Assembly (NCBI GenBank): GCA_027449745.1
Contig: DAIDKZ010000251.1
Location: 1 to 64,000 of the forward strand
DNA from: Acetobacteraceae bacterium
Lineage (GTDB): Bacteria > Pseudomonadota > Alphaproteobacteria > Acetobacterales > Acetobacteraceae
DNA: 64,000 nt
Reading direction: 5' to 3'
The position numbers were made by a program, and so were the translations under genes. Below, in pieces: positions 1 through 64,000 of the stretch. The notes beneath the pieces were generated by a model. The model was not told where the DNA came from and searched no databases. It saw only the letters and a list, made by a program, of their open reading frames with translations. The stretch's first letter is position 1. Every line of letters begins with the position of its first letter.

Positions 1-1
1 C

Positions 2-22
2 GCGCTCGACCTCCTCCCGTAA
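2..22 (+). CDS. 3' end of a gene starting before the window
   Basis: Six codons (ending ALDLLP) are open up to a TAA at 20-22, on the same strand as the genes that follow. Because a DUF3150-like gene and a VWA gene lie just downstream, the missing gene could be the MoxR-type AAA ATPase that usually accompanies such proteins. That is inference from context only; the visible piece is too short to identify. Confidence 0.35.
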   Translation, partial: ALDLLP

Positions 23-27
23 ACCCA

Positions 28-52
28 GCCGGGCCGCCCCGCGCGGCCCGGC
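28..52. repeat. GC-rich 10-bp inverted repeat (hairpin)
   Basis: GCCGGGCCGC (28-37) pairs perfectly with GCGGCCCGGC (43-52) across a five-base loop. It lies six bases after the stop of the upstream partial gene. No T-run follows, so it is not a standard intrinsic terminator. It may act as an RNA stop or stabilising structure together with the hairpin that follows. Confidence 0.6.
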
Positions 53-100
53 CCCTCCGCAAGTATAGCCCACTAATCCATCGCTATATTTGCGGAGGGG
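52..100. repeat. 18-bp inverted repeat (hairpin), one mismatch
   Basis: CCCCTCCGCAAGTATAGC (52-69) is the reverse complement of GCTATATTTGCGGAGGGG (83-100) except at one position, with a 13-base loop. It abuts the preceding GC-rich hairpin. The next start codon is at 137. It could be a terminator-like or mRNA-processing structure, or an operator for the 137 gene; the sequence does not decide. Confidence 0.6.
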
Positions 101-136
101 AAGCAATCAAGCGTTCCCTCCTAGGAACCCAGCCTC

Positions 137-1015
137 ATGAATACGAATATTCGCGACCACATCCTGTTGGTCGGATTGACCATCCGGGTGTTCTCTGGTG
201 TCAAAACCGATCGCAAGGTCTCGGAGGAGATCACCTCCGCCAATCACGCCACCCCCGGTGCGGGCCGCTTCCAGAAGCACATCCTCGGGAAATCCGCCCT
301 GAAGGGCATTGGCGTCATCGCCGACGCCGCGCGCGCCTTCCATTACGAGCGCACCCTGCCCGGCCCTCTGGGCAAGATGGGGATCATCTCGGTCGCTGGC
401 TATCTCAACTACACCGAGCGTTTGCGGGACTACGCCGCGGCGTTCGAGAAGGAGGTGGCGGCCTTCATCGATGTCTACCCGACGCTCATCAAGGAGGCGA
501 AGGTCGCCCTGAATGGGCTGTTCAACGAAGCTGACTACCCGCCGATCGACGAACTGGCCCAGCAGTTCCAGTTCAAAAGCACCGCGGCGCCATTTCCGAC
601 GGGCAACCACTGGTTTCCCAACCTGTCGGACGAGATCGTTGCCTCCATGAAGGCGGAGTTCGGGCAGTCCATCGCCACGTCCGTCGCTGAGGCGCGCAAC
701 GAGTCTTTCGAGCGCGCACGTGCTCTCGTCCGGGCGACCATCGAGAAGCTGAATGCCTATGCCATCGACCCCGACACCGGCAAACTAGCCGGCCGTCGAT
801 TCCACGATACCCTCGTGACCAACCTGCGCGACTTCGCTGAATCCCTTCCTGGTCTTAACATCGACGGCGATCCGGCATTCAACGCCCTCGCCGACGATTT
901 CAGGCACGCGGGCGCCTATGAAGCCGCAGCGTTGCGGGCCGACCCTGGCATCAGGACCGAAGTGGTGAAGCGGGCGCAGTCCATCCTCGACAAGCTGGAC
1001 TCGCTCGCCGGCTGA
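137..1015 (+). CDS. DUF3150-like protein (MoxR/VWA module)
   Basis: A 292-residue, mostly helical, soluble protein with no signal peptide or membrane segment. The opening (LLVGLTIRVFSGVKTDRKVS, then lysine and tyrosine/arginine-rich helices) has the look of the DUF3150 family found in phages and plasmids beside MoxR-type AAA ATPases and VWA proteins. The metallopeptidase-like/VWA gene at 1916 supports this. Family function is unknown; it presumably works with the ATPase and VWA partner. Its start follows two strong hairpins, so it may begin a transcription unit. Family assignment is from memory of sequence style plus context, so moderate. Confidence 0.6.
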   Translation: MNTNIRDHILLVGLTIRVFSGVKTDRKVSEEITSANHATPGAGRFQKHILGKSALKGIGVIADAARAFHYERTLPGPLGKMGIISVAGYLNYTERLRDYAAAFEKEVAAFIDVYPTLIKEAKVALNGLFNEADYPPIDELAQQFQFKSTAAPFPTGNHWFPNLSDEIVASMKAEFGQSIATSVAEARNESFERARALVRATIEKLNAYAIDPDTGKLAGRRFHDTLVTNLRDFAESLPGLNIDGDPAFNALADDFRHAGAYEAAALRADPGIRTEVVKRAQSILDKLDSLAG

Positions 1016-1045
1016 CATCGCACCAACCCGCTCCGGAGAAGTCCA

Positions 1046-1414
1046 ATGGACACCCTTGCCGATCTGAAGGCGCTCGCCCCCGAGATCGTCCAGGCCGCCC
1101 AGCGCGTCTACGACGCCTGGAACCCGGACGACCCGGACGATCCCTATGCCGGCGGCGGCATCTGCGATGACATCGCCGATGCCGTCGCCCTGATCGTGGA
1201 CGGCTACGCCCAGTTCGTCGAACTGGACCACCACACCATGGTCCTGGTGGCCGTCACCGAGGGCGTCGTGAGCCTCAACATCCCCGCGCGCGTCTACGAG
1301 CGCGGGGGCGCCTACACCTGGACCAAAATCCCCGGCATCGTCTTCACCGCCGACGAGGTCGCCTTCGACGTCCTCGACCCGGACCCCACCAAGATCGGAG
1401 AATACCTCGAATGA
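1046..1414 (+). CDS. Hypothetical protein (122 aa)
   Basis: An acidic 122-residue protein that I do not recognise. It begins with a helical stretch (ADLKALAPEIVQAAQRVYDAW), has an Asp/Pro-rich linker near residue 30, then a probable small beta domain. A CGGAGAAG ribosome-binding site precedes the ATG. Its stop overlaps the next start by four bases (ATGA), which implies translational coupling. It sits between the two MoxR/VWA-module genes and may belong to that module. Confidence 0.7.
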   Translation: MDTLADLKALAPEIVQAAQRVYDAWNPDDPDDPYAGGGICDDIADAVALIVDGYAQFVELDHHTMVLVAVTEGVVSLNIPARVYERGGAYTWTKIPGIVFTADEVAFDVLDPDPTKIGEYLE

Positions 1415-1908
1415 TCCCCGCCCAACGCTGGAAAATCATCTTTCACGACCACCGGATAGGACGCACGATGTGCGTCTTCGTCCCCTCGCGGAACGAGGCG
1501 ATCGCGCGCGCCCTCCACGAATGCAGCGGCGAACTGGAACCCGTGGCTGCACTGGGGGCATGGGGCCGCTTGCCTGTGACCGATGACGACCACGACGACT
1601 TCGACTACACCGACGACCATCAGAGCATCGAGATCGAACTCGACGCCCCGGGCAACCCCCGGCCCGATCCCGATCCCCTGCCCGCGCCCGAGAGCGCGCT
1701 CTGGTGCGCTTGCGTCGGCTCGCTCGAAGCGCCCGACCCGTTCCCCACTCGCACCGCCGCCGCCAACTGGCTGAAGGAGCACACGCCCGCCGCGGCGCTG
1801 GACGCCATCAACCAACGCCTCACCGACTGGCTCGGCCGTCGCCCCGACGATTTCTTTCACTGGAGCGAGGACGGTATCTTTGAAATCTACCAACACAAGC
1901 CGGAGTAA
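1411..1908 (+). CDS. Hypothetical protein (165 aa)
   Basis: Unrecognised. The N-terminal ~50 residues (KIIFHDHRIGRTMCVFVPSR and on) read as a small alpha/beta fold, followed by a very acidic Asp/Glu/Pro-rich centre (residues ~55-95) and a helical C-terminal part rich in Trp and His. It starts inside the stop of the upstream gene and ends seven bases before the VWA gene, so it is co-translated with both. No catalytic motif is visible. Confidence 0.7.
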   Translation: MIPAQRWKIIFHDHRIGRTMCVFVPSRNEAIARALHECSGELEPVAALGAWGRLPVTDDDHDDFDYTDDHQSIEIELDAPGNPRPDPDPLPAPESALWCACVGSLEAPDPFPTRTAAANWLKEHTPAAALDAINQRLTDWLGRRPDDFFHWSEDGIFEIYQHKPE

Positions 1909-1915
1909 ACACCCG

Positions 1916-3226
1916 ATGTCTACCACCCTCTCGACGGAGAACCGCATCCGGAAGATGCGGCTCCGTCTACGCCGGGTCGCGCCGTTCTTTGGCGCACCGG
2001 CCTTGCGGCTGAAGCTGGTTGAGTCGCCCCGCTGCAAAACCGCGGCGACCGACGGCATCCATCTGCTATATGCGCCCGCATATATCGACAAGCTCACCGA
2101 TGACGAGCTGGTGGGGCTCATCGCGCACGAGGTCGGCCACATCATCCGAAGGCACCATCTCCGGCAGGGCAGTCGCCCGATCAAACCCTGGAACTACACC
2201 TGTGATGGCGCGATCGACCACGATCTGAAGGATGTCGGTTTCACCGTCCCCGACAGCTTCGCCGACATCCCCGAGCTGGCCTGGATGCACGGGCTCACCT
2301 CGGAGGTGATCTACGACCGGATGCAGAAGCAGCGTGAGCAGCAGCGCCAGAAGAAGCAGCAGCAGCAGAAGGGCAGCGGGGCCGGGAGCGGGGGCGACGG
2401 CGACGAGGCGCCCGATCCCGACGACTCCGACGACGAACCCGACGACGGCGACGACAACGCCGCCGAGCCCGACGACGGCGCCCAACGCCGCCCCGGCAAA
2501 GCCAAGTCCAAGCCCCAACCCTCCGCCGACTCCTATGACGATCTCCCCGACCGCGGCGGCCAAGTGCTGCCCTATCCCGGCACACCGGAGCGCGGCGAGA
2601 CCGAGGTCCGGACCATGATCGCCGAGGCGATCCTGATGCAGGAGCGGCACAACCAGCAGAAGGGGACCACCCCCGGCTGGTTCTCCGCCTACGTCACGGC
2701 CCAGCGGGAAGCCAACATCCCCTGGATCGAACACCTCCGGCGCTTCATCGCGCCGGTCTACCCGACCGATACCACGTGGCGACGCCCGGCCCGGCGTCAC
2801 GCCCACGCGGGCCTCTATCTGCCCTCAACCCTGCGCACCGGGTGTGGGGAAGGGATCATCTTCCTGGACACCTCCGGCAGCATGGGCGGTGTCCTGGCCC
2901 GGGCTCTCGCGGAGATCAACCGGCTGTTCGAGGACGTGCGGCCGGTGCGCGTTCACCTCATCCAGTGCGACGCCCGGGTGCAGGACGTCCACACCTACGA
3001 GGAAGGCGAACCGCTCGACACCCGGATCAAGGGCCTCGGCGGCAGCGACTTCCGGCCTGCGTTCGCCGCCCTGGCCGAGATGGACGCCAACCCCGAATGG
3101 GGCATCGTGCTCTCGGATATGCAGATCGACTTCCCGCCCGGGGGACCGGACTTCCCCGTCATCGCCTTCAGCTTCACCAGCACGCCCGGCCCGGACTGGG
3201 CGCAGAACCATAAGGTCATTCTCTGA
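1916..3226 (+). CDS. Metallopeptidase-like/VWA-like protein (DUF2201 type)
   Basis: A 436-residue protein of two domains. The N-terminal domain has a zinc-peptidase motif HEVGH at residues 71-75. The C-terminal domain has a von Willebrand A-like metal site, DTSGS at 318-322 after a hydrophobic strand. Between them (about 130-230) lies a Gln/Lys then Asp/Glu/Pro-rich low-complexity linker. This is the arrangement of DUF2201-type proteins that partner MoxR AAA ATPases. The ATG at 1916 is preferred because it follows the upstream stop; an ATG 36 bases earlier would overlap that gene. The stop overlaps the next ATG by one base. Confidence 0.85.
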   Translation: MSTTLSTENRIRKMRLRLRRVAPFFGAPALRLKLVESPRCKTAATDGIHLLYAPAYIDKLTDDELVGLIAHEVGHIIRRHHLRQGSRPIKPWNYTCDGAIDHDLKDVGFTVPDSFADIPELAWMHGLTSEVIYDRMQKQREQQRQKKQQQQKGSGAGSGGDGDEAPDPDDSDDEPDDGDDNAAEPDDGAQRRPGKAKSKPQPSADSYDDLPDRGGQVLPYPGTPERGETEVRTMIAEAILMQERHNQQKGTTPGWFSAYVTAQREANIPWIEHLRRFIAPVYPTDTTWRRPARRHAHAGLYLPSTLRTGCGEGIIFLDTSGSMGGVLARALAEINRLFEDVRPVRVHLIQCDARVQDVHTYEEGEPLDTRIKGLGGSDFRPAFAALAEMDANPEWGIVLSDMQIDFPPGGPDFPVIAFSFTSTPGPDWAQNHKVIL

Positions 3227-4041
3227 TGCGACCATCCCAACCCTCCACCCTCGTTCCCTCCTGCACGAGCGCCCAGACCCCCGTGGTCTACAGGCGCCTC
3301 ACCGACACCCTGACCAACCTGCACAAAGTCTGTGCGGAGTTCCGGATCGTCGGGCGCAAGGGCAAGCCGTTCGTCGCCGTCCTCGATCCGACCGTCAGTG
3401 CCGAGGGCTCGGCCGCCTATTCCCACTCCCCCACGATCGCTCTGCAGAACTTCGCCCAACAACATCGGGCGTATATTCAATGGCATAGGCAAGCCCTGCG
3501 GTATGTGGCGCCCTACAACAACATGAAACTCCGCTGGAAGGATACCAAGCGCCAGTTCGAGCGCTTCGTGCAGAACACGTGGCCACGGGTGGTCCTGGCC
3601 TCGCCCGTCCGCGCCACCCGCGACGTCCGCGCGGCCAGGGTCGAACGGCTGTCACCCGGGAACGGCCGACGCACGCACCCGAAGAACCACCCGATCAGCT
3701 TCACGATCCCGGTCGCGTGGCACCGGACCGCTCACCAGCTCACCCGCACCCTGCGGGACGTCTATCCCAACCGGGACTACATCGTGCTCGGCGCCCGCAA
3801 GGTCGGGGAACTGTCCGACCGCACCATCTTCGAGGTCAATCTCTGGAAGCGGCTGCCCAACAATTTCTTCGAGAAGACGACCCTCCCCTACCTCGCCCTG
3901 GCGAACATTGAGGGCGTCGTCACCGACGCCGAGACGGGCGCCGAGCAGGACGTCCCCCTGCTCGGCCTCGGCTCGTCCCCCTCCGACGCGAGCACCGCGC
4001 TGGACAAGGCCATCAGCGCCGACATGCTCCGGAGGTTGTGA
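3226..4041 (+). CDS. Tandem paralog family, member 1
   Basis: First of seven adjacent relatives with no family I can name. 271 residues: a basic helical N-terminal region (~1-160), then the shared C-terminal domain. Shared landmarks are an aromatic motif (VAWHRTAHQLTRTLRDVYP), the pair YIVLGARKVG and IFEVNLW, a hydrophobic strand (YLALANIEG), and the tail SSPSDASTALDKAISADMLR followed by RL. No signal peptide or membrane segment. The GGAGG at 4031-4035, encoding part of the last residues, is the ribosome-binding site for the next gene. Start and stop overlap the neighbours by one base each. Confidence 0.8.
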   Translation: MRPSQPSTLVPSCTSAQTPVVYRRLTDTLTNLHKVCAEFRIVGRKGKPFVAVLDPTVSAEGSAAYSHSPTIALQNFAQQHRAYIQWHRQALRYVAPYNNMKLRWKDTKRQFERFVQNTWPRVVLASPVRATRDVRAARVERLSPGNGRRTHPKNHPISFTIPVAWHRTAHQLTRTLRDVYPNRDYIVLGARKVGELSDRTIFEVNLWKRLPNNFFEKTTLPYLALANIEGVVTDAETGAEQDVPLLGLGSSPSDASTALDKAISADMLRRL

Positions 4042-4363
4042 TGACCCTCGATGGCGAGATCGCCGCTCTGCACGCCATCGCCAACCGCAAGAACCGGGAC
4101 CGGACGCCCAGCTTCTGGAGCGGTTGTCTGACAGAGACGTCTTCGCCGTCAACATCTGGCACGTTGGAAGGGAACTGCCGGAGGGGGCGATACGCTCGGT
4201 CTACAAAATCTCCCGCACCCCCCACCGCGTTGCCACCGTCGCCCATCGGGAAGGAGCGCTTTATGGGCACGCCCACCCCCTCGCTGCCCTCGGCGTGACC
4301 GTTGACGACGCCAACCACACCCTTGATCAGAAGATCGCTTCTGATACATTGCGGAGGCTTTGA
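4041..4363 (+). pseudogene. Tandem paralog family, member 2 (frameshifted, truncated)
   Basis: An ATG at 4041, well placed after GGAGG, opens a frame reading MTLDGEIAALHAIANRKN that turns into unrelated sequence. In another frame, from about 4105 to 4361, the conserved family C-terminus appears: LSDRDVFAVNIW, then GVTVDDANHTLDQKIASDTL and RRL. The two frames must join between roughly 4095 and 4130. Most of the N-terminal domain and the first shared motif are missing. It is either a decayed copy or a short gene using a frameshift. The GGAGG at 4353-4357, serving the next gene, is intact. Confidence 0.7.
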
Positions 4364-5262
4364 TGTCCGACCTCGTTGAAACCCGCGCTGCTTCGAATTT
4401 CCGGCACAGTTCGTGGAGCAGGACCCCCGCCCCGGAGAAGCCGATCCCTGCGCGTGACTCCTATATCACCATGCGCGACACCACGCGCACCCTCGGCCGG
4501 CTGCTGCGCACGCTGCCCGTCTCCAAGCCCTTCGCTGCCGACTTCACCAGCCCGGGCGAGCACGACCACCGACCGCACACCTTCACCGGGCCATCTCCGC
4601 TCGCGAGCCTGAGCGGTGCCCTCTGCACCCTGCGCGCGCACGTGCAGCACCACCGCCTCCTGCTGGCCGACACCCACGCCTACCAGCCGGTGCTGGACGG
4701 GCGCGACGCCGCGTTCGCCGCATTCACCCACTATCTCAATCTCCGCTGGCACCGTGCGCCCGACGCCACGCTCGCGCTCAGCCTCCGCGCCAAGCATCTC
4801 GGCATGGAGTGGGTGCCCCCGAGCGAGGAGGAGATGACGGCCTATAAGCAGGGAGCCGACCATACGGAGCATGCCTATTCCTGGCGAAGCGCCCCGCAAC
4901 CCCGCCTGCGCGTCGTCCTCTCGCCGGTGTGGCACCGCTCGGCCAACACCGTGACGATGGCTCTCCGGGACGCCGTGCCCAGTGGCAACTATCTCGCGCT
5001 CGCCGCTCACAAGGTTGGCCGCGGCGAGGCCATGACCATCTACCGCGTGAATCTCTGGCGCTGGCCCACGCTGAAGGAAGTGGTACCGGTCGAGAGGGTC
5101 CGCTTCGTCGCCATCTCCGACCTGAGAGGCGAGAAGATCATCCGGCGGGATGACCGCACCCTGGCCGTCGAGGTGCCCCTCGTCGCCATGGGGGCGACCA
5201 TCCCCGAGGTGACGGCCCGGCTGGACGCCGCCGTCTCACAGGACGTTCTGAAAAGGCTCTGA
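4363..5262 (+). CDS. Tandem paralog family, member 3
   Basis: 299 residues from the ATG at 4363, which overlaps the preceding stop by one base; a TTG one codon earlier is less likely. The N-terminal helical region differs from its relatives. The shared C-terminal domain begins near residue 185: VWHRSANTVTMALRDAVP, LALAAHKVG, TIYRVNLWRW, VRFVAISDLRG, VPLVAMGATIPEVTARLDAA and the final VSQDVLKRL. Terminal codons include AAAAGG (5251-5256), placed as ribosome-binding site for member 4. Function unknown. Confidence 0.8.
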   Translation: MSDLVETRAASNFRHSSWSRTPAPEKPIPARDSYITMRDTTRTLGRLLRTLPVSKPFAADFTSPGEHDHRPHTFTGPSPLASLSGALCTLRAHVQHHRLLLADTHAYQPVLDGRDAAFAAFTHYLNLRWHRAPDATLALSLRAKHLGMEWVPPSEEEMTAYKQGADHTEHAYSWRSAPQPRLRVVLSPVWHRSANTVTMALRDAVPSGNYLALAAHKVGRGEAMTIYRVNLWRWPTLKEVVPVERVRFVAISDLRGEKIIRRDDRTLAVEVPLVAMGATIPEVTARLDAAVSQDVLKRL

Positions 5263-5265
5263 CCT

Positions 5266-6039
5266 ATGGCAACCCACCGGGAGAACGAGCGCAACCGCTA
5301 CGAAGCGCTCCGGAACACACGTCGCCATCTCGCCCACCTGATGGAGCGCCACGGCATCCGGGCCGGCCGGGGCGATATGATGTGGGAATGCTCGGACCCC
5401 ACCCTCTGCACCATTCACGGTGCGGCGCCGTCGCCCCGGTCCGCCACGCTGGACGCGGCCCAGTCATACCGCGTCTGCATCCAGGGACTGCGGATCCAGC
5501 AGCGCAAACGGCTCGGACGCTCGCACCTCGTGCGCCTCGCCGCGGAGACGCTCGACACTTTCGAGCACTTCGTCTGCGGCCGGACGAAGCGACTGACGCG
5601 CGCCATGGTCACGACCACCCACCGCTTCGCGGACGTGGGGGTGCATCGGGTCGCACACCCGACGGGCACCCACCTCAAGGACCGGGTCGTCACCCTGGCA
5701 ACGAGCTGGGCAAGAACCGCGGCGCCGCTCCAGAAGATCATCTATCAGCACAATCCGAGCACCCCCCACCTCGTTCTCGGCGCCATCCGGGTCGCGGACG
5801 ATGATGTGCGCACGCTCTACCGGGTCAATCTCTGGGACGTCGGCATTGCCACCGAGCGGCACATTACCGAGATCGAGTTCTTCTCGGTCGCCAAGGTCGA
5901 GGGGATGTCGCGCAAGACGGCGGCGGACGGCATGCGCTGGGGCAACCCAATCACCCTGTTCGGTGCCGGCACGACGCCGGCGATGGCCGAGCACGCGATG
6001 CACGAGGCCATCGCCGCCGATCTGTTGGAAAGGGCGTGA
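5266..6039 (+). CDS. Tandem paralog family, member 4
   Basis: 257 residues. A basic helical N-terminal half is followed by the family domain: VVTLATSWARTAAPLQKI, HLVLGAIRVADDD, RTLYRVNLWDVG, FFSVAKVEGM, ITLFGAGTTPAMAEHAMHEA and the tail IAADLLERA. The tail form MAEHAMHEAIAADLLERA is nearly identical in members 5-7, marking members 4-7 as a closer subgroup. GGAAAGGG (6027-6034), encoding Glu-Arg near the end, precedes the member 5 ATG by eight bases. No known domain recognised. Confidence 0.8.
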   Translation: MATHRENERNRYEALRNTRRHLAHLMERHGIRAGRGDMMWECSDPTLCTIHGAAPSPRSATLDAAQSYRVCIQGLRIQQRKRLGRSHLVRLAAETLDTFEHFVCGRTKRLTRAMVTTTHRFADVGVHRVAHPTGTHLKDRVVTLATSWARTAAPLQKIIYQHNPSTPHLVLGAIRVADDDVRTLYRVNLWDVGIATERHITEIEFFSVAKVEGMSRKTAADGMRWGNPITLFGAGTTPAMAEHAMHEAIAADLLERA

Positions 6040-6042
6040 GCC

Positions 6043-6579
6043 ATGAGCACGCAGCCCGAGCCCGAGCCCATCCAGGAGTGGTATGCCATCGCCCAGTTCC
6101 GCGACGCGGCCCTCGATGTGTGCGGACCACATGGGGATTACGCGATCAGCATGGTCAAGACCCTCGCCGACGCCAGCGCCCGCGCGATCCGCCTGTTCGA
6201 CCCACGCCCCCGGACTATCTTCGACGTGAAGATTCACGAAAGCTGGGGCAGCTTCGCGGACAGAATTCAACGGGGTCTCAACGGCCGCCTCCAGGGACAG
6301 ACCCCTATCATCCTCGGCCTCTGCAAAGCCCACGAGGACGATCACCACGTGCTTTACGAGGCGCTCGTTTGGCGCCGCTCGCGCGAGGAGCCGGAACCCC
6401 CCGGTAATACTGCTCTATACTTGGCTGTCTCCAAGAGCACAGGCATCCACGCCGTAAGAGAACCGAGTGGCCGGAGCGTTTACCGTGAGAAGATTCTCTA
6501 TGGCTTCGGAACGACTGTGCAGGAGGCCGAGGACGCCATGCACGCCGACGTCGCCACCGATCTGTTGGAAAGGGCCTGA
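6043..6579 (+). CDS. Tandem paralog family, member 5 (short)
   Basis: The shortest intact member, 178 residues: only about 60 residues precede the shared domain (IFDVKIHESWGSFADRIQRG, PIILGLCKAHEDD, VLYEALVWRR, LYLAVSKSTG, LYGFGTTVQEAEDAMHADVA, TDLLERA). The glycine-rich FGxGTT and AEDAMHAD motifs are well conserved, so the C-terminal domain is probably the working unit. GGAAAGGG at 6567-6574 is placed as the next ribosome-binding site. Function unknown. Confidence 0.8.
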   Translation: MSTQPEPEPIQEWYAIAQFRDAALDVCGPHGDYAISMVKTLADASARAIRLFDPRPRTIFDVKIHESWGSFADRIQRGLNGRLQGQTPIILGLCKAHEDDHHVLYEALVWRRSREEPEPPGNTALYLAVSKSTGIHAVREPSGRSVYREKILYGFGTTVQEAEDAMHADVATDLLERA

Positions 6580-6581
6580 CC

Positions 6582-7370
6582 ATGAGCCTCCCCATCAATG
6601 TCCGCGGCGCCGACGTGCGCAAGCGGATGGTCGAACGCTACCATCGTATCGACCGGATGCGCGGCGTCCTGCGCAATCTGCGTGAGCAGAACTGCGTCCT
6701 TATGGACGGCGCCGCGTCCGATCAACCGCAGCCCAAGAACCTGCCCATCAACCCCCCGGCCTTCCAGCGCACGGTCAGCGCGATCTCGGAAGCGTTCGGG
6801 GAGGGCCGAGACGCCATCAAAGCCGAACGCCGCGGGCTGCTGGAACGATGGGGGCTCCTGAAGTGGGAGGTCAGGCTGAGGCGCAACATCTTCATGTTCC
6901 GCCAGACCGGCCTGAGATTCCACAGGACCATCGCCAGCGACGCGGTGATCGCCCAGACCACGCGCCTTTGCGAAACCCGTGTCACGGCCGATGGAATTGC
7001 CACGGTGAGCAGGGAGTTCACCATCCTGTCCACGTGGGCGCACAGTTGCTTCAATCTTCAGGACGGCTTCAACGAACGCTGGGGACTGAACAGTCCGGTG
7101 ATCCTCGGCGCCGTGCGCATCGCGGCCGACGACGCACACGTGCTCTACCGGGCGCGGATATGGCACTCGCAGGAGGATGTGCTGTGGGCCTATGGCGGAG
7201 CGGACATCTTCATCGCGCGCTCCCGGCGCGCCGGGATGCGCCAGCGGCCCGATGAGTTCGGGGGCACCGTGAACCAAGCGGTCATGATGTTCGGCGTCGG
7301 CATCACACCCACCGTGGCCGAGGACGCCATGCACGCCGACATCGCCCACGACCTGCTGGAAGGGGCCTGA
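6582..7370 (+). CDS. Tandem paralog family, member 6
   Basis: 262 residues: an Arg-rich helical N-terminus (VRKRMVERYHRIDRMRGVLR), then the shared domain with some drift (FTILSTWAHSCFNLQDGF, PVILGAVRIAADDAHVLYRA, ADIFIARSRRAG, MMFGVGITPTVAEDAMHADI, AHDLLEGA). The strand equivalent to YRVNLW reads YRARIW. GGAAGGGG at 7358-7365 serves member 7. No catalytic signature is conserved through the family, which argues for a binding or structural rather than enzymatic role (inference). Confidence 0.8.
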   Translation: MSLPINVRGADVRKRMVERYHRIDRMRGVLRNLREQNCVLMDGAASDQPQPKNLPINPPAFQRTVSAISEAFGEGRDAIKAERRGLLERWGLLKWEVRLRRNIFMFRQTGLRFHRTIASDAVIAQTTRLCETRVTADGIATVSREFTILSTWAHSCFNLQDGFNERWGLNSPVILGAVRIAADDAHVLYRARIWHSQEDVLWAYGGADIFIARSRRAGMRQRPDEFGGTVNQAVMMFGVGITPTVAEDAMHADIAHDLLEGA

Positions 7371-7372
7371 TC

Positions 7373-8131
7373 ATGCTCTCCCATCACCACAACCTTCTGA
7401 TCGACTCCATCCCGCGGATCGCCGTCCTGCGCGCCCACGCCGCGGACCTGCGCAAGCAGTTCCAGCGGCACGAGCCCGGCGCCGAACCGTTCCGGGAAGA
7501 CGGCTATCCAACCATCGCCCTGGAGTCCGTCCCGCTGCTCTGCGCCTGCCGTGATACCCGCCACGCCCTGGCGACCCTCCGCCGGGAGCTGCACGAGACC
7601 GGCCCGGCCTCGACGCTCACCCGGGAATGGGCCAGCTCGGTCGAGCACTTCACGAAGACCGGGCTGGGCTCTCCGTCCTTTCAGTTCGGCAAGCTCCGCA
7701 TCGGCCCCGTGCGGCGCCTGGATCAGACCGGAGTGGACGTCACCGCGAGCCGGAACCACCCACACATGGACCGCTTCGACGTGCGCATCCTGCTCCTATG
7801 GGGGCGCACGACAGCCACTCTCCAGGGCGAGCTGCACTGGAGACACGGCACCGGCGCCCCGCTCCTCTATGGCATCGTGAAGGTCGCCGAGGACGAGACG
7901 CGCACGCTCTACAGAACGCAACACGGGCGCAAGGGCGAGCGCGGGTTCCCCGGGCCGACCGTCGAGTCCGGCTATCTCGCCGTCGCCAAGGTGCTCGGAA
8001 AACGTGAGGGGCAAGCCCCCATGTTCCTGAAGGAGACCGGCCTGATCCTGTATGGCCTCGGCCCGACGCCCGCCGTGGCCGAGGACGCCATGCACGCCGA
8101 CATCGCCACCGATATGATCGAGCGTCTGTAA
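7373..8131 (+). CDS. Tandem paralog family, member 7
   Basis: 252 residues, last of the array. A helical N-terminus with Cys and Arg-rich segments is followed by the shared domain: DVRILLLWGRTTATLQGEL, PLLYGIVKVAEDETRTLYRT, YLAVAKVLG, LILYGLGPTPAVAEDAMHAD, IATDMIERL. The NLW strand has diverged. As expected for the final member, its terminal codons no longer carry a purine-rich ribosome-binding site; the next gene has its own (GAGAGGA). Confidence 0.8.
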   Translation: MLSHHHNLLIDSIPRIAVLRAHAADLRKQFQRHEPGAEPFREDGYPTIALESVPLLCACRDTRHALATLRRELHETGPASTLTREWASSVEHFTKTGLGSPSFQFGKLRIGPVRRLDQTGVDVTASRNHPHMDRFDVRILLLWGRTTATLQGELHWRHGTGAPLLYGIVKVAEDETRTLYRTQHGRKGERGFPGPTVESGYLAVAKVLGKREGQAPMFLKETGLILYGLGPTPAVAEDAMHADIATDMIERL

Positions 8132-8149
8132 CCCTGAGAGGACCACTCC

Positions 8150-8239
8150 ATGCTCACCGCCCTCGCTCTGCTCTGGCTTCTCGCCGGCGCCGTGCTCCTG
8201 TTCGGCGTCTCCCGCATCCCCTGGGGAAGGGAGGACTGA
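8150..8239 (+). CDS. Small single-span membrane protein (29 aa)
   Basis: A 29-codon frame, MLTALALLWLLAGAVLLFGV then SRIPWGRED, with one hydrophobic helix of about 20 residues and a short charged tail, probably facing the cytoplasm. GAGAGGA lies about nine bases before the ATG, and it fills the gap between two genes of the same direction (the next ATG is three bases after its stop). It is too short for family assignment; it could be a small membrane modulator. Confidence 0.6.
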   Translation: MLTALALLWLLAGAVLLFGVSRIPWGRED

Positions 8240-8242
8240 CCC

Positions 8243-8653
8243 ATGCCCTATCGCACGATCCAGTGTGACCCTGAGATCGCTTTGGATTACAACGGGGTGA
8301 AGGTCTACCGCACCTATGAGGACGACGACATCGAGAAGCCGGAGCGGTTCGTCTTCTCGCTCGACCCGCGCATCACCGACAGCGCCGAGATGGGGGCGTT
8401 CGATGTCCGTCTCCTGTCCAACGTCCCCTCCGTCCGCCGTCTCACCACCGACGCCCCGCCGGCAGCGGACGAGAAGCTGCTCCGTCGCACCAAGGTGGAC
8501 CTCGAAGACTATCTCCGCTCACCCGCGCATCTGGAAAGCACCCTGGCCTGGACACGCTGGTGGGATGAGACGGTGCCGGCGATCGTGATGGACATCCTGC
8601 GCGAAGCCATCGACGCGGGCCATTTCCAGCTCTGCCTGAATAGCTTTCCATAA
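8243..8653 (+). CDS. Hypothetical protein (136 aa)
   Basis: An acidic, soluble 136-residue protein. The N-terminal half reads as beta strands (IALDYNGVKVYRTYEDDDI, then RFVFSLDPR), and the C-terminal half is helical with several Trp residues (LAWTRWWDETVPAIVMDILR). Not recognised. It ends about 75 bases before the ParB-like gene; that gap holds only a short GC-rich stem around 8686-8700. Confidence 0.7.
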   Translation: MPYRTIQCDPEIALDYNGVKVYRTYEDDDIEKPERFVFSLDPRITDSAEMGAFDVRLLSNVPSVRRLTTDAPPAADEKLLRRTKVDLEDYLRSPAHLESTLAWTRWWDETVPAIVMDILREAIDAGHFQLCLNSFP

Positions 8654-8728
8654 CTAAAACATCCGCTCTCGCCTCCCCCTTCGTTCGACGCCATGGTGGC
8701 GCCGAGCACACCCCACGAGGTTCAATCC

Positions 8729-9547
8729 ATGTCGTCCAATGCGTCGTTGATCACCGCGCTGATCCACGAGATCGGGGTCGATCCCGGCTTCAACATCCGC
8801 CAGGACACCCCGGAGCGCGCCGCCCACATCGACCAGTTGAAGGAGTCGATCCGGACGGTCGGGCTCCAGGTGCCCCTGCGCGTGCGCCGCCACCACGAGA
8901 CCTACCTGATCGTGGACGGCCATTGCCGCTTCGCCGCGCTGCAGGCACTCCATCAGGAGGGCGCGCACAGGGACGGCGTGCAGTGCTTCGTCGAGCCCGG
9001 CGACAGCACCACGGCCGACCACATCCTCACCATGCTGATCAGCGACACCCGCCTGCCGTTCCAGCCCCTGGAGCGGGCGGAGGGGGTGATGCGGATGCTG
9101 AGGCTGGGCTGGAACAAGACGCGCGTCGCCCTCCATCTCGGCTGTTCGGTGAAGCAGGTCGAATACCTGATCGACCTCGCCCACGTCCCGGAGGAGGTCA
9201 AGGCCATGGTGGTCGAGGGCGAGGTCGCCCCGACTGTGGCCGTGCAGGCCGTGCGCAAGGAGGGGCCGGCCCACGCGGCCGAGGCTCTCACCGCGGCGAA
9301 GGAGGCGAAGGAGGAGAGGAAGGCGAAGGCCGCCGAGGCGGCGAAAACCCCGAAGGCCGCGCGCGCCGAGCGGCAGGCCAAGGCTGACGCCGCCCCCACC
9401 CCGCCCCCGCGCCCGGAGGACGGGGCGCCCCCGTTCGACCGCGAGACCTTCCACGCCATGCACGAGACGCTGCGTGATCTGCTCCGGCTGACCTCGGTCG
9501 ATCTGATCCACGCCACCATCCGCGACCTTTACGAGAGCCTGTCCTGA
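8729..9547 (+). CDS. ParB/Srx-like domain protein
   Basis: 272 residues from ATG 8729, chosen over one 36 bases upstream because CGAGG sits about nine bases before it. Residues ~10-90 form a ParB N-terminal domain, with the signature DGHCRFAA at 63-70 (the family's DGxRRxxA). Residues ~110-155 resemble the ParB helix-turn-helix region (LGWNKTRVALHLGCSVKQVE). A long Ala/Lys/Glu linker (~180-225) leads to a short C-terminal helix that could dimerise. No ParA is nearby, so a regulatory or CTP-dependent DNA-binding role is more likely than partition. The stop overlaps the next ATG by one base. Confidence 0.85.
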   Translation: MSSNASLITALIHEIGVDPGFNIRQDTPERAAHIDQLKESIRTVGLQVPLRVRRHHETYLIVDGHCRFAALQALHQEGAHRDGVQCFVEPGDSTTADHILTMLISDTRLPFQPLERAEGVMRMLRLGWNKTRVALHLGCSVKQVEYLIDLAHVPEEVKAMVVEGEVAPTVAVQAVRKEGPAHAAEALTAAKEAKEERKAKAAEAAKTPKAARAERQAKADAAPTPPPRPEDGAPPFDRETFHAMHETLRDLLRLTSVDLIHATIRDLYESLS

Positions 9548-9993
9548 TGCTCACCACTGGACAGGGGTGGTGGCGCGATTGCTGCGGCCTCTGGCACCGG
9601 GTGCGCCCTGCCGTCGCCCGTCCGGTGGGCAGCGTGGTCCGGCACATTCACCGGGCCGCCTGCGCCTGTCCTGCGGCCGTCCTGCGGGGTGGTCTGCTCG
9701 GGGGCGCCCTGACACTGCCCCCGCTGCCGCCCGCGCCGGTGCCGGCGATCGAGACCCCGGAGGCGCTGCTCCCCGCTGGCCCGGCCGGCCTGCCGTGGGG
9801 TGGCGGCTTCGTCACTGTCGGCGACCCTGGCCGCCCGGGTGAACCCGGCGCCCCGGGCACCCCGGGTGAACCCGGCGCCCCGGGCGAGCCCGGCGCGCCG
9901 CTGCTCGTGCCCGAGCCCGGCACGCTCACGATCCTCGGCGCCGGCGTGGTGCTGCTGCTTCTCGTGCGCCGCCGGGGACGCACTCCCAACTGA
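9547..9993 (+). CDS. Collagen-like repeat protein with PEP-CTERM sorting signal
   Basis: 148 residues. Residues 92-118 are nine Gly-X-Y collagen triplets (GDPGRPGEPGAPGTPGEPGA and on). The C-terminus is a textbook PEP-CTERM tripartite signal: VPEP at 121-124, a hydrophobic helix 126-140 (TLTILGAGVVLLLL) and the basic RRR at 141-143. Such proteins are exported, cleaved by an exosortase and anchored or released at the cell surface in Gram-negative bacteria. The N-terminus is Arg/Cys-rich, with a weak hydrophobic stretch near 44-60 rather than a classical signal peptide. Translationally coupled to the ParB-like gene (TGATG). It may modify the host surface; that is inference. Confidence 0.85.
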   Translation: MLTTGQGWWRDCCGLWHRVRPAVARPVGSVVRHIHRAACACPAAVLRGGLLGGALTLPPLPPAPVPAIETPEALLPAGPAGLPWGGGFVTVGDPGRPGEPGAPGTPGEPGAPGEPGAPLLVPEPGTLTILGAGVVLLLLVRRRGRTPN

Positions 9994-10020
9994 ACCACCA
10001 ACCTCAGAAAGTCTCAATCC

Positions 10021-10392
10021 ATGCCCGAGCGCCCACGCCCTGGTGCAGACGTGCCTGAAGAAAATCCAGGAACGGACCCGGGCGCGCACATGACCGACGC
10101 ACCCCCCAACGAGTGGGAGCGCGAGCGCGCCTACGGCCGGACCGTCCATCCCGACGATCTGACCGCCAGTCGCCATAAGATGCGCTACAATGTGCGCGTC
10201 CATGGCTGGACCTTCGACCACAACACCCGGCTCTGGTATCCGCCCGACGCGCCGGGCGGCACCGAGGGCCTGCAACTGCCGGGCGCCTATCTCTCGACCT
10301 ACCGGGGGATGATCGAGTTCGTCGCCGACGCCCCCAATCGGCGCGCGCGCCAAGCGGCGCGTGCGAACGCCGCAAGTAAAACAGAAGGTTAA
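10021..10392 (+). CDS. Hypothetical protein (123 aa)
   Basis: Hydrophilic, 123 residues. A disordered Pro/Glu-rich start is followed by a small domain rich in aromatic residues (MRYNVRVHGWTFDHNTRLWY) and a basic Ala/Arg tail. Not recognised. The ATG at 10021 has only a weak AGAAAG before it; an internal ATG at 10090 (MTDAPPNEWERERAYG) is the alternative start and would remove the disordered leader. Confidence 0.6.
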   Translation: MPERPRPGADVPEENPGTDPGAHMTDAPPNEWERERAYGRTVHPDDLTASRHKMRYNVRVHGWTFDHNTRLWYPPDAPGGTEGLQLPGAYLSTYRGMIEFVADAPNRRARQAARANAASKTEG

Positions 10393-10393
10393 G

Positions 10394-10747
10394 ATGGCAT
10401 ACAAGCTGTATAGATGCACCCTGCAGGATGATCTCGGATCGTTCTGCTTCACCGCTGACCTCGCCCGGCCGGAGGCGCCGGTGTGGCTGTTCGAGCAAGA
10501 CGAAGACGACGGCTGGGGCGAGCGCGAGACGCCCTTCACCACCGCGCTGGTCGGCGCCGACGCCCGCCGCGCCGCTGTGCTGCTGACCGAATATCTCGGC
10601 GCCGATCTCTGGCAGGACGCGGAGAGTGCCAAGCCCCCGCCGCCGCCGGACAAGCTGCTGGTCTATCTCGACAGGCTGATCGAAAGCGTGGTCGAGACCG
10701 ACACGCCCCACATCGGCTCGGGCTATCGCTTCACCTCCGACCGCTGA
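10394..10747 (+). CDS. Hypothetical protein (117 aa)
   Basis: 117 residues from ATG 10394, two bases after the previous stop and preceded by AGAAGG. A mixed alpha/beta start (MAYKLYRCTLQDDLGSFCFT) is followed by an acidic loop, an Ala/Leu helix, a run of prolines and a final helix. Unrecognised and probably soluble. An ATG 33 bases upstream is in frame but lies within the preceding gene. Confidence 0.65.
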   Translation: MAYKLYRCTLQDDLGSFCFTADLARPEAPVWLFEQDEDDGWGERETPFTTALVGADARRAAVLLTEYLGADLWQDAESAKPPPPPDKLLVYLDRLIESVVETDTPHIGSGYRFTSDR

Positions 10748-10761
10748 TCGGGAAACCCCTC

Positions 10762-11301
10762 ATGATCACGGACCGCCAGAAGGCGCGCGCCGCCGTCACC
10801 GCCAACGGCTGGGCTCTTTCCAACCTCTCCCCTGAACTGCGGGCCGACCCGGCGATCGTGCGGGCCGCTGTCACGCAGAACGGCATCGCGCTGCAGTTCG
10901 CCGATGACGCGCGGCGCGACGACTTCGGGACGGTGTGGCTCGCCGTCACGCAGGCGGGGGGCGCTCTCGTCCACGCCTCGCACCGCCTGCGCGGCGATGC
11001 CGCGCTCACCTCGATCGCGGTGCGCCAGGATGCCGACGCGCTCCAGGCGTGCCTATGCCACCGCGGCTGGGTGGACCACGAGTTCTACATCTCGGGGACC
11101 GACCGGGCCGGCGTGCGCTACGCCACGCTCCGCGACGATGTCGATCCCTATCGGTGGCGCTTCCTGAGCACGGAGCAGCCGATCCCGCTGCTCGAAGCCG
11201 TGGTGCGCTTCGGCCCGCGTTCGCCCACCCATCGCGCCGAGCGCTTCAAGCAGGTGATGCGCTGTATGGATGCGCTTAAGAAACGGAACATTGAGCCATG
11301 A
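10762..11301 (+). CDS. DUF4116-like repeat protein
   Basis: 179 residues. The first ~100 carry repeats of the DUF4116 type, in which a buried Trp/Leu-Ala motif alternates with 'RADPAIVRAAVTQNGIAL': ARAAVTANGWALSNLSPELR, then RADPAIVRAAVTQNGIALQF, then FGTVWLAVTQAGGALVHAS. Such repeats are common in proteins of giant viruses, protists and some phages, and their function is unknown. The C-terminal part is unrelated and basic. The stop overlaps the next ATG (ATGA). Confidence 0.7.
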   Translation: MITDRQKARAAVTANGWALSNLSPELRADPAIVRAAVTQNGIALQFADDARRDDFGTVWLAVTQAGGALVHASHRLRGDAALTSIAVRQDADALQACLCHRGWVDHEFYISGTDRAGVRYATLRDDVDPYRWRFLSTEQPIPLLEAVVRFGPRSPTHRAERFKQVMRCMDALKKRNIEP

Positions 11302-11573
11302 ACGACACGCCGGTCTATACCCCCGAGATCATCTACATCACCCGCTACGCAATCACGCGCGGCATCGTGAAGGCGCGGCGCAAGAATTCCTACGGGGATG
11401 TCGAGGGCTGTAATTTCCCTTTCTTTAAGGCCCACGCCAACGCCCGCGGCATTGACTGGCATACGTCTCTCGAAGCCGCCCAGAACCGGGCCGAGGAGAT
11501 GCGGAAGAACAAGATCAAGGCTTATGAAAAGGCCATCGAGCGGCTGAAAAAGCTCAAGATCACGAGATCGTGA
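11298..11573 (+). CDS. Hypothetical basic protein (91 aa)
   Basis: 91 residues, Lys/Arg-rich, ending in a helix of alternating Lys, Glu and Leu (NKIKAYEKAIERLKKLKI) suitable for nucleic-acid or protein binding. The N-terminal half (YTPEIIYITRYAITRGIVKA) appears to be beta-rich. Coupled to the DUF4116-like gene by a four-base overlap. No family recognised. Confidence 0.65.
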   Translation: MNDTPVYTPEIIYITRYAITRGIVKARRKNSYGDVEGCNFPFFKAHANARGIDWHTSLEAAQNRAEEMRKNKIKAYEKAIERLKKLKITRS

Positions 11574-11629
11574 TTGGTATCGTCGCCGCCGCACCCCTAC
11601 GTTTCGACTGCACTGGTAGGAGAGCGGAG

Positions 11630-11824
11630 ATGCTCACGGTCGATGTCGAGGCATCGGACACGGTGCCGGGGGTGACACTCTACACCCTCAAATTTCCGAA
11701 CGGCTGGGTGACGGTCGAGCAATCGGCCGACTTCATTCAGTGCGACATCCGCAACCCGGACAGCGGGGAGCGGGTGGTGGGCACCTGGGCCAGCACGGCG
11801 GAGATCACGCACGGCATCGGATAG
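11630..11824 (+). CDS. Hypothetical small protein (64 aa)
   Basis: 64 residues from ATG 11630, chosen because TAGGAG (11617-11622) is well spaced before it; a GTG at 11570 would also be open but lacks a ribosome-binding site. The sequence reads as a small all-beta fold (MLTVDVEASDTVPGVTLYTL and on). Function unknown. It is the last gene before the inverted-repeat intergenic region at 11825-11922. Confidence 0.6.
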   Translation: MLTVDVEASDTVPGVTLYTLKFPNGWVTVEQSADFIQCDIRNPDSGERVVGTWASTAEITHGIG

Positions 11825-11854
11825 CTTGCATCCACTTAATGGGCTCGTTAAGTT

Positions 11855-11893
11855 AGTTGGGGCAACCAAATTCTTCTGTTGGTTGCCCCAACT
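11855..11893. promoter_or_regulatory. 15-bp perfect inverted repeat before the regulator gene
   Basis: AGTTGGGGCAACCAA (11855-11869) and TTGGTTGCCCCAACT (11879-11893) are exact reverse complements separated by nine A/T-rich bases. It occupies the 98-base gap before the DNA-binding protein gene at 11923. No T-run follows on either strand, so a simple terminator is unlikely. An operator for the adjacent regulator, or an mRNA hairpin controlling its translation, are the two readings. Confidence 0.6.
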
Positions 11894-11922
11894 GCTGTCA
11901 CCCCCCTATGCTCGGAGTCCTC

Positions 11923-12387
11923 ATGAGCCGTCCCAAGAGCGATGAAGTTACGCGCCGCAACCAGGAGATGGTGGCCTTCTACCAAGCACAGTTGCCGAGC
12001 CCCCCACCATTGCGCGTCATTGGCGAGCGGTTCGGGATGTCGCCCGTCCTCGTGGCGCATGTCCTGCGCCTCGCCGGGGCCGAGCGCCCCGAGGGCGGCC
12101 GGCGCGAACGCACCCGCATGGAGGATTTGAAACCGCTCTCGAACTTGCATGCCGTCTTCGGCGCGGCCATCGGCCGCGCCATCGACCAGCGGGGCGATGC
12201 CAATCGGACCGCGACGGCCATGCGCCTGCGTCTCAGCACGCCGCGCCTGACGGCGATCCTGCTGGGCGTCGCCGACCCGACCCTGAGCGAGATGGTCTCG
12301 CTCGCGGACCTCACCGGTAAAACACTCACGGAGTTTCTTCTCGAATGTCAAACGAGCGTCAACCGCGCAAAAGTTACGCCGAGTTAG
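11923..12387 (+). CDS. Helix-turn-helix DNA-binding protein
   Basis: 154 residues with two segments that look like DNA-binding helices: LRVIGERFGMSPVLVAHVLR near residues 33-53, and a XRE-like C-terminal unit (MRLRLSTPRLTAILLGVADP, then LSEMVSLADLTGKTLTEFLL) from about 95. It is probably a transcription regulator. ATG 11923 follows CTCGGAG; longer in-frame starts would run back through the inverted repeat. The perfect inverted repeat just upstream could be its own operator (inference). It overlaps the next gene by 43 bases. Confidence 0.65.
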   Translation: MSRPKSDEVTRRNQEMVAFYQAQLPSPPPLRVIGERFGMSPVLVAHVLRLAGAERPEGGRRERTRMEDLKPLSNLHAVFGAAIGRAIDQRGDANRTATAMRLRLSTPRLTAILLGVADPTLSEMVSLADLTGKTLTEFLLECQTSVNRAKVTPS

Positions 12388-12578
12388 CTCTCCAGTTCTG
12401 GATGATCTCCGGCTTGGTCCGGGAAGAAAAGCAGGCGGTCTACGCCGACGACGTGGCCGAGGCGGCCGCGAAAGTCGGCCCGACCTGCCCGCCCCTGCTC
12501 GCCAAGCGGTATGAGGAGCTGTATGCTTTCGTGCAGGTGCAATACGGGGCGCGCACACCCGTTCTGGTTAAGAGGTAA
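12345..12578 (+). CDS. Hypothetical protein (77 aa)
   Basis: 77 residues, helical, with no recognised domain (MSNERQPRKSYAELALQFWM at the start). It begins inside the end of the upstream regulator gene in another reading frame, as often seen in tightly packed phage operons. A partner role with that regulator is possible but not shown. Confidence 0.55.
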   Translation: MSNERQPRKSYAELALQFWMISGLVREEKQAVYADDVAEAAAKVGPTCPPLLAKRYEELYAFVQVQYGARTPVLVKR

Positions 12579-12581
12579 CTT

Positions 12582-13295
12582 ATGCAAACGATCGACCATT
12601 ACGGCGTCCACTGGGCGTCGGGCGTCGCTTATCTGCACCAGCAGCGCAGCGCCGTGAATGCCGTGGGGCTGAAGCAGGGCAGCCCCTTCACCGCCAACCC
12701 CCGGCTGCTGCGCCAGACCTGTCCCCACCAGATTTCCACGCATGCCCAGCTCCCGGCGCCCTCTTTGATCGAGCGCTTCCTGCAACTGGTGCGCGCCTAT
12801 GACGTCGTCCGGTTCTTCCTGCCGGTCCCGGCCGACCCCCCGGGCGTGATGGTGCTGCGCGTGCAGCCCGAATGGGAGGAGCTGCACGGGCTGCAAATCC
12901 TCTCGCGTCTCTGTTCCCCGCTGACCCAGCAGATGCTCTGGGCGAAGCACCATCCGGTGGAGGTGATCAGCACCTTGCTGGCGCTGACCAACATCTCCCC
13001 GCTGGTGGTGGTGGCGCACAGCTACGAGGAGTCCGAGCGCATCCACGAGCTGGCCCGCGCCGCCGCCCTGCAGCCGCGCAAGCTGCTGCTGGTGGTGCCG
13101 CCGGGCACCCCGCTCCGGCCGGCGATGATGCCGATGTCGCGCGACTACGAGGCGTTCCGCAATGAGGTGATCCTCGGCGACCTCGTGACGCTGCCTTTGG
13201 AATCCCTCGGCGCGATGGTGCTGCGCGCCCACATGCGGCGCTCGTGGGACCACGAGACCTTTCAGGCCAAGGAGGATGCGCGCCATGGCGTTTGA
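12582..13295 (+). CDS. Hypothetical protein (237 aa)
   Basis: 237 residues, soluble, not recognised. The middle (residues ~65-160) alternates hydrophobic strands and helices (LIERFLQLVRAYDVVRFFLP, HPVEVISTLLALTNISPLVV), consistent with an alpha/beta fold. The C-terminal part has a second such block (PRKLLLVVPPGTPLRPAMMP). No P-loop, metal-binding cluster or catalytic signature stands out. It sits just upstream of, and overlaps by 11 bases, the deaminase gene. Confidence 0.65.
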   Translation: MQTIDHYGVHWASGVAYLHQQRSAVNAVGLKQGSPFTANPRLLRQTCPHQISTHAQLPAPSLIERFLQLVRAYDVVRFFLPVPADPPGVMVLRVQPEWEELHGLQILSRLCSPLTQQMLWAKHHPVEVISTLLALTNISPLVVVAHSYEESERIHELARAAALQPRKLLLVVPPGTPLRPAMMPMSRDYEAFRNEVILGDLVTLPLESLGAMVLRAHMRRSWDHETFQAKEDARHGV

Positions 13296-13815
13296 TCTCA
13301 CCGAGGCGTTCCTGACCGACACCCCGGTCACAGTCCACCAGGAGATGCTGGCGGAGGCTTACCAGAGGTCGCTCCGCTCCCCCGACCCGAACACCAAGGT
13401 CGGGGCGATCCTGGCCCGGTCGGACCTCACGCGGCGGCGCACTCACGAGCTGGGCAGCGGCCACAACTGCCTCCCGACAGGGGTCAAGCACACGCACGAA
13501 CGCTGGCACGACCGCGAGACCAAGCTGCGGCTGGTGGTCCACGCCGAGGTCGCGGCGGTGATGGATGCGGCGATCGGAGGGAGGCGCACCCGCGACAGCA
13601 TCATCTACGTGAGCCAGACCGACCCCACCGGCGTCTTCTGGGGCAGCCCGCCCTGCGTGCGCTGCGCCGTCCATCTGATCCAGGCCGGCGTGCGCGCCGT
13701 CATCACGTGGCCGCCGCGCGAGGGCGTCGTCAGCAAGTGGGCCGCCGATCACGAGGAGGCCCGCTTGCTGCTGCAGGAGGCTCACGTCTTCCTGCACGTG
13801 GTGCCCCGCCCATGA
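13285..13815 (+). CDS. dCMP deaminase-like protein
   Basis: 176 residues. The zinc site of the cytidine/deoxycytidylate deaminase fold is complete: HAE at 86-88 and PCVRC at 123-127 (Cys124, Cys127). These enzymes deaminate dCMP to dUMP, feeding thymidylate synthesis. The N-terminal SLRSPDPNTKVGAIL is the usual start of phage dCMP deaminases. The ATG at 13285 is preferred to one nine bases upstream. No thymidylate synthase is present in the window, so host or out-of-window enzyme would complete the path. Confidence 0.88.
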   Translation: MAFDLTEAFLTDTPVTVHQEMLAEAYQRSLRSPDPNTKVGAILARSDLTRRRTHELGSGHNCLPTGVKHTHERWHDRETKLRLVVHAEVAAVMDAAIGGRRTRDSIIYVSQTDPTGVFWGSPPCVRCAVHLIQAGVRAVITWPPREGVVSKWAADHEEARLLLQEAHVFLHVVPRP

Positions 13816-14129
13816 GCAGCGCCCCGCACGTCAAGCTGACCCCGATCGGCGGCATCATCTGGGTGCCCCTGTTCGAAGGCTTCCCCGAACGCGAGGCGTT
13901 CAGCGACCTGGAGACCGGCGTCGTGGTGCATCGCTGCCAGTGCGCCAAGGGCAACTGGAACATCACCGCCATGCGCGGCAACCTCGTGCTCGGCCACGTC
14001 ACCGTCAATCACTGCACGCAGTGGGGCACGCCGATCGAGGCCATGATCGCCTACACCGACGCGGCGTTGAACCCCGACTTTATCGAAAGTATTCTCGATG
14101 CCCGAAGCTATCCCAGCCGATCCGCTTGA
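13812..14129 (+). CDS. Hypothetical protein (105 aa)
   Basis: 105 residues from the ATG that overlaps the deaminase stop (ATGA). Beta-rich, with three Cys/His groups (HRCQCAKGNWN, NHCTQW) that could bind a metal. Not recognised. It overlaps the helicase gene by 32 bases, so it is read as part of the same translational chain. Confidence 0.65.
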   Translation: MSSAPHVKLTPIGGIIWVPLFEGFPEREAFSDLETGVVVHRCQCAKGNWNITAMRGNLVLGHVTVNHCTQWGTPIEAMIAYTDAALNPDFIESILDARSYPSRSA

Positions 14130-15576
14130 CGAGATCGACCTCGACCTCGACCCCGAGCCGGACCCCCCGGGCCATCCCGTCCCCCTCCGCCCCTATCAGA
14201 TCGCCGATCTGTCCTTCCTCATCGGGCAGAAGCGCGCCCTGCTGCTGCACGACCCCGGCGGCGGCAAGACCCCGCCGGTGTGTGTCTGGCTCTACTACCT
14301 CTGGACGCACGAGTACGTCCGCTCGATCTGGGTGATGCCGAAGTCCCTGCTGAAGAAGAACAAGATCGAGCTGCACCGCTTCACCCACTTCGAGGACGCC
14401 GACGTGGTGATCGTGGACGGCCCGAAGGCGGCCGACGCCCTGGCCGCGGACGCCAAGGTCTTCCTGATGGGGCCGGACCGCTTCAAGAAAGTCTGGCGTG
14501 ACCTTAAGAAGCGGCTGCCCGACGTGCAGGCCCTCGCCGCCGACGAGGTGCATATGTATTGGTCCACGCACTCGTCGGCCAGGACGCAGGACTTATACCA
14601 AGCGGGGCGTCGCTTCCCCTACTTCGTCGGCATGACCGGCACGCTGATCGACGGGCGTCTGACGTCGGCCTATCCGATGATCAGCGTCATCGAGCCCCGC
14701 TACTACCTCACCTATGGGGGCTTCCTGAAGGAGCACACGGTCCAGGACATGCTCGGCGGCGTGATCTGGCAGAACACCGACAAGATCGTGCGCATCATTG
14801 GGCGGCACGCCATCAAGCGCTCGTTCGAGTCGATCTACGGCAAGGAGAACAAGGTGCTGCAGACCGAGGTCTGCGACATGGAGGAGAAGCAGCGCGAAGC
14901 CTACAACGAGTTCGAGCGCAACGCCGTGCTCGACCTCGAACCCTACGGGGGAAGGCACCGCGACGGGACGGTGCTGAGCACCACCGAGGCCGCCGTGGCG
15001 GCGATGCGCTGCCGGCAGATCATGGCCGCGCCGGAGCTGTTCGGCATCCTCAAGCCGGGCGCGCTCACCGGCAAGGACGAGCTGCTGAGGCTGCACCTGG
15101 AGAACCACAAGGCCAGCGGCAAGCCGCTGGTGGTGTTCGGCTGCTTCCGGGCCGAGATCGAGCGCGACGCGCGGCTCGTCGAGAGCATGGGGCTCACGGT
15201 CGGCACCCTGCACGGCGAGACGCCGACCAAGGCGCGCGTCACGCTGGACGAGGGCTTCCGCGCCGGCCGCGTGCAGGTGCTGGTGGGCTCGGCCGCCGTC
15301 GCGGGGATCGGCTTCAACTGGGAGCATTGCGACCACATCGTCTTCACCAGCCTGGACTATCGGGACTCCTCGGTGATGCAGGGCATCCGGCGCTGCATCC
15401 GCGGCGTGCGTTCGACACCCCTGCTGGTGACGTTCCTTGAGTATGAGAAATCGCTCGACCAGCGGATCATGAAGATAGTTAGGTTTAAGTCTAAACTCGC
15501 CGCTCGTATCGACCCCACCCGGGAAGTATATTCTCTGAGTCAGGCGAGCAGTCGCCCCAAGGAGAAGACATTATGA
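14098..15576 (+). CDS. SF2 (SNF2-like) DNA helicase
   Basis: 492 residues with the superfamily 2 motifs in order: Walker A HDPGGGKT at 51-58, DEVH box at 149-152, motif III MTGT near 179, and in the second RecA domain a motif V region (VGSAAVAGIGFNW, ~398) and motif VI QGIRRCIRG near 428. It is the single-subunit translocase type common in phage replication operons and probably remodels replication or recombination intermediates. The last ~70 codons (15470-15560) are richer in A+T than the rest. Confidence 0.9.
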   Translation: MPEAIPADPLDEIDLDLDPEPDPPGHPVPLRPYQIADLSFLIGQKRALLLHDPGGGKTPPVCVWLYYLWTHEYVRSIWVMPKSLLKKNKIELHRFTHFEDADVVIVDGPKAADALAADAKVFLMGPDRFKKVWRDLKKRLPDVQALAADEVHMYWSTHSSARTQDLYQAGRRFPYFVGMTGTLIDGRLTSAYPMISVIEPRYYLTYGGFLKEHTVQDMLGGVIWQNTDKIVRIIGRHAIKRSFESIYGKENKVLQTEVCDMEEKQREAYNEFERNAVLDLEPYGGRHRDGTVLSTTEAAVAAMRCRQIMAAPELFGILKPGALTGKDELLRLHLENHKASGKPLVVFGCFRAEIERDARLVESMGLTVGTLHGETPTKARVTLDEGFRAGRVQVLVGSAAVAGIGFNWEHCDHIVFTSLDYRDSSVMQGIRRCIRGVRSTPLLVTFLEYEKSLDQRIMKIVRFKSKLAARIDPTREVYSLSQASSRPKEKTL

Positions 15577-15860
15577 GCGACCTCTACGCAAACACGATGA
15601 TCCCGATCGACGGCATGGGGCTCACCCTCGCGGCGCCCCTCCCACTGCTCAACACCCTGGTCGTCGATGTGATGGCCGTCGCCGAGACCACGCTGGCCGG
15701 CGACATGGCCGCCCTGGCCCACGACCTCGTGCCGCTCAACCCGACGCCGACCAACAGCACGGTCGCGCCCCCGCCGGCGACGGCGCCCGTCGCGCCCAAG
15801 CTGGTTGAGAACCTGCCGACCGCTCCGGTCCTGCCGAAGCTGCCCGGCTTCCCGGTCTGA
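15573..15860 (+). CDS. Hypothetical Pro/Val-rich protein (95 aa)
   Basis: 95 residues. A hydrophobic, helical first half (LTLAAPLPLLNTLVVDVMAV) is followed by a Pro/Thr-rich tail that looks unstructured. It begins four bases inside the helicase stop and is preceded by AAGGAG. Not recognised; it may be a helicase accessory given the coupling (inference). Confidence 0.6.
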   Translation: MSDLYANTMIPIDGMGLTLAAPLPLLNTLVVDVMAVAETTLAGDMAALAHDLVPLNPTPTNSTVAPPPATAPVAPKLVENLPTAPVLPKLPGFPV

Positions 15861-15872
15861 CCTGCGGCGTCC

Positions 15873-16103
15873 GTGAGGACGTGCTCGGCGTGTGGCCTGA
15901 CCGATCAGGCCACACGCTTCTACGAGGGCATCCGCGGTCGGTGCGCGGTTTGCTGGCGTGCGGAAGTCAAAGCCAACCGCACGCTCAAGGCTGAGTATTA
16001 CCAAGCCTATGATCGAAACCGAAGGCAGAGAAAGAAAGAGCTGTGCAAACAAGCGCGCATAAAGTTTGCAGGTGTAACACATGCGGTCTCACCAATGCGG
16101 TGA
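15873..16103 (+). CDS. Zinc-ribbon protein, first module
   Basis: 76 residues from GTG 15873. It carries one unit of a phage zinc-ribbon module: CSACGLTDQATRFYEGIRGR then CAVC, followed by a basic helix (LKAEYYQAYDRNRRQRKKE). Such modules usually sit before HNH or endonuclease VII domains, but no nuclease follows here. After about residue 55 the reading looks random, while the next gene, in a different frame, begins with the next module. The two may therefore be one gene broken by a frameshift. Confidence 0.55.
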   Translation: MRTCSACGLTDQATRFYEGIRGRCAVCWRAEVKANRTLKAEYYQAYDRNRRQRKKELCKQARIKFAGVTHAVSPMR

Positions 16104-16546
16104 CTCCGTTCTATGCCGGGCGCCGCACCGAATGCGTCTCGTGCCACAAGCGCGCCGCCGCCAAGCGCCGGCGTGTGCTGCCCGGCGTGGTCTATACTTG
16201 CAACACCTGCTATCAGACCAGCGAGCAGACGAGGTTCTATCCCACGCTGAACTACCGTTGCGCTGACTGCCAGCAGGCGGCCGTGCGCAAGGCGCGGGAC
16301 GCGGGCAAAGGCTACAAGCCACGGGTATTCACCGAGAACGATCCGCCGCGCGTCTGCCGGAGATGCACGCTGACCAGCGCTGTCACCCCGTTCTATGCGT
16401 CGCAGTCCAACATCTGTGCGACGTGTCAGAAGGCTGCCGTCAACAAGAACCGAAAGGAGAAGATCGAGTATTACCGTGCCTCTAACCGAGAACGCTACCG
16501 AGCCAAAGTAATCGCACGTGCCTCTTTGACTAACCCTCAATCTTAA
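16043..16546 (+). CDS. Protein with three zinc-ribbon modules
   Basis: 167 residues from GTG 16043. Three copies of the same module are visible: CNTCGLTNAVTPFYAGRRTE with CVSC, CNTCYQTSEQTRFYPTLNYR with CADC, and CRRCTLTSAVTPFYASQSNI with CATC. Each has CxxC...FY...CxxC followed by a basic segment. The protein is very basic and likely binds nucleic acid. The last module ends with a helix resembling that after module 1. Without the upstream frame, the start codon is weak (no clear ribosome-binding site), supporting the idea of one original gene of four modules. Confidence 0.65.
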   Translation: MQTSAHKVCRCNTCGLTNAVTPFYAGRRTECVSCHKRAAAKRRRVLPGVVYTCNTCYQTSEQTRFYPTLNYRCADCQQAAVRKARDAGKGYKPRVFTENDPPRVCRRCTLTSAVTPFYASQSNICATCQKAAVNKNRKEKIEYYRASNRERYRAKVIARASLTNPQS

Positions 16547-16564
16547 CCGATGAATGGAACTGTA

Positions 16565-17284
16565 ATGAGCACCACCAACCCCACCACCGCCCCGGTCGAT
16601 CCGATCGCCGCGGCCATCGCCACCGCGCAGGCCGCCGCGGCCGCCGCGGCGAAGAACGCGCTCGCCCATCTGGAGCAGACCGCCGTCGCCAACGCGCCGG
16701 CCGCGACCCAGCTCCCGGCCCACTACACCGCGCAGGTGCCGGCGCAGCGCCTGACCATGAACGACATGGTCGGCGGCCTCGCCGTCTCCTCCTGGCTGGG
16801 TGTCAACGAGCACGGCTTCTCGGTCGGCGCCGAGAAGAAGCTGCATGTCGGGGAGATCGAAGTCGTGATCGACCTCGCCATGATCCAGCCGATGTTCGTG
16901 ATCAAGTATGGCAACCCCGTCACCTACTACAAGACCTACGACCGCGTGCTGGAAGCGTCCGGTGGTTCGTGGGCCGCCGCCGTGGAGCGCGCCCAGCGCA
17001 ACGATCCCCGGGCGCGGGAATACCGCTCGGCCGAAATCCCGATGCTGGTCCAGCACGACATCGGCGGCGTGGTGAAGGCGGCCGATCTGATCGGCCACAG
17101 CCTGTCCACCACCAACTGGGCCAACTGGGAGTCGTTCTACGCGGACTGCACGCGGAAAGGCTTGGTTGGCCAGTGCGTCCGTGCCAAGCTGACCGCGTTG
17201 CGCCGGGCCAAGCCGGGCTATACCTGGGGTGTCGTCGGCTTCGAGCTGATCGGCCCCGCAGCTCCGCTCCCCGCCGCGGCGTGA
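16565..17284 (+). CDS. Hypothetical protein, possible ssDNA-binding role
   Basis: 239 residues from ATG 16565, preceded by GGAA; an ATG 15 bases upstream is less well placed. The N-terminal 45 residues are Ala/Thr-rich, and the rest is beta-rich (LHVGEIEVVIDLAMIQPMFV) with a helical segment. It lies between the helicase/zinc-ribbon genes and the exonuclease/polymerase genes, where many phages encode a single-strand DNA-binding protein, and is followed by a terminator, as for highly expressed genes. The role is a guess; I see no OB-fold signature. Confidence 0.6.
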   Translation: MSTTNPTTAPVDPIAAAIATAQAAAAAAAKNALAHLEQTAVANAPAATQLPAHYTAQVPAQRLTMNDMVGGLAVSSWLGVNEHGFSVGAEKKLHVGEIEVVIDLAMIQPMFVIKYGNPVTYYKTYDRVLEASGGSWAAAVERAQRNDPRAREYRSAEIPMLVQHDIGGVVKAADLIGHSLSTTNWANWESFYADCTRKGLVGQCVRAKLTALRRAKPGYTWGVVGFELIGPAAPLPAAA

Positions 17285-17452
17285 TACACTTGGGGGCGCC
17301 GACACTTTGGGCCGCTTGTGCGGGGGCCTCGTCGGCCACCTCCCTACGTCGCACCTCCCCGGCCACATCAGGGGCGGCGATGGGCAAAGCGGGTCGGCGC
17401 AGTCCCCGCGATTAGCGGGGGCGAGATTTACCGCTAAGGTGGTCAGCACAGG
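17285..17452. other. Non-coding gap with a small hairpin
   Basis: No convincing gene lies between the stop at 17284 and the terminator at 17453. The stretch contains CCCCGC (17404-17409) pairing with GCGGGG (17415-17420) around a five-base loop, and several GC-rich partial repeats. It could be a structured 3' untranslated region or a small RNA. I see no clear promoter. Confidence 0.4.
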
Positions 17453-17483
17453 AAACCCCACGGAGCAATCCGTGGGGTTTTTC
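17453..17483 (+). terminator. Intrinsic terminator
   Basis: AAACCCCACGGA (17453-17464) and TCCGTGGGGTTT (17469-17480) form a perfect 12-bp stem with a GCAA tetraloop, and the T-run continues to 17482. This is a classic rho-independent terminator reading rightwards. It ends the helicase-to-16565 transcription unit, 18 bases before the FEN-like nuclease start, so read-through is likely needed for the polymerase genes unless a promoter is hidden there. Confidence 0.9.
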
Positions 17484-17500
17484 TTAAAGGAACAATACTC

Positions 17501-18301
17501 ATGAGCGCACCGCGCTTGCACGCTTCCACTCATTCTCTGCAGATCGTGGACGGCAACAACTACATCCTCCAGCGTCTTTACTCTGACGCCAGTTCGTTTT
17601 CCGTGCGTGGCATGATCGAGGAGATTCGCGCCTGCGCGGCGCCGCCGGTGTTCGTCTTCGACGGCCCGCGCTCGCTGGTGCGCCGGCGCAAGGTCTATCC
17701 CGAATACAAGGCGGCGCATGAGAAGCGCAACCCGAAGACCCAGCCGGTGCGCGATCAGATTTTCCCGGTCCTGAACATGCTGATCGACCTCGTGAAGCTG
17801 ACCCATGCCGTCAGCCTGCGCGTGCCCGGCTTCGAGGGCGACGACGTCATCGCCGCCCTGGCGCTGGCCGAGAAGCGGCCGGTCGAGATCGTCAGCACCG
17901 ACCAGGATTTCCTGCAGTTGCTCGTGCATCCCCACGTGTCGCTGCAGATCAAGACCCTCAACGTCGAGCCGCGCTTCGTGCGGCTCTACAAGACCATGGT
18001 CGGGGACCACTCCGATGGCGTGCCGGGGATGCGGTTGTTCGGGCCGAGCAAGTGGGCGCGGCTGGACAAAGTCGCGGCGCTGCACGCCTTCACCACGCGG
18101 CAGACGCCGAGCCCCAGCAATTCGTTCGGCATCTCGCCGGCCTTCGGCGAATCCTTTTCGACAAGTTTCGCATCGCTGCTTCCGTTCTGGGACGTGGTCG
18201 GCTTTCTTCCTGTCGATTACGCCCTGCTCACCAAGCACCTCCATGTCGGCGTCGCCGACTACGCGGCGATCGACAGTATCCTGAAGGGTTTTTTCCAGTG
18301 A
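17501..18301 (+). CDS. 5'-3' exonuclease (FEN-like, PIN domain)
   Basis: 266 residues with the acidic sites of PolI-type 5' nucleases: VDGNN near 16-20, FDG (~53), the helical arch with basic residues (YPEYKAAHEKR), EGDD (~108), STDQDFLQLL (~131) and GDHSDGVPG (~168) before a helix-hairpin-helix-like region. It would remove RNA primers or 5' flaps during replication. It directly precedes and overlaps the polymerase gene, dividing in two genes the activities that are joined in bacterial PolI. AAAGGAAC precedes the ATG. Confidence 0.88.
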   Translation: MSAPRLHASTHSLQIVDGNNYILQRLYSDASSFSVRGMIEEIRACAAPPVFVFDGPRSLVRRRKVYPEYKAAHEKRNPKTQPVRDQIFPVLNMLIDLVKLTHAVSLRVPGFEGDDVIAALALAEKRPVEIVSTDQDFLQLLVHPHVSLQIKTLNVEPRFVRLYKTMVGDHSDGVPGMRLFGPSKWARLDKVAALHAFTTRQTPSPSNSFGISPAFGESFSTSFASLLPFWDVVGFLPVDYALLTKHLHVGVADYAAIDSILKGFFQ

Positions 18302-20928
18302 CCGACATCATTCCCATCGAGCCCCGCGCCGTCACCCTCGACAATTTCGAGGACGAGGCGCCCCTCATCGCGGCCGCGATCGCCGCGGCCTCGCTGATCG
18401 GCCTCGACATCGAGACGGCGCAGCCCCGCGCCCATGCCGGCATCAAGCGGCGCAACAAGCGTGGTGTCGTCTTCGACACCCGCCGCACCGACCTGTGCGG
18501 CATCAGCCTCTGGCCGGAAGGCTCGCCGGTGTGCTGGTATCTCAACGTCGGCCACGCCGATGTCGAGGGCCGTATCCCCTGGCCGATGATCGAGACGCTG
18601 CTCGCGGCGAAGCACGAGACCGCGCGGTGGGTGGTCCACAACGCCACCTTCGAGCGCACCATGCTCGCCGCCACGGTGGGCTACGAGCTGCGCGATTACG
18701 TCTGCACCCTCCTCCTCGCGGTGTCGGCCTACGGCCCGGACGAATACGACCGCGACGCGCTCGCCTTCGGTGATCTGGGTGGCATCGCCGACCTCGCGCC
18801 CGACATCCGCCGGGTCTGCTACAAGCAGGACGTCAATGACGAGGAGACGCAGAAGCTGCTCTCCAAGGTGACGGCGAAGGAGTCGGACGGCCCCCAGAGC
18901 TGGAACGCTCTGGTCGATTCCCTCACCTACGGCTACTCGCTGAAGAAGGCCGTCCATTCCTGGTTCGGCCACCAGATGACGACCTACAAGCAAGTGCTCG
19001 GCGAGCACGAGCACATGGGCCAGCTCACCACCGATCAAGTGGTGGCCTATGGCTGTGACGATGCGGTCTGGTGCGTGCGGCTCTTTCACAAGCTGATCGG
19101 CTTCATGGCGGCGACCAACCCCTCCGTGGTCCCGACCTTCTTCCACCAGGAGCTGCCGATGGTGGAAGTCTACTCGAAGGTCTGGCGCACCGGCATCCGC
19201 ATCAACGTCGAGGCCGTGCGGGCCAAGCAGCGCGGGCTCCGGCTCCAGTTCGCCGAGGGCGCCCGCACCCTCAAGCAGACCGTGCGCGCGCTCCTGCCGT
19301 TCCCGCCCGCGCCCAACGCCGCGCTGATGGAGCACGAGGAGTGGTATCGCAAGAACCACGTGCGCTACCGCACCGCGCTCACGCAGTGGGCGCGCTCGCC
19401 CGACAGCGACGATCCGTTCGTCGAGGCCGTGCGGCTCAGTGGCGCGATCCCGAGCGCATGGGCGATCGAGCGCGGCGAGGAGACGACCAAGGCGCTCAAC
19501 CTCACCCACTACATGGTCGCGCGCACGCTGTTCTATGACCTGTTCGGGCAGAAGCTGATCCTGATGGACGGCAAGGTTCAGTCCGACTCCGACACCCGCG
19601 GCCGGCTGGCCGAGCGCATCACGCGCAGCAACGACCACCGCCTCCTGCCCGCCGTGGCCGCGCTGTCCAAGCTGGCGACGATCGAGCAGGCCGAGAAGCT
19701 CTACATCACGCCCTATCTCGACCTGCACGATCCGGAGACGGGCCGGCTCTATCCGGTCATCTCCTCGATGCTGGCGACCCGGCGCATGGCGACCGAGAAC
19801 CCCAACCCGATGCAGCTCGCCAAGCGTGGCGAGTCGGTCTACGTGCGCGGCTTCTTCGGCCCCGACCATCCGGATCACGTCATCGTCTCGCTCGATTGGT
19901 CGCAGCTCGAACTCGTGCTGCTCGCCGATGCGTCCGGCGATGCCGAGCTGCACCGCTGCTACTCCGTGATCCCCTATGACGATGTCCACTTCACCGCCGC
20001 GCACGGTGCGCTGGGCGTCAGTCAGACGGCCTTCCAGCGGCTGAAGGAGAAGAACCCCGACGTCCCCGAATTGTTGCTGCGCACACCCGGTGGTGTCGAA
20101 TTGTCTCTAGACAACGCTTATAAATTCTGGCGCACAGAGGTTGGGAAGGGGTCAAATTTCGAGTGGGCCTACTCGGGCTACCTCGCCAATGTCGGGCGGT
20201 CCCTGGGTTGGACGCCGGAGGAGACCATGGCGGCCACGCAACGGTATGAGGAGCAGTTCGCCGGCGCGGCGCAATGGCGCCGTGACACCATCCGCGACGC
20301 CGCCGAGTGCGGCTACATCGAGCTGCCCGACCACCACCGTCGCGTCCGCTTCGAGGCCACGCCGGCGTGGGCGGCGATCATGCGGGCCAAGTTCGCCCGC
20401 TTCAACCATCCGGCGATCAGTTGGTTCGGCGAGCAGGTGATCCGGCGCGTCCAGCGCCGGGCGCAGAACCAGATCATCAACGCCCGCATTCAGGGCACCA
20501 ACGCGACGCTCGCCAAGCGCTCGATCGTGCGCATCAACGCCGCCCTCACCTCGCTCGGCTGGACCGACCGGGAGGCGCGCTTCATGTTCCCGGTCCACGA
20601 CGAGCTGGTCTATTCGGTTCATCGTGATCGCGTCTGCGAATTCATCCCGCTCGCGCAGACGTCGATGACCACGCATCCCGACATCGTGCCCAGCCTGCCG
20701 CTCGACTGCACGCCCTCCGTGGGCCTGACCTTCCAGCCTTGGCACAAGCGCGACGCCCCCTTCGGCCAGATCGAACTCTACGAAGCGCCCGAAGTGGATT
20801 GGTTGCCTGAGGAATTCCACGGCAAGCGTTTACCCTTCGAGTATTGGAATCGTGTAGTGGACTTTCTGTTTCAGCAGAGGGACGGCAATGCCTCTTTTGC
20901 CTCGACCGATTACACACAAGCTGCTTAG
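18298..20928 (+). CDS. Family A DNA polymerase with 3'-5' exonuclease
   Basis: 876 residues from GTG 18298, overlapping the preceding stop (GTGA). The proofreading domain shows GLDIETA (exo I, ~35), HNATFE (exo II, ~120) and a YGCDDAVW exo III-like motif (~250). The polymerase domain has motif A VSLDWSQLEL (~530), motif B residues in KGSNFEWAYSGY (~617) and motif C HDELVYS (~767). Motif A keeps the catalytic Asp; the usual Tyr of DYSQ is Trp. It is the phage replicative polymerase, working with the primase-helicase at 61075. No 5' nuclease domain: that is the neighbouring gene. Confidence 0.95.
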   Translation: MTDIIPIEPRAVTLDNFEDEAPLIAAAIAAASLIGLDIETAQPRAHAGIKRRNKRGVVFDTRRTDLCGISLWPEGSPVCWYLNVGHADVEGRIPWPMIETLLAAKHETARWVVHNATFERTMLAATVGYELRDYVCTLLLAVSAYGPDEYDRDALAFGDLGGIADLAPDIRRVCYKQDVNDEETQKLLSKVTAKESDGPQSWNALVDSLTYGYSLKKAVHSWFGHQMTTYKQVLGEHEHMGQLTTDQVVAYGCDDAVWCVRLFHKLIGFMAATNPSVVPTFFHQELPMVEVYSKVWRTGIRINVEAVRAKQRGLRLQFAEGARTLKQTVRALLPFPPAPNAALMEHEEWYRKNHVRYRTALTQWARSPDSDDPFVEAVRLSGAIPSAWAIERGEETTKALNLTHYMVARTLFYDLFGQKLILMDGKVQSDSDTRGRLAERITRSNDHRLLPAVAALSKLATIEQAEKLYITPYLDLHDPETGRLYPVISSMLATRRMATENPNPMQLAKRGESVYVRGFFGPDHPDHVIVSLDWSQLELVLLADASGDAELHRCYSVIPYDDVHFTAAHGALGVSQTAFQRLKEKNPDVPELLLRTPGGVELSLDNAYKFWRTEVGKGSNFEWAYSGYLANVGRSLGWTPEETMAATQRYEEQFAGAAQWRRDTIRDAAECGYIELPDHHRRVRFEATPAWAAIMRAKFARFNHPAISWFGEQVIRRVQRRAQNQIINARIQGTNATLAKRSIVRINAALTSLGWTDREARFMFPVHDELVYSVHRDRVCEFIPLAQTSMTTHPDIVPSLPLDCTPSVGLTFQPWHKRDAPFGQIELYEAPEVDWLPEEFHGKRLPFEYWNRVVDFLFQQRDGNASFASTDYTQAA

Positions 20929-21391
20929 GGCTTATGAACTCTGGGTCGAGCGTAGCATCGGCCTGGAGAAAGGAGAACTCGCACAGCGCGCAGCTCACGA
21001 GCTGCGCGCCATCCTGCGGCTCGCCTCCTTCGTCATCCCGCCGATCCCGATGTCCGAGACCCAGTCGGTGGTCTTCAACACGAGGCGGATGGCGTGGCTG
21101 AAGCAGGACATCTCGATCCTGACGCAAGACTACGATCGCGCGGGGCGCTGGGATGCCGAGACCGCTCAACGCATCTGCGTCGAGCGGACGCAGGCGGAAC
21201 GGATCGACCACATCGTGCAGACCGAGATCGAAGGCTGGCGGCTGGCCTGCTACTCGCCGATGCAGCTCGACCTCGAAGACAACCCCCTCAGTGCCTTCCG
21301 CGCCGCGTCCACGCGGCGCGAGCGACACAACAACAACAGCAAGGTGTCGCGCAACAGTCGAGCGAAGAAGCCACGCGCGGAGTCCGTGTGA
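20888..21391 (+). CDS. Hypothetical protein (167 aa)
   Basis: 167 residues, helical, basic at both ends (the last 30 residues are Arg/Lys/Asn-rich). It starts 41 bases inside the polymerase gene and its stop overlaps the resolvase start by one base, so it is part of the replication operon. No motif recognised. A DNA-binding accessory role is possible from the basic tail. Confidence 0.65.
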   Translation: MPLLPRPITHKLLRAYELWVERSIGLEKGELAQRAAHELRAILRLASFVIPPIPMSETQSVVFNTRRMAWLKQDISILTQDYDRAGRWDAETAQRICVERTQAERIDHIVQTEIEGWRLACYSPMQLDLEDNPLSAFRAASTRRERHNNNSKVSRNSRAKKPRAESV

Positions 21392-21840
21392 TGGCAAGCC
21401 CCCCCGACATCCAGCACGGCACCGAATGGGAGGGGGATTTTCAAACCCTCTGGCACTCCGTCGCCCGCAACGCCTGGCTCTATCGTTTCGAGGACGTCAA
21501 GGATTTGTTCGGGCGCAACCAGCGCGCCGTGCGTCTGACCCCGAAGCCGGCCGACTTCCTCGGCGTCGCCAATGGCTGGACCGGCTTCATCGAATGCAAG
21601 GCGACCGTGAACGCCGTTGGCTTCCCGACCTCGATGATCGAACTCTCGCAGCGGCACGCCGCCACGCTTGCCAGACTCGCCGGTGGCTCGTATGTTTTCG
21701 CGATCAAGTCCCTCCAGCACAACAAGGTTTTCCTGGTGTCCGCTGATGACATCCTGCCGCACCGGGGGGTTCTCCCCTGGGCCAAGCTGGAACCTTACAG
21801 GTGGAAGGACGGTGATCCGTGCCCGGCTTTTACGATGTGA
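21391..21840 (+). CDS. RecU-like Holliday junction resolvase (PD-(D/E)xK nuclease)
   Basis: 149 residues from ATG 21391, which overlaps the upstream stop. The PD-(D/E)xK core is evident: PADFLGV with Asp55 and, 13 residues later, ECK (Glu68, Lys70) at the end of a hydrophobic strand, followed by helix residues SQRHAATLARL typical of RecU/penicillin-binding-associated resolvases. It would cut branched DNA before packaging. The context (polymerase, exonuclease, SbcCD) supports a recombination role. Confidence 0.8.
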   Translation: MASPPDIQHGTEWEGDFQTLWHSVARNAWLYRFEDVKDLFGRNQRAVRLTPKPADFLGVANGWTGFIECKATVNAVGFPTSMIELSQRHAATLARLAGGSYVFAIKSLQHNKVFLVSADDILPHRGVLPWAKLEPYRWKDGDPCPAFTM

Positions 21841-22469
21841 TGGTGGACGTCGAGACGACGGGCCTCGCGCCTGATCACTCGGCGATCCTGCAGTTGACGG
21901 CTGTGCGTTTCAATTTCCGCGAGCAGACCGTTGACCACGACTGGTTCCACGTCAACCTGGAGATTCCCTCCAACCGCTTCTGGGAGGAGAGCACGCGCGC
22001 GTGGTGGATCGAGACCAACCCGGAGCTGCTTGGTGGCATCCTCGCCACCGGCATTCCGCCGGAGGAGGCGATGCACCAGTTCAGCCAGTGGGCCGCGCAG
22101 GGGCCGGACAATGCCCACTTCTGGTCGAAGCCGCTGTCGTTCGACTATCCGTTCGTGCAGGGCTATTGCCGCCAGTTCGGCTTCAAGATGCCCTATCCGT
22201 TCTATCTGGCGCGCGACTTGCGCTCGGTGGTGGCGGGCCTGACGCACGACACCCCCGCCTTCGACGACCGCAGCGTGGCCTTCGAGGGGGTCAAGCACAA
22301 TTCGCTGTTCGATTGTTTGCATCAGATAAAGATTCTCTTTGCGGCCACCGCTCACGCAAGGGCGTATCTCTCGGTGCATGACCTGAGCGGTCAACCTCTG
22401 TTCAACGTCGAGGAGGAATCGGGATGTTCACCCTTGGAGATGAGTGGGACGGCAAGCCCCTCGCCATAG
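21819..22469 (+). CDS. DEDDh 3'-5' exonuclease
   Basis: 216 residues from GTG 21819. The first motif MVDVETTG (Asp10, Glu12) and the late KHNSLFDCLHQ (His and Asp) mark a DEDDh exonuclease of the Rv2179c/phage exonuclease VIII-like group. An ATG at 21840 would begin directly at MVDVE and cut the first strand, so the GTG, with GGAAGGA upstream, is preferred. It may degrade DNA or RNA; it is separate from the proofreading domain of the polymerase. It overlaps both neighbours. Confidence 0.8.
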   Translation: MPGFYDVMVDVETTGLAPDHSAILQLTAVRFNFREQTVDHDWFHVNLEIPSNRFWEESTRAWWIETNPELLGGILATGIPPEEAMHQFSQWAAQGPDNAHFWSKPLSFDYPFVQGYCRQFGFKMPYPFYLARDLRSVVAGLTHDTPAFDDRSVAFEGVKHNSLFDCLHQIKILFAATAHARAYLSVHDLSGQPLFNVEEESGCSPLEMSGTASPSP

Positions 22470-23416
22470 ACGGGAAGCGGATCGCCATTCTGGGCGATCC
22501 GCATCTCGGGCGCCGGTTCACCACCGGCGTGCCGCTCGCTCGCATGGGCGAGCGCGAGATCGAGATCGAGGCGCAGTTCATGGCCCATATCGATGACGTC
22601 GAGGACGTGGGCATGCACGTCTGCCTCGGCGATCTGTTCGACCGCCCGGCGGTGTCGCATCACCATGTCCGGCACGCGGCCCTGACCTACCTCGCCGCGG
22701 CGCATCGCAACCCCAAGGTGAAGTTCGTCATCCTCGCCGGCAACCACGATCTCAGCCGCGACCTGGAGGTCGTGACCGCCTTTGAAGTCCTGCGCCTGAT
22801 CCTCTCGACCGTGCCCAACATCCAGGTCGTCAACCAGGATGCGCAGACCATCGACGGGATGCTGTTCGTGCCCTGGAGCCCGATCATGAACGCCCGCGCC
22901 ATGGTCGAGCCGGTGCGCAAGTTCGGCCCCTTCCCGGCCGCGTTCGGCCACTGGGACGTGGTCAATCCCAAGAGCGACGACAACCTGATCCCGCCGCTGG
23001 ACACCCCCCTGATCATCACCGGCCACGTCCACCGGCGCCGCGTGATCACGCACGCCGACCAGCAAATCCTGGTGGCGGGGTCGATGCAACCCTACGCTCA
23101 CGGCGAGGACTGGACCGGAGAGATGTATTGGACCGGCACCCTGGCCGAGCTGGCGGAGATGCCCGACGCCGACCGGCGTCGGCGCTGTCTGCGCGTCGTG
23201 CTCGAACCGGGCCAGCGGCTGCCGACCGAGATCGACGCGCGCCAGCTCACCGCGCTGGCGGCCCGGCCGGACGAGGGGCTCCTGGCCGAGATCGCCGGCA
23301 GCGCCGACGCGCTCGACATCCCGACGATCTGGAACGAGGTGATGGCCGCGCACGCCGTCCCGGACGATCTGGTTCAGGAGTTGTTCAACCAATACAAAGA
23401 GAAGGTTAACGCCTGA
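22424..23416 (+). CDS. sbcD: SbcD/Mre11-like nuclease subunit
   Basis: 330 residues. Calcineurin-like phosphoesterase motifs occur in order: GDPHLG (Asp25, His27), GDLFDR (~69), GNHD (~106), and TGHVHRR (~205). It forms a complex with the SbcC/Rad50-like protein encoded immediately downstream (stop and start overlap, TGATG), like T4 gp47/gp46, processing DNA ends for recombination-dependent replication. The first motif reads DPH rather than the usual DxH with variable middle residue, which is acceptable. Confidence 0.92.
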   Translation: MFTLGDEWDGKPLAIDGKRIAILGDPHLGRRFTTGVPLARMGEREIEIEAQFMAHIDDVEDVGMHVCLGDLFDRPAVSHHHVRHAALTYLAAAHRNPKVKFVILAGNHDLSRDLEVVTAFEVLRLILSTVPNIQVVNQDAQTIDGMLFVPWSPIMNARAMVEPVRKFGPFPAAFGHWDVVNPKSDDNLIPPLDTPLIITGHVHRRRVITHADQQILVAGSMQPYAHGEDWTGEMYWTGTLAELAEMPDADRRRRCLRVVLEPGQRLPTEIDARQLTALAARPDEGLLAEIAGSADALDIPTIWNEVMAAHAVPDDLVQELFNQYKEKVNA

Positions 23417-25443
23417 TGTTGCATGAACTCCGCATCACCGGTGGCTTCGCGCACCGCGACGCCGTCTTCGCCTTCGAGCGCGGGCTGACGACCATCACCG
23501 GCCCGAACGAGTCGGGCAAGTCTGAAATCCTGGACATGATCCGCTTCGCCATGTTCGGCGCGGCCGCGCTGCGCACGCCTACCGCCGACTACGGCCGGGT
23601 CGCGGTGACGCTCACCTTCAGCGCCCGTGGCGTCCGCTACCGGGTCGAGCGCACGACCACCGGGGCCAAGCTGTTCCGCGAGGACGACCTGCTCGCCACC
23701 GGCGTCCGGGCGGTCAACGCGAAGATCGTGGCGATCCTCGGCTACGGGCTGGCGGTGTTCGACGTCGCCAACGTCGCCAACCAGAACTCGGTGGCGGCGC
23801 TCTCGGCGATGCGGGCGGCGGAGCGCAAGCGCCTGATCGACTCCACCGTGGGCCTGACGGTGCTCGACGACCTGATCGCGACCTGCAGCAAGGACTACGA
23901 CGCACTCCTGCTGACCGCCAAGGCGCAGCGGATGGTGCTGCAGACGCCCAAGGAGCCCGAGCCCCCGCCGATGTCCATGGACACGCTGCCGGCCCTGCGG
24001 ACGCGGCTGGTCGAGCTGCGGGAGCTGTGCGATCAGGCGCTCGTCCTGCGCGCGGAGGCGACCAAGGCGCTCCCGCCCGAGCCGCTGCCGCCGAGCTGGC
24101 CGGAGGAGATCGAGGCCGAGACCACGCTCGAATCCCTGGTGGGGCTGGAGCGCCGGCGGGCGGAGGTGGTCAGCCAGATGAGCACCATCGAGGCCACGCT
24201 GCGCGACCTGCCGGAGCCGGCCTATACGCTGGAGCAGTTGAAGGCGATCGAGGAACACCTGGAGGACTGGGAATCCTACCGCGAGGCCAAGGAATTCCTG
24301 CGGCTGCATCCCGGGCCGCCGGAATGGTCCGAGGCGGCCGTCAAGGAGCAGGAACGGCTGAACGAGGAGTGGGTGCGCTACCGCGCATGGCACCGGCTCG
24401 CCGCGGCGGGCAAGCACACCTGCCCGGCCTGCAGCCATGAGTGGCACGTCCACGACGACGAGATGGCGAGGCTGGGCGACTGGGAACATCGGCAGCCGAC
24501 GCGGCCGGTGCTCGATTCGGCGCAGGCGATCACGAATGCTTATCGCGCGCTCGCCGAGTGGCGCACGCTCGAACCGCGCTGGGTCATCTACCGCAGCATC
24601 CTCGACGTGGTGCCCCACGAGCCGCCCAAGCCGGCGATCACGTCGATGCTGGTGATCCAGCAGCACCGGCTGCGCCACGAGAACATGACGGCGCGGAACA
24701 ACCTGACGGCCACGCGCGCCGATCTGACCGCGGTGCTCGCCACCCTCGACCCGAAGCTGCCGGAAAAGGTGCGCGCGCTGAGGCGGTTCCACGAGGAGAG
24801 CGCGGCCTACACCCACCGGCGCGACACCCGCGCCCGCGCCATCATGGAACGGGATGCGGCGGCGCTGAAGCTCGCCCAGCTCCCTTCATCGCTGCCGGAG
24901 AAGCACCAGGAGGTGGCCGCCCAGATCGCCGCGCTGGAGAGCTACGACGCCGCGGTGGCCCGCTGGCGGGCCGCGTGCGAGCAGCAGGAGAAGCACCTGC
25001 GTCTGATCGAGGCCGAGGAGACCAAGGCGGCCAATCTGCTGCAGGCGATCCGGGCGCTGCGCGTCGTCAAGGACAGGATCAAGAACCACCTCATCCCGTC
25101 CCTGATGCTGGTCGGCTCGGCGCTGCTGACCTCCTTCACCGGGGGCGCGCGCCGCACGCTGGAGATCGACGACGACTTCAACCTCGCCATCGACGGCGTG
25201 CCGGTCGAGGGCCTGTCCGGCGCGGCCAAGGCGGCGGCCAACCTTGCCCTTCGGATCGGGCTCGGGCAGGTGCTGACCAACCGCGTCTTCTCGGTGTTCA
25301 TGGGCGACGAGATCGACGCCGACATGGATGCCGGGCGGGCGGTCAGCGCGGCCAGCACCCTGCGCGGCCTGACCGACACCATCGCGCAGGTGATCCTCGT
25401 CAGCCATAAGCGGCCCGAGGCCGACCACTACATCGAACTTTGA
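23416..25443 (+). CDS. sbcC: SbcC/Rad50-like ATPase subunit
   Basis: 675 residues. Walker A GPNESGKS at 29-36, a zinc-hook CPAC at 336-339 flanked by long charged helical arms (coiled coil), an ABC signature-like LSGAAKAA (~600), and Walker B VFMGDEID (~630). The sizes of the two arms are similar, as in Rad50. With the SbcD-like partner it opens and trims DNA ends. It is short compared with bacterial SbcC (~1000 residues) but typical for phage gp46. Confidence 0.92.
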   Translation: MLHELRITGGFAHRDAVFAFERGLTTITGPNESGKSEILDMIRFAMFGAAALRTPTADYGRVAVTLTFSARGVRYRVERTTTGAKLFREDDLLATGVRAVNAKIVAILGYGLAVFDVANVANQNSVAALSAMRAAERKRLIDSTVGLTVLDDLIATCSKDYDALLLTAKAQRMVLQTPKEPEPPPMSMDTLPALRTRLVELRELCDQALVLRAEATKALPPEPLPPSWPEEIEAETTLESLVGLERRRAEVVSQMSTIEATLRDLPEPAYTLEQLKAIEEHLEDWESYREAKEFLRLHPGPPEWSEAAVKEQERLNEEWVRYRAWHRLAAAGKHTCPACSHEWHVHDDEMARLGDWEHRQPTRPVLDSAQAITNAYRALAEWRTLEPRWVIYRSILDVVPHEPPKPAITSMLVIQQHRLRHENMTARNNLTATRADLTAVLATLDPKLPEKVRALRRFHEESAAYTHRRDTRARAIMERDAAALKLAQLPSSLPEKHQEVAAQIAALESYDAAVARWRAACEQQEKHLRLIEAEETKAANLLQAIRALRVVKDRIKNHLIPSLMLVGSALLTSFTGGARRTLEIDDDFNLAIDGVPVEGLSGAAKAAANLALRIGLGQVLTNRVFSVFMGDEIDADMDAGRAVSAASTLRGLTDTIAQVILVSHKRPEADHYIEL

Positions 25444-25499
25444 GCATAGCTAACCGCTCGCAAGTGGCTGGGGGTGGGTGCGACTGCTAGTTTGAGGCC

Positions 25500-25835
25500 A
25501 TGCAGAAAGCACTCACCTCCGCCGAGAAGGTTGACTGGTTGCGCGGCGCCGTCACCTTCGCAGACCTCATGCTCCGGCATGAAATCTCTCACCAGGGACT
25601 GGCGACCGAGCTGGAGATACGGATGCCGGCGTTCGTCGTCTCGGTGCGCTCTGCCTTCGATTCGGTCTGGCCCGTCCACGACGCCGAGCGCATCGGGCAG
25701 GCGAAGGACGCCTACGACTCCGGCGCGGCCGAGATGGCGACGGGGCGGGTGGGCAAGAACTTCGTTCTCTATTCGTTCCCCCGTAAGTTCCGCGCCGCGC
25801 GGCCGGTCTATTTCGCTCGCGATTACCTGGATTGA
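25500..25835 (+). CDS. Hypothetical protein (111 aa)
   Basis: 111 residues, helical N-terminus (LTSAEKVDWLRGAVTFADLM), then a mixed region ending in basic and aromatic residues. Not recognised. A 56-base gap separates it from SbcC; the gap contains no clear signal. It lies just upstream of the methyltransferase gene in the same direction. Confidence 0.6.
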   Translation: MQKALTSAEKVDWLRGAVTFADLMLRHEISHQGLATELEIRMPAFVVSVRSAFDSVWPVHDAERIGQAKDAYDSGAAEMATGRVGKNFVLYSFPRKFRAARPVYFARDYLD

Positions 25836-25840
25836 TCGGC

Positions 25841-26482
25841 ATGAAGCAGAACACATCCCATGCGGTGATGGCGCAGCGCGGCGAGCCGCGCGAGAGCCTC
25901 GACGATTTCCCCACCCCGCCCTGGGCGACGCGCGCGCTTATGGAGCACGTGATGCTCTATCCGGTGGATGCCATGAGCTGCCTCGAACCCGCCTGCGGCG
26001 CCGGCCACATGGGCTTCGTCCTGGACGAGTATTTCGAGACCGTGACGATGTCCGACATCGTGGACCGCGGCGCCGGCGCGCAGCAGGATTTCCTCTCGAC
26101 CTTCCACGCCCCGGACAGCTTCGACTGGGTGATCACCAACCCACCCTTCAACCGCGCCGAGCCGTTCGCCCGCCGGGCCTTCTCGGTCGCCAAGGTCGGC
26201 GTGGCGCTCCTTGTGCGCACCGCGTTCCTGGAGGGGGTCGGCCGCTACAAACGGCTGTTCGATGAAAACCCGCCCAGGACGGTCGCGCAGTTCGTCGAGC
26301 GCGTGCCGATGGTCAAGGGGCGCCTGTCGCGGACGGCGAGCACCGCGACGAGCTACGCATGGCTGGTCTGGCGCCGGCCACTCGGCGGCGCACCGAGCCG
26401 TCTGGTCTGGATACCGCCGTGCCGAAAGCGCCTTGAGCGCGACAGTGACTATCCCATCACTCCAGAGGCAGCCATCACATGA
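25841..26482 (+). CDS. Adenine-specific DNA methyltransferase
   Basis: 213 residues from ATG 25841. Class I SAM-binding motif EPACGAGHMG (~49-58) and the catalytic NPPF at 100-103 define an N6-adenine methyltransferase. The opening FPTPPWATRALMEHV is typical of phage versions. Phages use these to avoid host restriction. No restriction enzyme partner is adjacent, so it is an orphan. The stop overlaps the MazG start (ATGA). Confidence 0.85.
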   Translation: MKQNTSHAVMAQRGEPRESLDDFPTPPWATRALMEHVMLYPVDAMSCLEPACGAGHMGFVLDEYFETVTMSDIVDRGAGAQQDFLSTFHAPDSFDWVITNPPFNRAEPFARRAFSVAKVGVALLVRTAFLEGVGRYKRLFDENPPRTVAQFVERVPMVKGRLSRTASTATSYAWLVWRRPLGGAPSRLVWIPPCRKRLERDSDYPITPEAAIT

Positions 26483-26832
26483 ACTCGAACGTCCCCGACT
26501 CCGCCCTCACCTTCAACGACTACGAGGTCTGGAGCCGCACCACGGCGATCTATCCGGGCGCCCTCACCGGCGGTCCCGATGAGCTGGCCTATCTCGCCCT
26601 CGGCCTTACCGGCGAGGCCGGTGAGGTGGCGAACAAGATCAAGAAATACCTGCGCGGCGAACACCTGAACATTCCGGCTGTCAGGCACGAACTGGGCGAC
26701 GTGCTCTGGTATCTCGCCCGTCTCGCCTGCGCCATGAACGTGGACTTCGAGACCATCGCGCGGCAAAACATCGACAAGCTGGAAAGCCGCAAGCAGGAGA
26801 ACAGCCTGCGCGGCGCCGGGGACGACCGATGA
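26479..26832 (+). CDS. mazG: MazG-like nucleotide pyrophosphohydrolase
   Basis: 117 residues. The MazG metal-binding pattern is clear: GEAGE (Glu46, Glu49) followed by ELGDVLWYLA (Glu71, Asp74). It hydrolyses (d)NTPs, or possibly ppGpp in phage versions, to monophosphates. It sits in a nucleotide cluster with the HAD phosphatase and a second pyrophosphohydrolase, all with overlapping or nearly overlapping ends. Confidence 0.9.
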   Translation: MNSNVPDSALTFNDYEVWSRTTAIYPGALTGGPDELAYLALGLTGEAGEVANKIKKYLRGEHLNIPAVRHELGDVLWYLARLACAMNVDFETIARQNIDKLESRKQENSLRGAGDDR

Positions 26833-27431
26833 CCCGGCGCGGCCCCACCCTCCTGTTCGACATCGACGGCACCGTGCTGGACTGGCTCGGACCGTTCTGC
26901 GAGTTCATGCGCCTGCACGACCATCCCTACATCCAGCGGCCGGAACAGACGCACGATCTGCTGCCGAACTTCCCCTCCCTCGGGACGGCCGCCACGCTGA
27001 CTGCCTGGATCGACCAGTTCGCGCACACCGCCGGCTACAATTTCCTGCGGCTCTACCCGGACGTCGAGCGCGCCGTCGCCGTGCTGCGCGCCGCGCGGGA
27101 TGATGTCCTGCTGATCGGTGTGTCGTGCTGCGGCACGACCTCCTATATCCGCAACGCGCGGGCGAACAGCTTGCGCGCGCTCGGCCTGGACGCGCTGTTC
27201 TGTCTGCCGCAAGGCGCCGACAAGCGCGACATCTTCGAGCGGTTCTCGCCCGGCGCCATCGTGTTCGAGGACAACCCCCACCATCTCGTCGCCGCGCAGG
27301 AGGCCGGCCACGCCGGTATCCTCAAGGTGCAGCCCTACAACACCGGCGTCGAGGCCGACCACCACCTCGAAGATTGGAGCGAACTCACGCACCCCGACGA
27401 GTGGCAGGCGCTCTTTAACAGGTTTCTTTGA
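26829..27431 (+). CDS. HAD-superfamily hydrolase (5'-nucleotidase-like)
   Basis: 200 residues. HAD motif I LFDIDGTVLD (Asp11, Asp13), motif II serine in LIGVSCCG (~97), and the last acidic motif VFEDNPHHL (~144). The size and the neighbours (MazG before, pyrophosphohydrolase-like after) suggest a deoxynucleotidase acting on nucleoside monophosphates, but HAD substrates cannot be read from sequence. Overlaps the MazG gene by four bases. Confidence 0.82.
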   Translation: MTRRGPTLLFDIDGTVLDWLGPFCEFMRLHDHPYIQRPEQTHDLLPNFPSLGTAATLTAWIDQFAHTAGYNFLRLYPDVERAVAVLRAARDDVLLIGVSCCGTTSYIRNARANSLRALGLDALFCLPQGADKRDIFERFSPGAIVFEDNPHHLVAAQEAGHAGILKVQPYNTGVEADHHLEDWSELTHPDEWQALFNRFL

Positions 27432-27442
27432 GGAGAGAATGA

Positions 27443-27865
27443 ATGGACGACTGGGCGATCGGCGCGGCGCCGATCATCACCACCAAGCGGGCCAACCCGG
27501 CCGAGCCGAAGCCGGACATGGACCTGTTCCCGCCGGAGGCGATGTTCGAGATCGCCGCGGTGTTCACCTTCGGCCGCGGCAAGCATGGAGCGCACGACTG
27601 GCGCAACAGCAATATCCCGTGGGGAGTGCTGATGAGCAAGGCGCTCCGCCACTGTTTTGCGTGGCTTGGCGGCGAGGATTTGGACCCGGAGAGCGGCCAC
27701 TCGCATCTCGCGCACGCCTGTTGCGATCTGATGATGCTGATTGGCTACATCAGGAATCGCGATCAGGCCCGCTACAAATCGCTTGACGACCGCTGGAAGG
27801 ATGGCAAGATCGACGATCTCAGGCAGCTTGAGATGCCGAAGCCACCCTCGGCCGTGGAGAGGTAA
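27443..27865 (+). CDS. dATP/dGTP diphosphohydrolase-like protein (DUF5664 type)
   Basis: 140 residues. The pattern 'KHGAHDWRN...ALRHCFAWLGGED.D.ESGHSHLAHACCDLMMLI' is that of the phage DUF5664 family, related to MazG-type pyrophosphohydrolases and annotated as dATP/dGTP diphosphohydrolase N-terminal domain. Metal ligands are probably the His, Glu and Asp of ESGHSHLAHACCD. It would change dNTP pools. A GAGGAGAGAA ribosome-binding site lies just upstream. It is the last gene of the rightward block, followed by a terminator. Confidence 0.75.
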   Translation: MDDWAIGAAPIITTKRANPAEPKPDMDLFPPEAMFEIAAVFTFGRGKHGAHDWRNSNIPWGVLMSKALRHCFAWLGGEDLDPESGHSHLAHACCDLMMLIGYIRNRDQARYKSLDDRWKDGKIDDLRQLEMPKPPSAVER

Positions 27866-27875
27866 AAGGCCACGG

Positions 27876-27941
27876 GTTGCTATAGGTTCGAAGCAACAGA
27901 CCCGCCCCGCCTCTCAACGATGCGCATATGGGCGGGTTTTT
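27876..27941 (+). terminator. Intrinsic terminator ending the rightward block
   Basis: A small hairpin (GTTGCT 27876-27881 with AGCAAC 27892-27897) is followed by the main stem ACCCGCCC (27900-27907) and GGGCGGGT (27930-27937), then T's to 27941. It separates the rightward replication genes from the leftward tail operon, which ends at 27949. There is no matching T-run on the minus strand. Confidence 0.8.
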
Positions 27942-27948
27942 CGTGCCC

Positions 27949-28221
27949 TCAGTCGCTCCAGTGCCAAATCTCGCGGGCGATCGAGCCGTGGTTGCTCATC
28001 GCCCAGGCGCAATGGTCGCGGTGCATGAACCAGAACATCGCCGAGAGGATGTTGCACAGCGTGCAGCCCAGCCGCCGGTCGGCGCGGGTGTAGCCGTAGG
28101 CGCGCAGCCGGGCGATGCGGTGGCTGACGGTCTCGCCCGGGGCGCCGAGCAGGATCACGTTGAGGATGAAGTCCAGCATCAGCGCCCAGTTGAGGCCCCA
28201 CGCGATGGCGAGAGCGAGCAT
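27949..28221 (-). CDS. Hypothetical membrane protein (90 aa)
   Basis: 90 residues with a long hydrophobic N-terminal segment (MLALAIAWGLNWALMLDFIL, continuing) and a second, weaker one near residue 60 (CNILSAMFWFM). A Cys/His-rich middle (LGCTLCN) could bind metal. It is the last gene of the leftward late operon. A lysis-related or superinfection role is possible but nothing proves it. AGGAG precedes the ATG. Confidence 0.6.
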   Translation of the reverse strand: MLALAIAWGLNWALMLDFILNVILLGAPGETVSHRIARLRAYGYTRADRRLGCTLCNILSAMFWFMHRDHCAWAMSNHGSIAREIWHWSD

Positions 28222-28230
28222 GCCAGTCTC

Positions 28231-28656
28231 CTATCGGATGCGCAAGCCGAACAGTTTGTCGGCGCCGGGGTCGGGCGCCAGGACGACCGCCGGGTCGGCG
28301 CCGATCGCATGCAGCAGGGCGATCACCTTCGGGTCGTCGTTGTGGATCACGACCGCTTCCAACCACTCATTCTGCACGGCCGAGGTCAGTGCCGCACGCG
28401 CCGTGTCGGCCGCGCCGGCAAGGTTCAGCGCCGTGAGCCGGCTGCGGATGGTGGATTTCAGCACATACCACTGAGCCGGGCCGGGCGGCGGCGTCGAGAC
28501 CACGGTGCCCGTCGCGGTGTCCCACGAGCTGTTCTCGCGCGTGGTGGTGAGCGCGCCGCTCACCCAGGTGAGCGGCTTCGGCACCGGGAACGGCGCCCCG
28601 TCCGTGACTTCGACGATCGTCGAGGTGGTCGGGTCTACCAGGACATGGCGGCTCAT
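28231..28656 (-). CDS. Hypothetical tail-associated protein (141 aa)
   Basis: 141 residues directly after the tip-fibre gene. The first half is beta-rich with Thr/Pro (RHVLVDPTTSTIVEVTDGAP), the second half helical (STIRSRLTALNLAGAADTAR). Its place is where phages often encode a tail-fibre assembly chaperone or a short distal fibre part. No firm family. Confidence 0.55.
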   Translation of the reverse strand: MSRHVLVDPTTSTIVEVTDGAPFPVPKPLTWVSGALTTTRENSSWDTATGTVVSTPPPGPAQWYVLKSTIRSRLTALNLAGAADTARAALTSAVQNEWLEAVVIHNDDPKVIALLHAIGADPAVVLAPDPGADKLFGLRIR

Positions 28657-28671
28657 GCGGGGCTCTCCGGG

Positions 28672-29583
28672 TCAGTTCAGGGTGATCATCATCATCACGG
28701 CGCCGCCATTGCCGCCGGCGCCGGAAACGGGTGGCGCCGCGCCGTAGACGGCGCCATTGAAGGCCACCATCTGGAAGGCGCCCCCGCCATAGGTGGCGGC
28801 ATTCACATTGCCGGAACCGATGACGCCGGTCCCCGGCGTGTTGGCGGCGCCACCCCCACCGGTGCCCATGGCGACATTGACGTTGTTCAGCAGCACATAG
28901 GAGGACTGGCCCGACGCGCCGGCCGCGCCGCCGTTGCCGGCCACCACCGAGATCGGGGTGCCGGCGGCCACGCCGGTGAGGGTGATGAAGGCCGCGCCGC
29001 CCGAGGAGTCCACCGCGCCACCGGCGCCCCCGACGATGCAGAACGAGACCGACCCCCAGGCCGCGCTCCAGATGTAGTTGTTCGTGCTGCCCGACTGGGT
29101 GAGGACGAGTTCCATCTCCGGGGCGGGCGTCACCGGGAGGGGATGCCAGCCCCGCACCGCGCTGCTGTTGGTGCCGTAGTAGGAGCTGGCCGCCGGGGTG
29201 GCCACGTCGCCGGCGAGGTTGACCGTGTAGGCGGTGTTGACGCCGGTGACGGTGGGCGTCACCGCGATCGAGTCGGCGCCCACCACGCTCTCGACCGGAA
29301 CGGGCGGGAAGGTGGGGGCGGTGCTCAGCGTCGCCACACCGGTCGTGTAGTCGATGCTGAACAGCGGGACGTCGGCCGCGCCGGTGTTGTAGTAGAGGAT
29401 GGTGTTGGTCGAGCTGCCATTGTTGACCCACAGCATCCCCTCCTGCGCGTAGGCGGGCCGGGTGGTGCCGATGTTGGTCGCCTGCACGGCATTCCCGAAG
29501 GCGGTCAGCTCGGCCGCGAGGGTCGCCCCGCTGGTGGTCGAGGGGTTGATCGTGCCAAGCGTGGCCTGCTGCGTGTTCGCCAT
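28672..29583 (-). CDS. Distal tail fibre/receptor-binding protein
   Basis: 303 residues from the ATG at 29583, preceded by GGAGGG. The N-terminal third has Thr/Ser/Ala-rich fibre-like sequence (TLYYNTG and repeated short strands), and the C-terminal 120 residues are Gly/Ala-rich (GTGGGGAANTPGTGVIGSGN), resembling glycine-rich adhesin tips of phage fibres. It follows the J-like gene with a one-base gap after the stop. Host binding is inferred from position and composition. Confidence 0.65.
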   Translation of the reverse strand: MANTQQATLGTINPSTTSGATLAAELTAFGNAVQATNIGTTRPAYAQEGMLWVNNGSSTNTILYYNTGAADVPLFSIDYTTGVATLSTAPTFPPVPVESVVGADSIAVTPTVTGVNTAYTVNLAGDVATPAASSYYGTNSSAVRGWHPLPVTPAPEMELVLTQSGSTNNYIWSAAWGSVSFCIVGGAGGAVDSSGGAAFITLTGVAAGTPISVVAGNGGAAGASGQSSYVLLNNVNVAMGTGGGGAANTPGTGVIGSGNVNAATYGGGAFQMVAFNGAVYGAAPPVSGAGGNGGAVMMMITLN

Positions 29584-29584
29584 C

Positions 29585-32500
29585 TCAGTTCCCTCCAAAT
29601 CCGTAGGCGTGCCAGTCGAAGGTGCGCGCCACCGCAGTCCCCGCGCTGTTGAAGAACTCGATGGAGAAACCCGAGACGGTCTCCGCCGTGATGTTATAAT
29701 AGTCGCCGGTGGCGGAGTTCTTCGGCGTCACCGTCAGCGTCGGCACGCCGGAGAAGGGCGGCGTGAAAGTGAGCGCCAGCGGCCCGGTGGTGAGCGACTG
29801 CGCGTTCGAGCCATAGGCCGTCCGGGCCGGCAGGTAGATGTCCACCTCGGCGGTGAGGATGGTCGGCATCACCACCGGGTTGTTCGACTGCAGCGTGGCC
29901 GTATAGCGGAATTGCTGGCCGTAGAAATCCCCCAGCGAGAGCGGCGTCGGGGCACCCCAGCTCGTGCCGTCATAGGCTTCGACCGTGAGCGTGTAGGCCA
30001 TGTCGGCGGCCTTGAAGGCATTGAGCGCCGAGACCGCCGAGAGCGTGATCCACGACACCATCTCGTTGCCGATGTTGTTGGCCGAGAAGATGATGTTGGG
30101 GACGAGCCGGCATTTAAAGACGGACCCGAGATTCGCGCTCAGCCATGTGTAGCTGCCCGAGCCGTAGTCCAGGGGCAGCAGCGACTGGAGTTCGCTGGGC
30201 ACCGTCCCGGTGACGGTGCCGAGATTGATCTCCTCCCACGGCCCGAGAGTCCAGTTGCACGAATAGATCGTGAAGGACGCGGTCGAGGTGCCGTCCGATC
30301 CGTCATCGACGCGCAGCATCAGGGCGAGCGAGGGGACGTTGGCGACGAAGGAATAGGACGCGGTCTGCCACGATCCGAAGACGGCGGGGTTGATCTGCGA
30401 TTCCGAGATCACGCTGAACGGCGCGGTGCCGGGCGGCGGGGCCGTCACCTCCGAGGGGGTGAGCACGATGTAGGTCGCCGGCGACCCCACGGGCAGATAA
30501 ATCTGCGCGCTCAGCTCGTAGGTCTGCCCCGGGATCAGATCGGTGATGGTGATCTCGGCGACCGTGAAGTTCGCGTTGTTGGTCTCGTTGCGGGTGTGGC
30601 CGGCGACGGTCATGTAGGGCGTCGTCACCGGGGGTGCCGGGGCGCCGGTCGGGCTGACCGCAAGGGTGTTGGTGGTGCTGCTCGTCGGCGACGGGTAGCT
30701 GGCGGCGAAGCCCGAGAAGGGGGAAAGCGTTGCGGTCGGGCTGACCACGGAGTTGCTGTCCGGCCCCAACGGCATGTTGAGCGGCACGATTTCCCAGTCG
30801 CACGAGTAGAGCACGGCCCCGCTCGCGGCGCCGACGAGCCGCAGCACCATCCCGACGGTGCCCGAGGCCGTCGCCATGCCGATGAACTGGATCGTCTGCC
30901 ATTGGTCCCGGACGGTCAGGTCGGCGACGACGCGCCAGGGGGTGCCGAAGTAATCGACCTCACCATCGGCGACGAGCATCGACAGCGTGAGGGTCGAGGG
31001 GATGTAGACCTGGATGGCGCCCTGATACCAGACGCCGCCCGTCGCCTGGAAATAGGTGGTGCCGATGTTGGTGTCGCCCGATGTGGGGGCGTAGGTGTGG
31101 GTCGCCACCCACACCCCCAGCCGGTTCGGTGCCGGCGCCCCGCTCCCGTTGATGACCACGGAGTTGCCGGCCCCGCCACCACTGAGGTTGTTGAGCGAGA
31201 ACGCACCGGGGTTGATGTTGAAGCCCGCGGTGAAGAAGGGCTGCGCCGGCCACAGCCGATCCGGCCACGGACTGCTGAACATGCTGGCGTAGTTCGTGGT
31301 GCCGTTGAGCGGCGGCACGTTCCAGCCATAGCCCCCGAGGGTGTCGGCCGGGCTGGTGGTGTGGAGCGAGGCCGTGGTCATGCTGACCACGAGCGCGTTG
31401 TTCAGCGCGGCATCGACCATCATGTCGGTCGCGGTGCCAGCGGTCCAGGCCGGTGCCTGCGCGACGCCGTCCACCTGCAGCATGGAGCTGTTGAGCGCGA
31501 CCACGGCGAACGCGGCGTTGACCGAGGAGGTGCCAGTCGGGCTCACGGCCTTGACGTAGTAGGTGCCGGAGGCCGCCCCGAGCTGGATGGAGGTGGTGTA
31601 GACCTTGAGGGCAACGTCGAGCGACGTCTCCCACGTCGCCCCGGTGGTGGCCGGGGTGAAGCGCACCCAGTAATAGGCGAGCTGCGAGGACGGGATCGGT
31701 GCCCACGACAGGTTGACGTGGTCGCCGACCACCAGCGCGCTCATGCCGGTGACATCGACCGGCGCGAGCGAGAGCCCCACGCCCTGCGCGAGCAACGTCA
31801 CCCAAGCCGTTTGCCCGGTGCCATAGGCCAGACCGCGGACGCGAAAGTCGTAGGTGGCCGCGGGGATGTTGAAGATCGAGATCGACAGCTTGTTGGTCTG
31901 CCCGGCCGAGGCCCAGGCCGGATCACCCGAGCGCCGGTAGGAGACTTCGTAGTTCTTGACACGGAAGTCCGGAGAAGCATTCCACGAGAGCGTGGTCTCG
32001 ATGATGTTGCCGCCATTGAGCGAGACAAGGTTGGTGTTGAGCACGACCGCGCTCGGCGGCGAGAACGACGATCCGAGGTAGGTATAGTCCAGGACGGCGC
32101 TGTCCGAGATGTTGTCGATCAGCGTCCACTTGGCACGGTTGACCTCGATCGCCTGGATGTCGATCATGTCGGGGTGGCCGTCCACCTCGTCGATGCGCGT
32201 CACGCGGTAGACCTGCGGCATGCCGATCGCGGCACCCGTGCTGTCCACGGCGGTGATCAGGAAGGCGGCGCGGGGATCGGTGCTGGTCGGCAGCGGCGAG
32301 TCGAGGATGATCTGGGTGGTCGCCCCGTTGGTCGCCACGCCGAAGGAGGCGCTGACGATCTCGGTCGGGTTGGGGTTCGTCGTCGGTGGCGTGCTGCCCC
32401 CGGTCTGGGTGTAGGCCGGGTTCGGCACCGTGACCTGGAGTTCGTAGTTGGCCCCCGGCTCCAGGTAGACCGCGTCGCGCAGGGTGATGATGGTGAAGGT

Positions 32501-34609
32501 CGGGTCGATCGCCTCGATGCGCCCGGAGATGCCGGCCTGCATGTCCGGGTCGGCGACCAGGATCAGGCTGAAGGGCATGAGCAGCATGCCGAGCCGGTTG
32601 GTGCGGAAGGAAACGATCTCCACTTCCGTAGTCGAGGTGTAGTATTGATAGGCCGCTCGGCGGAGCGCCTCGTGCGGGTCGGTGCATCCGTGCGCGGTAT
32701 AGTCGAGAGACACGCGGCCGAACTTGGTGATCGAGAGCTGATCGCTGAACTCCCGCGTATCCTGCTGGTAGTAGATGTTCGGATTGTGGAAGCTGACCGT
32801 GATCCAGTTGTATCGGCTCGCGTAGTCCGTGTAGGTATACTGGAACGGGCCGTTCGCCCCGGCGACGACGTTCTCGTTGGTGAACAGCATGACCGGATCG
32901 ACCGGCGCGTCCCACACCAGCCGCACGTTGCCGTTGACGTCGTCCACCAGCACGCCGTTGAAGACGCCCGCCATGTAGGCGAGCTGTTCCTTGATCGGCC
33001 GCTGGTTGGTGAGCAGGCCGTTGAAGGTGAACCGGGGTTGCGAGCCACCGGCGCCGTCCGGCACCAGCTCGTCGCACCACTGGCCGGCGGCGTAGACGTC
33101 GTAGGGGTCGAGCGAGAAGAACGGCCAGTAGGCGCCGGCGCCGGAGACCTGATTGGTCGCCAGATCGTAGAGCACCCACGCCGGGTTGTTGGTCCAGGCA
33201 GCGGTGGTCTGAAAGGTGCCGTCCCATGTCCCGGTATAGGTGCGCGTCACCGGGTTGTAGTTGGAGGGAACCTTGCACTGCTTGAGGTTGTAGATGCCCC
33301 ACATCTGCGGCATCGCGGCCGTCTGGGTGCTGGCCTGTCCCCAGATGTGCGTGGTGGCGACGCCGTTATACTGGACCGGGCCGCCGATGATCTCCTCCAT
33401 CGACTCCCAGGTGATGGTCATGAAGACCGCCGCGTTGTCCGGGGCGATCTGCTGCACGGTCACATCGAATGTGTCAGGGATGTTGTTGCCGTTGGCGTCC
33501 TTCTCATAGAAGACCGGGAAGGTGATCTCCTGGATGTAGCCGCCCGCCGTGGTCAGGCCGCCGAGGGCGATCCCGCCCGGCCCCTGCGGATAGATGATCT
33601 GCCCCGTCGTCCCATTGGTGGGCTTGTAGTAGACCAGGATTTGGGAGGTCGCCGAGGCCACCCCGCCCTGGTGGGTCTGGGTGTAGAGCAGCCCGTAATC
33701 GAGCCGGATCGAGAGGTAGTCGATGCCATAGAGGTTGTTGCCGTTGGCGTCCTGGCCGCGGTAGGGCGCCTGCTGGGTGGTGCGCGTGACCGCCGGCTGG
33801 GTCGTGCCCATGATGGCGAGCGGCATCCCGACCGCGTCGGCGCGGTAGGTGCCGAACATGCCACCCGTCACCTCATAGAGCCCTTCGAGGACGATCTTGC
33901 ACGGTGAGGCATCCGTGTCGGGCGTCAGATTGTTGACGGTCAGCGTCACCGGGCCGACCAGGGGGTTGTTCGAGCTGTCCAGGAGGGGGATGCGAATCTC
34001 GTGGTATTCCAGCGTGCTGGTGCGGCCAATCACGCCGTAAGGCCCGGGGTTGAAGGGGTTGATCACCGGGCCGCCCGGCTGCTGGTAGGTGATCTGGAGC
34101 TGCGCCGTGTTGGGGATGAAGTCGCTTTGCGTGCCCGCCGTGGCCGGCAGTGTGGCCAGCGTGGCGTCCGTTCCGGCGGTGAACAGCTTGAGCACCTGCA
34201 GCCGCAGGATCATCTCCGGCAGATGCGGCGAGACCGTTACCGAGACCGGGTTGTTCTGGAACAGCGGCTGATCGACGTAGCGGAAGTTCTCCTTGCCGCC
34301 GAGGATCGGGTAGATCGTCCCGGCCGGGTAGCCGCCGGGGTCCACGTTCAGCGTGAACAGCGTGAAGTTGTAGCTCCCGTCTGCGTTCTGGAACGGAGTG
34401 GTGTCGAAGAAGAAGCTCTTGTCGCCGTTCTGCAGCCCCTCGATCGGCCCCTGGCAGAGCCCGAGGATCGCCTCCATCGAGTCGGTCGAGCGCAGATTGT
34501 CGGGGTTGTTCTGCAGGTTGCCCTGCGCGCCCCCGCCACTGCCACTGCCACCCTTGCCGCCGCCGCCCGCGCCGGTGAAGGGGAGGCGGACCAACTCGCC
34601 ACCGCTCAC
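29585..34609 (-). CDS. Tail tip / host specificity protein (lambda J-like)
   Basis: 1674 residues, the largest gene of the window. The opening GGGGKGGSGSGGGAQ with PDNLRSTDSMEAILGLCQGP is the standard start of J-type central tip proteins. Central parts contain fibronectin type III-like strands (SWNASPDFRVKNYEVSYRR; LSWAPIPSSQLAYYWVRF) and the C-terminal half includes beta-rich carbohydrate-binding-like domains (~900-1400). It forms the tip that contacts the receptor. It overlaps the I-like gene by four bases. The C-terminal domains are the most probable host-range determinant. Confidence 0.9.
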   Translation of the reverse strand: MSGGELVRLPFTGAGGGGKGGSGSGGGAQGNLQNNPDNLRSTDSMEAILGLCQGPIEGLQNGDKSFFFDTTPFQNADGSYNFTLFTLNVDPGGYPAGTIYPILGGKENFRYVDQPLFQNNPVSVTVSPHLPEMILRLQVLKLFTAGTDATLATLPATAGTQSDFIPNTAQLQITYQQPGGPVINPFNPGPYGVIGRTSTLEYHEIRIPLLDSSNNPLVGPVTLTVNNLTPDTDASPCKIVLEGLYEVTGGMFGTYRADAVGMPLAIMGTTQPAVTRTTQQAPYRGQDANGNNLYGIDYLSIRLDYGLLYTQTHQGGVASATSQILVYYKPTNGTTGQIIYPQGPGGIALGGLTTAGGYIQEITFPVFYEKDANGNNIPDTFDVTVQQIAPDNAAVFMTITWESMEEIIGGPVQYNGVATTHIWGQASTQTAAMPQMWGIYNLKQCKVPSNYNPVTRTYTGTWDGTFQTTAAWTNNPAWVLYDLATNQVSGAGAYWPFFSLDPYDVYAAGQWCDELVPDGAGGSQPRFTFNGLLTNQRPIKEQLAYMAGVFNGVLVDDVNGNVRLVWDAPVDPVMLFTNENVVAGANGPFQYTYTDYASRYNWITVSFHNPNIYYQQDTREFSDQLSITKFGRVSLDYTAHGCTDPHEALRRAAYQYYTSTTEVEIVSFRTNRLGMLLMPFSLILVADPDMQAGISGRIEAIDPTFTIITLRDAVYLEPGANYELQVTVPNPAYTQTGGSTPPTTNPNPTEIVSASFGVATNGATTQIILDSPLPTSTDPRAAFLITAVDSTGAAIGMPQVYRVTRIDEVDGHPDMIDIQAIEVNRAKWTLIDNISDSAVLDYTYLGSSFSPPSAVVLNTNLVSLNGGNIIETTLSWNASPDFRVKNYEVSYRRSGDPAWASAGQTNKLSISIFNIPAATYDFRVRGLAYGTGQTAWVTLLAQGVGLSLAPVDVTGMSALVVGDHVNLSWAPIPSSQLAYYWVRFTPATTGATWETSLDVALKVYTTSIQLGAASGTYYVKAVSPTGTSSVNAAFAVVALNSSMLQVDGVAQAPAWTAGTATDMMVDAALNNALVVSMTTASLHTTSPADTLGGYGWNVPPLNGTTNYASMFSSPWPDRLWPAQPFFTAGFNINPGAFSLNNLSGGGAGNSVVINGSGAPAPNRLGVWVATHTYAPTSGDTNIGTTYFQATGGVWYQGAIQVYIPSTLTLSMLVADGEVDYFGTPWRVVADLTVRDQWQTIQFIGMATASGTVGMVLRLVGAASGAVLYSCDWEIVPLNMPLGPDSNSVVSPTATLSPFSGFAASYPSPTSSTTNTLAVSPTGAPAPPVTTPYMTVAGHTRNETNNANFTVAEITITDLIPGQTYELSAQIYLPVGSPATYIVLTPSEVTAPPPGTAPFSVISESQINPAVFGSWQTASYSFVANVPSLALMLRVDDGSDGTSTASFTIYSCNWTLGPWEEINLGTVTGTVPSELQSLLPLDYGSGSYTWLSANLGSVFKCRLVPNIIFSANNIGNEMVSWITLSAVSALNAFKAADMAYTLTVEAYDGTSWGAPTPLSLGDFYGQQFRYTATLQSNNPVVMPTILTAEVDIYLPARTAYGSNAQSLTTGPLALTFTPPFSGVPTLTVTPKNSATGDYYNITAETVSGFSIEFFNSAGTAVARTFDWHAYGFGGN

Positions 34610-35298
34610 TGCACGCTGCCCCCGAAGTTGACGGCCGCGTAGGTGAAGTTGTGCTGCGGGCTGTGCAGCAGCCGGCGGTCGTTCGAGCTGGGCGGGTTGT
34701 TGTCCGGCGCGGACGGATCGGCTTCGAGCCCGAGGCTGATGATCTGGCCGGCCAGCGCGAACGTCCCATAGCCGATCGGGATCGGCGTGCCGGTCAGGGT
34801 CGTGTTCGCCGGCGTGCCGAAGCTCGCGCCGGGGGGCGTGTGGTATTTATACTTATTCACCGGAGAGGGGCTGATCAGCGACGTGATGCCGCCGAGCACG
34901 AGGGAGAGGCCCATGCCGAACAGCGCGCCCGAGATCATCGGCCCCATGGTGGCGCCGAAGGTGGCGACCATCAGGCCGCCGGCGCCGGCGGTGATGACGG
35001 TGAAGGCGATCAGCGCGGCGCCGATCAGGATTTGCAGGAAGCCCATGCCGCCGCCGCCGCCGCCGCCGACGAAGGCCGGGACGATGTGCAGCTCGGTCAC
35101 GCGCAAGGGTGAATAGAGGTGGGCCACGGTGGGGTGGTCCACCACCTGCATCTTCAGCCGCCCGATGCCGCGGAGCTGCTTGAGACCGTGGACGCGGTCG
35201 AGCGCGTTCAGCGCCTGATAGGGCGTCGTCGCCTCGCACTCGAAGTCAAGCGGGAGGAAATCCTTCAAGAGCCCATGCGGGATGATCTTGACTCGCAT
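34606..35298 (-). CDS. Tail assembly protein (lambda I-like)
   Basis: 230 residues. The N-terminal ~85 residues (GLLKDFLPLDFECEATTPYQ, ALNALDRVHG) form the ubiquitin-like region of lambda I-type proteins; then come a poly-Gly hinge (~75-85), two hydrophobic helices (FLQILIGAALIAFTVITAGA; ISGALFGMGLSLVLGGI) and the conserved end (TPIPIGYGTFALAGQIISLG). It is needed for tip assembly and perhaps enters the membrane during DNA injection. Position between K-like and J-like genes fits. Confidence 0.85.
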   Translation of the reverse strand: MRVKIIPHGLLKDFLPLDFECEATTPYQALNALDRVHGLKQLRGIGRLKMQVVDHPTVAHLYSPLRVTELHIVPAFVGGGGGGGMGFLQILIGAALIAFTVITAGAGGLMVATFGATMGPMISGALFGMGLSLVLGGITSLISPSPVNKYKYHTPPGASFGTPANTTLTGTPIPIGYGTFALAGQIISLGLEADPSAPDNNPPSSNDRRLLHSPQHNFTYAAVNFGGSVQ

Positions 35299-35614
35299 CC
35301 TGAATCACCGCGTTCCGTTTCACCGTGTAGCCACGCACGCCGTCCGTCCCCACGATCAGGTGCAGGAGATCGGGCCACATGCGGAAGCCGAGATAGTCCT
35401 CCGTGGAAATGGCCGCAGTCCCAGAAGGATGCGTGTGCCAAGTGGCGAGCGCCTCTCCCTCATACCGGATCATCTCCTCAGGAGCTACACCGAAGGAGTT
35501 ATCGGGGGCGCCGCTGATATTGTTCAGTTCAACTATCTCACCGCTGCGCAGGATCAGGCCGACGCGCTCCGGGCCGGGTGTGTGGAAGCGTGAGAGGGTC
35601 GCGGCGAGGGGCAT
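35246..35614 (-). CDS. JAMM/MPN metallopeptidase (tail tip, K N-terminal half)
   Basis: 122 residues from ATG 35614. The JAMM zinc motif is complete: Glu26 (RSGEIVEL), HTHPSG with His60 and His62, then Ser70 and Asp73. In lambda, this domain is fused with an NlpC/P60 domain in protein K; here they are separate genes that overlap by 77 bases. It probably acts during tip assembly or cell-wall penetration. It also overlaps the I-like gene by 53 bases. Confidence 0.85.
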   Translation of the reverse strand: MPLAATLSRFHTPGPERVGLILRSGEIVELNNISGAPDNSFGVAPEEMIRYEGEALATWHTHPSGTAAISTEDYLGFRMWPDLLHLIVGTDGVRGYTVKRNAVIQDASQDHPAWALEGFPPA

Positions 35615-36059
35615 GGCGGTCCTTGATGGCGAGGAGGTCGAGGGTGCGTTCGATGAACGGCGGCTTGACCTTCGGATGGCGCACGATCGCCATCGTGCGG
35701 TCGGCCCAGTAGCCGGCGAAGATGTCCTTGCGGCTGCGTTCCTTGAACGGCTTGTGCAGGAAATAGTTGTTGCCAACCATCACCGCGCAGTGGTTGGTGA
35801 CGCGGTTGCCGACCGACATCAGCAGCACGTCGCCGAAGCAGAGGGTGAGCCTCGTGGCGTGCGTCGGCAGGAAGCCGGCGTCGCGGAAGTTGACCTGGAA
35901 CAGATCGAGCTGCGGCGAATGCTCCCACCAGAGCGGGGGCCGGGCGTAGTCGGGCAGCGTGATGTCGAACACCCCGAGATAGAACTCGCGCAGCAGGGAA
36001 TAGCAATCCTCCTGCTCCGTCCACAGCTTTCCGAGATAGGGTTCGATCTCGAACTTCAT
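35538..36059 (-). CDS. NlpC/P60-like cell-wall peptidase (tail tip, K C-terminal half)
   Basis: 173 residues from ATG 36059. The catalytic Cys is in EQEDCYSLLREFY (~20) and the His in NHCAVMVGNNYFLHKP (~90), as in phage NlpC/P60 proteins. It would cut peptide cross-links in peptidoglycan to let the tail reach the membrane. It overlaps the L-like gene upstream by four bases and the JAMM gene downstream. Confidence 0.85.
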   Translation of the reverse strand: MKFEIEPYLGKLWTEQEDCYSLLREFYLGVFDITLPDYARPPLWWEHSPQLDLFQVNFRDAGFLPTHATRLTLCFGDVLLMSVGNRVTNHCAVMVGNNYFLHKPFKERSRKDIFAGYWADRTMAIVRHPKVKPPFIERTLDLLAIKDRHAPRRDPLTLPHTRPGARRPDPAQR

Positions 36060-36568
36060 GGCGTCGTCACCGAGGGGAACAGCGGCGGCGAGAAGGTGTT
36101 GGCCGGAATCTGGAAGTTCGGCACGTCGATCAGGGTGCGCAGTTCGAGCTGCAGACGGGTGCGGGTGCAGAGCGCGATGCGGCCGACCAGCCATTGCTGC
36201 GAGATGAAGACCGGGTTGTTGTTGATCGCGTCGGCGAGGAGCACGCGGAAGCGTGTGACCTGCGCGTAGTCGAGCAGACCCTCCGAGACGTAGGGCGAGA
36301 ACAGGCCGCCAGGGTTGAGGGTCTCCAGCTTCGGCCGCGAGTTCTGCCCGTCCGAGGAGACGCCGAAGCCGCTCAGCCTGATCGCGGTGCCGTTCCAGAC
36401 GATGCCGTTCCAGGTGCGATCGACGTCCGCGGTGAGCGCGATCAGCGTGGTCGAGGGCGGCTGCAGCACGATCTGGAAGAAGTCCACGTAGCCATCGGCC
36501 GTGAGCGAGAGCGACGGCGCGACGTGCGAGGGGGGCACATCGGCGAAGGGATGGAGGGCGTCGCTCAT
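36056..36568 (-). CDS. Minor tail protein (lambda L-like)
   Basis: 170 residues. The pattern of strands (VDFFQIVLQPPSTTLIALTA, VDRTWNGIVWNGTAIRLSGF) and the order between M-like and K-like genes match lambda protein L, a tip component. L proteins usually have a C-terminal iron-sulfur cysteine cluster; only one Cys is visible here (ALCTRTR), so that part is absent or reduced. Confidence 0.8.
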   Translation of the reverse strand: MSDALHPFADVPPSHVAPSLSLTADGYVDFFQIVLQPPSTTLIALTADVDRTWNGIVWNGTAIRLSGFGVSSDGQNSRPKLETLNPGGLFSPYVSEGLLDYAQVTRFRVLLADAINNNPVFISQQWLVGRIALCTRTRLQLELRTLIDVPNFQIPANTFSPPLFPSVTTP

Positions 36569-36569
36569 G

Positions 36570-37712
36570 CTACAGGACTTCGATCAGGTGGACGGTGAAC
36601 GGCCCGACCGTGGCCGGTGAGTTCTTGTAGACCGGCGGGATCGTGAGTGGCTTCTGGAAGCGGGCCTTGATGAAGCCGTCGAGCGGGTGCTGATAGAGGA
36701 ACTGCTGGTAGAGCTGCATGTCCTGATAGAAGGCGCGGAGCGCACCCATGTTGATCGACGGCCCGAGGGTCGAGGAGCCGGGGATGTCGGCCGGCATGCC
36801 GGTGCTGAACAGATCGAGGGAGCCATCCGAATTGAACAGCCAGCGCATGCCCTCAAACTTCAGGTCGAAGATGCGCTGGTAGGGCGCGAGCGGGGGCGTG
36901 GCGAACTGATAGCCGCCGCCGAACTGCACGATCAGGTTGTTCGGAGGGTATTGCTCGGAGAAATCGTGGAACAGGAACGGGAAGACCTGCAGCGCCACGC
37001 CCGAGGTGGGGGCGCCATAGGTGTTCTGGAACGTGCCGGTGACGGGCGCGGTCGCGCTCAGATAGGGGTTGATGCCGACCGTGAGGTTGGCGCCCCCGAA
37101 GATGAAGCCCTGCCCCGGGCTGGCGATGGCATCGGCCTGCAGCGTCGTCAGCGGCCCGGTCGCGATCGTCGTCAGGCCGATGCTCATCATCAGGCCGGCG
37201 GTGTTGCCCGTCGTGCCGCTGATCCACAGCAGCATCCAGTTGCCGGAGAAGTAGACCCCGGCTTGGTTGTTGGTCCAGGCGCCGGAGGTGCTGTCGAAGT
37301 TGTAGGGCAGGCTGGCGAAGTAGGGGCCGGGTGCGGACTGGTTGGCGGCGAGGCCGGCGAGGTTGAACTGCGCCGCGACGCCGTTGACGAGGCCGCCCGA
37401 ATTGTTGTTCGTGCTCTGCAGGGTGAGCAGCAGGTTGTCGGTCAGCGTGGTGGCGCCGGGGCCGATGTAGAACCAGACCCCGAGGCAGTAGGTCGTGTTC
37501 GGCACGTATTCCGGATACTGCCCCTGCGCGAGATACTGCGCGGTCGGGGACTGGGTCGCGCCGAAGGAGACGAAGTTCCAGGCCGCGCCGGTGGGGCTGC
37601 CGGTGCCGATGGACGAGGCGTTCGGCACCGCGCCCCAGTTCATCATCGCCCAGGGCGGCGTGATCGGGGAGTTCGAGAAGCGCGTGATGATCGAGCCGGT
37701 CGAGATCGTCAT
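36570..37712 (-). CDS. Minor tail protein (M-like) with N-terminal lectin-like domain
   Basis: 380 residues, far longer than lambda M (~110). Residues ~280-380 (RIFDLKFEGMRWLFNSDGSL, FLYQHPLDGFIKARFQKPL) are M-like. Residues 1-250 form a beta-rich, Gly/Asn/Thr-rich domain resembling concanavalin-type carbohydrate-binding modules (FVSFGATQSPTAQYLAQGQY, GVWFYIGPGATTL). This looks like a fusion of an adhesive module onto the tip subunit. Confidence 0.7.
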   Translation of the reverse strand: MTISTGSIITRFSNSPITPPWAMMNWGAVPNASSIGTGSPTGAAWNFVSFGATQSPTAQYLAQGQYPEYVPNTTYCLGVWFYIGPGATTLTDNLLLTLQSTNNNSGGLVNGVAAQFNLAGLAANQSAPGPYFASLPYNFDSTSGAWTNNQAGVYFSGNWMLLWISGTTGNTAGLMMSIGLTTIATGPLTTLQADAIASPGQGFIFGGANLTVGINPYLSATAPVTGTFQNTYGAPTSGVALQVFPFLFHDFSEQYPPNNLIVQFGGGYQFATPPLAPYQRIFDLKFEGMRWLFNSDGSLDLFSTGMPADIPGSSTLGPSINMGALRAFYQDMQLYQQFLYQHPLDGFIKARFQKPLTIPPVYKNSPATVGPFTVHLIEVL

Positions 37713-37716
37713 CGCC

Positions 37717-40700
37717 TCAGCCCCCCATCGCGACGGTCTGGATCAGCTTCTTGGTCGCCCCCCCGGTGAGGATGTCCTGACCAACCACGGCGAGCACGTC
37801 CTTCGGGCCGAGCGTCGGCTGCGTGCTCTTGTCCACGACATAGACGTTGACCATGCCGCCCGGTGGGGGTTTGCCGCCACCGGAGGGGATGGAGTTGGCG
37901 TGGTGGATGGCCCCCGCGTTCATGGCGTGGACGTTGTTCTCGCCCAGCAACGACACCGCGCGGCGGTTGAGCACGGCCTCGCCACCGGCCAGCATCGCCG
38001 GCACCGCGTCCCGCCCCGGGTTGGCGCCGACCACCATGCCGCCGGCGGCGAAGTGGGCGATGCGGTGGTGGTGCTGGTGGGCGTGCTTGTGCCCGCGCAT
38101 GAAGGTGGGCGTGCGGTGGAACATGTGCGGCACCTTGACGTGGCCGCCCTTATAGAAATGCTGCGGGACGATGCCACCATTGTAGTATCCCGGGAAGGGC
38201 GCTGCGCCACCCCCCATTCCAAAGGCGCTCGTCAGCCAGTTCTGGGCGCCCGACAGCCAGCTCCCCGAACCGCTCATGCCGAGCGCGTTGCCCAGCATGT
38301 TCGAGCCCGAGCCAACGCCCTGGCCGATCAGACCCATGAGCTGGTCGGAGGCGAACTGCGAGGTGCTCTGGAGCATGGTCATCGCCAGGGCGCGACCGAA
38401 CTGCTGCAGCACGTTCATCCCGCGCATGCTGCCGGTCGTCAGGCGGGTGATGAAGTCGGAGAAGGACTGCGACGCCTGATCCATCGCGGTCGAGACCGCC
38501 GAGGCGAAGTTCTGGTAGGACGACGCATCGAGCCCGTGCTGCTGGTAGAAGTTCTGGTAGCCGGCCGACATCGCGCTGCCGATCGAGTTCGGCGTCTGCG
38601 CGCCGGAGTTGCGGGCGTCGATCTTCGCGCCGAGCACGCCGATGGACTCCTGCACCTGCGCGACGTGATCGCTGATCGACGTGCTCTCGGTGTCGAGGGA
38701 CTTCATCTGCCGCATCAAATCCTTATACAAACTAAGGACATGACTCTGCTGGGCGGCGTTGGAGAAGTTGCCGACGAGGGAATTGTCCGGCCCGGAATGG
38801 ATGCCGAACTGCGCGCGCAGCGCCGCGATGCGGTCGGAGGTGCGCTTCAGCGCCGTCTTCGCATCGGTCCAGATGCGCGTCAACTCCTTGATTTGATTCA
38901 TCCGCGCCTTGAGTTCGGCGTCCTCCTGCGCCACGCGCAGGGCGTTCAGCTTGTCCTCCTCGCTCTTGAGCCGGGCGCGGTTGAACGTGCCGTTGCTGCG
39001 CGCGGCGTTGACGTAGCTCTCCTGCGTGGCGAGCGCGATCCCGCCGGTGCGCGTGCTGGTCATCGCCGTCCGGTCGGCGTGCGCGACCTGCGCCCTCAGC
39101 GCCGCGGTCGGGTCGAGGTTGAGGTCGGCCGGCGGCGTCATCGGCCGCGTGTGCTTGGTGCGGTCGAGGATGGCCTGTCCGCGCTCCAGGGTCTGGGCCA
39201 GCTCGGCGTCGGCCTTCTGCGTCCGCAGAGCGAGTTCCAGCGCGCTCGTCTTCGGATCGTGGCCGGCGGCGTTCTGCTTCTGGATGTCGGCCTCGTTGAG
39301 CGTCTGCTGAAGGCTGCGCCGGTGGTGGGCGGCGGCCGAGTATTGATTGAAGATGTCCTGCCGCGCCGCGGGGGTCTTGGCGTGTTCGAGCTGCGTCATT
39401 AGCTCCGAGATCGTCTGCGTCGCGGTCTGCTCACCGATCTTCGAGACCTCGATGGCGTTCGCAGCCGCCGCAGCCTGCGTGTCGTGGACGCCGCGGGTGA
39501 TCTGGCCCTTCAGTTCGTCGAGCTTCATCTGCAGCGGCGTGCTTTTGAACGCCTGCTGGTCGGCCGGCGCGAGGCTCTGTCGCATCTGCTCGATGTCGGC
39601 CAGGGTCTTGTTCATCGTGTCGGCGATCTTCTGGAACACCTGCTCGCGCTGCTGGGTGCTGTTGATGTCCCCGACATGGCCGAGCTGCGCCCGCCGCGGC
39701 CCGAGCGCGTCGAAGGCCGCCTGCATCTGCTGGTAGCGCGGGTCCATCTGGAGCTGGGTGACACCCGCCTGCCGCTTGTTCTGGTCCAGCGTGTCGGCAG
39801 CCTGCCGCAGCTCGGACGTGCTCTGCAGGATCGCCTGCAGAGCATCGCGCAGGGTCTGCACCGTCTGTGGGTCCAGACCGCTCTTGTTGCCGACCAGCCC
39901 GAGGAGCGCCTGCGACGCCTGCCGGCTGTCGCCGCTGGCGATGGCGTCCAGCGCGTTGCGCGCGCCGGGGTTGGTGGCGAGCGAGTCCGGGAGCTGGGCC
40001 AGCATCTCGTTCGGCGTGAGCCCCATCTGCTGGCGGGTCATCTGCTGACCCATGGAATCCACGCCGGGGTTGATCTTCTCCAGGACGTTACTCAGGCCGG
40101 TCGCGCCGGTGCTGCCCGACAGCCTCGCCTTGGCACCGGCGACCTTGTCCACGACGGCCGTCTGTTCCTTGGCGATGTCCCCCAGCTTCAGGTCGAGCAG
40201 TCCCTGGCGAACCTCCTTCAGTTTGCTGATCAGCGAGTCATAGGTGTTGATGTTCTCGAAGACGGCATCGGACAGATCGCCGAACTTGTTGCGCGCCTCG
40301 GCGATGGTGTTGTTCAGGACGGCCTGATCGGTGTTGAGCAGTTCGCTCTTGGCGTGGGCCTGCTCCAGAAACTGGTCCACGCTTTCGAGGGCGCGGGAAT
40401 GGTCCTCCATCGCGTGCTTGGCTTCGGTCATGCGGTTGTCGAGGTCTTCCTGCGATCGCGCGGCCTGCTCGGATTGATGGGTGAAGTGGCTCATCAGCTC
40501 GATCAGGACCGGGAGCGCCACGGAGAGCGCGATGCCCCATGGCGTCGCGCGGGCCAGCATGCCGGCCCCGCTGAGGAACGACGACGCCTGACTGGCCTCC
40601 GTCGCTGCTGTGCGAAAGGCGCGCAGCGAGCCGACCGCGCTGGCCGTGACACCCGAGAGGTTGATCATGCCGCCAGCGAGACCGCCGAGCCAGCGCAGCA

Positions 40701-42513
40701 GCCCCACCGTGGTGATGCTGGCGATGACGGTCCCCAGCACCGACCATGCGGTCGAGTTGCCGTTCACCGCGCTCAGCACCGAGGTCAGGCCGGCCGCGGT
40801 GCCCTTGAGCGCCTCCATGAACGGCCCGGCCGCCCCGATGGTCAGGGCGGTGACGGTGTTATGCAGCCGCAGGAACTGGTTGTGCAGGCTGTCCATGCGC
40901 TCGGCGGTCGCGGCGGCGGCGCCGTGCGTGTCGAGCAGCGTGGTGTAGAGGCGAGCCATGTCGTCGGCACCGTTCAGCATGGCGGCGAAGGCTTGCGCGG
41001 AGCGCGACTGCATGGAGGCGAAGGCATCGGCGGCGGTGAAGCCAGCGGCCTTGATGTTCTCCAGCACCCCTTGCAGGCCGAGCACGCTCACGTCGAGCTG
41101 CCCGGTGGTCAGCCCCAGTTCCCGGAACCGCTCGGCCAGCTTCTTCGGGGGCGCCTCCAGGTCGAGCAGCACCTGCCGCAGCCCGGTGCCGAGCAGCGTG
41201 CCGGAGCGCAGCCCCTGGTCGGCCATGGCGCCGAGCGCGGCCGTGGTCTCGGCGAAGGACAGGTTGTTCGACGCCGCCGTGGTCGAGACCGACTGCAGCG
41301 CGGCGGCGAACCTGTCGGCGCTGAGCCGGGTATGCGTCAGCGCGACGGTGAGCTGGTCGGCGACCGCGCCGCTCTCGGCGCCGCGCACCTTGAAGACCTC
41401 GAAGGCGGACGAGAAGATCGACGCCGATTCCTGCAGCGTCGCGCCCGCGGCGGCGGCGAGGTTGGCGATGTTCGGCAGCATCTTCGTGATCTCACTCACG
41501 TTGATGCCGTTCTTCGCCATCTCGGTGGCGACGTTGGTCAGCTCCAGGACGGTGAAGGGCGTCGCCCGCGACACGCCGACGATGGCGCTCTGGAGCAGCC
41601 CCATGTCGTGGCGCGACGCCTGCGAGACCGCACTCAGTTCCTTCAAGGCGTTGTCGAACTCGATCACCGCGCTCGCGACACTGCGCACCGCGAGCGCCAC
41701 GCCGCCGAGCAGCATCATGTCCTTCATGCCGGCGAACTGCACGCCCAGCATCGCCGCCCCGCCCTGGACGTTGTAGGCCTCGCGCCGGACGCTCAGGCGA
41801 TCGGCGGTGCGGGACTGAAAAGTCGGCTTCGGCCGCGTGCCCGTCTCCGCCGCGCGGGCCGCGCGCTCGGCCGCCCTTGTCGCAATGCGCTCGGATGCAG
41901 CGGCCGCGCTAGCGGCCTCGATGGCCTGTCCCTCCGGCGTCCGGGCAAACGCCTGCCGCACCCTGAAATTCTGCTGGCGGCCGCGCACGCGCTGCTGGAT
42001 GGCCGCGCTGGCCTCCAGCTCCTGCAGCGTGGCGAGCGACTTCTCCAGCCTGCCGATGCGGGCCTGTACGCTACCAGTGGCGCCCCCATGCACGCGACTG
42101 AGCTTGCTGCGCGCCTCCGCCAGCAGCAGCTCGTTGTCGGCCGTGAGCTGCTTGATAGCCGCGCGAACCAGCTTGATCTGCTGGGCCGAGCCGCTCATCA
42201 GCGTCGAGAGCATCTCGCGCGGGTTGCCGCGCAGGGTCTCGACCTTCGCCTGCTGAACGGCGCGCGCCTTGTTCACGGCCGCCGCCGCCTGGGCGTTCAT
42301 CGCCATCACGCCAGGGCCGACACTCTTGACCGACGTCAGCGCGTCGCGGTAGGCGCGCGCGAGATCGCGCACCGTCGCGACGTCCTTGTCGAGCGCAAGG
42401 CCCGCCTTCTCCGCCGCCTTGGCGATCGCATCGACGATCGACTCGGCGTTGGCGATGTTCCTGAGCCCCTCGACTTCGAGGGCGACGACAATCCGGTCCT
42501 GGTCGTTTGCCAT
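37717..42513 (-). CDS. Tail tape measure protein
   Basis: 1598 residues. Coiled coil-rich N-terminus (~1-250), then the TP901-type core (NALKELSAVSQASRHDMGLL; RATPFTVLELTNVATEMAKN; AGATLQESASIFSSAFEVFK), membrane-prone segments (~600-690), long helical middle and a Gly-rich end with AAGGMVVGANPGRDAVPAML and a His-rich run (GHKHAHQHHHRIAHF). By the usual 0.15 nm per residue the tail would be about 240 nm long (inference). Its ATG overlaps the end of the frameshifted chaperone, as is usual. Confidence 0.95.
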   Translation of the reverse strand: MANDQDRIVVALEVEGLRNIANAESIVDAIAKAAEKAGLALDKDVATVRDLARAYRDALTSVKSVGPGVMAMNAQAAAAVNKARAVQQAKVETLRGNPREMLSTLMSGSAQQIKLVRAAIKQLTADNELLLAEARSKLSRVHGGATGSVQARIGRLEKSLATLQELEASAAIQQRVRGRQQNFRVRQAFARTPEGQAIEAASAAAASERIATRAAERAARAAETGTRPKPTFQSRTADRLSVRREAYNVQGGAAMLGVQFAGMKDMMLLGGVALAVRSVASAVIEFDNALKELSAVSQASRHDMGLLQSAIVGVSRATPFTVLELTNVATEMAKNGINVSEITKMLPNIANLAAAAGATLQESASIFSSAFEVFKVRGAESGAVADQLTVALTHTRLSADRFAAALQSVSTTAASNNLSFAETTAALGAMADQGLRSGTLLGTGLRQVLLDLEAPPKKLAERFRELGLTTGQLDVSVLGLQGVLENIKAAGFTAADAFASMQSRSAQAFAAMLNGADDMARLYTTLLDTHGAAAATAERMDSLHNQFLRLHNTVTALTIGAAGPFMEALKGTAAGLTSVLSAVNGNSTAWSVLGTVIASITTVGLLRWLGGLAGGMINLSGVTASAVGSLRAFRTAATEASQASSFLSGAGMLARATPWGIALSVALPVLIELMSHFTHQSEQAARSQEDLDNRMTEAKHAMEDHSRALESVDQFLEQAHAKSELLNTDQAVLNNTIAEARNKFGDLSDAVFENINTYDSLISKLKEVRQGLLDLKLGDIAKEQTAVVDKVAGAKARLSGSTGATGLSNVLEKINPGVDSMGQQMTRQQMGLTPNEMLAQLPDSLATNPGARNALDAIASGDSRQASQALLGLVGNKSGLDPQTVQTLRDALQAILQSTSELRQAADTLDQNKRQAGVTQLQMDPRYQQMQAAFDALGPRRAQLGHVGDINSTQQREQVFQKIADTMNKTLADIEQMRQSLAPADQQAFKSTPLQMKLDELKGQITRGVHDTQAAAAANAIEVSKIGEQTATQTISELMTQLEHAKTPAARQDIFNQYSAAAHHRRSLQQTLNEADIQKQNAAGHDPKTSALELALRTQKADAELAQTLERGQAILDRTKHTRPMTPPADLNLDPTAALRAQVAHADRTAMTSTRTGGIALATQESYVNAARSNGTFNRARLKSEEDKLNALRVAQEDAELKARMNQIKELTRIWTDAKTALKRTSDRIAALRAQFGIHSGPDNSLVGNFSNAAQQSHVLSLYKDLMRQMKSLDTESTSISDHVAQVQESIGVLGAKIDARNSGAQTPNSIGSAMSAGYQNFYQQHGLDASSYQNFASAVSTAMDQASQSFSDFITRLTTGSMRGMNVLQQFGRALAMTMLQSTSQFASDQLMGLIGQGVGSGSNMLGNALGMSGSGSWLSGAQNWLTSAFGMGGGAAPFPGYYNGGIVPQHFYKGGHVKVPHMFHRTPTFMRGHKHAHQHHHRIAHFAAGGMVVGANPGRDAVPAMLAGGEAVLNRRAVSLLGENNVHAMNAGAIHHANSIPSGGGKPPPGGMVNVYVVDKSTQPTLGPKDVLAVVGQDILTGGATKKLIQTVAMGG

Positions 42514-43195
42514 CAGCCGAAGGCCCTTTGAAAAACGGCGCGCAGCTCTTGCTCAGTCTGCGGAAACAGCTTCTCATCGAGGCCCTTGGGAGGGCCGGGG
42601 CGCTTCCGCTTCTCTGGTTTACCGCCTAGCGCCCGCGAGATGATAGAGGCGATCGTGCTGTATTGCTGCACGATCATCACCTGCTGGAACTGCGCCTTCA
42701 GCCGCATCCGCATCTTCACGTCCCGATGGCTGTTGGACCAGAAGACGCCGCGGAGCTGGCTGGGTGATACGTCGAACACCCAGCACATCGACTCCTCAAC
42801 CGACAGGTCGCTCAGCCATTCCCAGAATCCGTTGAGGGCATCAGCTTCTTCAATGCCCCCTCCTGGTCCTGATGGATGGTCGTCGTGTCCTCGATGAGCT
42901 TCAGAAAAAAACCGAGCACATGGCCCTGCGCCCACTTGAGAATTTCGTGGACGTCCGCGGGCGTCACCATGACCTGGAACGGCTGGTAGGGCTCGATGAC
43001 GTCGCCGAGATCGTTGCGCTTGCTGAGGATCGCCTGCAGCACCTTGCCGCGCAGCGCGTGGTCGCTGCCCATGGCGGACACGTCGGGGATGTCGGGGACG
43101 ATGCTCAGCAGCTCGTTGAGCAGACCGTAGGACATGAACAGCGAGCGCGGGGCACCGTTCACGGTCACGTTCAGCGTGTCGGTAGGTCCAGACAT
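42513..43195 (-). CDS. Tail assembly chaperone GT-like, by -1 frameshift
   Basis: The minus-strand frame from about 42860 down to 42513 has no good start yet encodes a protein-like sequence (EEADALNGFWEWLSDLSVEE; WVFDVSPSQLRGVFWSNSHR). Joined to the 127-residue upstream frame by re-reading one base, it gives a 227-residue product: the 683 bases from start to stop become a multiple of three after a -1 shift. The candidate slip site is the five-G run (C's at 42856-42860 on the plus strand). This is the lambda G/GT arrangement, and the product ends at the tape-measure start. Confidence 0.8.
42812..43195 (-). CDS. Tail assembly chaperone G-like
   Basis: 127 residues, the unshifted product: N-terminal beta part (TLNVTVNGAPRSLFMSYGLL), then helices (LRGKVLQAILSKRNDLGDVI). 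G-like proteins bind the tape measure until the tube polymerises. Position between tube and tape-measure genes, and the open -1 frame downstream, identify it; sequence alone would be weak. GAGGAACG precedes the ATG. Confidence 0.8.
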   Translation of the reverse strand: MSGPTDTLNVTVNGAPRSLFMSYGLLNELLSIVPDIPDVSAMGSDHALRGKVLQAILSKRNDLGDVIEPYQPFQVMVTPADVHEILKWAQGHVLGFFLKLIEDTTTIHQDQEGALKKLMPSTDSGNG

Positions 43196-43217
43196 TCTCG
43201 TTCCTCACATACAACTT

Positions 43218-43246
43218 GGGCAGCCAAAAGACTAGCTCGGCTGCCC
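43218..43246. repeat. 8-bp hairpin between tube and chaperone genes
   Basis: GGGCAGCC (43218-43225) and GGCTGCCC (43239-43246) are exact reverse complements around 13 bases. It lies in the 78-base gap after the tail tube gene, where phages often have a partial terminator lowering downstream expression. No T-run follows on the minus strand, so efficiency is unknown. Confidence 0.45.
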
Positions 43247-43273
43247 CGTTGCAATCAAGGACTGATCGGCAAC

Positions 43274-44176
43274 CTACATCGACATCAGCAGAGCGGCGCG
43301 CGTGTTCTGCGAGAAAATCGGCAGGCTGTAGAACGGATCGGTCTGGACCTGATTGTAAGGCTCCAGCTCGAACGGCATGTCCGCATACTTCTCGGTGTCG
43401 AAGCTGAGATGGAAGCCCTTGATCACGCGCACCTTGGGCAGCAGCAGCGTCACCGGCTGCGCGGTCGCCGGCATGACGCCGACGAACTTCGCCGAGAAGA
43501 ACGGCTGGTTGATCGTGCTCCCGACCTGCGAGACGTTGAGCAGACGCACCACCGCGTTGGTCGAGAAGTTGGTGCCGGCCAGGATCGGCTGCTGCGTGAA
43601 GGTCAGCGTCACGTCGGGCGTCGTGAAGGTGGCGGCCGTGATCTGCGCGATGTGGACCATGTCCGGCGCGGCCGGGTCTTGAATGCTGATCCACGCGCCG
43701 ACCACGAAGCCGGCAGGAAGCGCCGAGAGCGGCGAGCCGGGCGGCCCGGAGAAGGTCAGCGTGGTGACGCCGAGCGCCGGCGGGATATAGGCGCCCGGGT
43801 TGCTGACGTTGGGGCCGATGTCGGGCGTGCCCGCGCCGGTGATGGCCGCGGTGAGCGGGTAGGCGGTGTTGGCGACAAGGCCACCGGTCGGGATGTTGGA
43901 GGAGGCCAACCCGAGCGCATACTGCATGTTGCGCGTGGTGAACTCATAGAGGTCGGCGCTGACGGTGATCTTGTTGTTGGTCATGGTGGAGAACACCACC
44001 GTGCCCTCGACGCCCTGCGTCAGATCGACGAAGGTCGGAGTGCCGGACGCCACGATGTTCTTCACCAGCCCGAGCGAGTGCAGATCGGGCTGCAGGGCAA
44101 AGAGTTCGTCCATCGTCCCCATCATCATCGTGGCCGAGGACAGGATGAAATTCGTCGTGAGGGAGTCACCAGCCAT
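43274..44176 (-). CDS. Major tail tube protein
   Basis: 300 residues from ATG 44176, beta-rich with Gly/Thr/Pro, containing the usual sequence GTVVFSTMTNNKITVSADLY and Ig-like strands in the C-terminal half (FHLSFDTEKYADMPFELEPY). It lies immediately upstream of the chaperone and tape-measure genes, where the tube gene is found in siphoviruses. An insertion of about 100 residues (NPGAYIPPALGVTTLTFSGP and following) may be an extra surface domain. Assigned by position and composition. Confidence 0.75.
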   Translation of the reverse strand: MAGDSLTTNFILSSATMMMGTMDELFALQPDLHSLGLVKNIVASGTPTFVDLTQGVEGTVVFSTMTNNKITVSADLYEFTTRNMQYALGLASSNIPTGGLVANTAYPLTAAITGAGTPDIGPNVSNPGAYIPPALGVTTLTFSGPPGSPLSALPAGFVVGAWISIQDPAAPDMVHIAQITAATFTTPDVTLTFTQQPILAGTNFSTNAVVRLLNVSQVGSTINQPFFSAKFVGVMPATAQPVTLLLPKVRVIKGFHLSFDTEKYADMPFELEPYNQVQTDPFYSLPIFSQNTRAALLMSM

Positions 44177-44268
44177 TGTGCGACCTGCCACCTGAAAGGG
44201 AGATATGCTGTCGAGTCCTACCAAAGACCGGGGGGTGGTGCTGTCTTATCCACGCCCCCTTGGTGATC
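44177..44268. other. Short intergenic stretch with hairpin potential
   Basis: A 92-base gap between two leftward genes. It includes a G-run (about 44230-44236) that can pair with a C-run (about 44255-44259), with CCAAAG and CTTGGT extending the stem. GAGGTGGCAGGTCGCAC is not a good ribosome-binding site, but AAAGGGAGA-like purines lie on the other strand. No gene seen. Confidence 0.3.
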
Positions 44269-44739
44269 TTAGTTGCCGCTGGGCAGAGCGCTCGCCGGCA
44301 GGAGCCGGACGGTCATCACCTGGAAGACGCGCTGCGGGTCGCGGTCGATCGGATCGACCACCAGCCCATCGGCCACCACCATAACCCCGACCGCTGTGTT
44401 GATGTTGCCATTGGTGTAGATGGGCACTCGGGTTTCCGGAAGCAGACTGGACAGCATCAGGTCCATCAGCTTCATGTGCCGGATGTTGTTGGGGTCGTTG
44501 TAGGTGCTGATGCCGACGCCGATGACGACGGTCGGCAGCTTATTGTGGATGTGCATGGCGTAGCCGGAGAGCGAGAAGAAGTCCGCTGCCGGCAGCTCGT
44601 TGATGTCGGCGTGCGCGTCCAGGTTGATCACGACGGGCGCACTGCTCACGAGGCCGTTGACCTGCGCCTGCTGGGCGACGGCGTTCACGAAACGCACCAT
44701 CGACAGGAACGGGTCGAGGTATGGTTGGAACTGAGGCAC
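44269..44739 (-). CDS. Tail terminator-like protein
   Basis: 156 residues from GTG 44739, preceded by AAAAGG. Alpha/beta composition (FLSMVRFVNAVAQQAQVNGL; VPIYTNGNINTAVGVMVVAD) and position just before the tail tube gene are as expected for a lambda U-like tail terminator, which caps the tube. No decisive motif. It is separated from the preceding gene by the TnpB-remnant insertion. Confidence 0.5.
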   Translation of the reverse strand: MPQFQPYLDPFLSMVRFVNAVAQQAQVNGLVSSAPVVINLDAHADINELPAADFFSLSGYAMHIHNKLPTVVIGVGISTYNDPNNIRHMKLMDLMLSSLLPETRVPIYTNGNINTAVGVMVVADGLVVDPIDRDPQRVFQVMTVRLLPASALPSGN

Positions 44740-45091
44740 ACTTTTTACCTTTTCATGTTCATAAGGGGCGTGTAAATTTTCCCCTCAAGTCTATCAGCGT
44801 GCGCGGCGATTGTGGATGGCCTCACAACACTCTGACCCTCTCCGATCGGGAGTGGGTCTGCGGCGACTGCGGCGTGATCCATGATCGAGACCATAACGCC
44901 GCGATCAACCTGATGAATATGGCCGCCAGTTCGGCGGTCACAGCCTGTGGAGCGACCCGCTCTGGTCCAGACCTTGCGGTCAGGACGAAACGGATCGCTG
45001 TGAAGCAGGAACCTAAGCATGGGATATTCGTCCATGTTTAAGAGAACGGTATGCCCTGAATGGCGGCCGCGAGGCGCGTCTCTAACAGCAA
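44740..45091. mobile_element. Insertion remnant of an IS605-type element in the tail operon
   Basis: A 352-base gap in an otherwise tightly packed leftward operon, holding the TnpB remnant. The left part (44740-44800) is A/T-rich and includes AGGGG...CCCCT around 44763-44785, which can form a hairpin. Ends of the element, or a target duplication, could not be defined by eye. The late transcript must run through it. Confidence 0.65.
44802..45041 (+). pseudogene. TnpB (IS200/IS605 OrfB) C-terminal remnant
   Basis: On the strand opposite to the tail genes, 80 codons encode the C-terminal zinc ribbon and last RuvC motif of TnpB: GDCGWPHNTLTLSDREWVCG then DCG, and HDRDHNAAINLMN, followed by the familiar SAVTACG...VKQEP tail. 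The first cysteine of the first knuckle is Arg (RGDCG), consistent with decay. There is no start or upstream nuclease domain, so it cannot make an active protein. It is the piece of tnpB closest to the element's right end. Confidence 0.85.
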
Positions 45092-45117
45092 TCATAACCC
45101 ACGGCCGCCATTAAGGG
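45054..45117. repeat. 16-bp inverted repeat (one mismatch) beside the TnpB remnant
   Basis: CCCTGAATGGCGGCCG (45054-45069) is the reverse complement of CGGCCGCCATTAAGGG (45102-45117) except at one base, with a 32-base loop. The right arm encodes the last residues of the 45092 gene, so the left arm is an inverted copy of that gene's 3' end. It begins 12 bases after the TnpB stop. It may be a by-product of the insertion or act as a transcription hairpin. Confidence 0.55.
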
Positions 45118-46024
45118 CGTAACCCTTGATGTCCACGGCATCGCCCATGGCGTAGCCGGACCGCAGCGCTGGACCGAAATGATCCATCAGCGATTGGCGC
45201 ACGATAGCGGGAATGATGTAGCGCGAATAGTATTTCATGAACGGTTCGATCAGCGGCCGGCGCCGGTCGGCGCGGAAGCGCAGCTTGACCGCGGTGCCCG
45301 CGGTGATCGCGCCCGTCTCCTCCATGAAGTCCACCACCGGCAGCGTCGGGCCGTAGGAGCGGTAATCGACGCCGGCGTCGTCGAGTGCGCTCCAGAGCCG
45401 GGCCGCGACGCGGAAGCCGACACCGCTCAGATCGCGCCGCATGGCGTTGGCGAGGTAGGTCTGCATCTGCGTCTCGCCGCTCTTTGTGCGCACGCGGCGG
45501 CTCACGCTGGTCTTCAGCTCGTCGAAGGTGATGTCCGGCCGGTCCTTGGCCGAGGCGCGCACATTCGCGCCGCCGAACACCTGGAGGCCGTTGAGGCGAG
45601 CGAGCGTGGGGATCAGCGCGTGCGAGCTGATCTGCGCCGCCGCGGCGGCGCGTGCCTTCTTCGACACCTTGGCCCGGCTCACCTTGCGCGAGCGCGCCGC
45701 CAGCACGGTCGCATCGGCGTGCAGCTTGGCCGCGTTGCCCGGCGCCGCGGTGTAGAGCCAGAACGCGGCGTTGCCCTTCTGGCGCACATATTTGGCACTG
45801 AGCGGCACCCACGCCTGGATGCCAGGGATAGCCGGAAGCTGGCTGGCGAGGTCGGCCTCGTGGCCCATGTAGTGGGCGAGATCGCCGAAGAAGCCGGCGA
45901 TGGCCGCGTTGATCGGGCCGGCCAGGGCGTCGGTCACATCCTGCAGCTTGAAGTAAATCTTGGGGGCGATCGCGCGCGCCACCAGCGTGCGCAGGATGTT
46001 CCGGTTCTTAGAGAGTCTCGGCAT
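45092..46024 (-). CDS. Tail completion / head-tail connector protein
   Basis: 310 residues from ATG 46024, basic, with helices and a central Lys/Ala/Arg-rich segment (SRKVSRAKVSKKARAAAAAQ). The place between connector genes and the tail terminator gene suggests a neck or tail-completion protein (lambda Z-like or HK97 gp10-like), but it is longer than those and I see no decisive motif. The C-terminal end encodes one arm of the 45054-45117 inverted repeat. Confidence 0.5.
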   Translation of the reverse strand: MPRLSKNRNILRTLVARAIAPKIYFKLQDVTDALAGPINAAIAGFFGDLAHYMGHEADLASQLPAIPGIQAWVPLSAKYVRQKGNAAFWLYTAAPGNAAKLHADATVLAARSRKVSRAKVSKKARAAAAAQISSHALIPTLARLNGLQVFGGANVRASAKDRPDITFDELKTSVSRRVRTKSGETQMQTYLANAMRRDLSGVGFRVAARLWSALDDAGVDYRSYGPTLPVVDFMEETGAITAGTAVKLRFRADRRRPLIEPFMKYYSRYIIPAIVRQSLMDHFGPALRSGYAMGDAVDIKGYALNGGRGL

Positions 46025-46547
46025 AGTAAAGCCCACCGGCATTCTCGACGCGCTGCACGCGCTGACCGTCAAGCCAGTCCTCCAGCAGCAGGGGCACGGC
46101 CACCATCAGGCGGTAGGACTGGACCTTGGAGCCGCCGGCGTCCTTGACCTGAGCGAGCGGTTCCTTGAGCGCCGGGACGACGCCGAGCGTGCGCAGGCCA
46201 GTCGCGGTCGCCAATCCGCTTACCGGCTCGATGGTGGTCACGTTGCGCTGCCACGCCAGGGTGTGGGGAGCGTAATATAGGACGAAACGCAGCGCGACGA
46301 TGGAGCCCCAGAAGAAGCTGTTGCCCCACGCGCCGCAGAGGTAGGTGTTGCCCTCGGGGTCGGTGACGGCGTCGCCTTCCTGCACGTTCTGGTTGGCGCT
46401 GACGATCAGCATCGACCGCGGTGCGAACACCCCATGGAAGGTGGCGCGCACGTCCTGCGCCGGCTTCAGCGTGCCGACGATGGTGCTGCCGTCCTGCTTG
46501 GTCAGCGTCGCGCCGAACTGCTGGACGATGCGGCTCAGATCGGGCAT
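46008..46547 (-). CDS. Head-tail connector protein (179 aa)
   Basis: 179 residues from ATG 46547, five bases after the previous stop. Starts with a helix (MPDLSRIVQQFGATLTKQDG) followed by beta-rich sequence with a small loop (VQEGDAVTDPEGNTYLCGAW). Typical of neck proteins sitting on the portal, but unassigned to a specific family. Overlaps the next gene by 17 bases. Confidence 0.5.
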   Translation of the reverse strand: MPDLSRIVQQFGATLTKQDGSTIVGTLKPAQDVRATFHGVFAPRSMLIVSANQNVQEGDAVTDPEGNTYLCGAWGNSFFWGSIVALRFVLYYAPHTLAWQRNVTTIEPVSGLATATGLRTLGVVPALKEPLAQVKDAGGSKVQSYRLMVAVPLLLEDWLDGQRVQRVENAGGLYYAETL

Positions 46548-46552
46548 GGCGC

Positions 46553-47320
46553 TCAGAAGTAGGGGATGACCGGCGACGGCGCCCAGTAGGGACCGTAGAG
46601 CTGCTGCGGCTTCAGGAACGGACTTGCCGGCCGCGTGCTCGGGATCAGCGCGATCGGGTTGGTCGTCGGCAGCAGGCCCGCCGTCAAATTGTCGCGGACG
46701 CGCGTGTAGGCGTCCCACATATACTTGAAGTGCTTCTCGGGATCGAACTTGCTGAAGCGCTGGAAGCTGGCGCTGTCGGTCTTCTGCACCTGCGCGATGC
46801 GCAGCGGAATGGACGGCAGCAGCTCGATGGCGCAGCGCAGCGCGATCAACTGGTTGAGCTGGATGGTCTGCGTGTCGCCGGAGACCAGCGCGGCCTGGAA
46901 GATGCCCGGCCCGATGTCGTCCTGCACCAGCAGCGCCGCGCTCGGGATGTCGATCTCGGAGGCCACGAGTTCGGCGATGTTGACGCCGAGCGCGCTCATC
47001 ACGTCCGAGGGCTGGGTGCGGATCGGCATCCAGGCGGTCAGCACGTAGGGCAGGATCACTTCCTGCGTCGCGTCCTGCTCCGTCCAGTCAACGATCAGGA
47101 AGCGCGTCTCGGCGATGGTGGTCTTCGTGTTGAGCGCGGCCGAGACGGTGACATTGACGCTCTGCGCGCCATCCGGGGTCGGGATCGGGACGGCTGTCGC
47201 GCCGGTCATGAGCGTGCCGGTCTGGTCGCGCAGCGACCACGTCACGCTGCCCATGTCCGCAGGCGGCGAGAGCGGAACCTGGAACGTCTTCGCGGTGCCG
47301 TCGAAGACGTAGACGGTCAT
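46553..47320 (-). CDS. Virion connector/structural protein (255 aa)
   Basis: 255 residues. The first ~90 residues form a beta domain (MTVYVFDGTAKTFQVPLSPP), and the rest is helical (IQLNQLIALRCAIELLPSIP; FKYMWDAYTRVRDNLTAGLL). This is the place of a head-tail adaptor (gp6/gp15-like, usually helical), so the C-terminal part may be the adaptor with an added N-terminal beta domain. Moderate at best. Its ATG overlaps the upstream stop by four bases. Confidence 0.5.
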   Translation of the reverse strand: MTVYVFDGTAKTFQVPLSPPADMGSVTWSLRDQTGTLMTGATAVPIPTPDGAQSVNVTVSAALNTKTTIAETRFLIVDWTEQDATQEVILPYVLTAWMPIRTQPSDVMSALGVNIAELVASEIDIPSAALLVQDDIGPGIFQAALVSGDTQTIQLNQLIALRCAIELLPSIPLRIAQVQKTDSASFQRFSKFDPEKHFKYMWDAYTRVRDNLTAGLLPTTNPIALIPSTRPASPFLKPQQLYGPYWAPSPVIPYF

Positions 47321-47673
47321 GGCGCGGCCCGGCGTCCGGTGCGGTCGGAGAACAGGCTGTTCAGCTCGGACTGGATGCGCCGCTCGGTCTCGCCCTGGCT
47401 CGTCGCCATCTGCAGCAGCAGATCGTGGACCGACGTGACCTCGGGATGAAGCGCGGAGATCGCCTCACCCTGATGGCGCAGCTCGGCGCGGATGTCGTCC
47501 ATGCTGTGCGAGGTGACGGTCTGGATTTCCTCCAGCCGGCTCACGCGGTCCTCGATCTGACGAGTCCACATCGCGGCCGTCGTGATGCCGATCACGATCC
47601 CGGCGAGGACGGTCGGACGGAGCAGATCACGAAAAAATCCGGCCACAAAAGGAGGCATCGGGTGCTCGCTCAT
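47317..47673 (-). CDS. Membrane-anchored coiled-coil protein (118 aa)
   Basis: 118 residues: a transmembrane helix at about 17-38 (LLRPTVLAGIVIGITTAAMW) followed by heptad-rich charged helix (QIEDRVSRLEEIQTVTSHSM and on). Similar small proteins in phages are lysis accessory (spanin-like) or unknown. Finding one among the head-tail connector genes is unusual. GAGGAG precedes the start. Confidence 0.6.
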   Translation of the reverse strand: MSEHPMPPFVAGFFRDLLRPTVLAGIVIGITTAAMWTRQIEDRVSRLEEIQTVTSHSMDDIRAELRHQGEAISALHPEVTSVHDLLLQMATSQGETERRIQSELNSLFSDRTGRRAAP

Positions 47674-47740
47674 GTGCTCCTCGTCAGACCGTCGATCGCC
47701 GCTCCTTATATGGATGACGAGGGGGATCGTGAAGGCTGTT

Positions 47741-47869
47741 TTATTTCTTACGCTTAAGTCCGGCGGCGCCGGCCGCGTCCTTCTTCGGGGCTGCCTTCGG
47801 AGCTGCCGACATCTTCGTCCCCTTCGACTCGGTCTTCGGGGCTGCTTTCGAGGCGGACTTCTTCGCCAT
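47741..47869 (-). CDS. Small Lys/Ala-rich basic protein (42 aa)
   Basis: 42 residues, MAKKSASKAAPKTESKGTKM and on to LKRKK, with 12 lysines: strongly basic, disordered and able to bind nucleic acid. It lies in a different frame inside the 3' end of the 128-residue gene at 47754-48140. AAGGA occurs 8 bases before the ATG. Such lysine-rich peptides are seen in phage head regions, though the overlap makes it uncertain which frame is real here. Confidence 0.5.
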   Translation of the reverse strand: MAKKSASKAAPKTESKGTKMSAAPKAAPKKDAAGAAGLKRKK

Positions 47870-48140
47870 GAGAGGCGTCCTTATGCTTGGTGTGGGCGGC
47901 GATGTAGCTAGCGATCGCCAGATCACGGTCGGCGTCGCATTCGCGCCACCACAGAAGGAACTCGGCGTCGGTCGCCGAATCGTGCAGCTCGTGCAGGACG
48001 CGCATGTGCTCCTGCGCGATCTGCGCGCCGACCCATGGCGAGTTGCTGATGACAGCCGGGCGGTTGTGGGGCACCACCTCGCCGGTGATGACCGGGTTCA
48101 TCAGCACCCACGGGCCGCGCGATTCGACGAGCAACTTCAT
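47754..48140 (-). CDS. Hypothetical head-region protein (128 aa)
   Basis: 128 residues. The first ~85 residues look real (MKLLVESRGPWVLMNPVITG; LLWWRECDADRDLAIASYIA), while the last ~40 are the shifted reading of the Lys/Ala-rich frame (Glu/Ser/Gly then Arg). A frameshift could join the two. Just downstream of the major capsid gene, it may be a head-completion or decoration protein; no family seen. Confidence 0.6.
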   Translation of the reverse strand: MKLLVESRGPWVLMNPVITGEVVPHNRPAVISNSPWVGAQIAQEHMRVLHELHDSATDAEFLLWWRECDADRDLAIASYIAAHTKHKDASHGEEVRLESSPEDRVEGDEDVGSSEGSPEEGRGRRRRT

Positions 48141-48165
48141 GAAAGCTCCCGGAGCTGAGGTAGGC

Positions 48166-48193
48166 GATGACCGCTCCCGCAGGAGCGGTCATC
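48166..48193. terminator. 12-bp perfect hairpin downstream of the capsid gene
   Basis: GATGACCGCTCC (48166-48177) and GGAGCGGTCATC (48182-48193) pair perfectly around a four-base loop, in the gap after the major capsid stop (48207). No T-run follows in the leftward direction. It may partly terminate transcription or protect the capsid mRNA 3' end. Confidence 0.55.
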
Positions 48194-48206
48194 TCAGAGC
48201 GATGCC

Positions 48207-49397
48207 TTAGGCGTTGAAGTCGTAGATGGAGCGGGTGTCGCGGTAAAGGAGTCGGAAGCCCGACACCTCACTGCGGATGTAGGTGATGGTCTGGTTCAGC
48301 ATCTCGCGGTCTTCCTCGGCCGTCTCGCCGCCGGCTTCCTTCAGCTCCTGCAGCGTCTCGGCGCGCGTGATGCCGATGAGCTGGTTGGACGGCGCGGACG
48401 ACGCGATGACGAAATTGACCGCGGCCGGGAACGGGTTGGGAAGCTGGAGCTGGGTGCCGGAAGCGTCGCGCAGCATCTGGGCCGGGGCGAAGAAGCCAGT
48501 CCCGGTCACAGGCTGGAACAGACGCATCCACTGGAACATCGCGCCCCAGTTGCCGATCACGGTGTCGATCGGCACGCCGTTCTGCGCCTGCGACACGAGC
48601 CATGCCATCAGCGCCTGGAAGTTGATCTGGCCGGCGGTGATGCCGGTCACGTTCCAGGGCGCGGCCGCGTAGCTCGACTGGTTGGTCACGAGCGCGGCCG
48701 AGTTCGCGCCGCCGTCGCCGGAGACGAGGACGTTCACCGCCGTCTTGATCTTCGACAGCGTCAGCTCGCGCTGGACGCGGGCGGCGAAGGGCGTCAGCAG
48801 GTCGAGCCGGGCGCGGCGGCTGAATTCGTAGGTCGTCCGGATGCCCGAGCCGTGCTTGAACATGCGGACCGCGGCTTCACTCGTCCTCAGCGAGCGCACC
48901 GGAATGCGCGCGCCTTCAGGGATGATGAACGAGTTGTAGTCGGCCGCATCGTCGTTGACGATGGTGAACAGCAGCTCGGGACCGTCGATCACCGTGCTGA
49001 CGGCCAGCATCGGCTCCAACTGCTCGATCGCGTCCATGCGGCGCGACCAGTAGAGCATGTCGTCGATGACCGGCGGGAACAGCGCGCGCGTGCCGGGGAA
49101 GGTCTGGAAGCTCTCGGACGCGGCCTGCAGCACCACGCCCTGCGCGAAATCGTCGCGCACCGGGAGGTTGAGGTAGGCGAGCGCCGCCTCATACCCGGTC
49201 AGGTCATTGAATTGCGTGCCGCGCGTGGTGATCGCGAGGGTCAGATAGTCCCGCAGCGAGACCGCGTGCTTGCGCGCAGTGCGCACGAGCGCCTGCCCTG
49301 CCCGCAGCGAGTCGCTCGGTTCCGTGGACTTGAGCCCCGCGAGAACCGTCTCGACCGGGGCGCGCTTGATGTCAAGCAGACTGGCAGCAGCGGCCAT
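48207..49397 (-). CDS. Major capsid protein
   Basis: 396 residues. The protein sits after the protease/scaffold and decoration-type genes, has the length and mixed alpha/beta composition of HK97-fold capsid proteins, and contains a long N-terminal helix (residues ~5-45) that may be removed by the protease, followed by E-loop-like and P-domain-like helices (FDDFAQGVVLQAASESF; KTAVNVLVSGDGGANSAALV). The fold cannot be proved from sequence by eye. It is followed by a strong hairpin, as expected for a highly expressed gene. Confidence 0.75.
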   Translation of the reverse strand: MAAAASLLDIKRAPVETVLAGLKSTEPSDSLRAGQALVRTARKHAVSLRDYLTLAITTRGTQFNDLTGYEAALAYLNLPVRDDFAQGVVLQAASESFQTFPGTRALFPPVIDDMLYWSRRMDAIEQLEPMLAVSTVIDGPELLFTIVNDDAADYNSFIIPEGARIPVRSLRTSEAAVRMFKHGSGIRTTYEFSRRARLDLLTPFAARVQRELTLSKIKTAVNVLVSGDGGANSAALVTNQSSYAAAPWNVTGITAGQINFQALMAWLVSQAQNGVPIDTVIGNWGAMFQWMRLFQPVTGTGFFAPAQMLRDASGTQLQLPNPFPAAVNFVIASSAPSNQLIGITRAETLQELKEAGGETAEEDREMLNQTITYIRSEVSGFRLLYRDTRSIYDFNA

Positions 49398-49410
49398 TGG
49401 TATTCACCCC

Positions 49411-50328
49411 TTACAGGAACAGAACGGTGGCGAGGTTGTTGACGTTATCGACCGCGATCACGACGTTGGTCCGCGCGAACGAGATCGGCAGGCCCTGGAC
49501 GGTGCCCTGCGTGGTCAGGCCGCCGCAGACGCTGCCGCCGATCTGCACCAGAGCGGGGCCGGCAAACAGCGCCTCGGTGGCGAGGTTGTCGGTGCCGGCG
49601 CCAGTCGGCGCGGTCGTGCCCGTGGTGTAGGGCGCGGTGCCCCCAGTGACGACCACCTGCACACCGTTGGGCAGCAGCAGCACCTGCCCGATCCCAAAGC
49701 TGGTCGAGGGCGCCCAGGGAAGCACCGGACCGACAAAGGCGATCCAGGTCGTGGTGCCGTCCACCCCGGGGCCGGTCGGGGCGATCGCGCCGGTGGTGCC
49801 GGCCACCGAGCAGGTGACGCTGACGCCGTTCGGCAGCAGCACGTTCTCACCGACGAAGGTCGGCATCCCGGCATACCACGCGACCGCGTTGCCGAATGCC
49901 GCCGGATCAACCGGCAGCAGCAGACCGCCCTCGGTCTGCACCGTGCCGGTGACGATGCCGAAGGTCGAGCGCGACTCGACGATGAAAAGCTGGCCGAGGA
50001 TCACGTCGTTCGGCTGCGCCAGACGCGCCGCGCCCTGCACGGCCACGTTGGCCGGCGTGGTCGGCTGCGGGTTGACCGCCACCGCGGCGCCGACGTTCTG
50101 ATAGCTCACCGTCCCGGTGAGCAGGAACGGGTAGGCGCTATCCTCGTCGATAATACCGGCGATCGACATCGCACCGAGCTGGCCCGGCACACGCGGATCG
50201 CCCGAGTTCACATACTTCGGCGTGTTGGGCAGCGTGTTCGCCAGCAGCGTCGGCGCGTCGATCAGGGTGCCCGCCGGATAGGCGAAGGCCCCGGTGGCGG
50301 TGGAGGCTACATTGTTCGGGGTGGTCAT
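49411..50328 (-). CDS. Head decoration-like protein (305 aa)
   Basis: 305 residues, low in charged residues, rich in Gly, Thr, Val and Pro. Two similar blocks can be seen: VLLPNGVSVTCSVAGTTGAI near 160 and VLLLPNGVQVVVTGGTAPYT near 220, each ending in APTG.G, suggesting an internal duplication of a small beta domain. Its place between protease and capsid genes fits a lambda D-like stabilisation protein, though far larger. Confidence 0.6.
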   Translation of the reverse strand: MTTPNNVASTATGAFAYPAGTLIDAPTLLANTLPNTPKYVNSGDPRVPGQLGAMSIAGIIDEDSAYPFLLTGTVSYQNVGAAVAVNPQPTTPANVAVQGAARLAQPNDVILGQLFIVESRSTFGIVTGTVQTEGGLLLPVDPAAFGNAVAWYAGMPTFVGENVLLPNGVSVTCSVAGTTGAIAPTGPGVDGTTTWIAFVGPVLPWAPSTSFGIGQVLLLPNGVQVVVTGGTAPYTTGTTAPTGAGTDNLATEALFAGPALVQIGGSVCGGLTTQGTVQGLPISFARTNVVIAVDNVNNLATVLFL

Positions 50329-50356
50329 GGATGGACCTCTTGCCTACGGGGGAGCG

Positions 50357-50770
50357 TTACTTGCGGGTGAAGGCGGCGAAGCTCGGCGCGGCCGGGCTGC
50401 CGTCGCCGGTGCCGGTCTCCGGCGGCCGGGCGACGCCGCCCGCCGGGACGCGCATGGCGAGCTGGGCGCGCAGCTCGCGCACCATGCTGATGCGCTCGGC
50501 GATGGTGGCCGGCAGGCTCTCCAGCTTGCCGCCCGTCGCGGCGAGGCTCGCCTTGAGAACCTCCTCGATGAACGCGCCGGCCGCCTCGACGTCAGCCTTG
50601 ACCTTGACGGCATCGACGGCGAGCGCGGCCGCCAGCTTGGTCTCGACGTCGGCCACCTTGGCGCGGAGCGCGGTCAGCTCGGTCTGCGCGGCCGTGAGCT
50701 GGGTGTTGGCGGCAAGCAGATCGCGATCCGCCACGATCTTCTCCGCCTTGAGGGTGACGAGTTCGTCCAT
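50357..50770 (-). CDS. Possible internal-start scaffold (Nu3-like)
   Basis: An in-frame ATG at 50770 within the protease gene begins exactly where the coiled-coil scaffold starts; AGGA occurs about 11 bases upstream. The product would be about 137 residues. Lambda Nu3 within C is the precedent. It is inferred only, because the spacing is longer than ideal. Confidence 0.4.
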   Translation of the reverse strand: MDELVTLKAEKIVADRDLLAANTQLTAAQTELTALRAKVADVETKLAAALAVDAVKVKADVEAAGAFIEEVLKASLAATGGKLESLPATIAERISMVRELRAQLAMRVPAGGVARPPETGTGDGSPAAPSFAAFTRK

Positions 50771-51532
50771 GTTGATCGGATTCCTGGCTGGAGCGGGGGG
50801 CGGGGAGGGGGGAGACGGAGGAGGAACGTCGAGCGTGGCCGAGGCGCGGAGGTAGAACACGCTGTCGTCGAAGCCCCGGCTGAGCAGCATCTGCTCGAAG
50901 GCGGGGCTCTTGGCGAGTGCCTGACGGGACCGCGGCAGGATGCTCGCGCCGGGCGACGCGCCGCGATCGACGAGGCTCAGCTCGTCCCACGCCTCCAGGC
51001 CGTGCAGGCGCATGCTGACGCCGTCCGTGCCGATCACGTGGCCGTTGGCGCAGGTGCAGTCCCACAGGTTGTCCAGGGTGGCGTCGGTGCCCTTGTAATC
51101 CCAGCCGCAGGCGGAGCAGAGGAGCTGCTTCGGCAGCATGCCGACCGAGACATCGGTGAGGACGCCAGTGTCGATCTTGTTCACGAGGTCGCTGTCGCGC
51201 CGCGGCATGTAGAACACCGCATGCAGCGCCGAGTGGCCGTTCTCGATCGGGCGCACGGCGGCGGCGACAACCCGGCCGACCGGGATGCCGGGGTTGTGCA
51301 TGCGCTGGACCGGCAGCGAGCCGTCCTTACCCTTGACGCTGGCCGCCATGGCGTGCAGCACATCGACGCCGATCTGCGCGCCCTGGTAGATGCCGTTACG
51401 CCGGCGCAGCGGGCGGGTGCTCACAGCCTGCGCCTCGAAAACGGCAAGGTCGTCCATCGGCACACTCTCATCGCCGTAAGCGGCTTTGATCATGTCCTGG
51501 ACGGCTGTCGTCTTCTCGACCTGCTTGAACAT
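50357..51532 (-). CDS. Prohead protease-scaffold fusion
   Basis: 391 residues from ATG 51532. Residues ~35-200 look like a serine-type prohead protease: His79 in RMHNPGIPVGRV, Ser129 in TDVSVGML, and the later LSLVDRGASPGASIL typical of these enzymes. A zinc ribbon (Cys139, Cys142, Cys159, Cys161/His165) is inserted after the Ser. Residues ~240-391 are Pro-linker then a coiled coil, as in scaffolds. An internal ATG at 50770 (MDELVTLKAEKIV) could give a separate scaffold, like lambda Nu3 within C. Confidence 0.75.
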   Translation of the reverse strand: MFKQVEKTTAVQDMIKAAYGDESVPMDDLAVFEAQAVSTRPLRRRNGIYQGAQIGVDVLHAMAASVKGKDGSLPVQRMHNPGIPVGRVVAAAVRPIENGHSALHAVFYMPRRDSDLVNKIDTGVLTDVSVGMLPKQLLCSACGWDYKGTDATLDNLWDCTCANGHVIGTDGVSMRLHGLEAWDELSLVDRGASPGASILPRSRQALAKSPAFEQMLLSRGFDDSVFYLRASATLDVPPPSPPSPPPAPARNPINMDELVTLKAEKIVADRDLLAANTQLTAAQTELTALRAKVADVETKLAAALAVDAVKVKADVEAAGAFIEEVLKASLAATGGKLESLPATIAERISMVRELRAQLAMRVPAGGVARPPETGTGDGSPAAPSFAAFTRK

Positions 51533-51595
51533 TCTTTCGCTATTGCCGGAGTCACGGATGGGCCGCAACAGTTTTTATATCTTATTACTAAAGAA
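51533..51595 (-). promoter_or_regulatory. A/T-rich stretch, candidate late promoter
   Basis: The gap upstream of the protease gene has, on the minus strand, TTTAGTAATAAGATATAAAA around 51562-51585, the most A/T-rich block in this high-GC region. TATAAA resembles a -10 element; no good -35 is seen. It would drive protease, scaffold and capsid genes. Weak evidence. Confidence 0.35.
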
Positions 51596-51895
51596 CTACG
51601 GCACGACCTGGACGACGAAGGTGGGCTCCAGCCGCTGCCCGAGCGAAGTCGTGAAGCTGCCGGTGATGGTATAGAAGACACCCGCCGTGCCGCCGGACAG
51701 CAGAACACCGACAAGGCCCCCGTTGACCTGAGGGTTGCTCACAATCAAATCGGTGGGCGACGGCAGCGCCGACGACCCAACCGTTGAGATGACCTCCCCC
51801 TGGACCAGAAGGTTTGTCAGGTCGAAGAAATAGGTCTTGGTCTCTGCTTGACGCTTCGGGTCCAGCGTCAGGATCGTGGGGCCGGTCTGGGTCAT
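51596..51895 (-). CDS. Fibre-tail adaptor-like protein
   Basis: 99 residues from the ATG at 51895 that overlaps the preceding stop (ATGA). The pattern LDPKRQAETKTYFFDLTNLL ... VGVLLSGGTAGVFYTITGSF, TT..G resembles the phage fiber-tail adaptor family, small Ig-like proteins. Directly follows the large repeat fibre gene, which fits a linker or base for it. Moderate. Confidence 0.6.
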   Translation of the reverse strand: MTQTGPTILTLDPKRQAETKTYFFDLTNLLVQGEVISTVGSSALPSPTDLIVSNPQVNGGLVGVLLSGGTAGVFYTITGSFTTSLGQRLEPTFVVQVVP

Positions 51896-53961
51896 AGCTG
51901 GGGATGCCATACGTTGTTTGGCATTGAAGATTTCCAGATCACGCGAGATTGTCCTGGTTCGAGCGTGTCAAGCGTGCTTGCCGGCAGCCCGGGTAGCGGC
52001 GGCAGGAACAAATCGTTGCAGTAAAGGAAGTCGGCCAGAGCGCCGGTGAGCACGTTCGCGGCCACCGGCATCATCTGCGTGATCTCGGTGGTGAAACCGA
52101 GGGTCGAGGCGATCGAGGCCGGCTGGGCCACGGTGGTGGTCAGGCTGGCGCCGGAGAGGGTGGTCGCGCTGACGGCCGCGCCCTGCTGCAGGCCAGCGCC
52201 GGCGGCGAAGGCGTCGAGGGCGCTGACCGCGACGGCGCCGGTGGTGCTGACGGTTGCGGCCGAGCTGACGGTAGAGGAGGTGGTGGCGGCGGTGCTCGCC
52301 GGCTGGGTGATCGTGGTGGTCGCGGCCAGGGTGCTCGGCGTCGCGACGGCGACGGCGGCGCTTGGGGTCGAGAGGGCCGTGAGGGTCGAGAGGGTCGTGG
52401 CCGCGACGGTGGCCGGCTGGGCGACGGTGGTGGCCGAGGCGGCGGCGGAGGACGTGGTCGCGGTGATGGGCGCCGGCTGGGCGACGGTGGTGGTCGGCGC
52501 CAGGGTGGTCGAGGTGGCGGCCGCGATGGTCGCCGGCTGGGCGATGGCGGTGGCCGAGGCGAGCGTGTCGGCGGCGCTGACCGCGACCGCGCCAGTGGTG
52601 CTGACCGCGGCGGTCGAGCTGACGGTGGACGGCGTGGTGACGACGACCTGACCGTTCGGGTTCTCGGTGACGACGATGGTCGTGGTCGTGGTGACGGCGA
52701 CGGTCGCCGACTGGACGGTGATCGCGGCGGCCGAGGCGAGCGCGTCGGCGGCGCTGACGGCGACGGCGCCGGTGGTGCTGACCGTCGCGGCCGAGGCGAT
52801 GGTGGAGGATGTGGCTGCGGTGATGGTCGCCGGCTGGGCGACGCTGGTGGCCGAGGCGAGCGCGGAAGCGGTCGCGGCCGTGATGGTCGCCGCCTGGGCT
52901 TCAGCCGTGGCCGAGGCAAAGGTGTCGGTGGCGCTGACGGTGACGGTCGCCGGCTGCGCGACGGTGGTGGTCGGCGCCAGCGTGGTCGAAACGGTCGCGG
53001 TGATGGTCGCCGGCTGGGCTTCCGTCGTGGCCGAGGCGAAGGTGTCGGTGGCCGTGACCGCAACGGTGCCGATCGTGCCCGAGGACGCGGCCGAGCTGAG
53101 GGTAGATGAAGTGGTCGCGGTGACGGTCGCCGGCTGGGCTTCCGTCGTGGCCGAGGCGAACGTGTCGGCGGCGCTGACGGCGATGGTCGCCGGCTGGGCT
53201 TCCGTCGTGGCCGAGGCGAACGTGTCGGGGGCGCTGACGGCGACGGTCGCGGAATTGCCACCTGTGATGACCACGAAGCGAGGACGGCGGCGTGCGATCG
53301 GGTCAACCGGCGGGTGAGAGCCAAAGGATGGAACGTATGTTCCGGAGCGGCCCAGAAGGGTGCTTCCGAACCCGTGATCCCTCAGATTGTCGCGCATAGG
53401 AAAGTATATCGCCGGGGGGCCTGCGCTTCTGACAGACAGCGGGTTACGCCCTGCAGCAAGGGAGCGCAAATCCTGCAACGAAAGAGGCCCATTCCAGAAT
53501 GCAAATTCAGCCCACCCAGTCCCTTTGGGGGGTGTGTTGGCGTTATAGAAAGAATTGCCGAATTGGATGTATCCTGGATTAGTAAGAGAAGAACCCCCTG
53601 TGTCGGATAATGTGAACTCTAGGTTGTTTACCTTGATCGTGACATCCCCTGGGGCGGTTTCCGCAGGAGTATATCCAATGAAATTCCAGCCAACTTGTGT
53701 AGCCGTGGAGGCATATCCTGTTCCTGTGGTGCCGACACCGTTGATACTGAATTCCAGAGCACCGTAAACCTGCAATATTTCAATGGGGCCGTTGGAGCCA
53801 TATTGCCCCGCCCACTGGAAAATGCTGCCGGCCGCACTGCCTCCGACAGCCGTCAGGTAGACCCAGAGCGCGGCCGAAGATACCTGAGTGTTAGCGGTAG
53901 AGGTCGCAGGCCCCGTTCCCGAGAGGATCGGGATGTTTACCCCATCTGCGAAAACACCCAC
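51892..53961 (-). CDS. LamG-like / tandem-repeat fibre protein
   Basis: 689 residues from GTG 53961. Residues 1-230 resemble a LamG/concanavalin sugar-binding domain ([40 protein letters not shown]). Residues ~238-614 are about 19 tandem repeats of about 20 residues with a form such as [20 protein letters not shown], rich in Ala, Thr, Ser and Val. The last 75 residues are unique. It looks like a surface fibre with a sugar-binding head and a stalk of repeats. The LamG half is less GC-rich than its surroundings, suggesting separate origin. Confidence 0.8.
52120..53250 (-). repeat. About 19 tandem 60-bp repeats
   Basis: Direct repeats of about 60 bases, encoding the 20-residue units of the fibre protein. 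The most similar copies lie at 53120-53240, where GGTCGCCGGCTGGGCTTCCG recurs at 60-base spacing. Such arrays expand and contract by recombination, so copy number may vary among isolates. Confidence 0.85.
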
Positions 53962-53964
53962 GGC

Positions 53965-54324
53965 TTAGAAAGTCCCGTAGCCGATCTGGGCATTCCCGGT
54001 GACAGCCGTCCCGGTTGGCCCGGAAACGTCCACACGAGCCGCCTGCGCCGACGGCGGAATCGGAATGACTGCTGTTTCAGTCGTCGAAGCTGCCAGCGAG
54101 CAGGGAAAGGTTCCACAGGCGTAAAAGGTGGTGCCATCCGGGCTGACCATCACAGTAGCAACCGCGGCTCCGGTGGGTGCCGTGGCTCCAGTCGTGAAGG
54201 TGATATAGGCGTCCGCAAAATCATCCGTCGCGATATTTACGGGTGTCCCCGGGTAATTGGTTCCAACGGCGAACGTTCCCGATGCGCCAGTATTCGTGGA
54301 AGCTTGGTTTTTTACAGCGGCCAT
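53965..54324 (-). CDS. Hypothetical structural protein (119 aa)
   Basis: 119 residues, all-beta composition, few charges (ADAYITFTTGATAPTGAAVA; TAVIPIPPSAQAARVDVSGP). Probably a small head or fibre subunit since it lies among structural genes. The nucleotide composition is lower in GC than neighbours, like the adjoining LamG domain. Confidence 0.6.
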   Translation of the reverse strand: MAAVKNQASTNTGASGTFAVGTNYPGTPVNIATDDFADAYITFTTGATAPTGAAVATVMVSPDGTTFYACGTFPCSLAASTTETAVIPIPPSAQAARVDVSGPTGTAVTGNAQIGYGTF

Positions 54325-54334
54325 CGGTCCGCTC

Positions 54335-54781
54335 CTATGCGATCGCCGCTGCGACGTCCGCAGCGGTCAAGGGGGGCTGCCACAGGGGCGCCTGCGCCAG
54401 CGCGAGGATCGCCGTCTGGTCCGCCGCGGTGATGACCGCGGCCGTCACCAGGGCCTGAAGCTGGGTCTGCATGCGCCCCGCAACGGTCGCGTTCGACATC
54501 TGGAAGACCGGGGCCAGGGTGCTGTGCTCGAACGCGAAGATAAGGCTCGTCGCGGCCTGCACGGCCGCCGTGGGGGCGCCCGAGGGGGGAGATGTCGCGA
54601 ACGACAGCAACGTCACCAGCGAGCCGCTGAGCCCCAGCACCGTGAAGACGGACCCCACGGGGACATCGCTGAGGGTTGGTGCCGTCTGCGCGTTGAGCGT
54701 CGTCGCCGCGTCGGCCGTGGTGGCCGGCGCGGGCGAGAGCGCGAGGTAGGCTGCCTTCACCTGAGGGTAGGTCCACGCCAT
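54335..54781 (-). CDS. Hypothetical protein (148 aa)
   Basis: 148 residues, almost no charged residues, rich in Ala, Leu and Thr, helical (MAWTYPQVKAAYLALSPAPA; RMQTQLQALVTAAVITAADQ). No clear transmembrane topology. Starts just after the stop of the 58-residue gene upstream (two-base gap). Probably structural by location; not recognised. Confidence 0.6.
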   Translation of the reverse strand: MAWTYPQVKAAYLALSPAPATTADAATTLNAQTAPTLSDVPVGSVFTVLGLSGSLVTLLSFATSPPSGAPTAAVQAATSLIFAFEHSTLAPVFQMSNATVAGRMQTQLQALVTAAVITAADQTAILALAQAPLWQPPLTAADVAAAIA

Positions 54782-54783
54782 GA

Positions 54784-54960
54784 TCAGGCTCCCTTGGTCA
54801 TCTTCGCAGCGATGGCGCGCAGCCGCGCCGAGGTCTCGACCGGGTGCTCAAGCGCCTCGGCCACGACCAGCAGCAGCAGACGTCCCATGCGCAGGGTCTC
54901 GGGATCGTCCTCGTCGAGAAAGGCACGCTCGATCTCGATCCAGGTCTGATCAGGGAGCAC
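54784..54960 (-). CDS. Small helical protein (58 aa)
   Basis: 58 residues from GTG 54960 with GGAGG six bases before it. Sequence MLPDQTWIEIERAFLDEDDP then ETLRMGRLLLLVVAEALEHP: helical, acidic then basic. It overlaps the winged-helix gene by 11 bases, so translation is coupled. It may be a partner of that protein (inference). It is shorter than usual gene-calling cut-offs and easily missed. Confidence 0.65.
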   Translation of the reverse strand: MLPDQTWIEIERAFLDEDDPETLRMGRLLLLVVAEALEHPVETSARLRAIAAKMTKGA

Positions 54961-55318
54961 GGTCGCCTCCAGGGGGTAGTATCCGGTAGCCGATGGTGCG
55001 GACGGTCTCGATCTCGATCACGACGCCGGCGGTGGCAACCTTGCGGCGCAGCTTGCTCAGGATGGAGCGCAGACGCGGCGCGTGGGTGCCCAGCTCCAGG
55101 TCTTCCCGGTAGAGCGTGCGCACGATCTCCTGGTAGGACACACGCTGCCCCTGCGCGAGCAGGAGCAGCGTGAGCAGCTTCCCTTCGATCGGCGCGAGCC
55201 TGCAGACCCTTTCCTTGACCCTCGGATGGGGAAAGATCGCAGACAGAGACACAGCTTCCTCGCTGACGACATCGAAATACAGCTCGCCGCCGAGGTGAAG
55301 AAACTGTGCCGACGTCAT
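54950..55318 (-). CDS. OmpR/PhoB-type winged-helix DNA-binding protein
   Basis: 122 residues. The C-terminal part (~40-115) follows the response-regulator effector fold: LAPIEGKLLTLLLLAQGQRV, SYQEIVRTLY, HAPRLRSILSKLRRKV (recognition helix) and IEIETVRTIGYRI (wing hairpin). There is no phosphoreceiver domain; the first 40 residues are a short beta segment. It is thus a stand-alone transcription factor, possibly timing late genes or acting on host promoters. Being in the middle of structural genes is unusual. Its ATG overlaps the preceding stop by one base. Confidence 0.8.
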   Translation of the reverse strand: MTSAQFLHLGGELYFDVVSEEAVSLSAIFPHPRVKERVCRLAPIEGKLLTLLLLAQGQRVSYQEIVRTLYREDLELGTHAPRLRSILSKLRRKVATAGVVIEIETVRTIGYRILPPGGDRAP

Positions 55319-55758
55319 CAGGCGCCGCCGATGGTGTCCGTGAAGCTCGTGATGTTGATGGTCATGCCGGACGCGATCGTCGCCGAGGCCAGGATCATGT
55401 CGGTGCCGCTCGTGCCGGCGGTGCCCTGCATGACGCAGTTGCCGGCCGAGTCGAGGACGCGGAAGTGGCCCGCGGTGCCGGCGGCGCTACCGGTCATGGT
55501 CCAGGTTCCGGCCAGCGCGGTGGCGACGGCGCCCGTTCCGGTCGTGATGTTGGCCCCCAGCGGCAGCGAGCCCGTGGCGAGCAGCGTGCCGGCCTCGGCC
55601 GTGCCGCAGTTCGCCGGCGGGGCGCCGGTGTAGAGGTTGATCGAGAAGGTGCCGGTCGTGGGGGGGACGGTCGGGCACGCCGTGGTCGTGTTGCCCAGAA
55701 ACAGCCCGATGGCAGAGGCGAGGTTCTGCCTGAGATTGGTGCTATACTGAATTGCCAT
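55318..55758 (-). CDS. Phage structural protein (146 aa)
   Basis: 146 residues, beta-rich, low charge. The layout INLYTGAPPANCGTAEAGTL ... LAGTWTMTGSAAGTAGHFRV ... MILASATIASGMTINITSFT is a recurrent small phage protein of unknown function in head or tail operons. First gene after the leftward terminator at 55852, so a promoter should lie between 55759 and 55851. Confidence 0.65.
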   Translation of the reverse strand: MAIQYSTNLRQNLASAIGLFLGNTTTACPTVPPTTGTFSINLYTGAPPANCGTAEAGTLLATGSLPLGANITTGTGAVATALAGTWTMTGSAAGTAGHFRVLDSAGNCVMQGTAGTSGTDMILASATIASGMTINITSFTDTIGGA

Positions 55759-55851
55759 GTGGGTGCCCGCGCAGGATGTGAAGGGGAGCGTCCACTTCTA
55801 CGGCACGCGGATTGGCAACTCTACGGACTTTCTTTAGTTGTCATAAAATAA
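55759..55851 (-). promoter_or_regulatory. Probable leftward promoter region (undefined)
   Basis: Since an intrinsic terminator precedes the 55758 gene, this gap should hold a leftward promoter. On the minus strand it has TGACAACTAAAGAAAGTCCG; AACTAAAG also occurs in the gap before the portal gene (58651-58658). No standard -35/-10 pair is convincing, so a phage-specific or regulator-dependent promoter is possible. Confidence 0.35.
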
Positions 55852-55873
55852 CCCCCGAGGTTTCCCTCGGGGG
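55843..55873 (-). terminator. Intrinsic terminator after the endolysin gene
   Basis: Reading leftwards, CCCCCGAGG (complement of 55865-55873), a GAAA loop, CCTCGGGGG (complement of 55852-55860), then TTATTTTA. A 9-bp perfect stem with a stable GNRA loop and T-rich tail. It separates the terminase-portal-lysis unit from the head-tail unit. Confidence 0.85.
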
Positions 55874-55897
55874 CGGCTCAAATCGAAGCTCTAAAAA

Positions 55898-56317
55898 TTA
55901 CACGCGCGTGATGTAAAAGGTGTGATGACCGATGACGCAGGTCTGATGCGCGCTCTCGATCCAATGCGGTTGGTCCACAGCGAGGTTGACGTAGCTGTCG
56001 GCGCCCCCCGTCCCATCGGCCAGCTCGCCGGCGAGCGCGCGGGCGGCGATGTCGGACGCGATCGCGAACTCCGGATCGCTGACGTCCACGGCCAGCATCT
56101 TCTCCCGGTTGGGGTCGCTGACCAGCCAGCACGAGAACTGCCAGGGGGCGAGGCAGACCGACTTGACATCGGTCCCCCACCAGCCGGGGTGCGCGGCCCG
56201 GTTGAGCATGACCGAGGCCACCGCCTCCATGCCGGACTGGCCCTCGCCGCGCGCCTCACCCCAGATGGTGCGCGCGAAAACGCTGTGCGTGTCGAGGCTG
56301 TGTGGATCAATGCTCAT
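55898..56317 (-). CDS. Endolysin: SleB-type cell wall hydrolase
   Basis: 139 residues. The SleB/CwlJ hydrolase pattern is clear: FARTIWGEARGEG with the catalytic Glu (~20), then EAVASVMLNRA, and APWQFSCW. These are transglycosylase- or amidase-like peptidoglycan hydrolases used by many alphaproteobacterial phages for lysis. It has no signal peptide and follows the holin gene directly. ATG 56317 is preferred; a GTG one codon earlier is also possible. Confidence 0.88.
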   Translation of the reverse strand: MSIDPHSLDTHSVFARTIWGEARGEGQSGMEAVASVMLNRAAHPGWWGTDVKSVCLAPWQFSCWLVSDPNREKMLAVDVSDPEFAIASDIAARALAGELADGTGGADSYVNLAVDQPHWIESAHQTCVIGHHTFYITRV

Positions 56318-56323
56318 CACGAA

Positions 56324-56872
56324 CTATCCCTTGCTGTTCGCCGCGTGGGGCGCGGGGACGCTGTTGTAGAGCAGCTCGTCCTTGTTCGAGCTGCCCACGG
56401 AGTTGCCGAAATAGTAGGCCAGCACTTGCTCGGCCTTGGCGCTGAGGTAGCCGATCAGCGTCCCGGCCAGGGCGCTGTCCACGTGGGCGTAGCCGAGCAG
56501 CACGGCCGCGGTGGTGGCGACGAAGGCGACGATGAGGAAGCCGCCCATCAGAGCGGGGGTGCGGTCCTTGACCTTCTCCTCCCGCTGGCGCGCGCCCTCA
56601 ACGTCGTCGTAGCGCATCTTCACCAGCGAGATGTCGAGTTCCTTCATCTTCTCGGCGAACTGCTGGTCGGCCTGCTTCAGCGCCAGGAGCTGCTCGGGGG
56701 TCGCACTGGTGATCGCCGATGCGACCTGCTGCTCGGTGCTGTCGGGGGTGAGGCCGAGCGCGCCGATCAGGCCCCGCACGGCGACGCCAGCCAGTGGACC
56801 GCCCAGCGCGGTGGCGAGGGTCGGGGCGACGGTGGCGAGCACACTCTTTGCGCTCTCCCAGAAATCAGCCAT
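56324..56872 (-). CDS. Holin-like protein
   Basis: 182 residues. A coiled N-terminal part with conserved TPEQLLALKQADQQFAEKMK and the basic KVKDRTPALMG is followed by a hydrophobic helix (~112-135, GGFLIVAFVATTAAVLLGYA) and another (~140-165) with the usual YFGNSVGSSNKDELL end. This matches a widely found phage holin family. It forms holes to release the endolysin encoded next. Confidence 0.82.
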   Translation of the reverse strand: MADFWESAKSVLATVAPTLATALGGPLAGVAVRGLIGALGLTPDSTEQQVASAITSATPEQLLALKQADQQFAEKMKELDISLVKMRYDDVEGARQREEKVKDRTPALMGGFLIVAFVATTAAVLLGYAHVDSALAGTLIGYLSAKAEQVLAYYFGNSVGSSNKDELLYNSVPAPHAANSKG

Positions 56873-56880
56873 GGGGACAC

Positions 56881-57093
56881 CTATGTTGCGGATTGCGGTT
56901 GGCCGACACGGCAGAGCCAGTGGTCGAGCCGGTAATCGCGCGCGATCATCGGGAACTCGGCGAGGAACTCAGCGCCCTTGACCTGCCCCTGCTGCACGCA
57001 CTCGGCGAGCGACGCGGGCCGTTCGGGCACCTCGACGGTGCGGCACACGTCCGCCGTCTGAGCGCAGAACACGAGGATCAGGGTGACGATCAT
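56881..57093 (-). CDS. Small exported-type protein (70 aa)
   Basis: 70 residues with a short hydrophobic start (MIVTLILVFCAQTADVCRTV), three cysteines and a soluble rest. It lies beside the holin and endolysin genes, so a spanin-like or other lysis accessory role is possible, but no lipobox or clear pattern is present. Overlaps the portal stop by four bases. Confidence 0.55.
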   Translation of the reverse strand: MIVTLILVFCAQTADVCRTVEVPERPASLAECVQQGQVKGAEFLAEFPMIARDYRLDHWLCRVGQPQSAT

Positions 57094-58610
57094 TGCTTGC
57101 TTCCCTTGCCGTGGCCGCCCGGGCCGCCGACCGCGTTGTCCTTGACGGCGTTGTTGTTGCCACCGTCGCGGGTCATGGAGCGGCCGAGCGGGTCGCTGTT
57201 CGGCGAGATGTCGGTGGTATCGACCATCTGGTCGGTCTGGCCCTGGAAGTTGGTGCCGCTGAGCTTCGGCGCACCCGCCGGTGGCAGCCGGTTGAACAGG
57301 GTCAGGTGGGCCTCGTCATCGGTGATGATGCCGAGTGAGAGCGCCTGCAGGATGCGGGCCTGACGCACCATGAGCTGGGGTTCCAGCTCGGTGGCCGGGC
57401 GCATCTCGGCCGGCCGGAAGCTGACCTCGACCACCACCGGGAAGCCGAGCAACTGCAACGTGCAGGTGAGCGAGCGGCCGAGCACCTCGGCCACCGGCTT
57501 GTTCAGGGCGTCGGCGTTGAGGGCGAACAGGCGCGCCTCGACCGAGGCCGTGTTCACGCCGCTCTCGCCGCGGCCGAGGATGGTGCCCATGGTTTTGAGC
57601 GCCGCCTGATTCTGGGCGTTGAGCGCGTTGATGACCGGCTCGATGTTGAGCGTGAGGCCGGGTGCCTTCTCGTTGAGGATGCGCAGCTTCACCGAGTCCG
57701 AGTGGACCAGCGCCTGATCGGGCGCGATGTTGATGAAGGACTGCTGAATCTCGCCGATGCGGGCGTTCAGCCACATCCGGAGCGCGTCAGGATCGGCGCG
57801 GATGTTGGCTGGTGCGGCGTTGGACAGCACGCTCTCCATCACCTCCGCCTCGATGCGCGGCATCCCCGTCACCTGCATGATCCGGAACAGGTCGTTGATC
57901 GCCTGCTGGCGGGAGACGATGGTGTTGATGGCGGCGACGAAGGGCGAATATGAATAGACATTCAGCGGCGTCGTGCGGTGGTAGGCGAAGAAGAAGGTCG
58001 GGATGTCGAGGTCGATCGGCAGCCCCAGCCCGTAGGCGAACTGGATCGGCTTGTAGTAGCCGGGGATGTTCTCCAGCCAGCGCACGCTGATCGGGTCCAC
58101 CTGCCGGAACTCAGTCGGCACCAGATGCGTGTCCGTGACCACTTCCAGGGCGCAGGCGCCGCGCAGGAGGAGCATGTAGCGCAGGGTCTCGGCGGTGACG
58201 CGGAACGAGGTCCGGCGCTCATACCCGTCGCGCAGGTCGAACTGGTGGCCGAGATTGGCGCGGACCTGCTCGTAGGCGCGGTAGGCGTCCGCATTGTAGG
58301 TGCCGTCTACGATGTTCTTGATCGAGATGACCGGCTCGGTGTCGGCCACGGTGAGGAAGGCGTTCAGCGCCGCCGACACGTCGGGGTCATGCGTGAACAT
58401 GACCTCCATGATCGACGGACTGGTGTAGGCCGTCCGCTGCGCCGTGATGTCGATCAGGTGGTCGCGGTAGGACGGCAGCGGACGCCATGCACCCGGCGGC
58501 ACCATCCACCATGTCGGCGTGAGGGCGATGCCCTCGCCAACCTTGCGGGCGGGCTTCACCAACTCCAGAGCACGCTGAAGAAAGTTCTTCGAAGGTGCCT
58601 TAGCTGCCAT
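57090..58610 (-). CDS. Portal protein
   Basis: 506 residues. Typical portal features: helical wing (YRDHLIDITAQRTAYTSPSI), the long middle (SYSPFVAAINTIVSRQQAIN, DLFRIMQVTGMPRIEAEV), helical stem/crown regions and a disordered Gly/Asn-rich end. Following the large terminase gene directly supports it. It makes the dodecameric DNA entry channel. No clear ribosome-binding site is seen ahead of the ATG (GTAGCGGCGAACG). Confidence 0.88.
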   Translation of the reverse strand: MAAKAPSKNFLQRALELVKPARKVGEGIALTPTWWMVPPGAWRPLPSYRDHLIDITAQRTAYTSPSIMEVMFTHDPDVSAALNAFLTVADTEPVISIKNIVDGTYNADAYRAYEQVRANLGHQFDLRDGYERRTSFRVTAETLRYMLLLRGACALEVVTDTHLVPTEFRQVDPISVRWLENIPGYYKPIQFAYGLGLPIDLDIPTFFFAYHRTTPLNVYSYSPFVAAINTIVSRQQAINDLFRIMQVTGMPRIEAEVMESVLSNAAPANIRADPDALRMWLNARIGEIQQSFINIAPDQALVHSDSVKLRILNEKAPGLTLNIEPVINALNAQNQAALKTMGTILGRGESGVNTASVEARLFALNADALNKPVAEVLGRSLTCTLQLLGFPVVVEVSFRPAEMRPATELEPQLMVRQARILQALSLGIITDDEAHLTLFNRLPPAGAPKLSGTNFQGQTDQMVDTTDISPNSDPLGRSMTRDGGNNNAVKDNAVGGPGGHGKGSKQ

Positions 58611-58676
58611 CGTTCGCCGCTACACGAGCCAGTGGCGCCTGTCCATTTGCTTTAGTTAGTTTGACCTAAGGATTAC
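58611..58676. other. Gap between terminase and portal genes
   Basis: 66 bases with an A/T-rich core. On the minus strand it reads GGTCAAACTAACTAAAGCAA, sharing AACTAAAG with the gap upstream of the 55758 gene. It might be a late promoter element for portal. No hairpin or gene is obvious. Confidence 0.35.
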
Positions 58677-60404
58677 TTACGCGGCCCCACGCCGGTAGAA
58701 GCCGATCAGCCCGCGCCCCATGCCGGCCAGTGGGGAGTGCATGCCGCGGATGAAGGGGTAGATGCGGTCATCGCTTTCGCCGCTGAGCTGGTCCAGCACG
58801 CCAGGGATGCGCAGCGCGACACAGAGGAAGGTGAGGGCGTGGAAATAGTGGTCCTGGCCGGTCAGCTTGCGCCAGATGGCGGGCTGCTCCGGCGTCTCGT
58901 CGCGCACCATGTCGCGCAGGTGCGAGAGGATGATGTGCTGCTGGATGCCGAAGCCCTCGAACTGGAACTTGCGCGCGCGCACCCGCGCCGCGGCGGCGTC
59001 GATGGCGCGGGTGCGCATCCCCTGCCAGTGGGTGACGGTCTCGCGGTCGAGGCCGAAGACGGGCTTGAGGTCGGTCTGGCCCCGGAACTCGACCGGCACC
59101 ACCCGGCCCCCGCTGGCCTCCATCACCGCCTCGGCGGTCGGGGTGTAGGGATAGCGGTCGCAGGCCCCCGAGACGACGTTGTAGCGGCTGCACAGCTCGC
59201 GCATGACCTCGACGATCTCCGAGGCGCGGACCACCCGGAAGTCGAAGACGCGGACCTTGTCGTCGGGGTGAACGGTGGCGAGCACCATATGGCAGAACAG
59301 GCCGACGTCGATGCCGACGAAGACCGGGGTGCGGGCATCGACCTGCGGCATCGCCGGGTTGCCGAGGCAGGCCCTGATCTGCTCCTCGGTGAGGCGGGCG
59401 TGCTCCTCGGTGTAGGGCTGCCCGAGGACGGTGTTATACCAGCCGCGCAGGAAGTTGCGGCGCTTGTATTGGAGCAGCTCGGTGACGATGTGCGCCACGT
59501 CGATGCGCCCCGAGGTGAAGGGCAGCACCCGGTAGCCGCGGGCATGCGTGCGCGAGGGGTAGGTCGCCACCCACTCGCGGGAGGGGCTGTCGAGGTCGAG
59601 CGGGGCGCCGCACTGCTCGCACACGACCAGGGCGGCCGAGAGGTCCATGCGCCCGGCCAGGGCAGTGTCGATCTCGTCGAGCGCGACGCTGTCGCTGAGC
59701 CCGGGGATTTTCACCCAGCGATGGTCCCATTGCGGGAGCTGCCAGTGGGTGCAGGCGCTGCAGCGGCACAGGTATTCCCGCTGATCCCCGGCCTGGAAGC
59801 CGCCGTCGATGCCGACGCCGGTCCAGGTCGGGGTCGAGAAGCGCTGCTTGATGCGCATGGTGCTGTTCTGCAACCGCGACGAGAACAGGGCGACGACGCG
59901 GCTGTCGCTGAGATCGACCTCATCGACGAAGACGAAGTCGGCGCTGATCGAGGTCGCGCTGCCCTCGGTGGCGTTGACCACGTGCAGGAACGAGCGGCCG
60001 AACTGCATGGTCTCCATCGAGCGCACGGCGTCGGTGTTGTCCGGCCCGCGGAAGACCGGGTTTTCCTGGATCAGCGGCTTGATGCGGGTCTGTGAGAAGC
60101 GGCGATACATGCGCTCGTTGGGCAGCGAGAAGATACCGGTGATGCCCTGGTTGCGGACCAGAAGGGCGAGCGCCTTGCGCTGCTGAATCTCGCTGAGGCC
60201 GACCTGCGAGATTTTCATCACGTCCATCTCGGGATGGAGATCGTTGGCGATCGCCTCCTGGAAGCGGTAGCCGTCGAACGAGAACCGGCGCCCCTTGTGG
60301 ACGGTGTTGGCACAGAGCCATTGGCCGGTGGTCATTGAGGTGGATTCGATCGCGTAGCGGTTGCGCAGGACCGTCGTGAGGTCGGTCAGGTGTTGGTTGC
60401 GCAT
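58677..60404 (-). CDS. terL: Terminase large subunit, GpA type
   Basis: 575 residues from ATG 60404. Lambda GpA-type ATPase: Walker A-like KISQVGLSE at 64-72 (the usual form is KxxQVGxTE), Walker B VFVDEVDL at 159-165, two zinc knuckles (CRCSAC near 211; CEQCG near 265), and a nuclease domain (FVGIDVGLFCHM, ~367). It translocates DNA into proheads using ATP and cuts concatemers. The matching small subunit is not obvious on this strand; the divergent gene at 60505 is a candidate. Confidence 0.9.
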   Translation of the reverse strand: MRNQHLTDLTTVLRNRYAIESTSMTTGQWLCANTVHKGRRFSFDGYRFQEAIANDLHPEMDVMKISQVGLSEIQQRKALALLVRNQGITGIFSLPNERMYRRFSQTRIKPLIQENPVFRGPDNTDAVRSMETMQFGRSFLHVVNATEGSATSISADFVFVDEVDLSDSRVVALFSSRLQNSTMRIKQRFSTPTWTGVGIDGGFQAGDQREYLCRCSACTHWQLPQWDHRWVKIPGLSDSVALDEIDTALAGRMDLSAALVVCEQCGAPLDLDSPSREWVATYPSRTHARGYRVLPFTSGRIDVAHIVTELLQYKRRNFLRGWYNTVLGQPYTEEHARLTEEQIRACLGNPAMPQVDARTPVFVGIDVGLFCHMVLATVHPDDKVRVFDFRVVRASEIVEVMRELCSRYNVVSGACDRYPYTPTAEAVMEASGGRVVPVEFRGQTDLKPVFGLDRETVTHWQGMRTRAIDAAAARVRARKFQFEGFGIQQHIILSHLRDMVRDETPEQPAIWRKLTGQDHYFHALTFLCVALRIPGVLDQLSGESDDRIYPFIRGMHSPLAGMGRGLIGFYRRGAA

Positions 60405-60504
60405 AAGTATTCCCAAAGAGGTGCATCGACCGCCTGCAGCCTTGATATAGGGAGGCTGACAATGCAAGGCTGGATGTTGCCGCTCCTCTCACATGGGATT
60501 TGTT
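60405..60504. promoter_or_regulatory. Divergent promoter region
   Basis: The 100 bases between the leftward terminase gene and the rightward 60505 gene must hold promoters for both. CAGCCTT and AAGGCTG form an inverted pair (about 60437-60472), with AGGCTG repeated between them (TATAGGGAGGCTGAC). These are candidate operator half-sites. No canonical promoter pair is convincing. Confidence 0.45.
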
Positions 60505-61068
60505 ATGTCGAACTATTACCCGGAGATCGAGCTGGGCGCGCTGCTCGTGGCCGAGGCCATCCTCGCCGGCGACGCCAATGATCCGCTCTACCTCGACCGC
60601 CGCGGCTGTCCCTATGACGAGGCGACCAAGCAGCAGGTCCGGGAGTTCCTCGTCGCCGTGCGGCCCGGCGACGGGGACGGCCCGCGGGGCGGCGTCAGCA
60701 GCCCGCCGGAGGCGGTGCGGCCGGCCGCGGTGATGAGTGCGACCGACCGCTTCGGGGCGCTCGACGGCGAGCTGACGCGCCTGTTTGATGAACTCAACAA
60801 TTATTCCCGGCGCATCGACATCTCTGACACTAAAGAACGCTTGCAGTATTACCGAACGGCCACGTCGCTGCTAGACAAGCTGACATCGCTTTCGGAGAGG
60901 ATTCATAACGTGCGGTCGGTGTCGATGTTCCATACCAGGGTGCTCGCCGTGTTCGATGAAATCCTGACGCCCGATCAGCGCACGGTGGCGATGGAGAAGC
61001 TCGAACAGCCGCTCGAACCGCCGCGCCTCCCGGCGGCGAGCGAGGTCGATCTGCTCGACGCCGAGTAA
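60505..61068 (+). CDS. Hypothetical protein, small terminase candidate
   Basis: 187 residues from ATG 60505 (12 bases after an alternative ATG). A predicted helical C-terminal half (TRLFDELNNYSRRIDISDTK; ERLQYYRTATSLLDKLTSLS) with a final acidic tail. Length, helical character and neighbouring terminase resemble a small terminase (DNA-recognition) subunit, but it is divergently transcribed and I see no helix-turn-helix. It may instead belong to the primase-helicase operon. Confidence 0.5.
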   Translation: MSNYYPEIELGALLVAEAILAGDANDPLYLDRRGCPYDEATKQQVREFLVAVRPGDGDGPRGGVSSPPEAVRPAAVMSATDRFGALDGELTRLFDELNNYSRRIDISDTKERLQYYRTATSLLDKLTSLSERIHNVRSVSMFHTRVLAVFDEILTPDQRTVAMEKLEQPLEPPRLPAASEVDLLDAE

Positions 61069-61074
61069 GCCGCC

Positions 61075-63585
61075 ATGGGCATTTTCTCCGACCACGCGCC
61101 GCGCTACTGGGCGGCTGGCCTGCAGGCGATTCCGCTCGTGCCGGGGTTCAAGCGCCCGGCGGTCGAGGGCTGGCCGACCTATGGCCGGGTGGTCGTGCCC
61201 GAGATCGTCCAGCAGCGGTGGCTCGCCGACTTCCCGGACGGCAACATCGGGCTTGCCCTCGGCCCGGCCTCCGACATCTGCGTGCTCGACATCGACAGCA
61301 CGCGCCCCGAGGTCATCAACCGCATCGAGTCCATCCTGCCGCCATCGCCCTGGCACCGGGTCGGGGCCAAGGGCAAGATGCTGGCCTACCGATGGACCGA
61401 CTTCAAAACCTTCCGCATCAAGGAAAATGCCGGAGGGATGCTGGTCGAGGCGCTCAACACCGGCACGCAGTGTGTGTTGCCGCCCAGCATTCACCCTGAC
61501 ACCAAGCTGCCCTACGTCGCCAACACTGACCTGTTCGATCCCGTCGTGCTCGGTCAGTTGATGATCCTGCCGCCGGACGTCGAGGAGATGCTCCGGGCGG
61601 CGCTGGCCGAGTTCGGCGTCAAGCTGCGCATCAGCGGCCACAGCCGCATCACCGAGTATGTGCCGGCCGGCGAGCGCGACGTGACGATGGTTTCGCGCGC
61701 CGGCCTGTTCGCCGCCGACGTGGTCCGCGGCGCGCGCACGTTCCTGGAAGCGGCGGAGCAGTTGCGGGCGTGGAACGCCGACTTCGTCGAGCACGTGGTC
61801 GGTGATCCGCTCGACATCGACAAGGGCATCGCCAAGATCGCCGAGTTCGTGCTGCGGGACGTCCGTGGCCCCAACAGGCGGTTGCTGAGGACCGGCTGGG
61901 ACCATGGGCTGACGCCGGCGGAGAAGGCCGCGTGGGGCCTCGACACGATCGGCAAGGACGATCAGCTCTGGTCCTATCAGGACATCTGTGCCTTCGTGCG
62001 CGTCACCATCGAGACCCATGCCCTGCATTCGCAGGGCCGCCGCGACGGCATCACCGAGGCGCTTCGCATGGTCCGCGCGGCGCGGTTTCAGCCGATGGAT
62101 GAGGAGGCGATCCTCAAATACATCGCCGCGCTGGCGGGGGCGGGCAACACCGTCGGCGTCCTGCGCAAGCAGATCAAGGCGTTCGACCGCACCGACGCGG
62201 TCACGCCACCGCTGTTCCCTGAGAACCACGCCGCGATCGCCCAACTGATCCTGCCGATTCTGAGCCAGGGGACGCAGCTTTGTGGCTGGGAGGGCCGGGT
62301 GTGGCGCTGGTCCGGTTCGCATTGGCGCGAGCTGACGCTGGACGTGATCAAGGACGCCGTGCGGCATCACTATGGCGATGCGCCGACCTCGCGCACGAGC
62401 GCGCAGTATGATGGTGTGACACGGACAGTGGTCGAGGAGATCACGCGCGAGAAGCACGGCGACGGCCTGGAGGCCAATCCGTGGATGAGGCCGCTGGAGA
62501 ACCGGGTCGGCATCAATTTTGCCAATGGGTTCCTGGACGATGAGATGGTGCTGCATCCGCACAACCCGGAGTTCGGCGCGACCACCCTGATGCCATATCG
62601 CTACGCTCCGATCGAGGGCGCACCGCCGACGCAGTTCCTCAAGTTCCTCGAAAGCTGCTGGGGTGAGGACGAGGACTACGTCGAGAAATCCACCGCGCTC
62701 GCCGAGGCGATCGCGGTCACGATGTTCGGCCTCGCGCCCACGTTCCAGCGGGCGCTCTGTCTCCATGGCCAGGGGAGCACAGGCAAGTCCCAGCTCCTGA
62801 CGATCGTGGAGCGGTTGTTGCCGGACGATGTCCGCTGCGCCGTGCCGCCGTCGTCGCTGAACGACAGGTTCATGGGCGCGGAAATGCTCGGCAAGTTGTT
62901 GAATATCTGTAACGAGTTGGATGCGAACAAGAAAATCCCGGACGCCATGTTCAAGAAAATGGTCGTTGGGGATGAGATGACGGTGCAGCGGAAGTATCAG
63001 GCTCCGTTCGCGTTCTTTCCCCGGTGTGCCCACTGGTTCGCCACCAACCACATTCCGCGCACGGATGACACCTCGGATGGCTTTTCCAGGCGGTGGCTGT
63101 TCCTTACATTCAACCGGGTGTTCCGAGGGGCTGAGCGGGTGCTCAACCTTGGCGAGCGGATCGTGCAGGACGAGCGGGAGGGAATCGTCACATGGGCGCT
63201 CGGCGCCTTCCTGGCCTTAAAGGAACGACGCGAATTCACCCTTCCGAAATCCCACTCGGAGCTGGAAGGGGAGATGCGCAATATCAATCAAAGCGTGCGC
63301 TGGTTTCTGCTGGATTCGGGGGTGGTCAACACGTCCAAAATGGGCGGGGTATCGACCGATGCGCCCGTCTCGGAGATGGCGCTATACAACGCCTACTGCG
63401 CTTTTATGAGCGAGGCGGGGGCTGCCCGGGTTGTTTTGTTGACTACCTTTCGGGAGCAGATGCGCGGGCTTGGATATACCCTCGGCTTTCGACTGGTAGT
63501 ATCGACGCTACCCTCCGGTATCCGGGACTATTCCTATGCCGGGATCACACTTGCAAGGGACGGGCCGGCCAGAAGGCGAGCATAG
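61075..63585 (+). CDS. Primase-polymerase / SF3 helicase
   Basis: 836 residues. N-terminal prim-pol (bifunctional primase/polymerase) domain: PLVPGFKRPAVEGW (~21-34), NIGLALGPASDICVLDID with the catalytic Asp72 and Asp74, and a distal His (PPSIHPDT). The middle (~200-370) is a linker with a possible PriCT-like region. The C-terminal D5/SF3 helicase has Walker A HGQGSTGKSQ near 564-573, ICNELD (~613), FATNHIPRT (~657) sensor-like and SRRWLFLTF arginine finger. It is the phage initiator-type primase-helicase that works with the family A polymerase. Confidence 0.92.
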   Translation: MGIFSDHAPRYWAAGLQAIPLVPGFKRPAVEGWPTYGRVVVPEIVQQRWLADFPDGNIGLALGPASDICVLDIDSTRPEVINRIESILPPSPWHRVGAKGKMLAYRWTDFKTFRIKENAGGMLVEALNTGTQCVLPPSIHPDTKLPYVANTDLFDPVVLGQLMILPPDVEEMLRAALAEFGVKLRISGHSRITEYVPAGERDVTMVSRAGLFAADVVRGARTFLEAAEQLRAWNADFVEHVVGDPLDIDKGIAKIAEFVLRDVRGPNRRLLRTGWDHGLTPAEKAAWGLDTIGKDDQLWSYQDICAFVRVTIETHALHSQGRRDGITEALRMVRAARFQPMDEEAILKYIAALAGAGNTVGVLRKQIKAFDRTDAVTPPLFPENHAAIAQLILPILSQGTQLCGWEGRVWRWSGSHWRELTLDVIKDAVRHHYGDAPTSRTSAQYDGVTRTVVEEITREKHGDGLEANPWMRPLENRVGINFANGFLDDEMVLHPHNPEFGATTLMPYRYAPIEGAPPTQFLKFLESCWGEDEDYVEKSTALAEAIAVTMFGLAPTFQRALCLHGQGSTGKSQLLTIVERLLPDDVRCAVPPSSLNDRFMGAEMLGKLLNICNELDANKKIPDAMFKKMVVGDEMTVQRKYQAPFAFFPRCAHWFATNHIPRTDDTSDGFSRRWLFLTFNRVFRGAERVLNLGERIVQDEREGIVTWALGAFLALKERREFTLPKSHSELEGEMRNINQSVRWFLLDSGVVNTSKMGGVSTDAPVSEMALYNAYCAFMSEAGAARVVLLTTFREQMRGLGYTLGFRLVVSTLPSGIRDYSYAGITLARDGPARRRA

Positions 63586-63643
63586 ACCTCGATCGCGGGG
63601 GTGTGTCTCTGCTGGTGGGTTCGATGCGGGAAGGGAAACTGCA

Positions 63644-63928
63644 ATGAAGCGCAAGTCGAGAGAGCCGCTGTTCACCGTCCACAGGCTGATGCGGGAGGGG
63701 ATATGCCAGTGTCCGGTGTGCGGGCTCGTGGATGAGCTGGAGCAGTGGCGCCAGGGGTGCGATGGGCGTGGCGTGGCGCCGAAGGATGTCGGGGGTGCGC
63801 TGATGAATGCGGCGGCGCTGCTGATGGTCAGGGAGGTCGGGCCGGAGGGCGCGGCGGGGCTGCTGCGCCGGTTCGCGACGGCGGTGGGGGAGTCGCCCGA
63901 CATAGAAAGGCTGAAGTGGAGAATGTAA
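63644..63928 (+). CDS. Small protein with CxxC (94 aa)
   Basis: 94 residues from ATG 63644 with CGGGAAGGGAA before it. One CPVC group (~20) and a second Cys (~37) suggest a possible metal-binding site; the rest is helical, rich in Ala and Gly. Not recognised. It follows the primase-helicase and may be co-transcribed with it. Confidence 0.6.
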   Translation: MKRKSREPLFTVHRLMREGICQCPVCGLVDELEQWRQGCDGRGVAPKDVGGALMNAAALLMVREVGPEGAAGLLRRFATAVGESPDIERLKWRM

Positions 63929-64000
63929 CGGGTTCGTAACGACTAAGAAAATGAAAAATTGAATCGACCCAGAGAGGGGGGAATCGGACACAACTGCCCG
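63929..64000. other. Right-edge non-coding stretch
   Basis: The last 72 bases contain an A/T-rich patch (AAGAAAATGAAAAATTGAAT) then a G-run. No gene or hairpin is evident before the window ends. It could be the start of a regulatory region. Confidence 0.3.

Follow-up and report, generated by a model that had tools for sequence, protein, structure and literature searches.

Bacteria are known to sort surface proteins linked to exopolysaccharide by means of exosortase. PEP-CTERM proteins usually carry an N-terminal Sec signal (PMC12188702, PMC9850573), and among them is the floc-associated PepA of Zoogloea and Aquincola, which is chromosomally encoded, possesses a signal peptide that works in a PhoA fusion, and has a role in floc formation (PMC9850573). 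On the viral side, a survey of contigs from Yellowstone hot springs lists, among transferred host genes, 13 proteins of the TIGR03118 family, with a putative domain for interaction with exosortase (PMC11003980). In the accessible text of 5.4 million open papers we found no study of the use of the PEP-CTERM/exosortase system by phages. The statement in a preliminary description of the present locus that no phage use is established therefore holds, within this open text, for functional work, and has to be qualified by the one brief hot-spring precedent.

The locus lies in a 64-kb stretch of DNA (the window) which covers most of contig C251, a sequence of 70,672 bp lacking a terminal repeat that was binned in a 3.3 Mb Acetobacteraceae MAG of 93% completeness. 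C251 carries genes for a terminase, portal, major head protein, tape measure, central tail fibre J, PolA, helicase and primase; by these hallmark genes it is a tailed phage; the preliminary description had called the protein phage-encoded. It is a siphovirus of the Seuss/JWF type, and the annotated phages closest to it are others of that type, represented by Caulobacter phage Seuss and Achromobacter phage JWF. The terminase and DNA polymerase A match theirs at about 40% and are related over most of their length, and the portal, major head protein and tape measure are likewise present. Beyond the window, a low-complexity repeat at L010:949-1246 (about 64949-65246 of C251) reads KPSQAKPSQAKPS in two minus-strand frames and AWLGLAWLGLAW on the plus strand.

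The gene of interest and the parts of its product are as follows.

9547..9993, + strand, phage PEP-CTERM gene, 148 aa
9547..9687, + strand, basic N-terminal segment with 7 Arg and one acidic residue (residues 1-47)
9655..9747, + strand, weak hydrophobic segment AACACPAAVLRGGLLGGALTLPPLPPAPVPA (residues 37-67)
9820..9900, + strand, run of nine consecutive Gly-X-Y triplets, each of them Gly-X-Pro (residues 92-118)
9907..9975, + strand, PEP-CTERM motif of VPEP, hydrophobic helix and RRR (residues 121-143), matched by profiles

The ORF begins with ATG, and its product ends in VPEPGTLTILGAGVVLLLLVRRRGRTPN, in which VPEP starts at residue 121 and is followed by a hydrophobic helix and, at the extreme C-terminus, by RRRGR. 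The protein scores 21.1 bits with Pfam PF07589 (PEP-CTERM; curated cut-off 20.7) and, over its complete length, 18.3 bits with TIGR02595 (curated cut-off 16), the latter rising to 21.6 bits in a genome-wide search. It thus combines a C-terminal PEP motif, helix and basic cluster at scores above both curated cut-offs, rather than at background. A local profile built from 111 other PEP-CTERM tails gave 33.1 bits for this tail; the maximum among 60 Markov-3 shuffles of the entire contig was 9.5 bits, and the remainder of the contig together with eight related phage contigs reached at most 5.5 bits, so that the motif did not arise by chance. The PEP-CTERM tail is genuine, and the proposal that VPEP, helix and RRR form a C-terminal sorting signal is confirmed as an observation.

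The N-terminus is less typical. Residues 37-67 are the only candidate for a signal peptide or first membrane span, and their maximal 12-residue hydropathy is 1.41, compared with a 5th percentile of 1.96 and a minimum of 1.38 in a comparison set of 81 viral PEP-CTERM proteins, and with values mostly of 1.7-2.9 in the PEP-CTERM proteins of the host. This value is equalled or exceeded by 42% of the proteins of the same phage. The candidate signal peptide is not convincing on this measure, although a possible cleavage site, APVPA|I, seen by eye, and the charge pattern speak for one. An AlphaFold single-sequence model of low confidence (pLDDT 56) has a helix at residues 124-144 and weaker helices within residues 3-54, including 41-54. 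The net charge changes from +6 over residues 1-47 to -6 over residues 48-139 (permutation p = 0.001 for these two parts), and the C-terminal end carries +4; since this distribution agrees with the positive-inside rule, it favours export, and an in-out-in topology would fit the product.

The nine Gly-X-Y triplets exceed the maximum of seven in shuffles, yet the run is short. With the Pfam Collagen model the protein scores 16.4 bits, under the cut-off of 27.2, and this GC-rich repeat likewise encodes nine Gly-X-Y triplets when read on its antisense strand, so that "collagen-like" is a description of a linker and no more. The triplets noted in the preliminary description are present; the collagen-like functional domain suggested there is not supported, and residues 92-118 are better described as a linker rich in Pro than as an established collagen domain.

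Upstream of the helicase gene, the PEP-CTERM gene is flanked by a ParB-like gene on one side and small ORFs on the other. Its surroundings were compared with G002, an IMG/VR contig which is the closest near-complete relative of C251 (terminase 56%).

8693..9547, + strand, ParB-like gene, directly upstream (33.5% identity in G002)
9548..11569, + strand, accessory stretch of about 2 kb, holding four small ORFs in addition to the PEP-CTERM gene, absent from G002 between parB and the next shared gene
11570..11824, + strand, small ORF at the far border of the insertion, resembling by eye a G002 gene (TWASTAEI vs AWATHEEI)

At the junction TGATG, the ATG of the PEP-CTERM gene overlaps the parB-like stop codon TGA by a single nucleotide, the A, an arrangement which suggests translational coupling of the two genes. 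In G002 the homologue (by eye) of 11570-11824 directly follows parB, and from this we conclude that the PEP-CTERM gene and the four small ORFs form an insert of about 2 kb. Synteny extends between C251 and its IMG/VR relatives, including G002; genes common to G002 flank the insert on both sides, which argues against a stray piece of host DNA at a contig end. ORFs at 10762-11301 of the window and at L010:2238-3002 contain repeats of the form AAVxQNGxALxxA...LRxDxEIVxxAV, which we take to resemble DUF4116.

A PEP-CTERM match was found in none of 56 related phage records (6 isolated phages and 50 from IMG/VR, many of the latter fragments). Judged by gene content, the gene is accessory in this phage, and the suggestion that related phages might keep the motif was not borne out. 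A tblastn search of 50,697 phage records with the 9547-9993 protein returned no homologue, a result made uninformative by the low-complexity filter. Single-sequence back-translated searches gave Gly-rich look-alikes only for the PEP-CTERM protein and no match for the ParB-like protein. With the motif in 0/56 relatives and no homologue found with the low-complexity filter on, nothing indicates that the gene is under selection.

The MAG contains one exosortase match, an exosortase A (XrtA) scoring 291 bits against a cut-off of 208, in a complete locus with adjacent genes for the XrtA-associated ATPase, polysaccharide deacetylase, FemAB and glycosyltransferase. More than 20 PEP-CTERM matches in the MAG exceed the cut-off. 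The named relatives of its exosortase are mostly from Acetobacteraceae and Rhodospirillales MAGs, and an exosortase is encoded by each of the three genomes in the genus. In a search of 200 genomes of the family, tail-only matches included Acetobacteraceae PEP-CTERM proteins such as LVPEPGSACVLGAGLAAFLVTRRRGRTI and APEPGSLTILGAGVLALGGLLVIRRGRGI, and Acetobacteraceae proteins among these matches contain the same RRRGR or LTILGAGV pieces as the phage tail. An Acetobacteraceae host fits the exosortase A in the bin, the enzyme in 3/3 genus genomes and these similar tails. Insofar as the bin represents the host, the host possesses an exosortase, as the preliminary interpretation requires; binning is the one direct link between phage and host, with the similar tags beside it. 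A search of 299 genomes from the order turned up no terminase relative, and the genus of the MAG has no Cas1.

PEP-CTERM genes recur on other viral contigs. Two DNA-pattern scans of IMG/VR revealed at least 103 genuine PEP-CTERM C-termini on at least 99 viral loci, and most of the full-length proteins among the matches listed have a strong signal peptide. Since those encoded by other phages are mostly of 180-300 aa with good signal peptides, they look like cargo. Each of the three large contigs analysed in full contains a tandem pair of PEP-CTERM genes.

47588-49043 of contig G429 (IMG/VR 3300021475_000001), tandem pair (L338-L343)
49787-50914 of contig G434, tandem pair (L344-L348), beside tail spike and terminase genes
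99251-100780 of contig G454, tandem pair (L349-L354)

G429 (111 kb, 127-bp terminal repeat) encodes a portal, PolA and ribonucleotide reductase, and its pair adjoins a phrog_62 helicase, the same PHROG as the helicase of the window. G434 (88 kb) has a terminase, tail sheath and UvsX, and the phage evidence for G454 (120 kb) is weaker. The product of window positions 25841-26482 is 55% identical to a G429 protein adjoining the pair, G429 being otherwise mostly unrelated. PEP-CTERM proteins of Family A (at least 27 loci, median identity 41%) are about 220 aa long in L226, L251, L267, L286 and L297, where their genes have a terminase homologue on one side and a portal homologue on the other and the proteins are 50-100% identical to the queries.

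The terminase family PF03237 was matched in 9/44 tested PEP-bearing viral records, so some of these contigs are not proven phage, and our argument for recurrence in phages rests on the contigs with hallmark genes. Tblastn searches of the 50,697 phage records with a G429 protein and with families A and B gave no matches; nor did a synthetic PEP tail, for which the low-complexity filter makes the result uninformative. Two peptide patterns detected no phage-encoded exosortase in IMG/VR. The presence of PEP-CTERM genes in unrelated phages suggests that phages exploit exosortase sorting. This recurrence surpasses, in strength and in interest, the finding of the C251 gene, which is a modest and atypical case.

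For C251 itself, the most likely explanation, to which we give about even weight, is that the siphovirus, through an accessory gene specific to its lineage, provides the exosortase of its host with a substrate, which would alter the surface of the infected cell in favour of the phage. The phage would infect an exosortase-positive Acetobacteraceae bacterium, and the PEP-CTERM product would be translated together with the upstream parB-like gene of the replication-side block. It may insert into the inner membrane with both ends cytoplasmic and its acidic, Pro/Gly-rich middle periplasmic. The host XrtA would then recognise VPEP, remove the C-terminal helix and deliver the remainder to the envelope or exopolysaccharide layer. 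There the processed product would probably change the cell surface, perhaps through superinfection exclusion or through altered exopolysaccharide or aggregation. The preliminary interpretation as a whole, in which the phage uses the host exosortase to place a collagen-like protein on the cell surface, is partly supported.

Several other readings must be set against this one. That the frame is an untranslated chance product of GC-rich DNA might be argued from its skewed composition (GC1 0.83, GC2 0.66) and from a coding score that is reduced in the N-terminal third, but the profile score of the tail, far above that of any shuffled contig and located at the C-terminus of the ORF, and a start inside the parB-like stop codon make this very improbable. 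We give hardly any credence to a collagen-like virion part resembling those of phage tail fibres: prophages are known to encode collagen-like sequences (PMC3368898), and nine Gly-X-Pro triplets would suit such a role, yet the Collagen score and the antisense triplets tell against it, the gene lies far from those for the phage tail, and it is hard to see where a PEP-CTERM signal would belong in a virion. The two hydrophobic segments, basic ends and small size of the product would also be compatible with a small membrane protein of the phage, either resembling a holin or spanin or acting in superinfection exclusion at the inner membrane, for which the PEP box would be irrelevant. However, PEP box, helix and RRR together fit a curated model and not a generic span, and the endolysin gene (55898-56317), with its adjoining small ORFs, lies in the late block far from 9547-9993; we consider this proposal improbable.

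The remaining two readings take the tail at face value. A functionless piece of host DNA, comprising a PEP-CTERM tail and linker acquired with the 2 kb insert and still retained, would account for the accessory nature of the gene, for the similarity of the tail to those of Acetobacteraceae and for the weak signal peptide. Against it, the frame is intact and overlaps the parB-like stop, its GC3 of 0.85 is consistent with coding, and the charge pattern is that expected of a membrane protein, so that we regard a captured remnant as unlikely, if deserving of some weight. Alternatively, the product could be a decoy and not a cargo: a membrane peptide that engages XrtA and thereby reduces how much of the host's own surface protein is sorted, for example of that in the exopolysaccharide layer. 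A short product with a weak signal peptide and no recognisable cargo domain is what such a decoy might look like, and a host with more than 20 PEP-CTERM hits and a single exosortase match would suit it; no inhibitor of this kind was found in the literature searched, however, and the PEP-CTERM proteins of other phages are cargo-like. Inhibition of this sort seems quite unlikely.

Supply of an exosortase substrate by the phage is the reading that we carry forward for C251. Its extension is that several unrelated lineages of phages infecting exosortase-positive bacteria carry genes for exosortase substrates of their own, often as tandem pairs or between terminase and portal, and remodel the infected cell's surface with the help of the host enzyme. 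It is put forward tentatively, as somewhat short of an even prospect; if true, it would be a general route of host takeover not yet described. Phages supplying exosortase substrates would have a defined way of changing the host surface during infection, PEP-CTERM proteins would become candidate superinfection or aggregation factors, and an exosortase-positive host would offer a host-range clue for uncultured phages.

In comparison with known systems, the C251 phage differs from the Seuss/JWF-type phages in its PEP-CTERM gene, a match being present in 0/6 searched records of the latter. The TIGR03118 proteins (PMC11003980) are virus-encoded like the 9547-9993 product, but they belong to a different family, of unknown function in that report. 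PepA (PMC9850573) is likewise a PEP-CTERM protein of exopolysaccharide-producing hosts, and the match of its model to the phage protein is limited to the tail. Unlike typical Gram-negative PEP-CTERM/XrtA proteins, the product is phage-encoded, only 148 aa long and weak in its signal peptide, and no homologue of it was found beyond tail and linker. What it has in common with the PEP-CTERM/exosortase A (XrtA/EpsH) system (PF07589, TIGR02595) is VPEP, the hydrophobic helix and the Arg cluster, together with an XrtA locus in the same bin.
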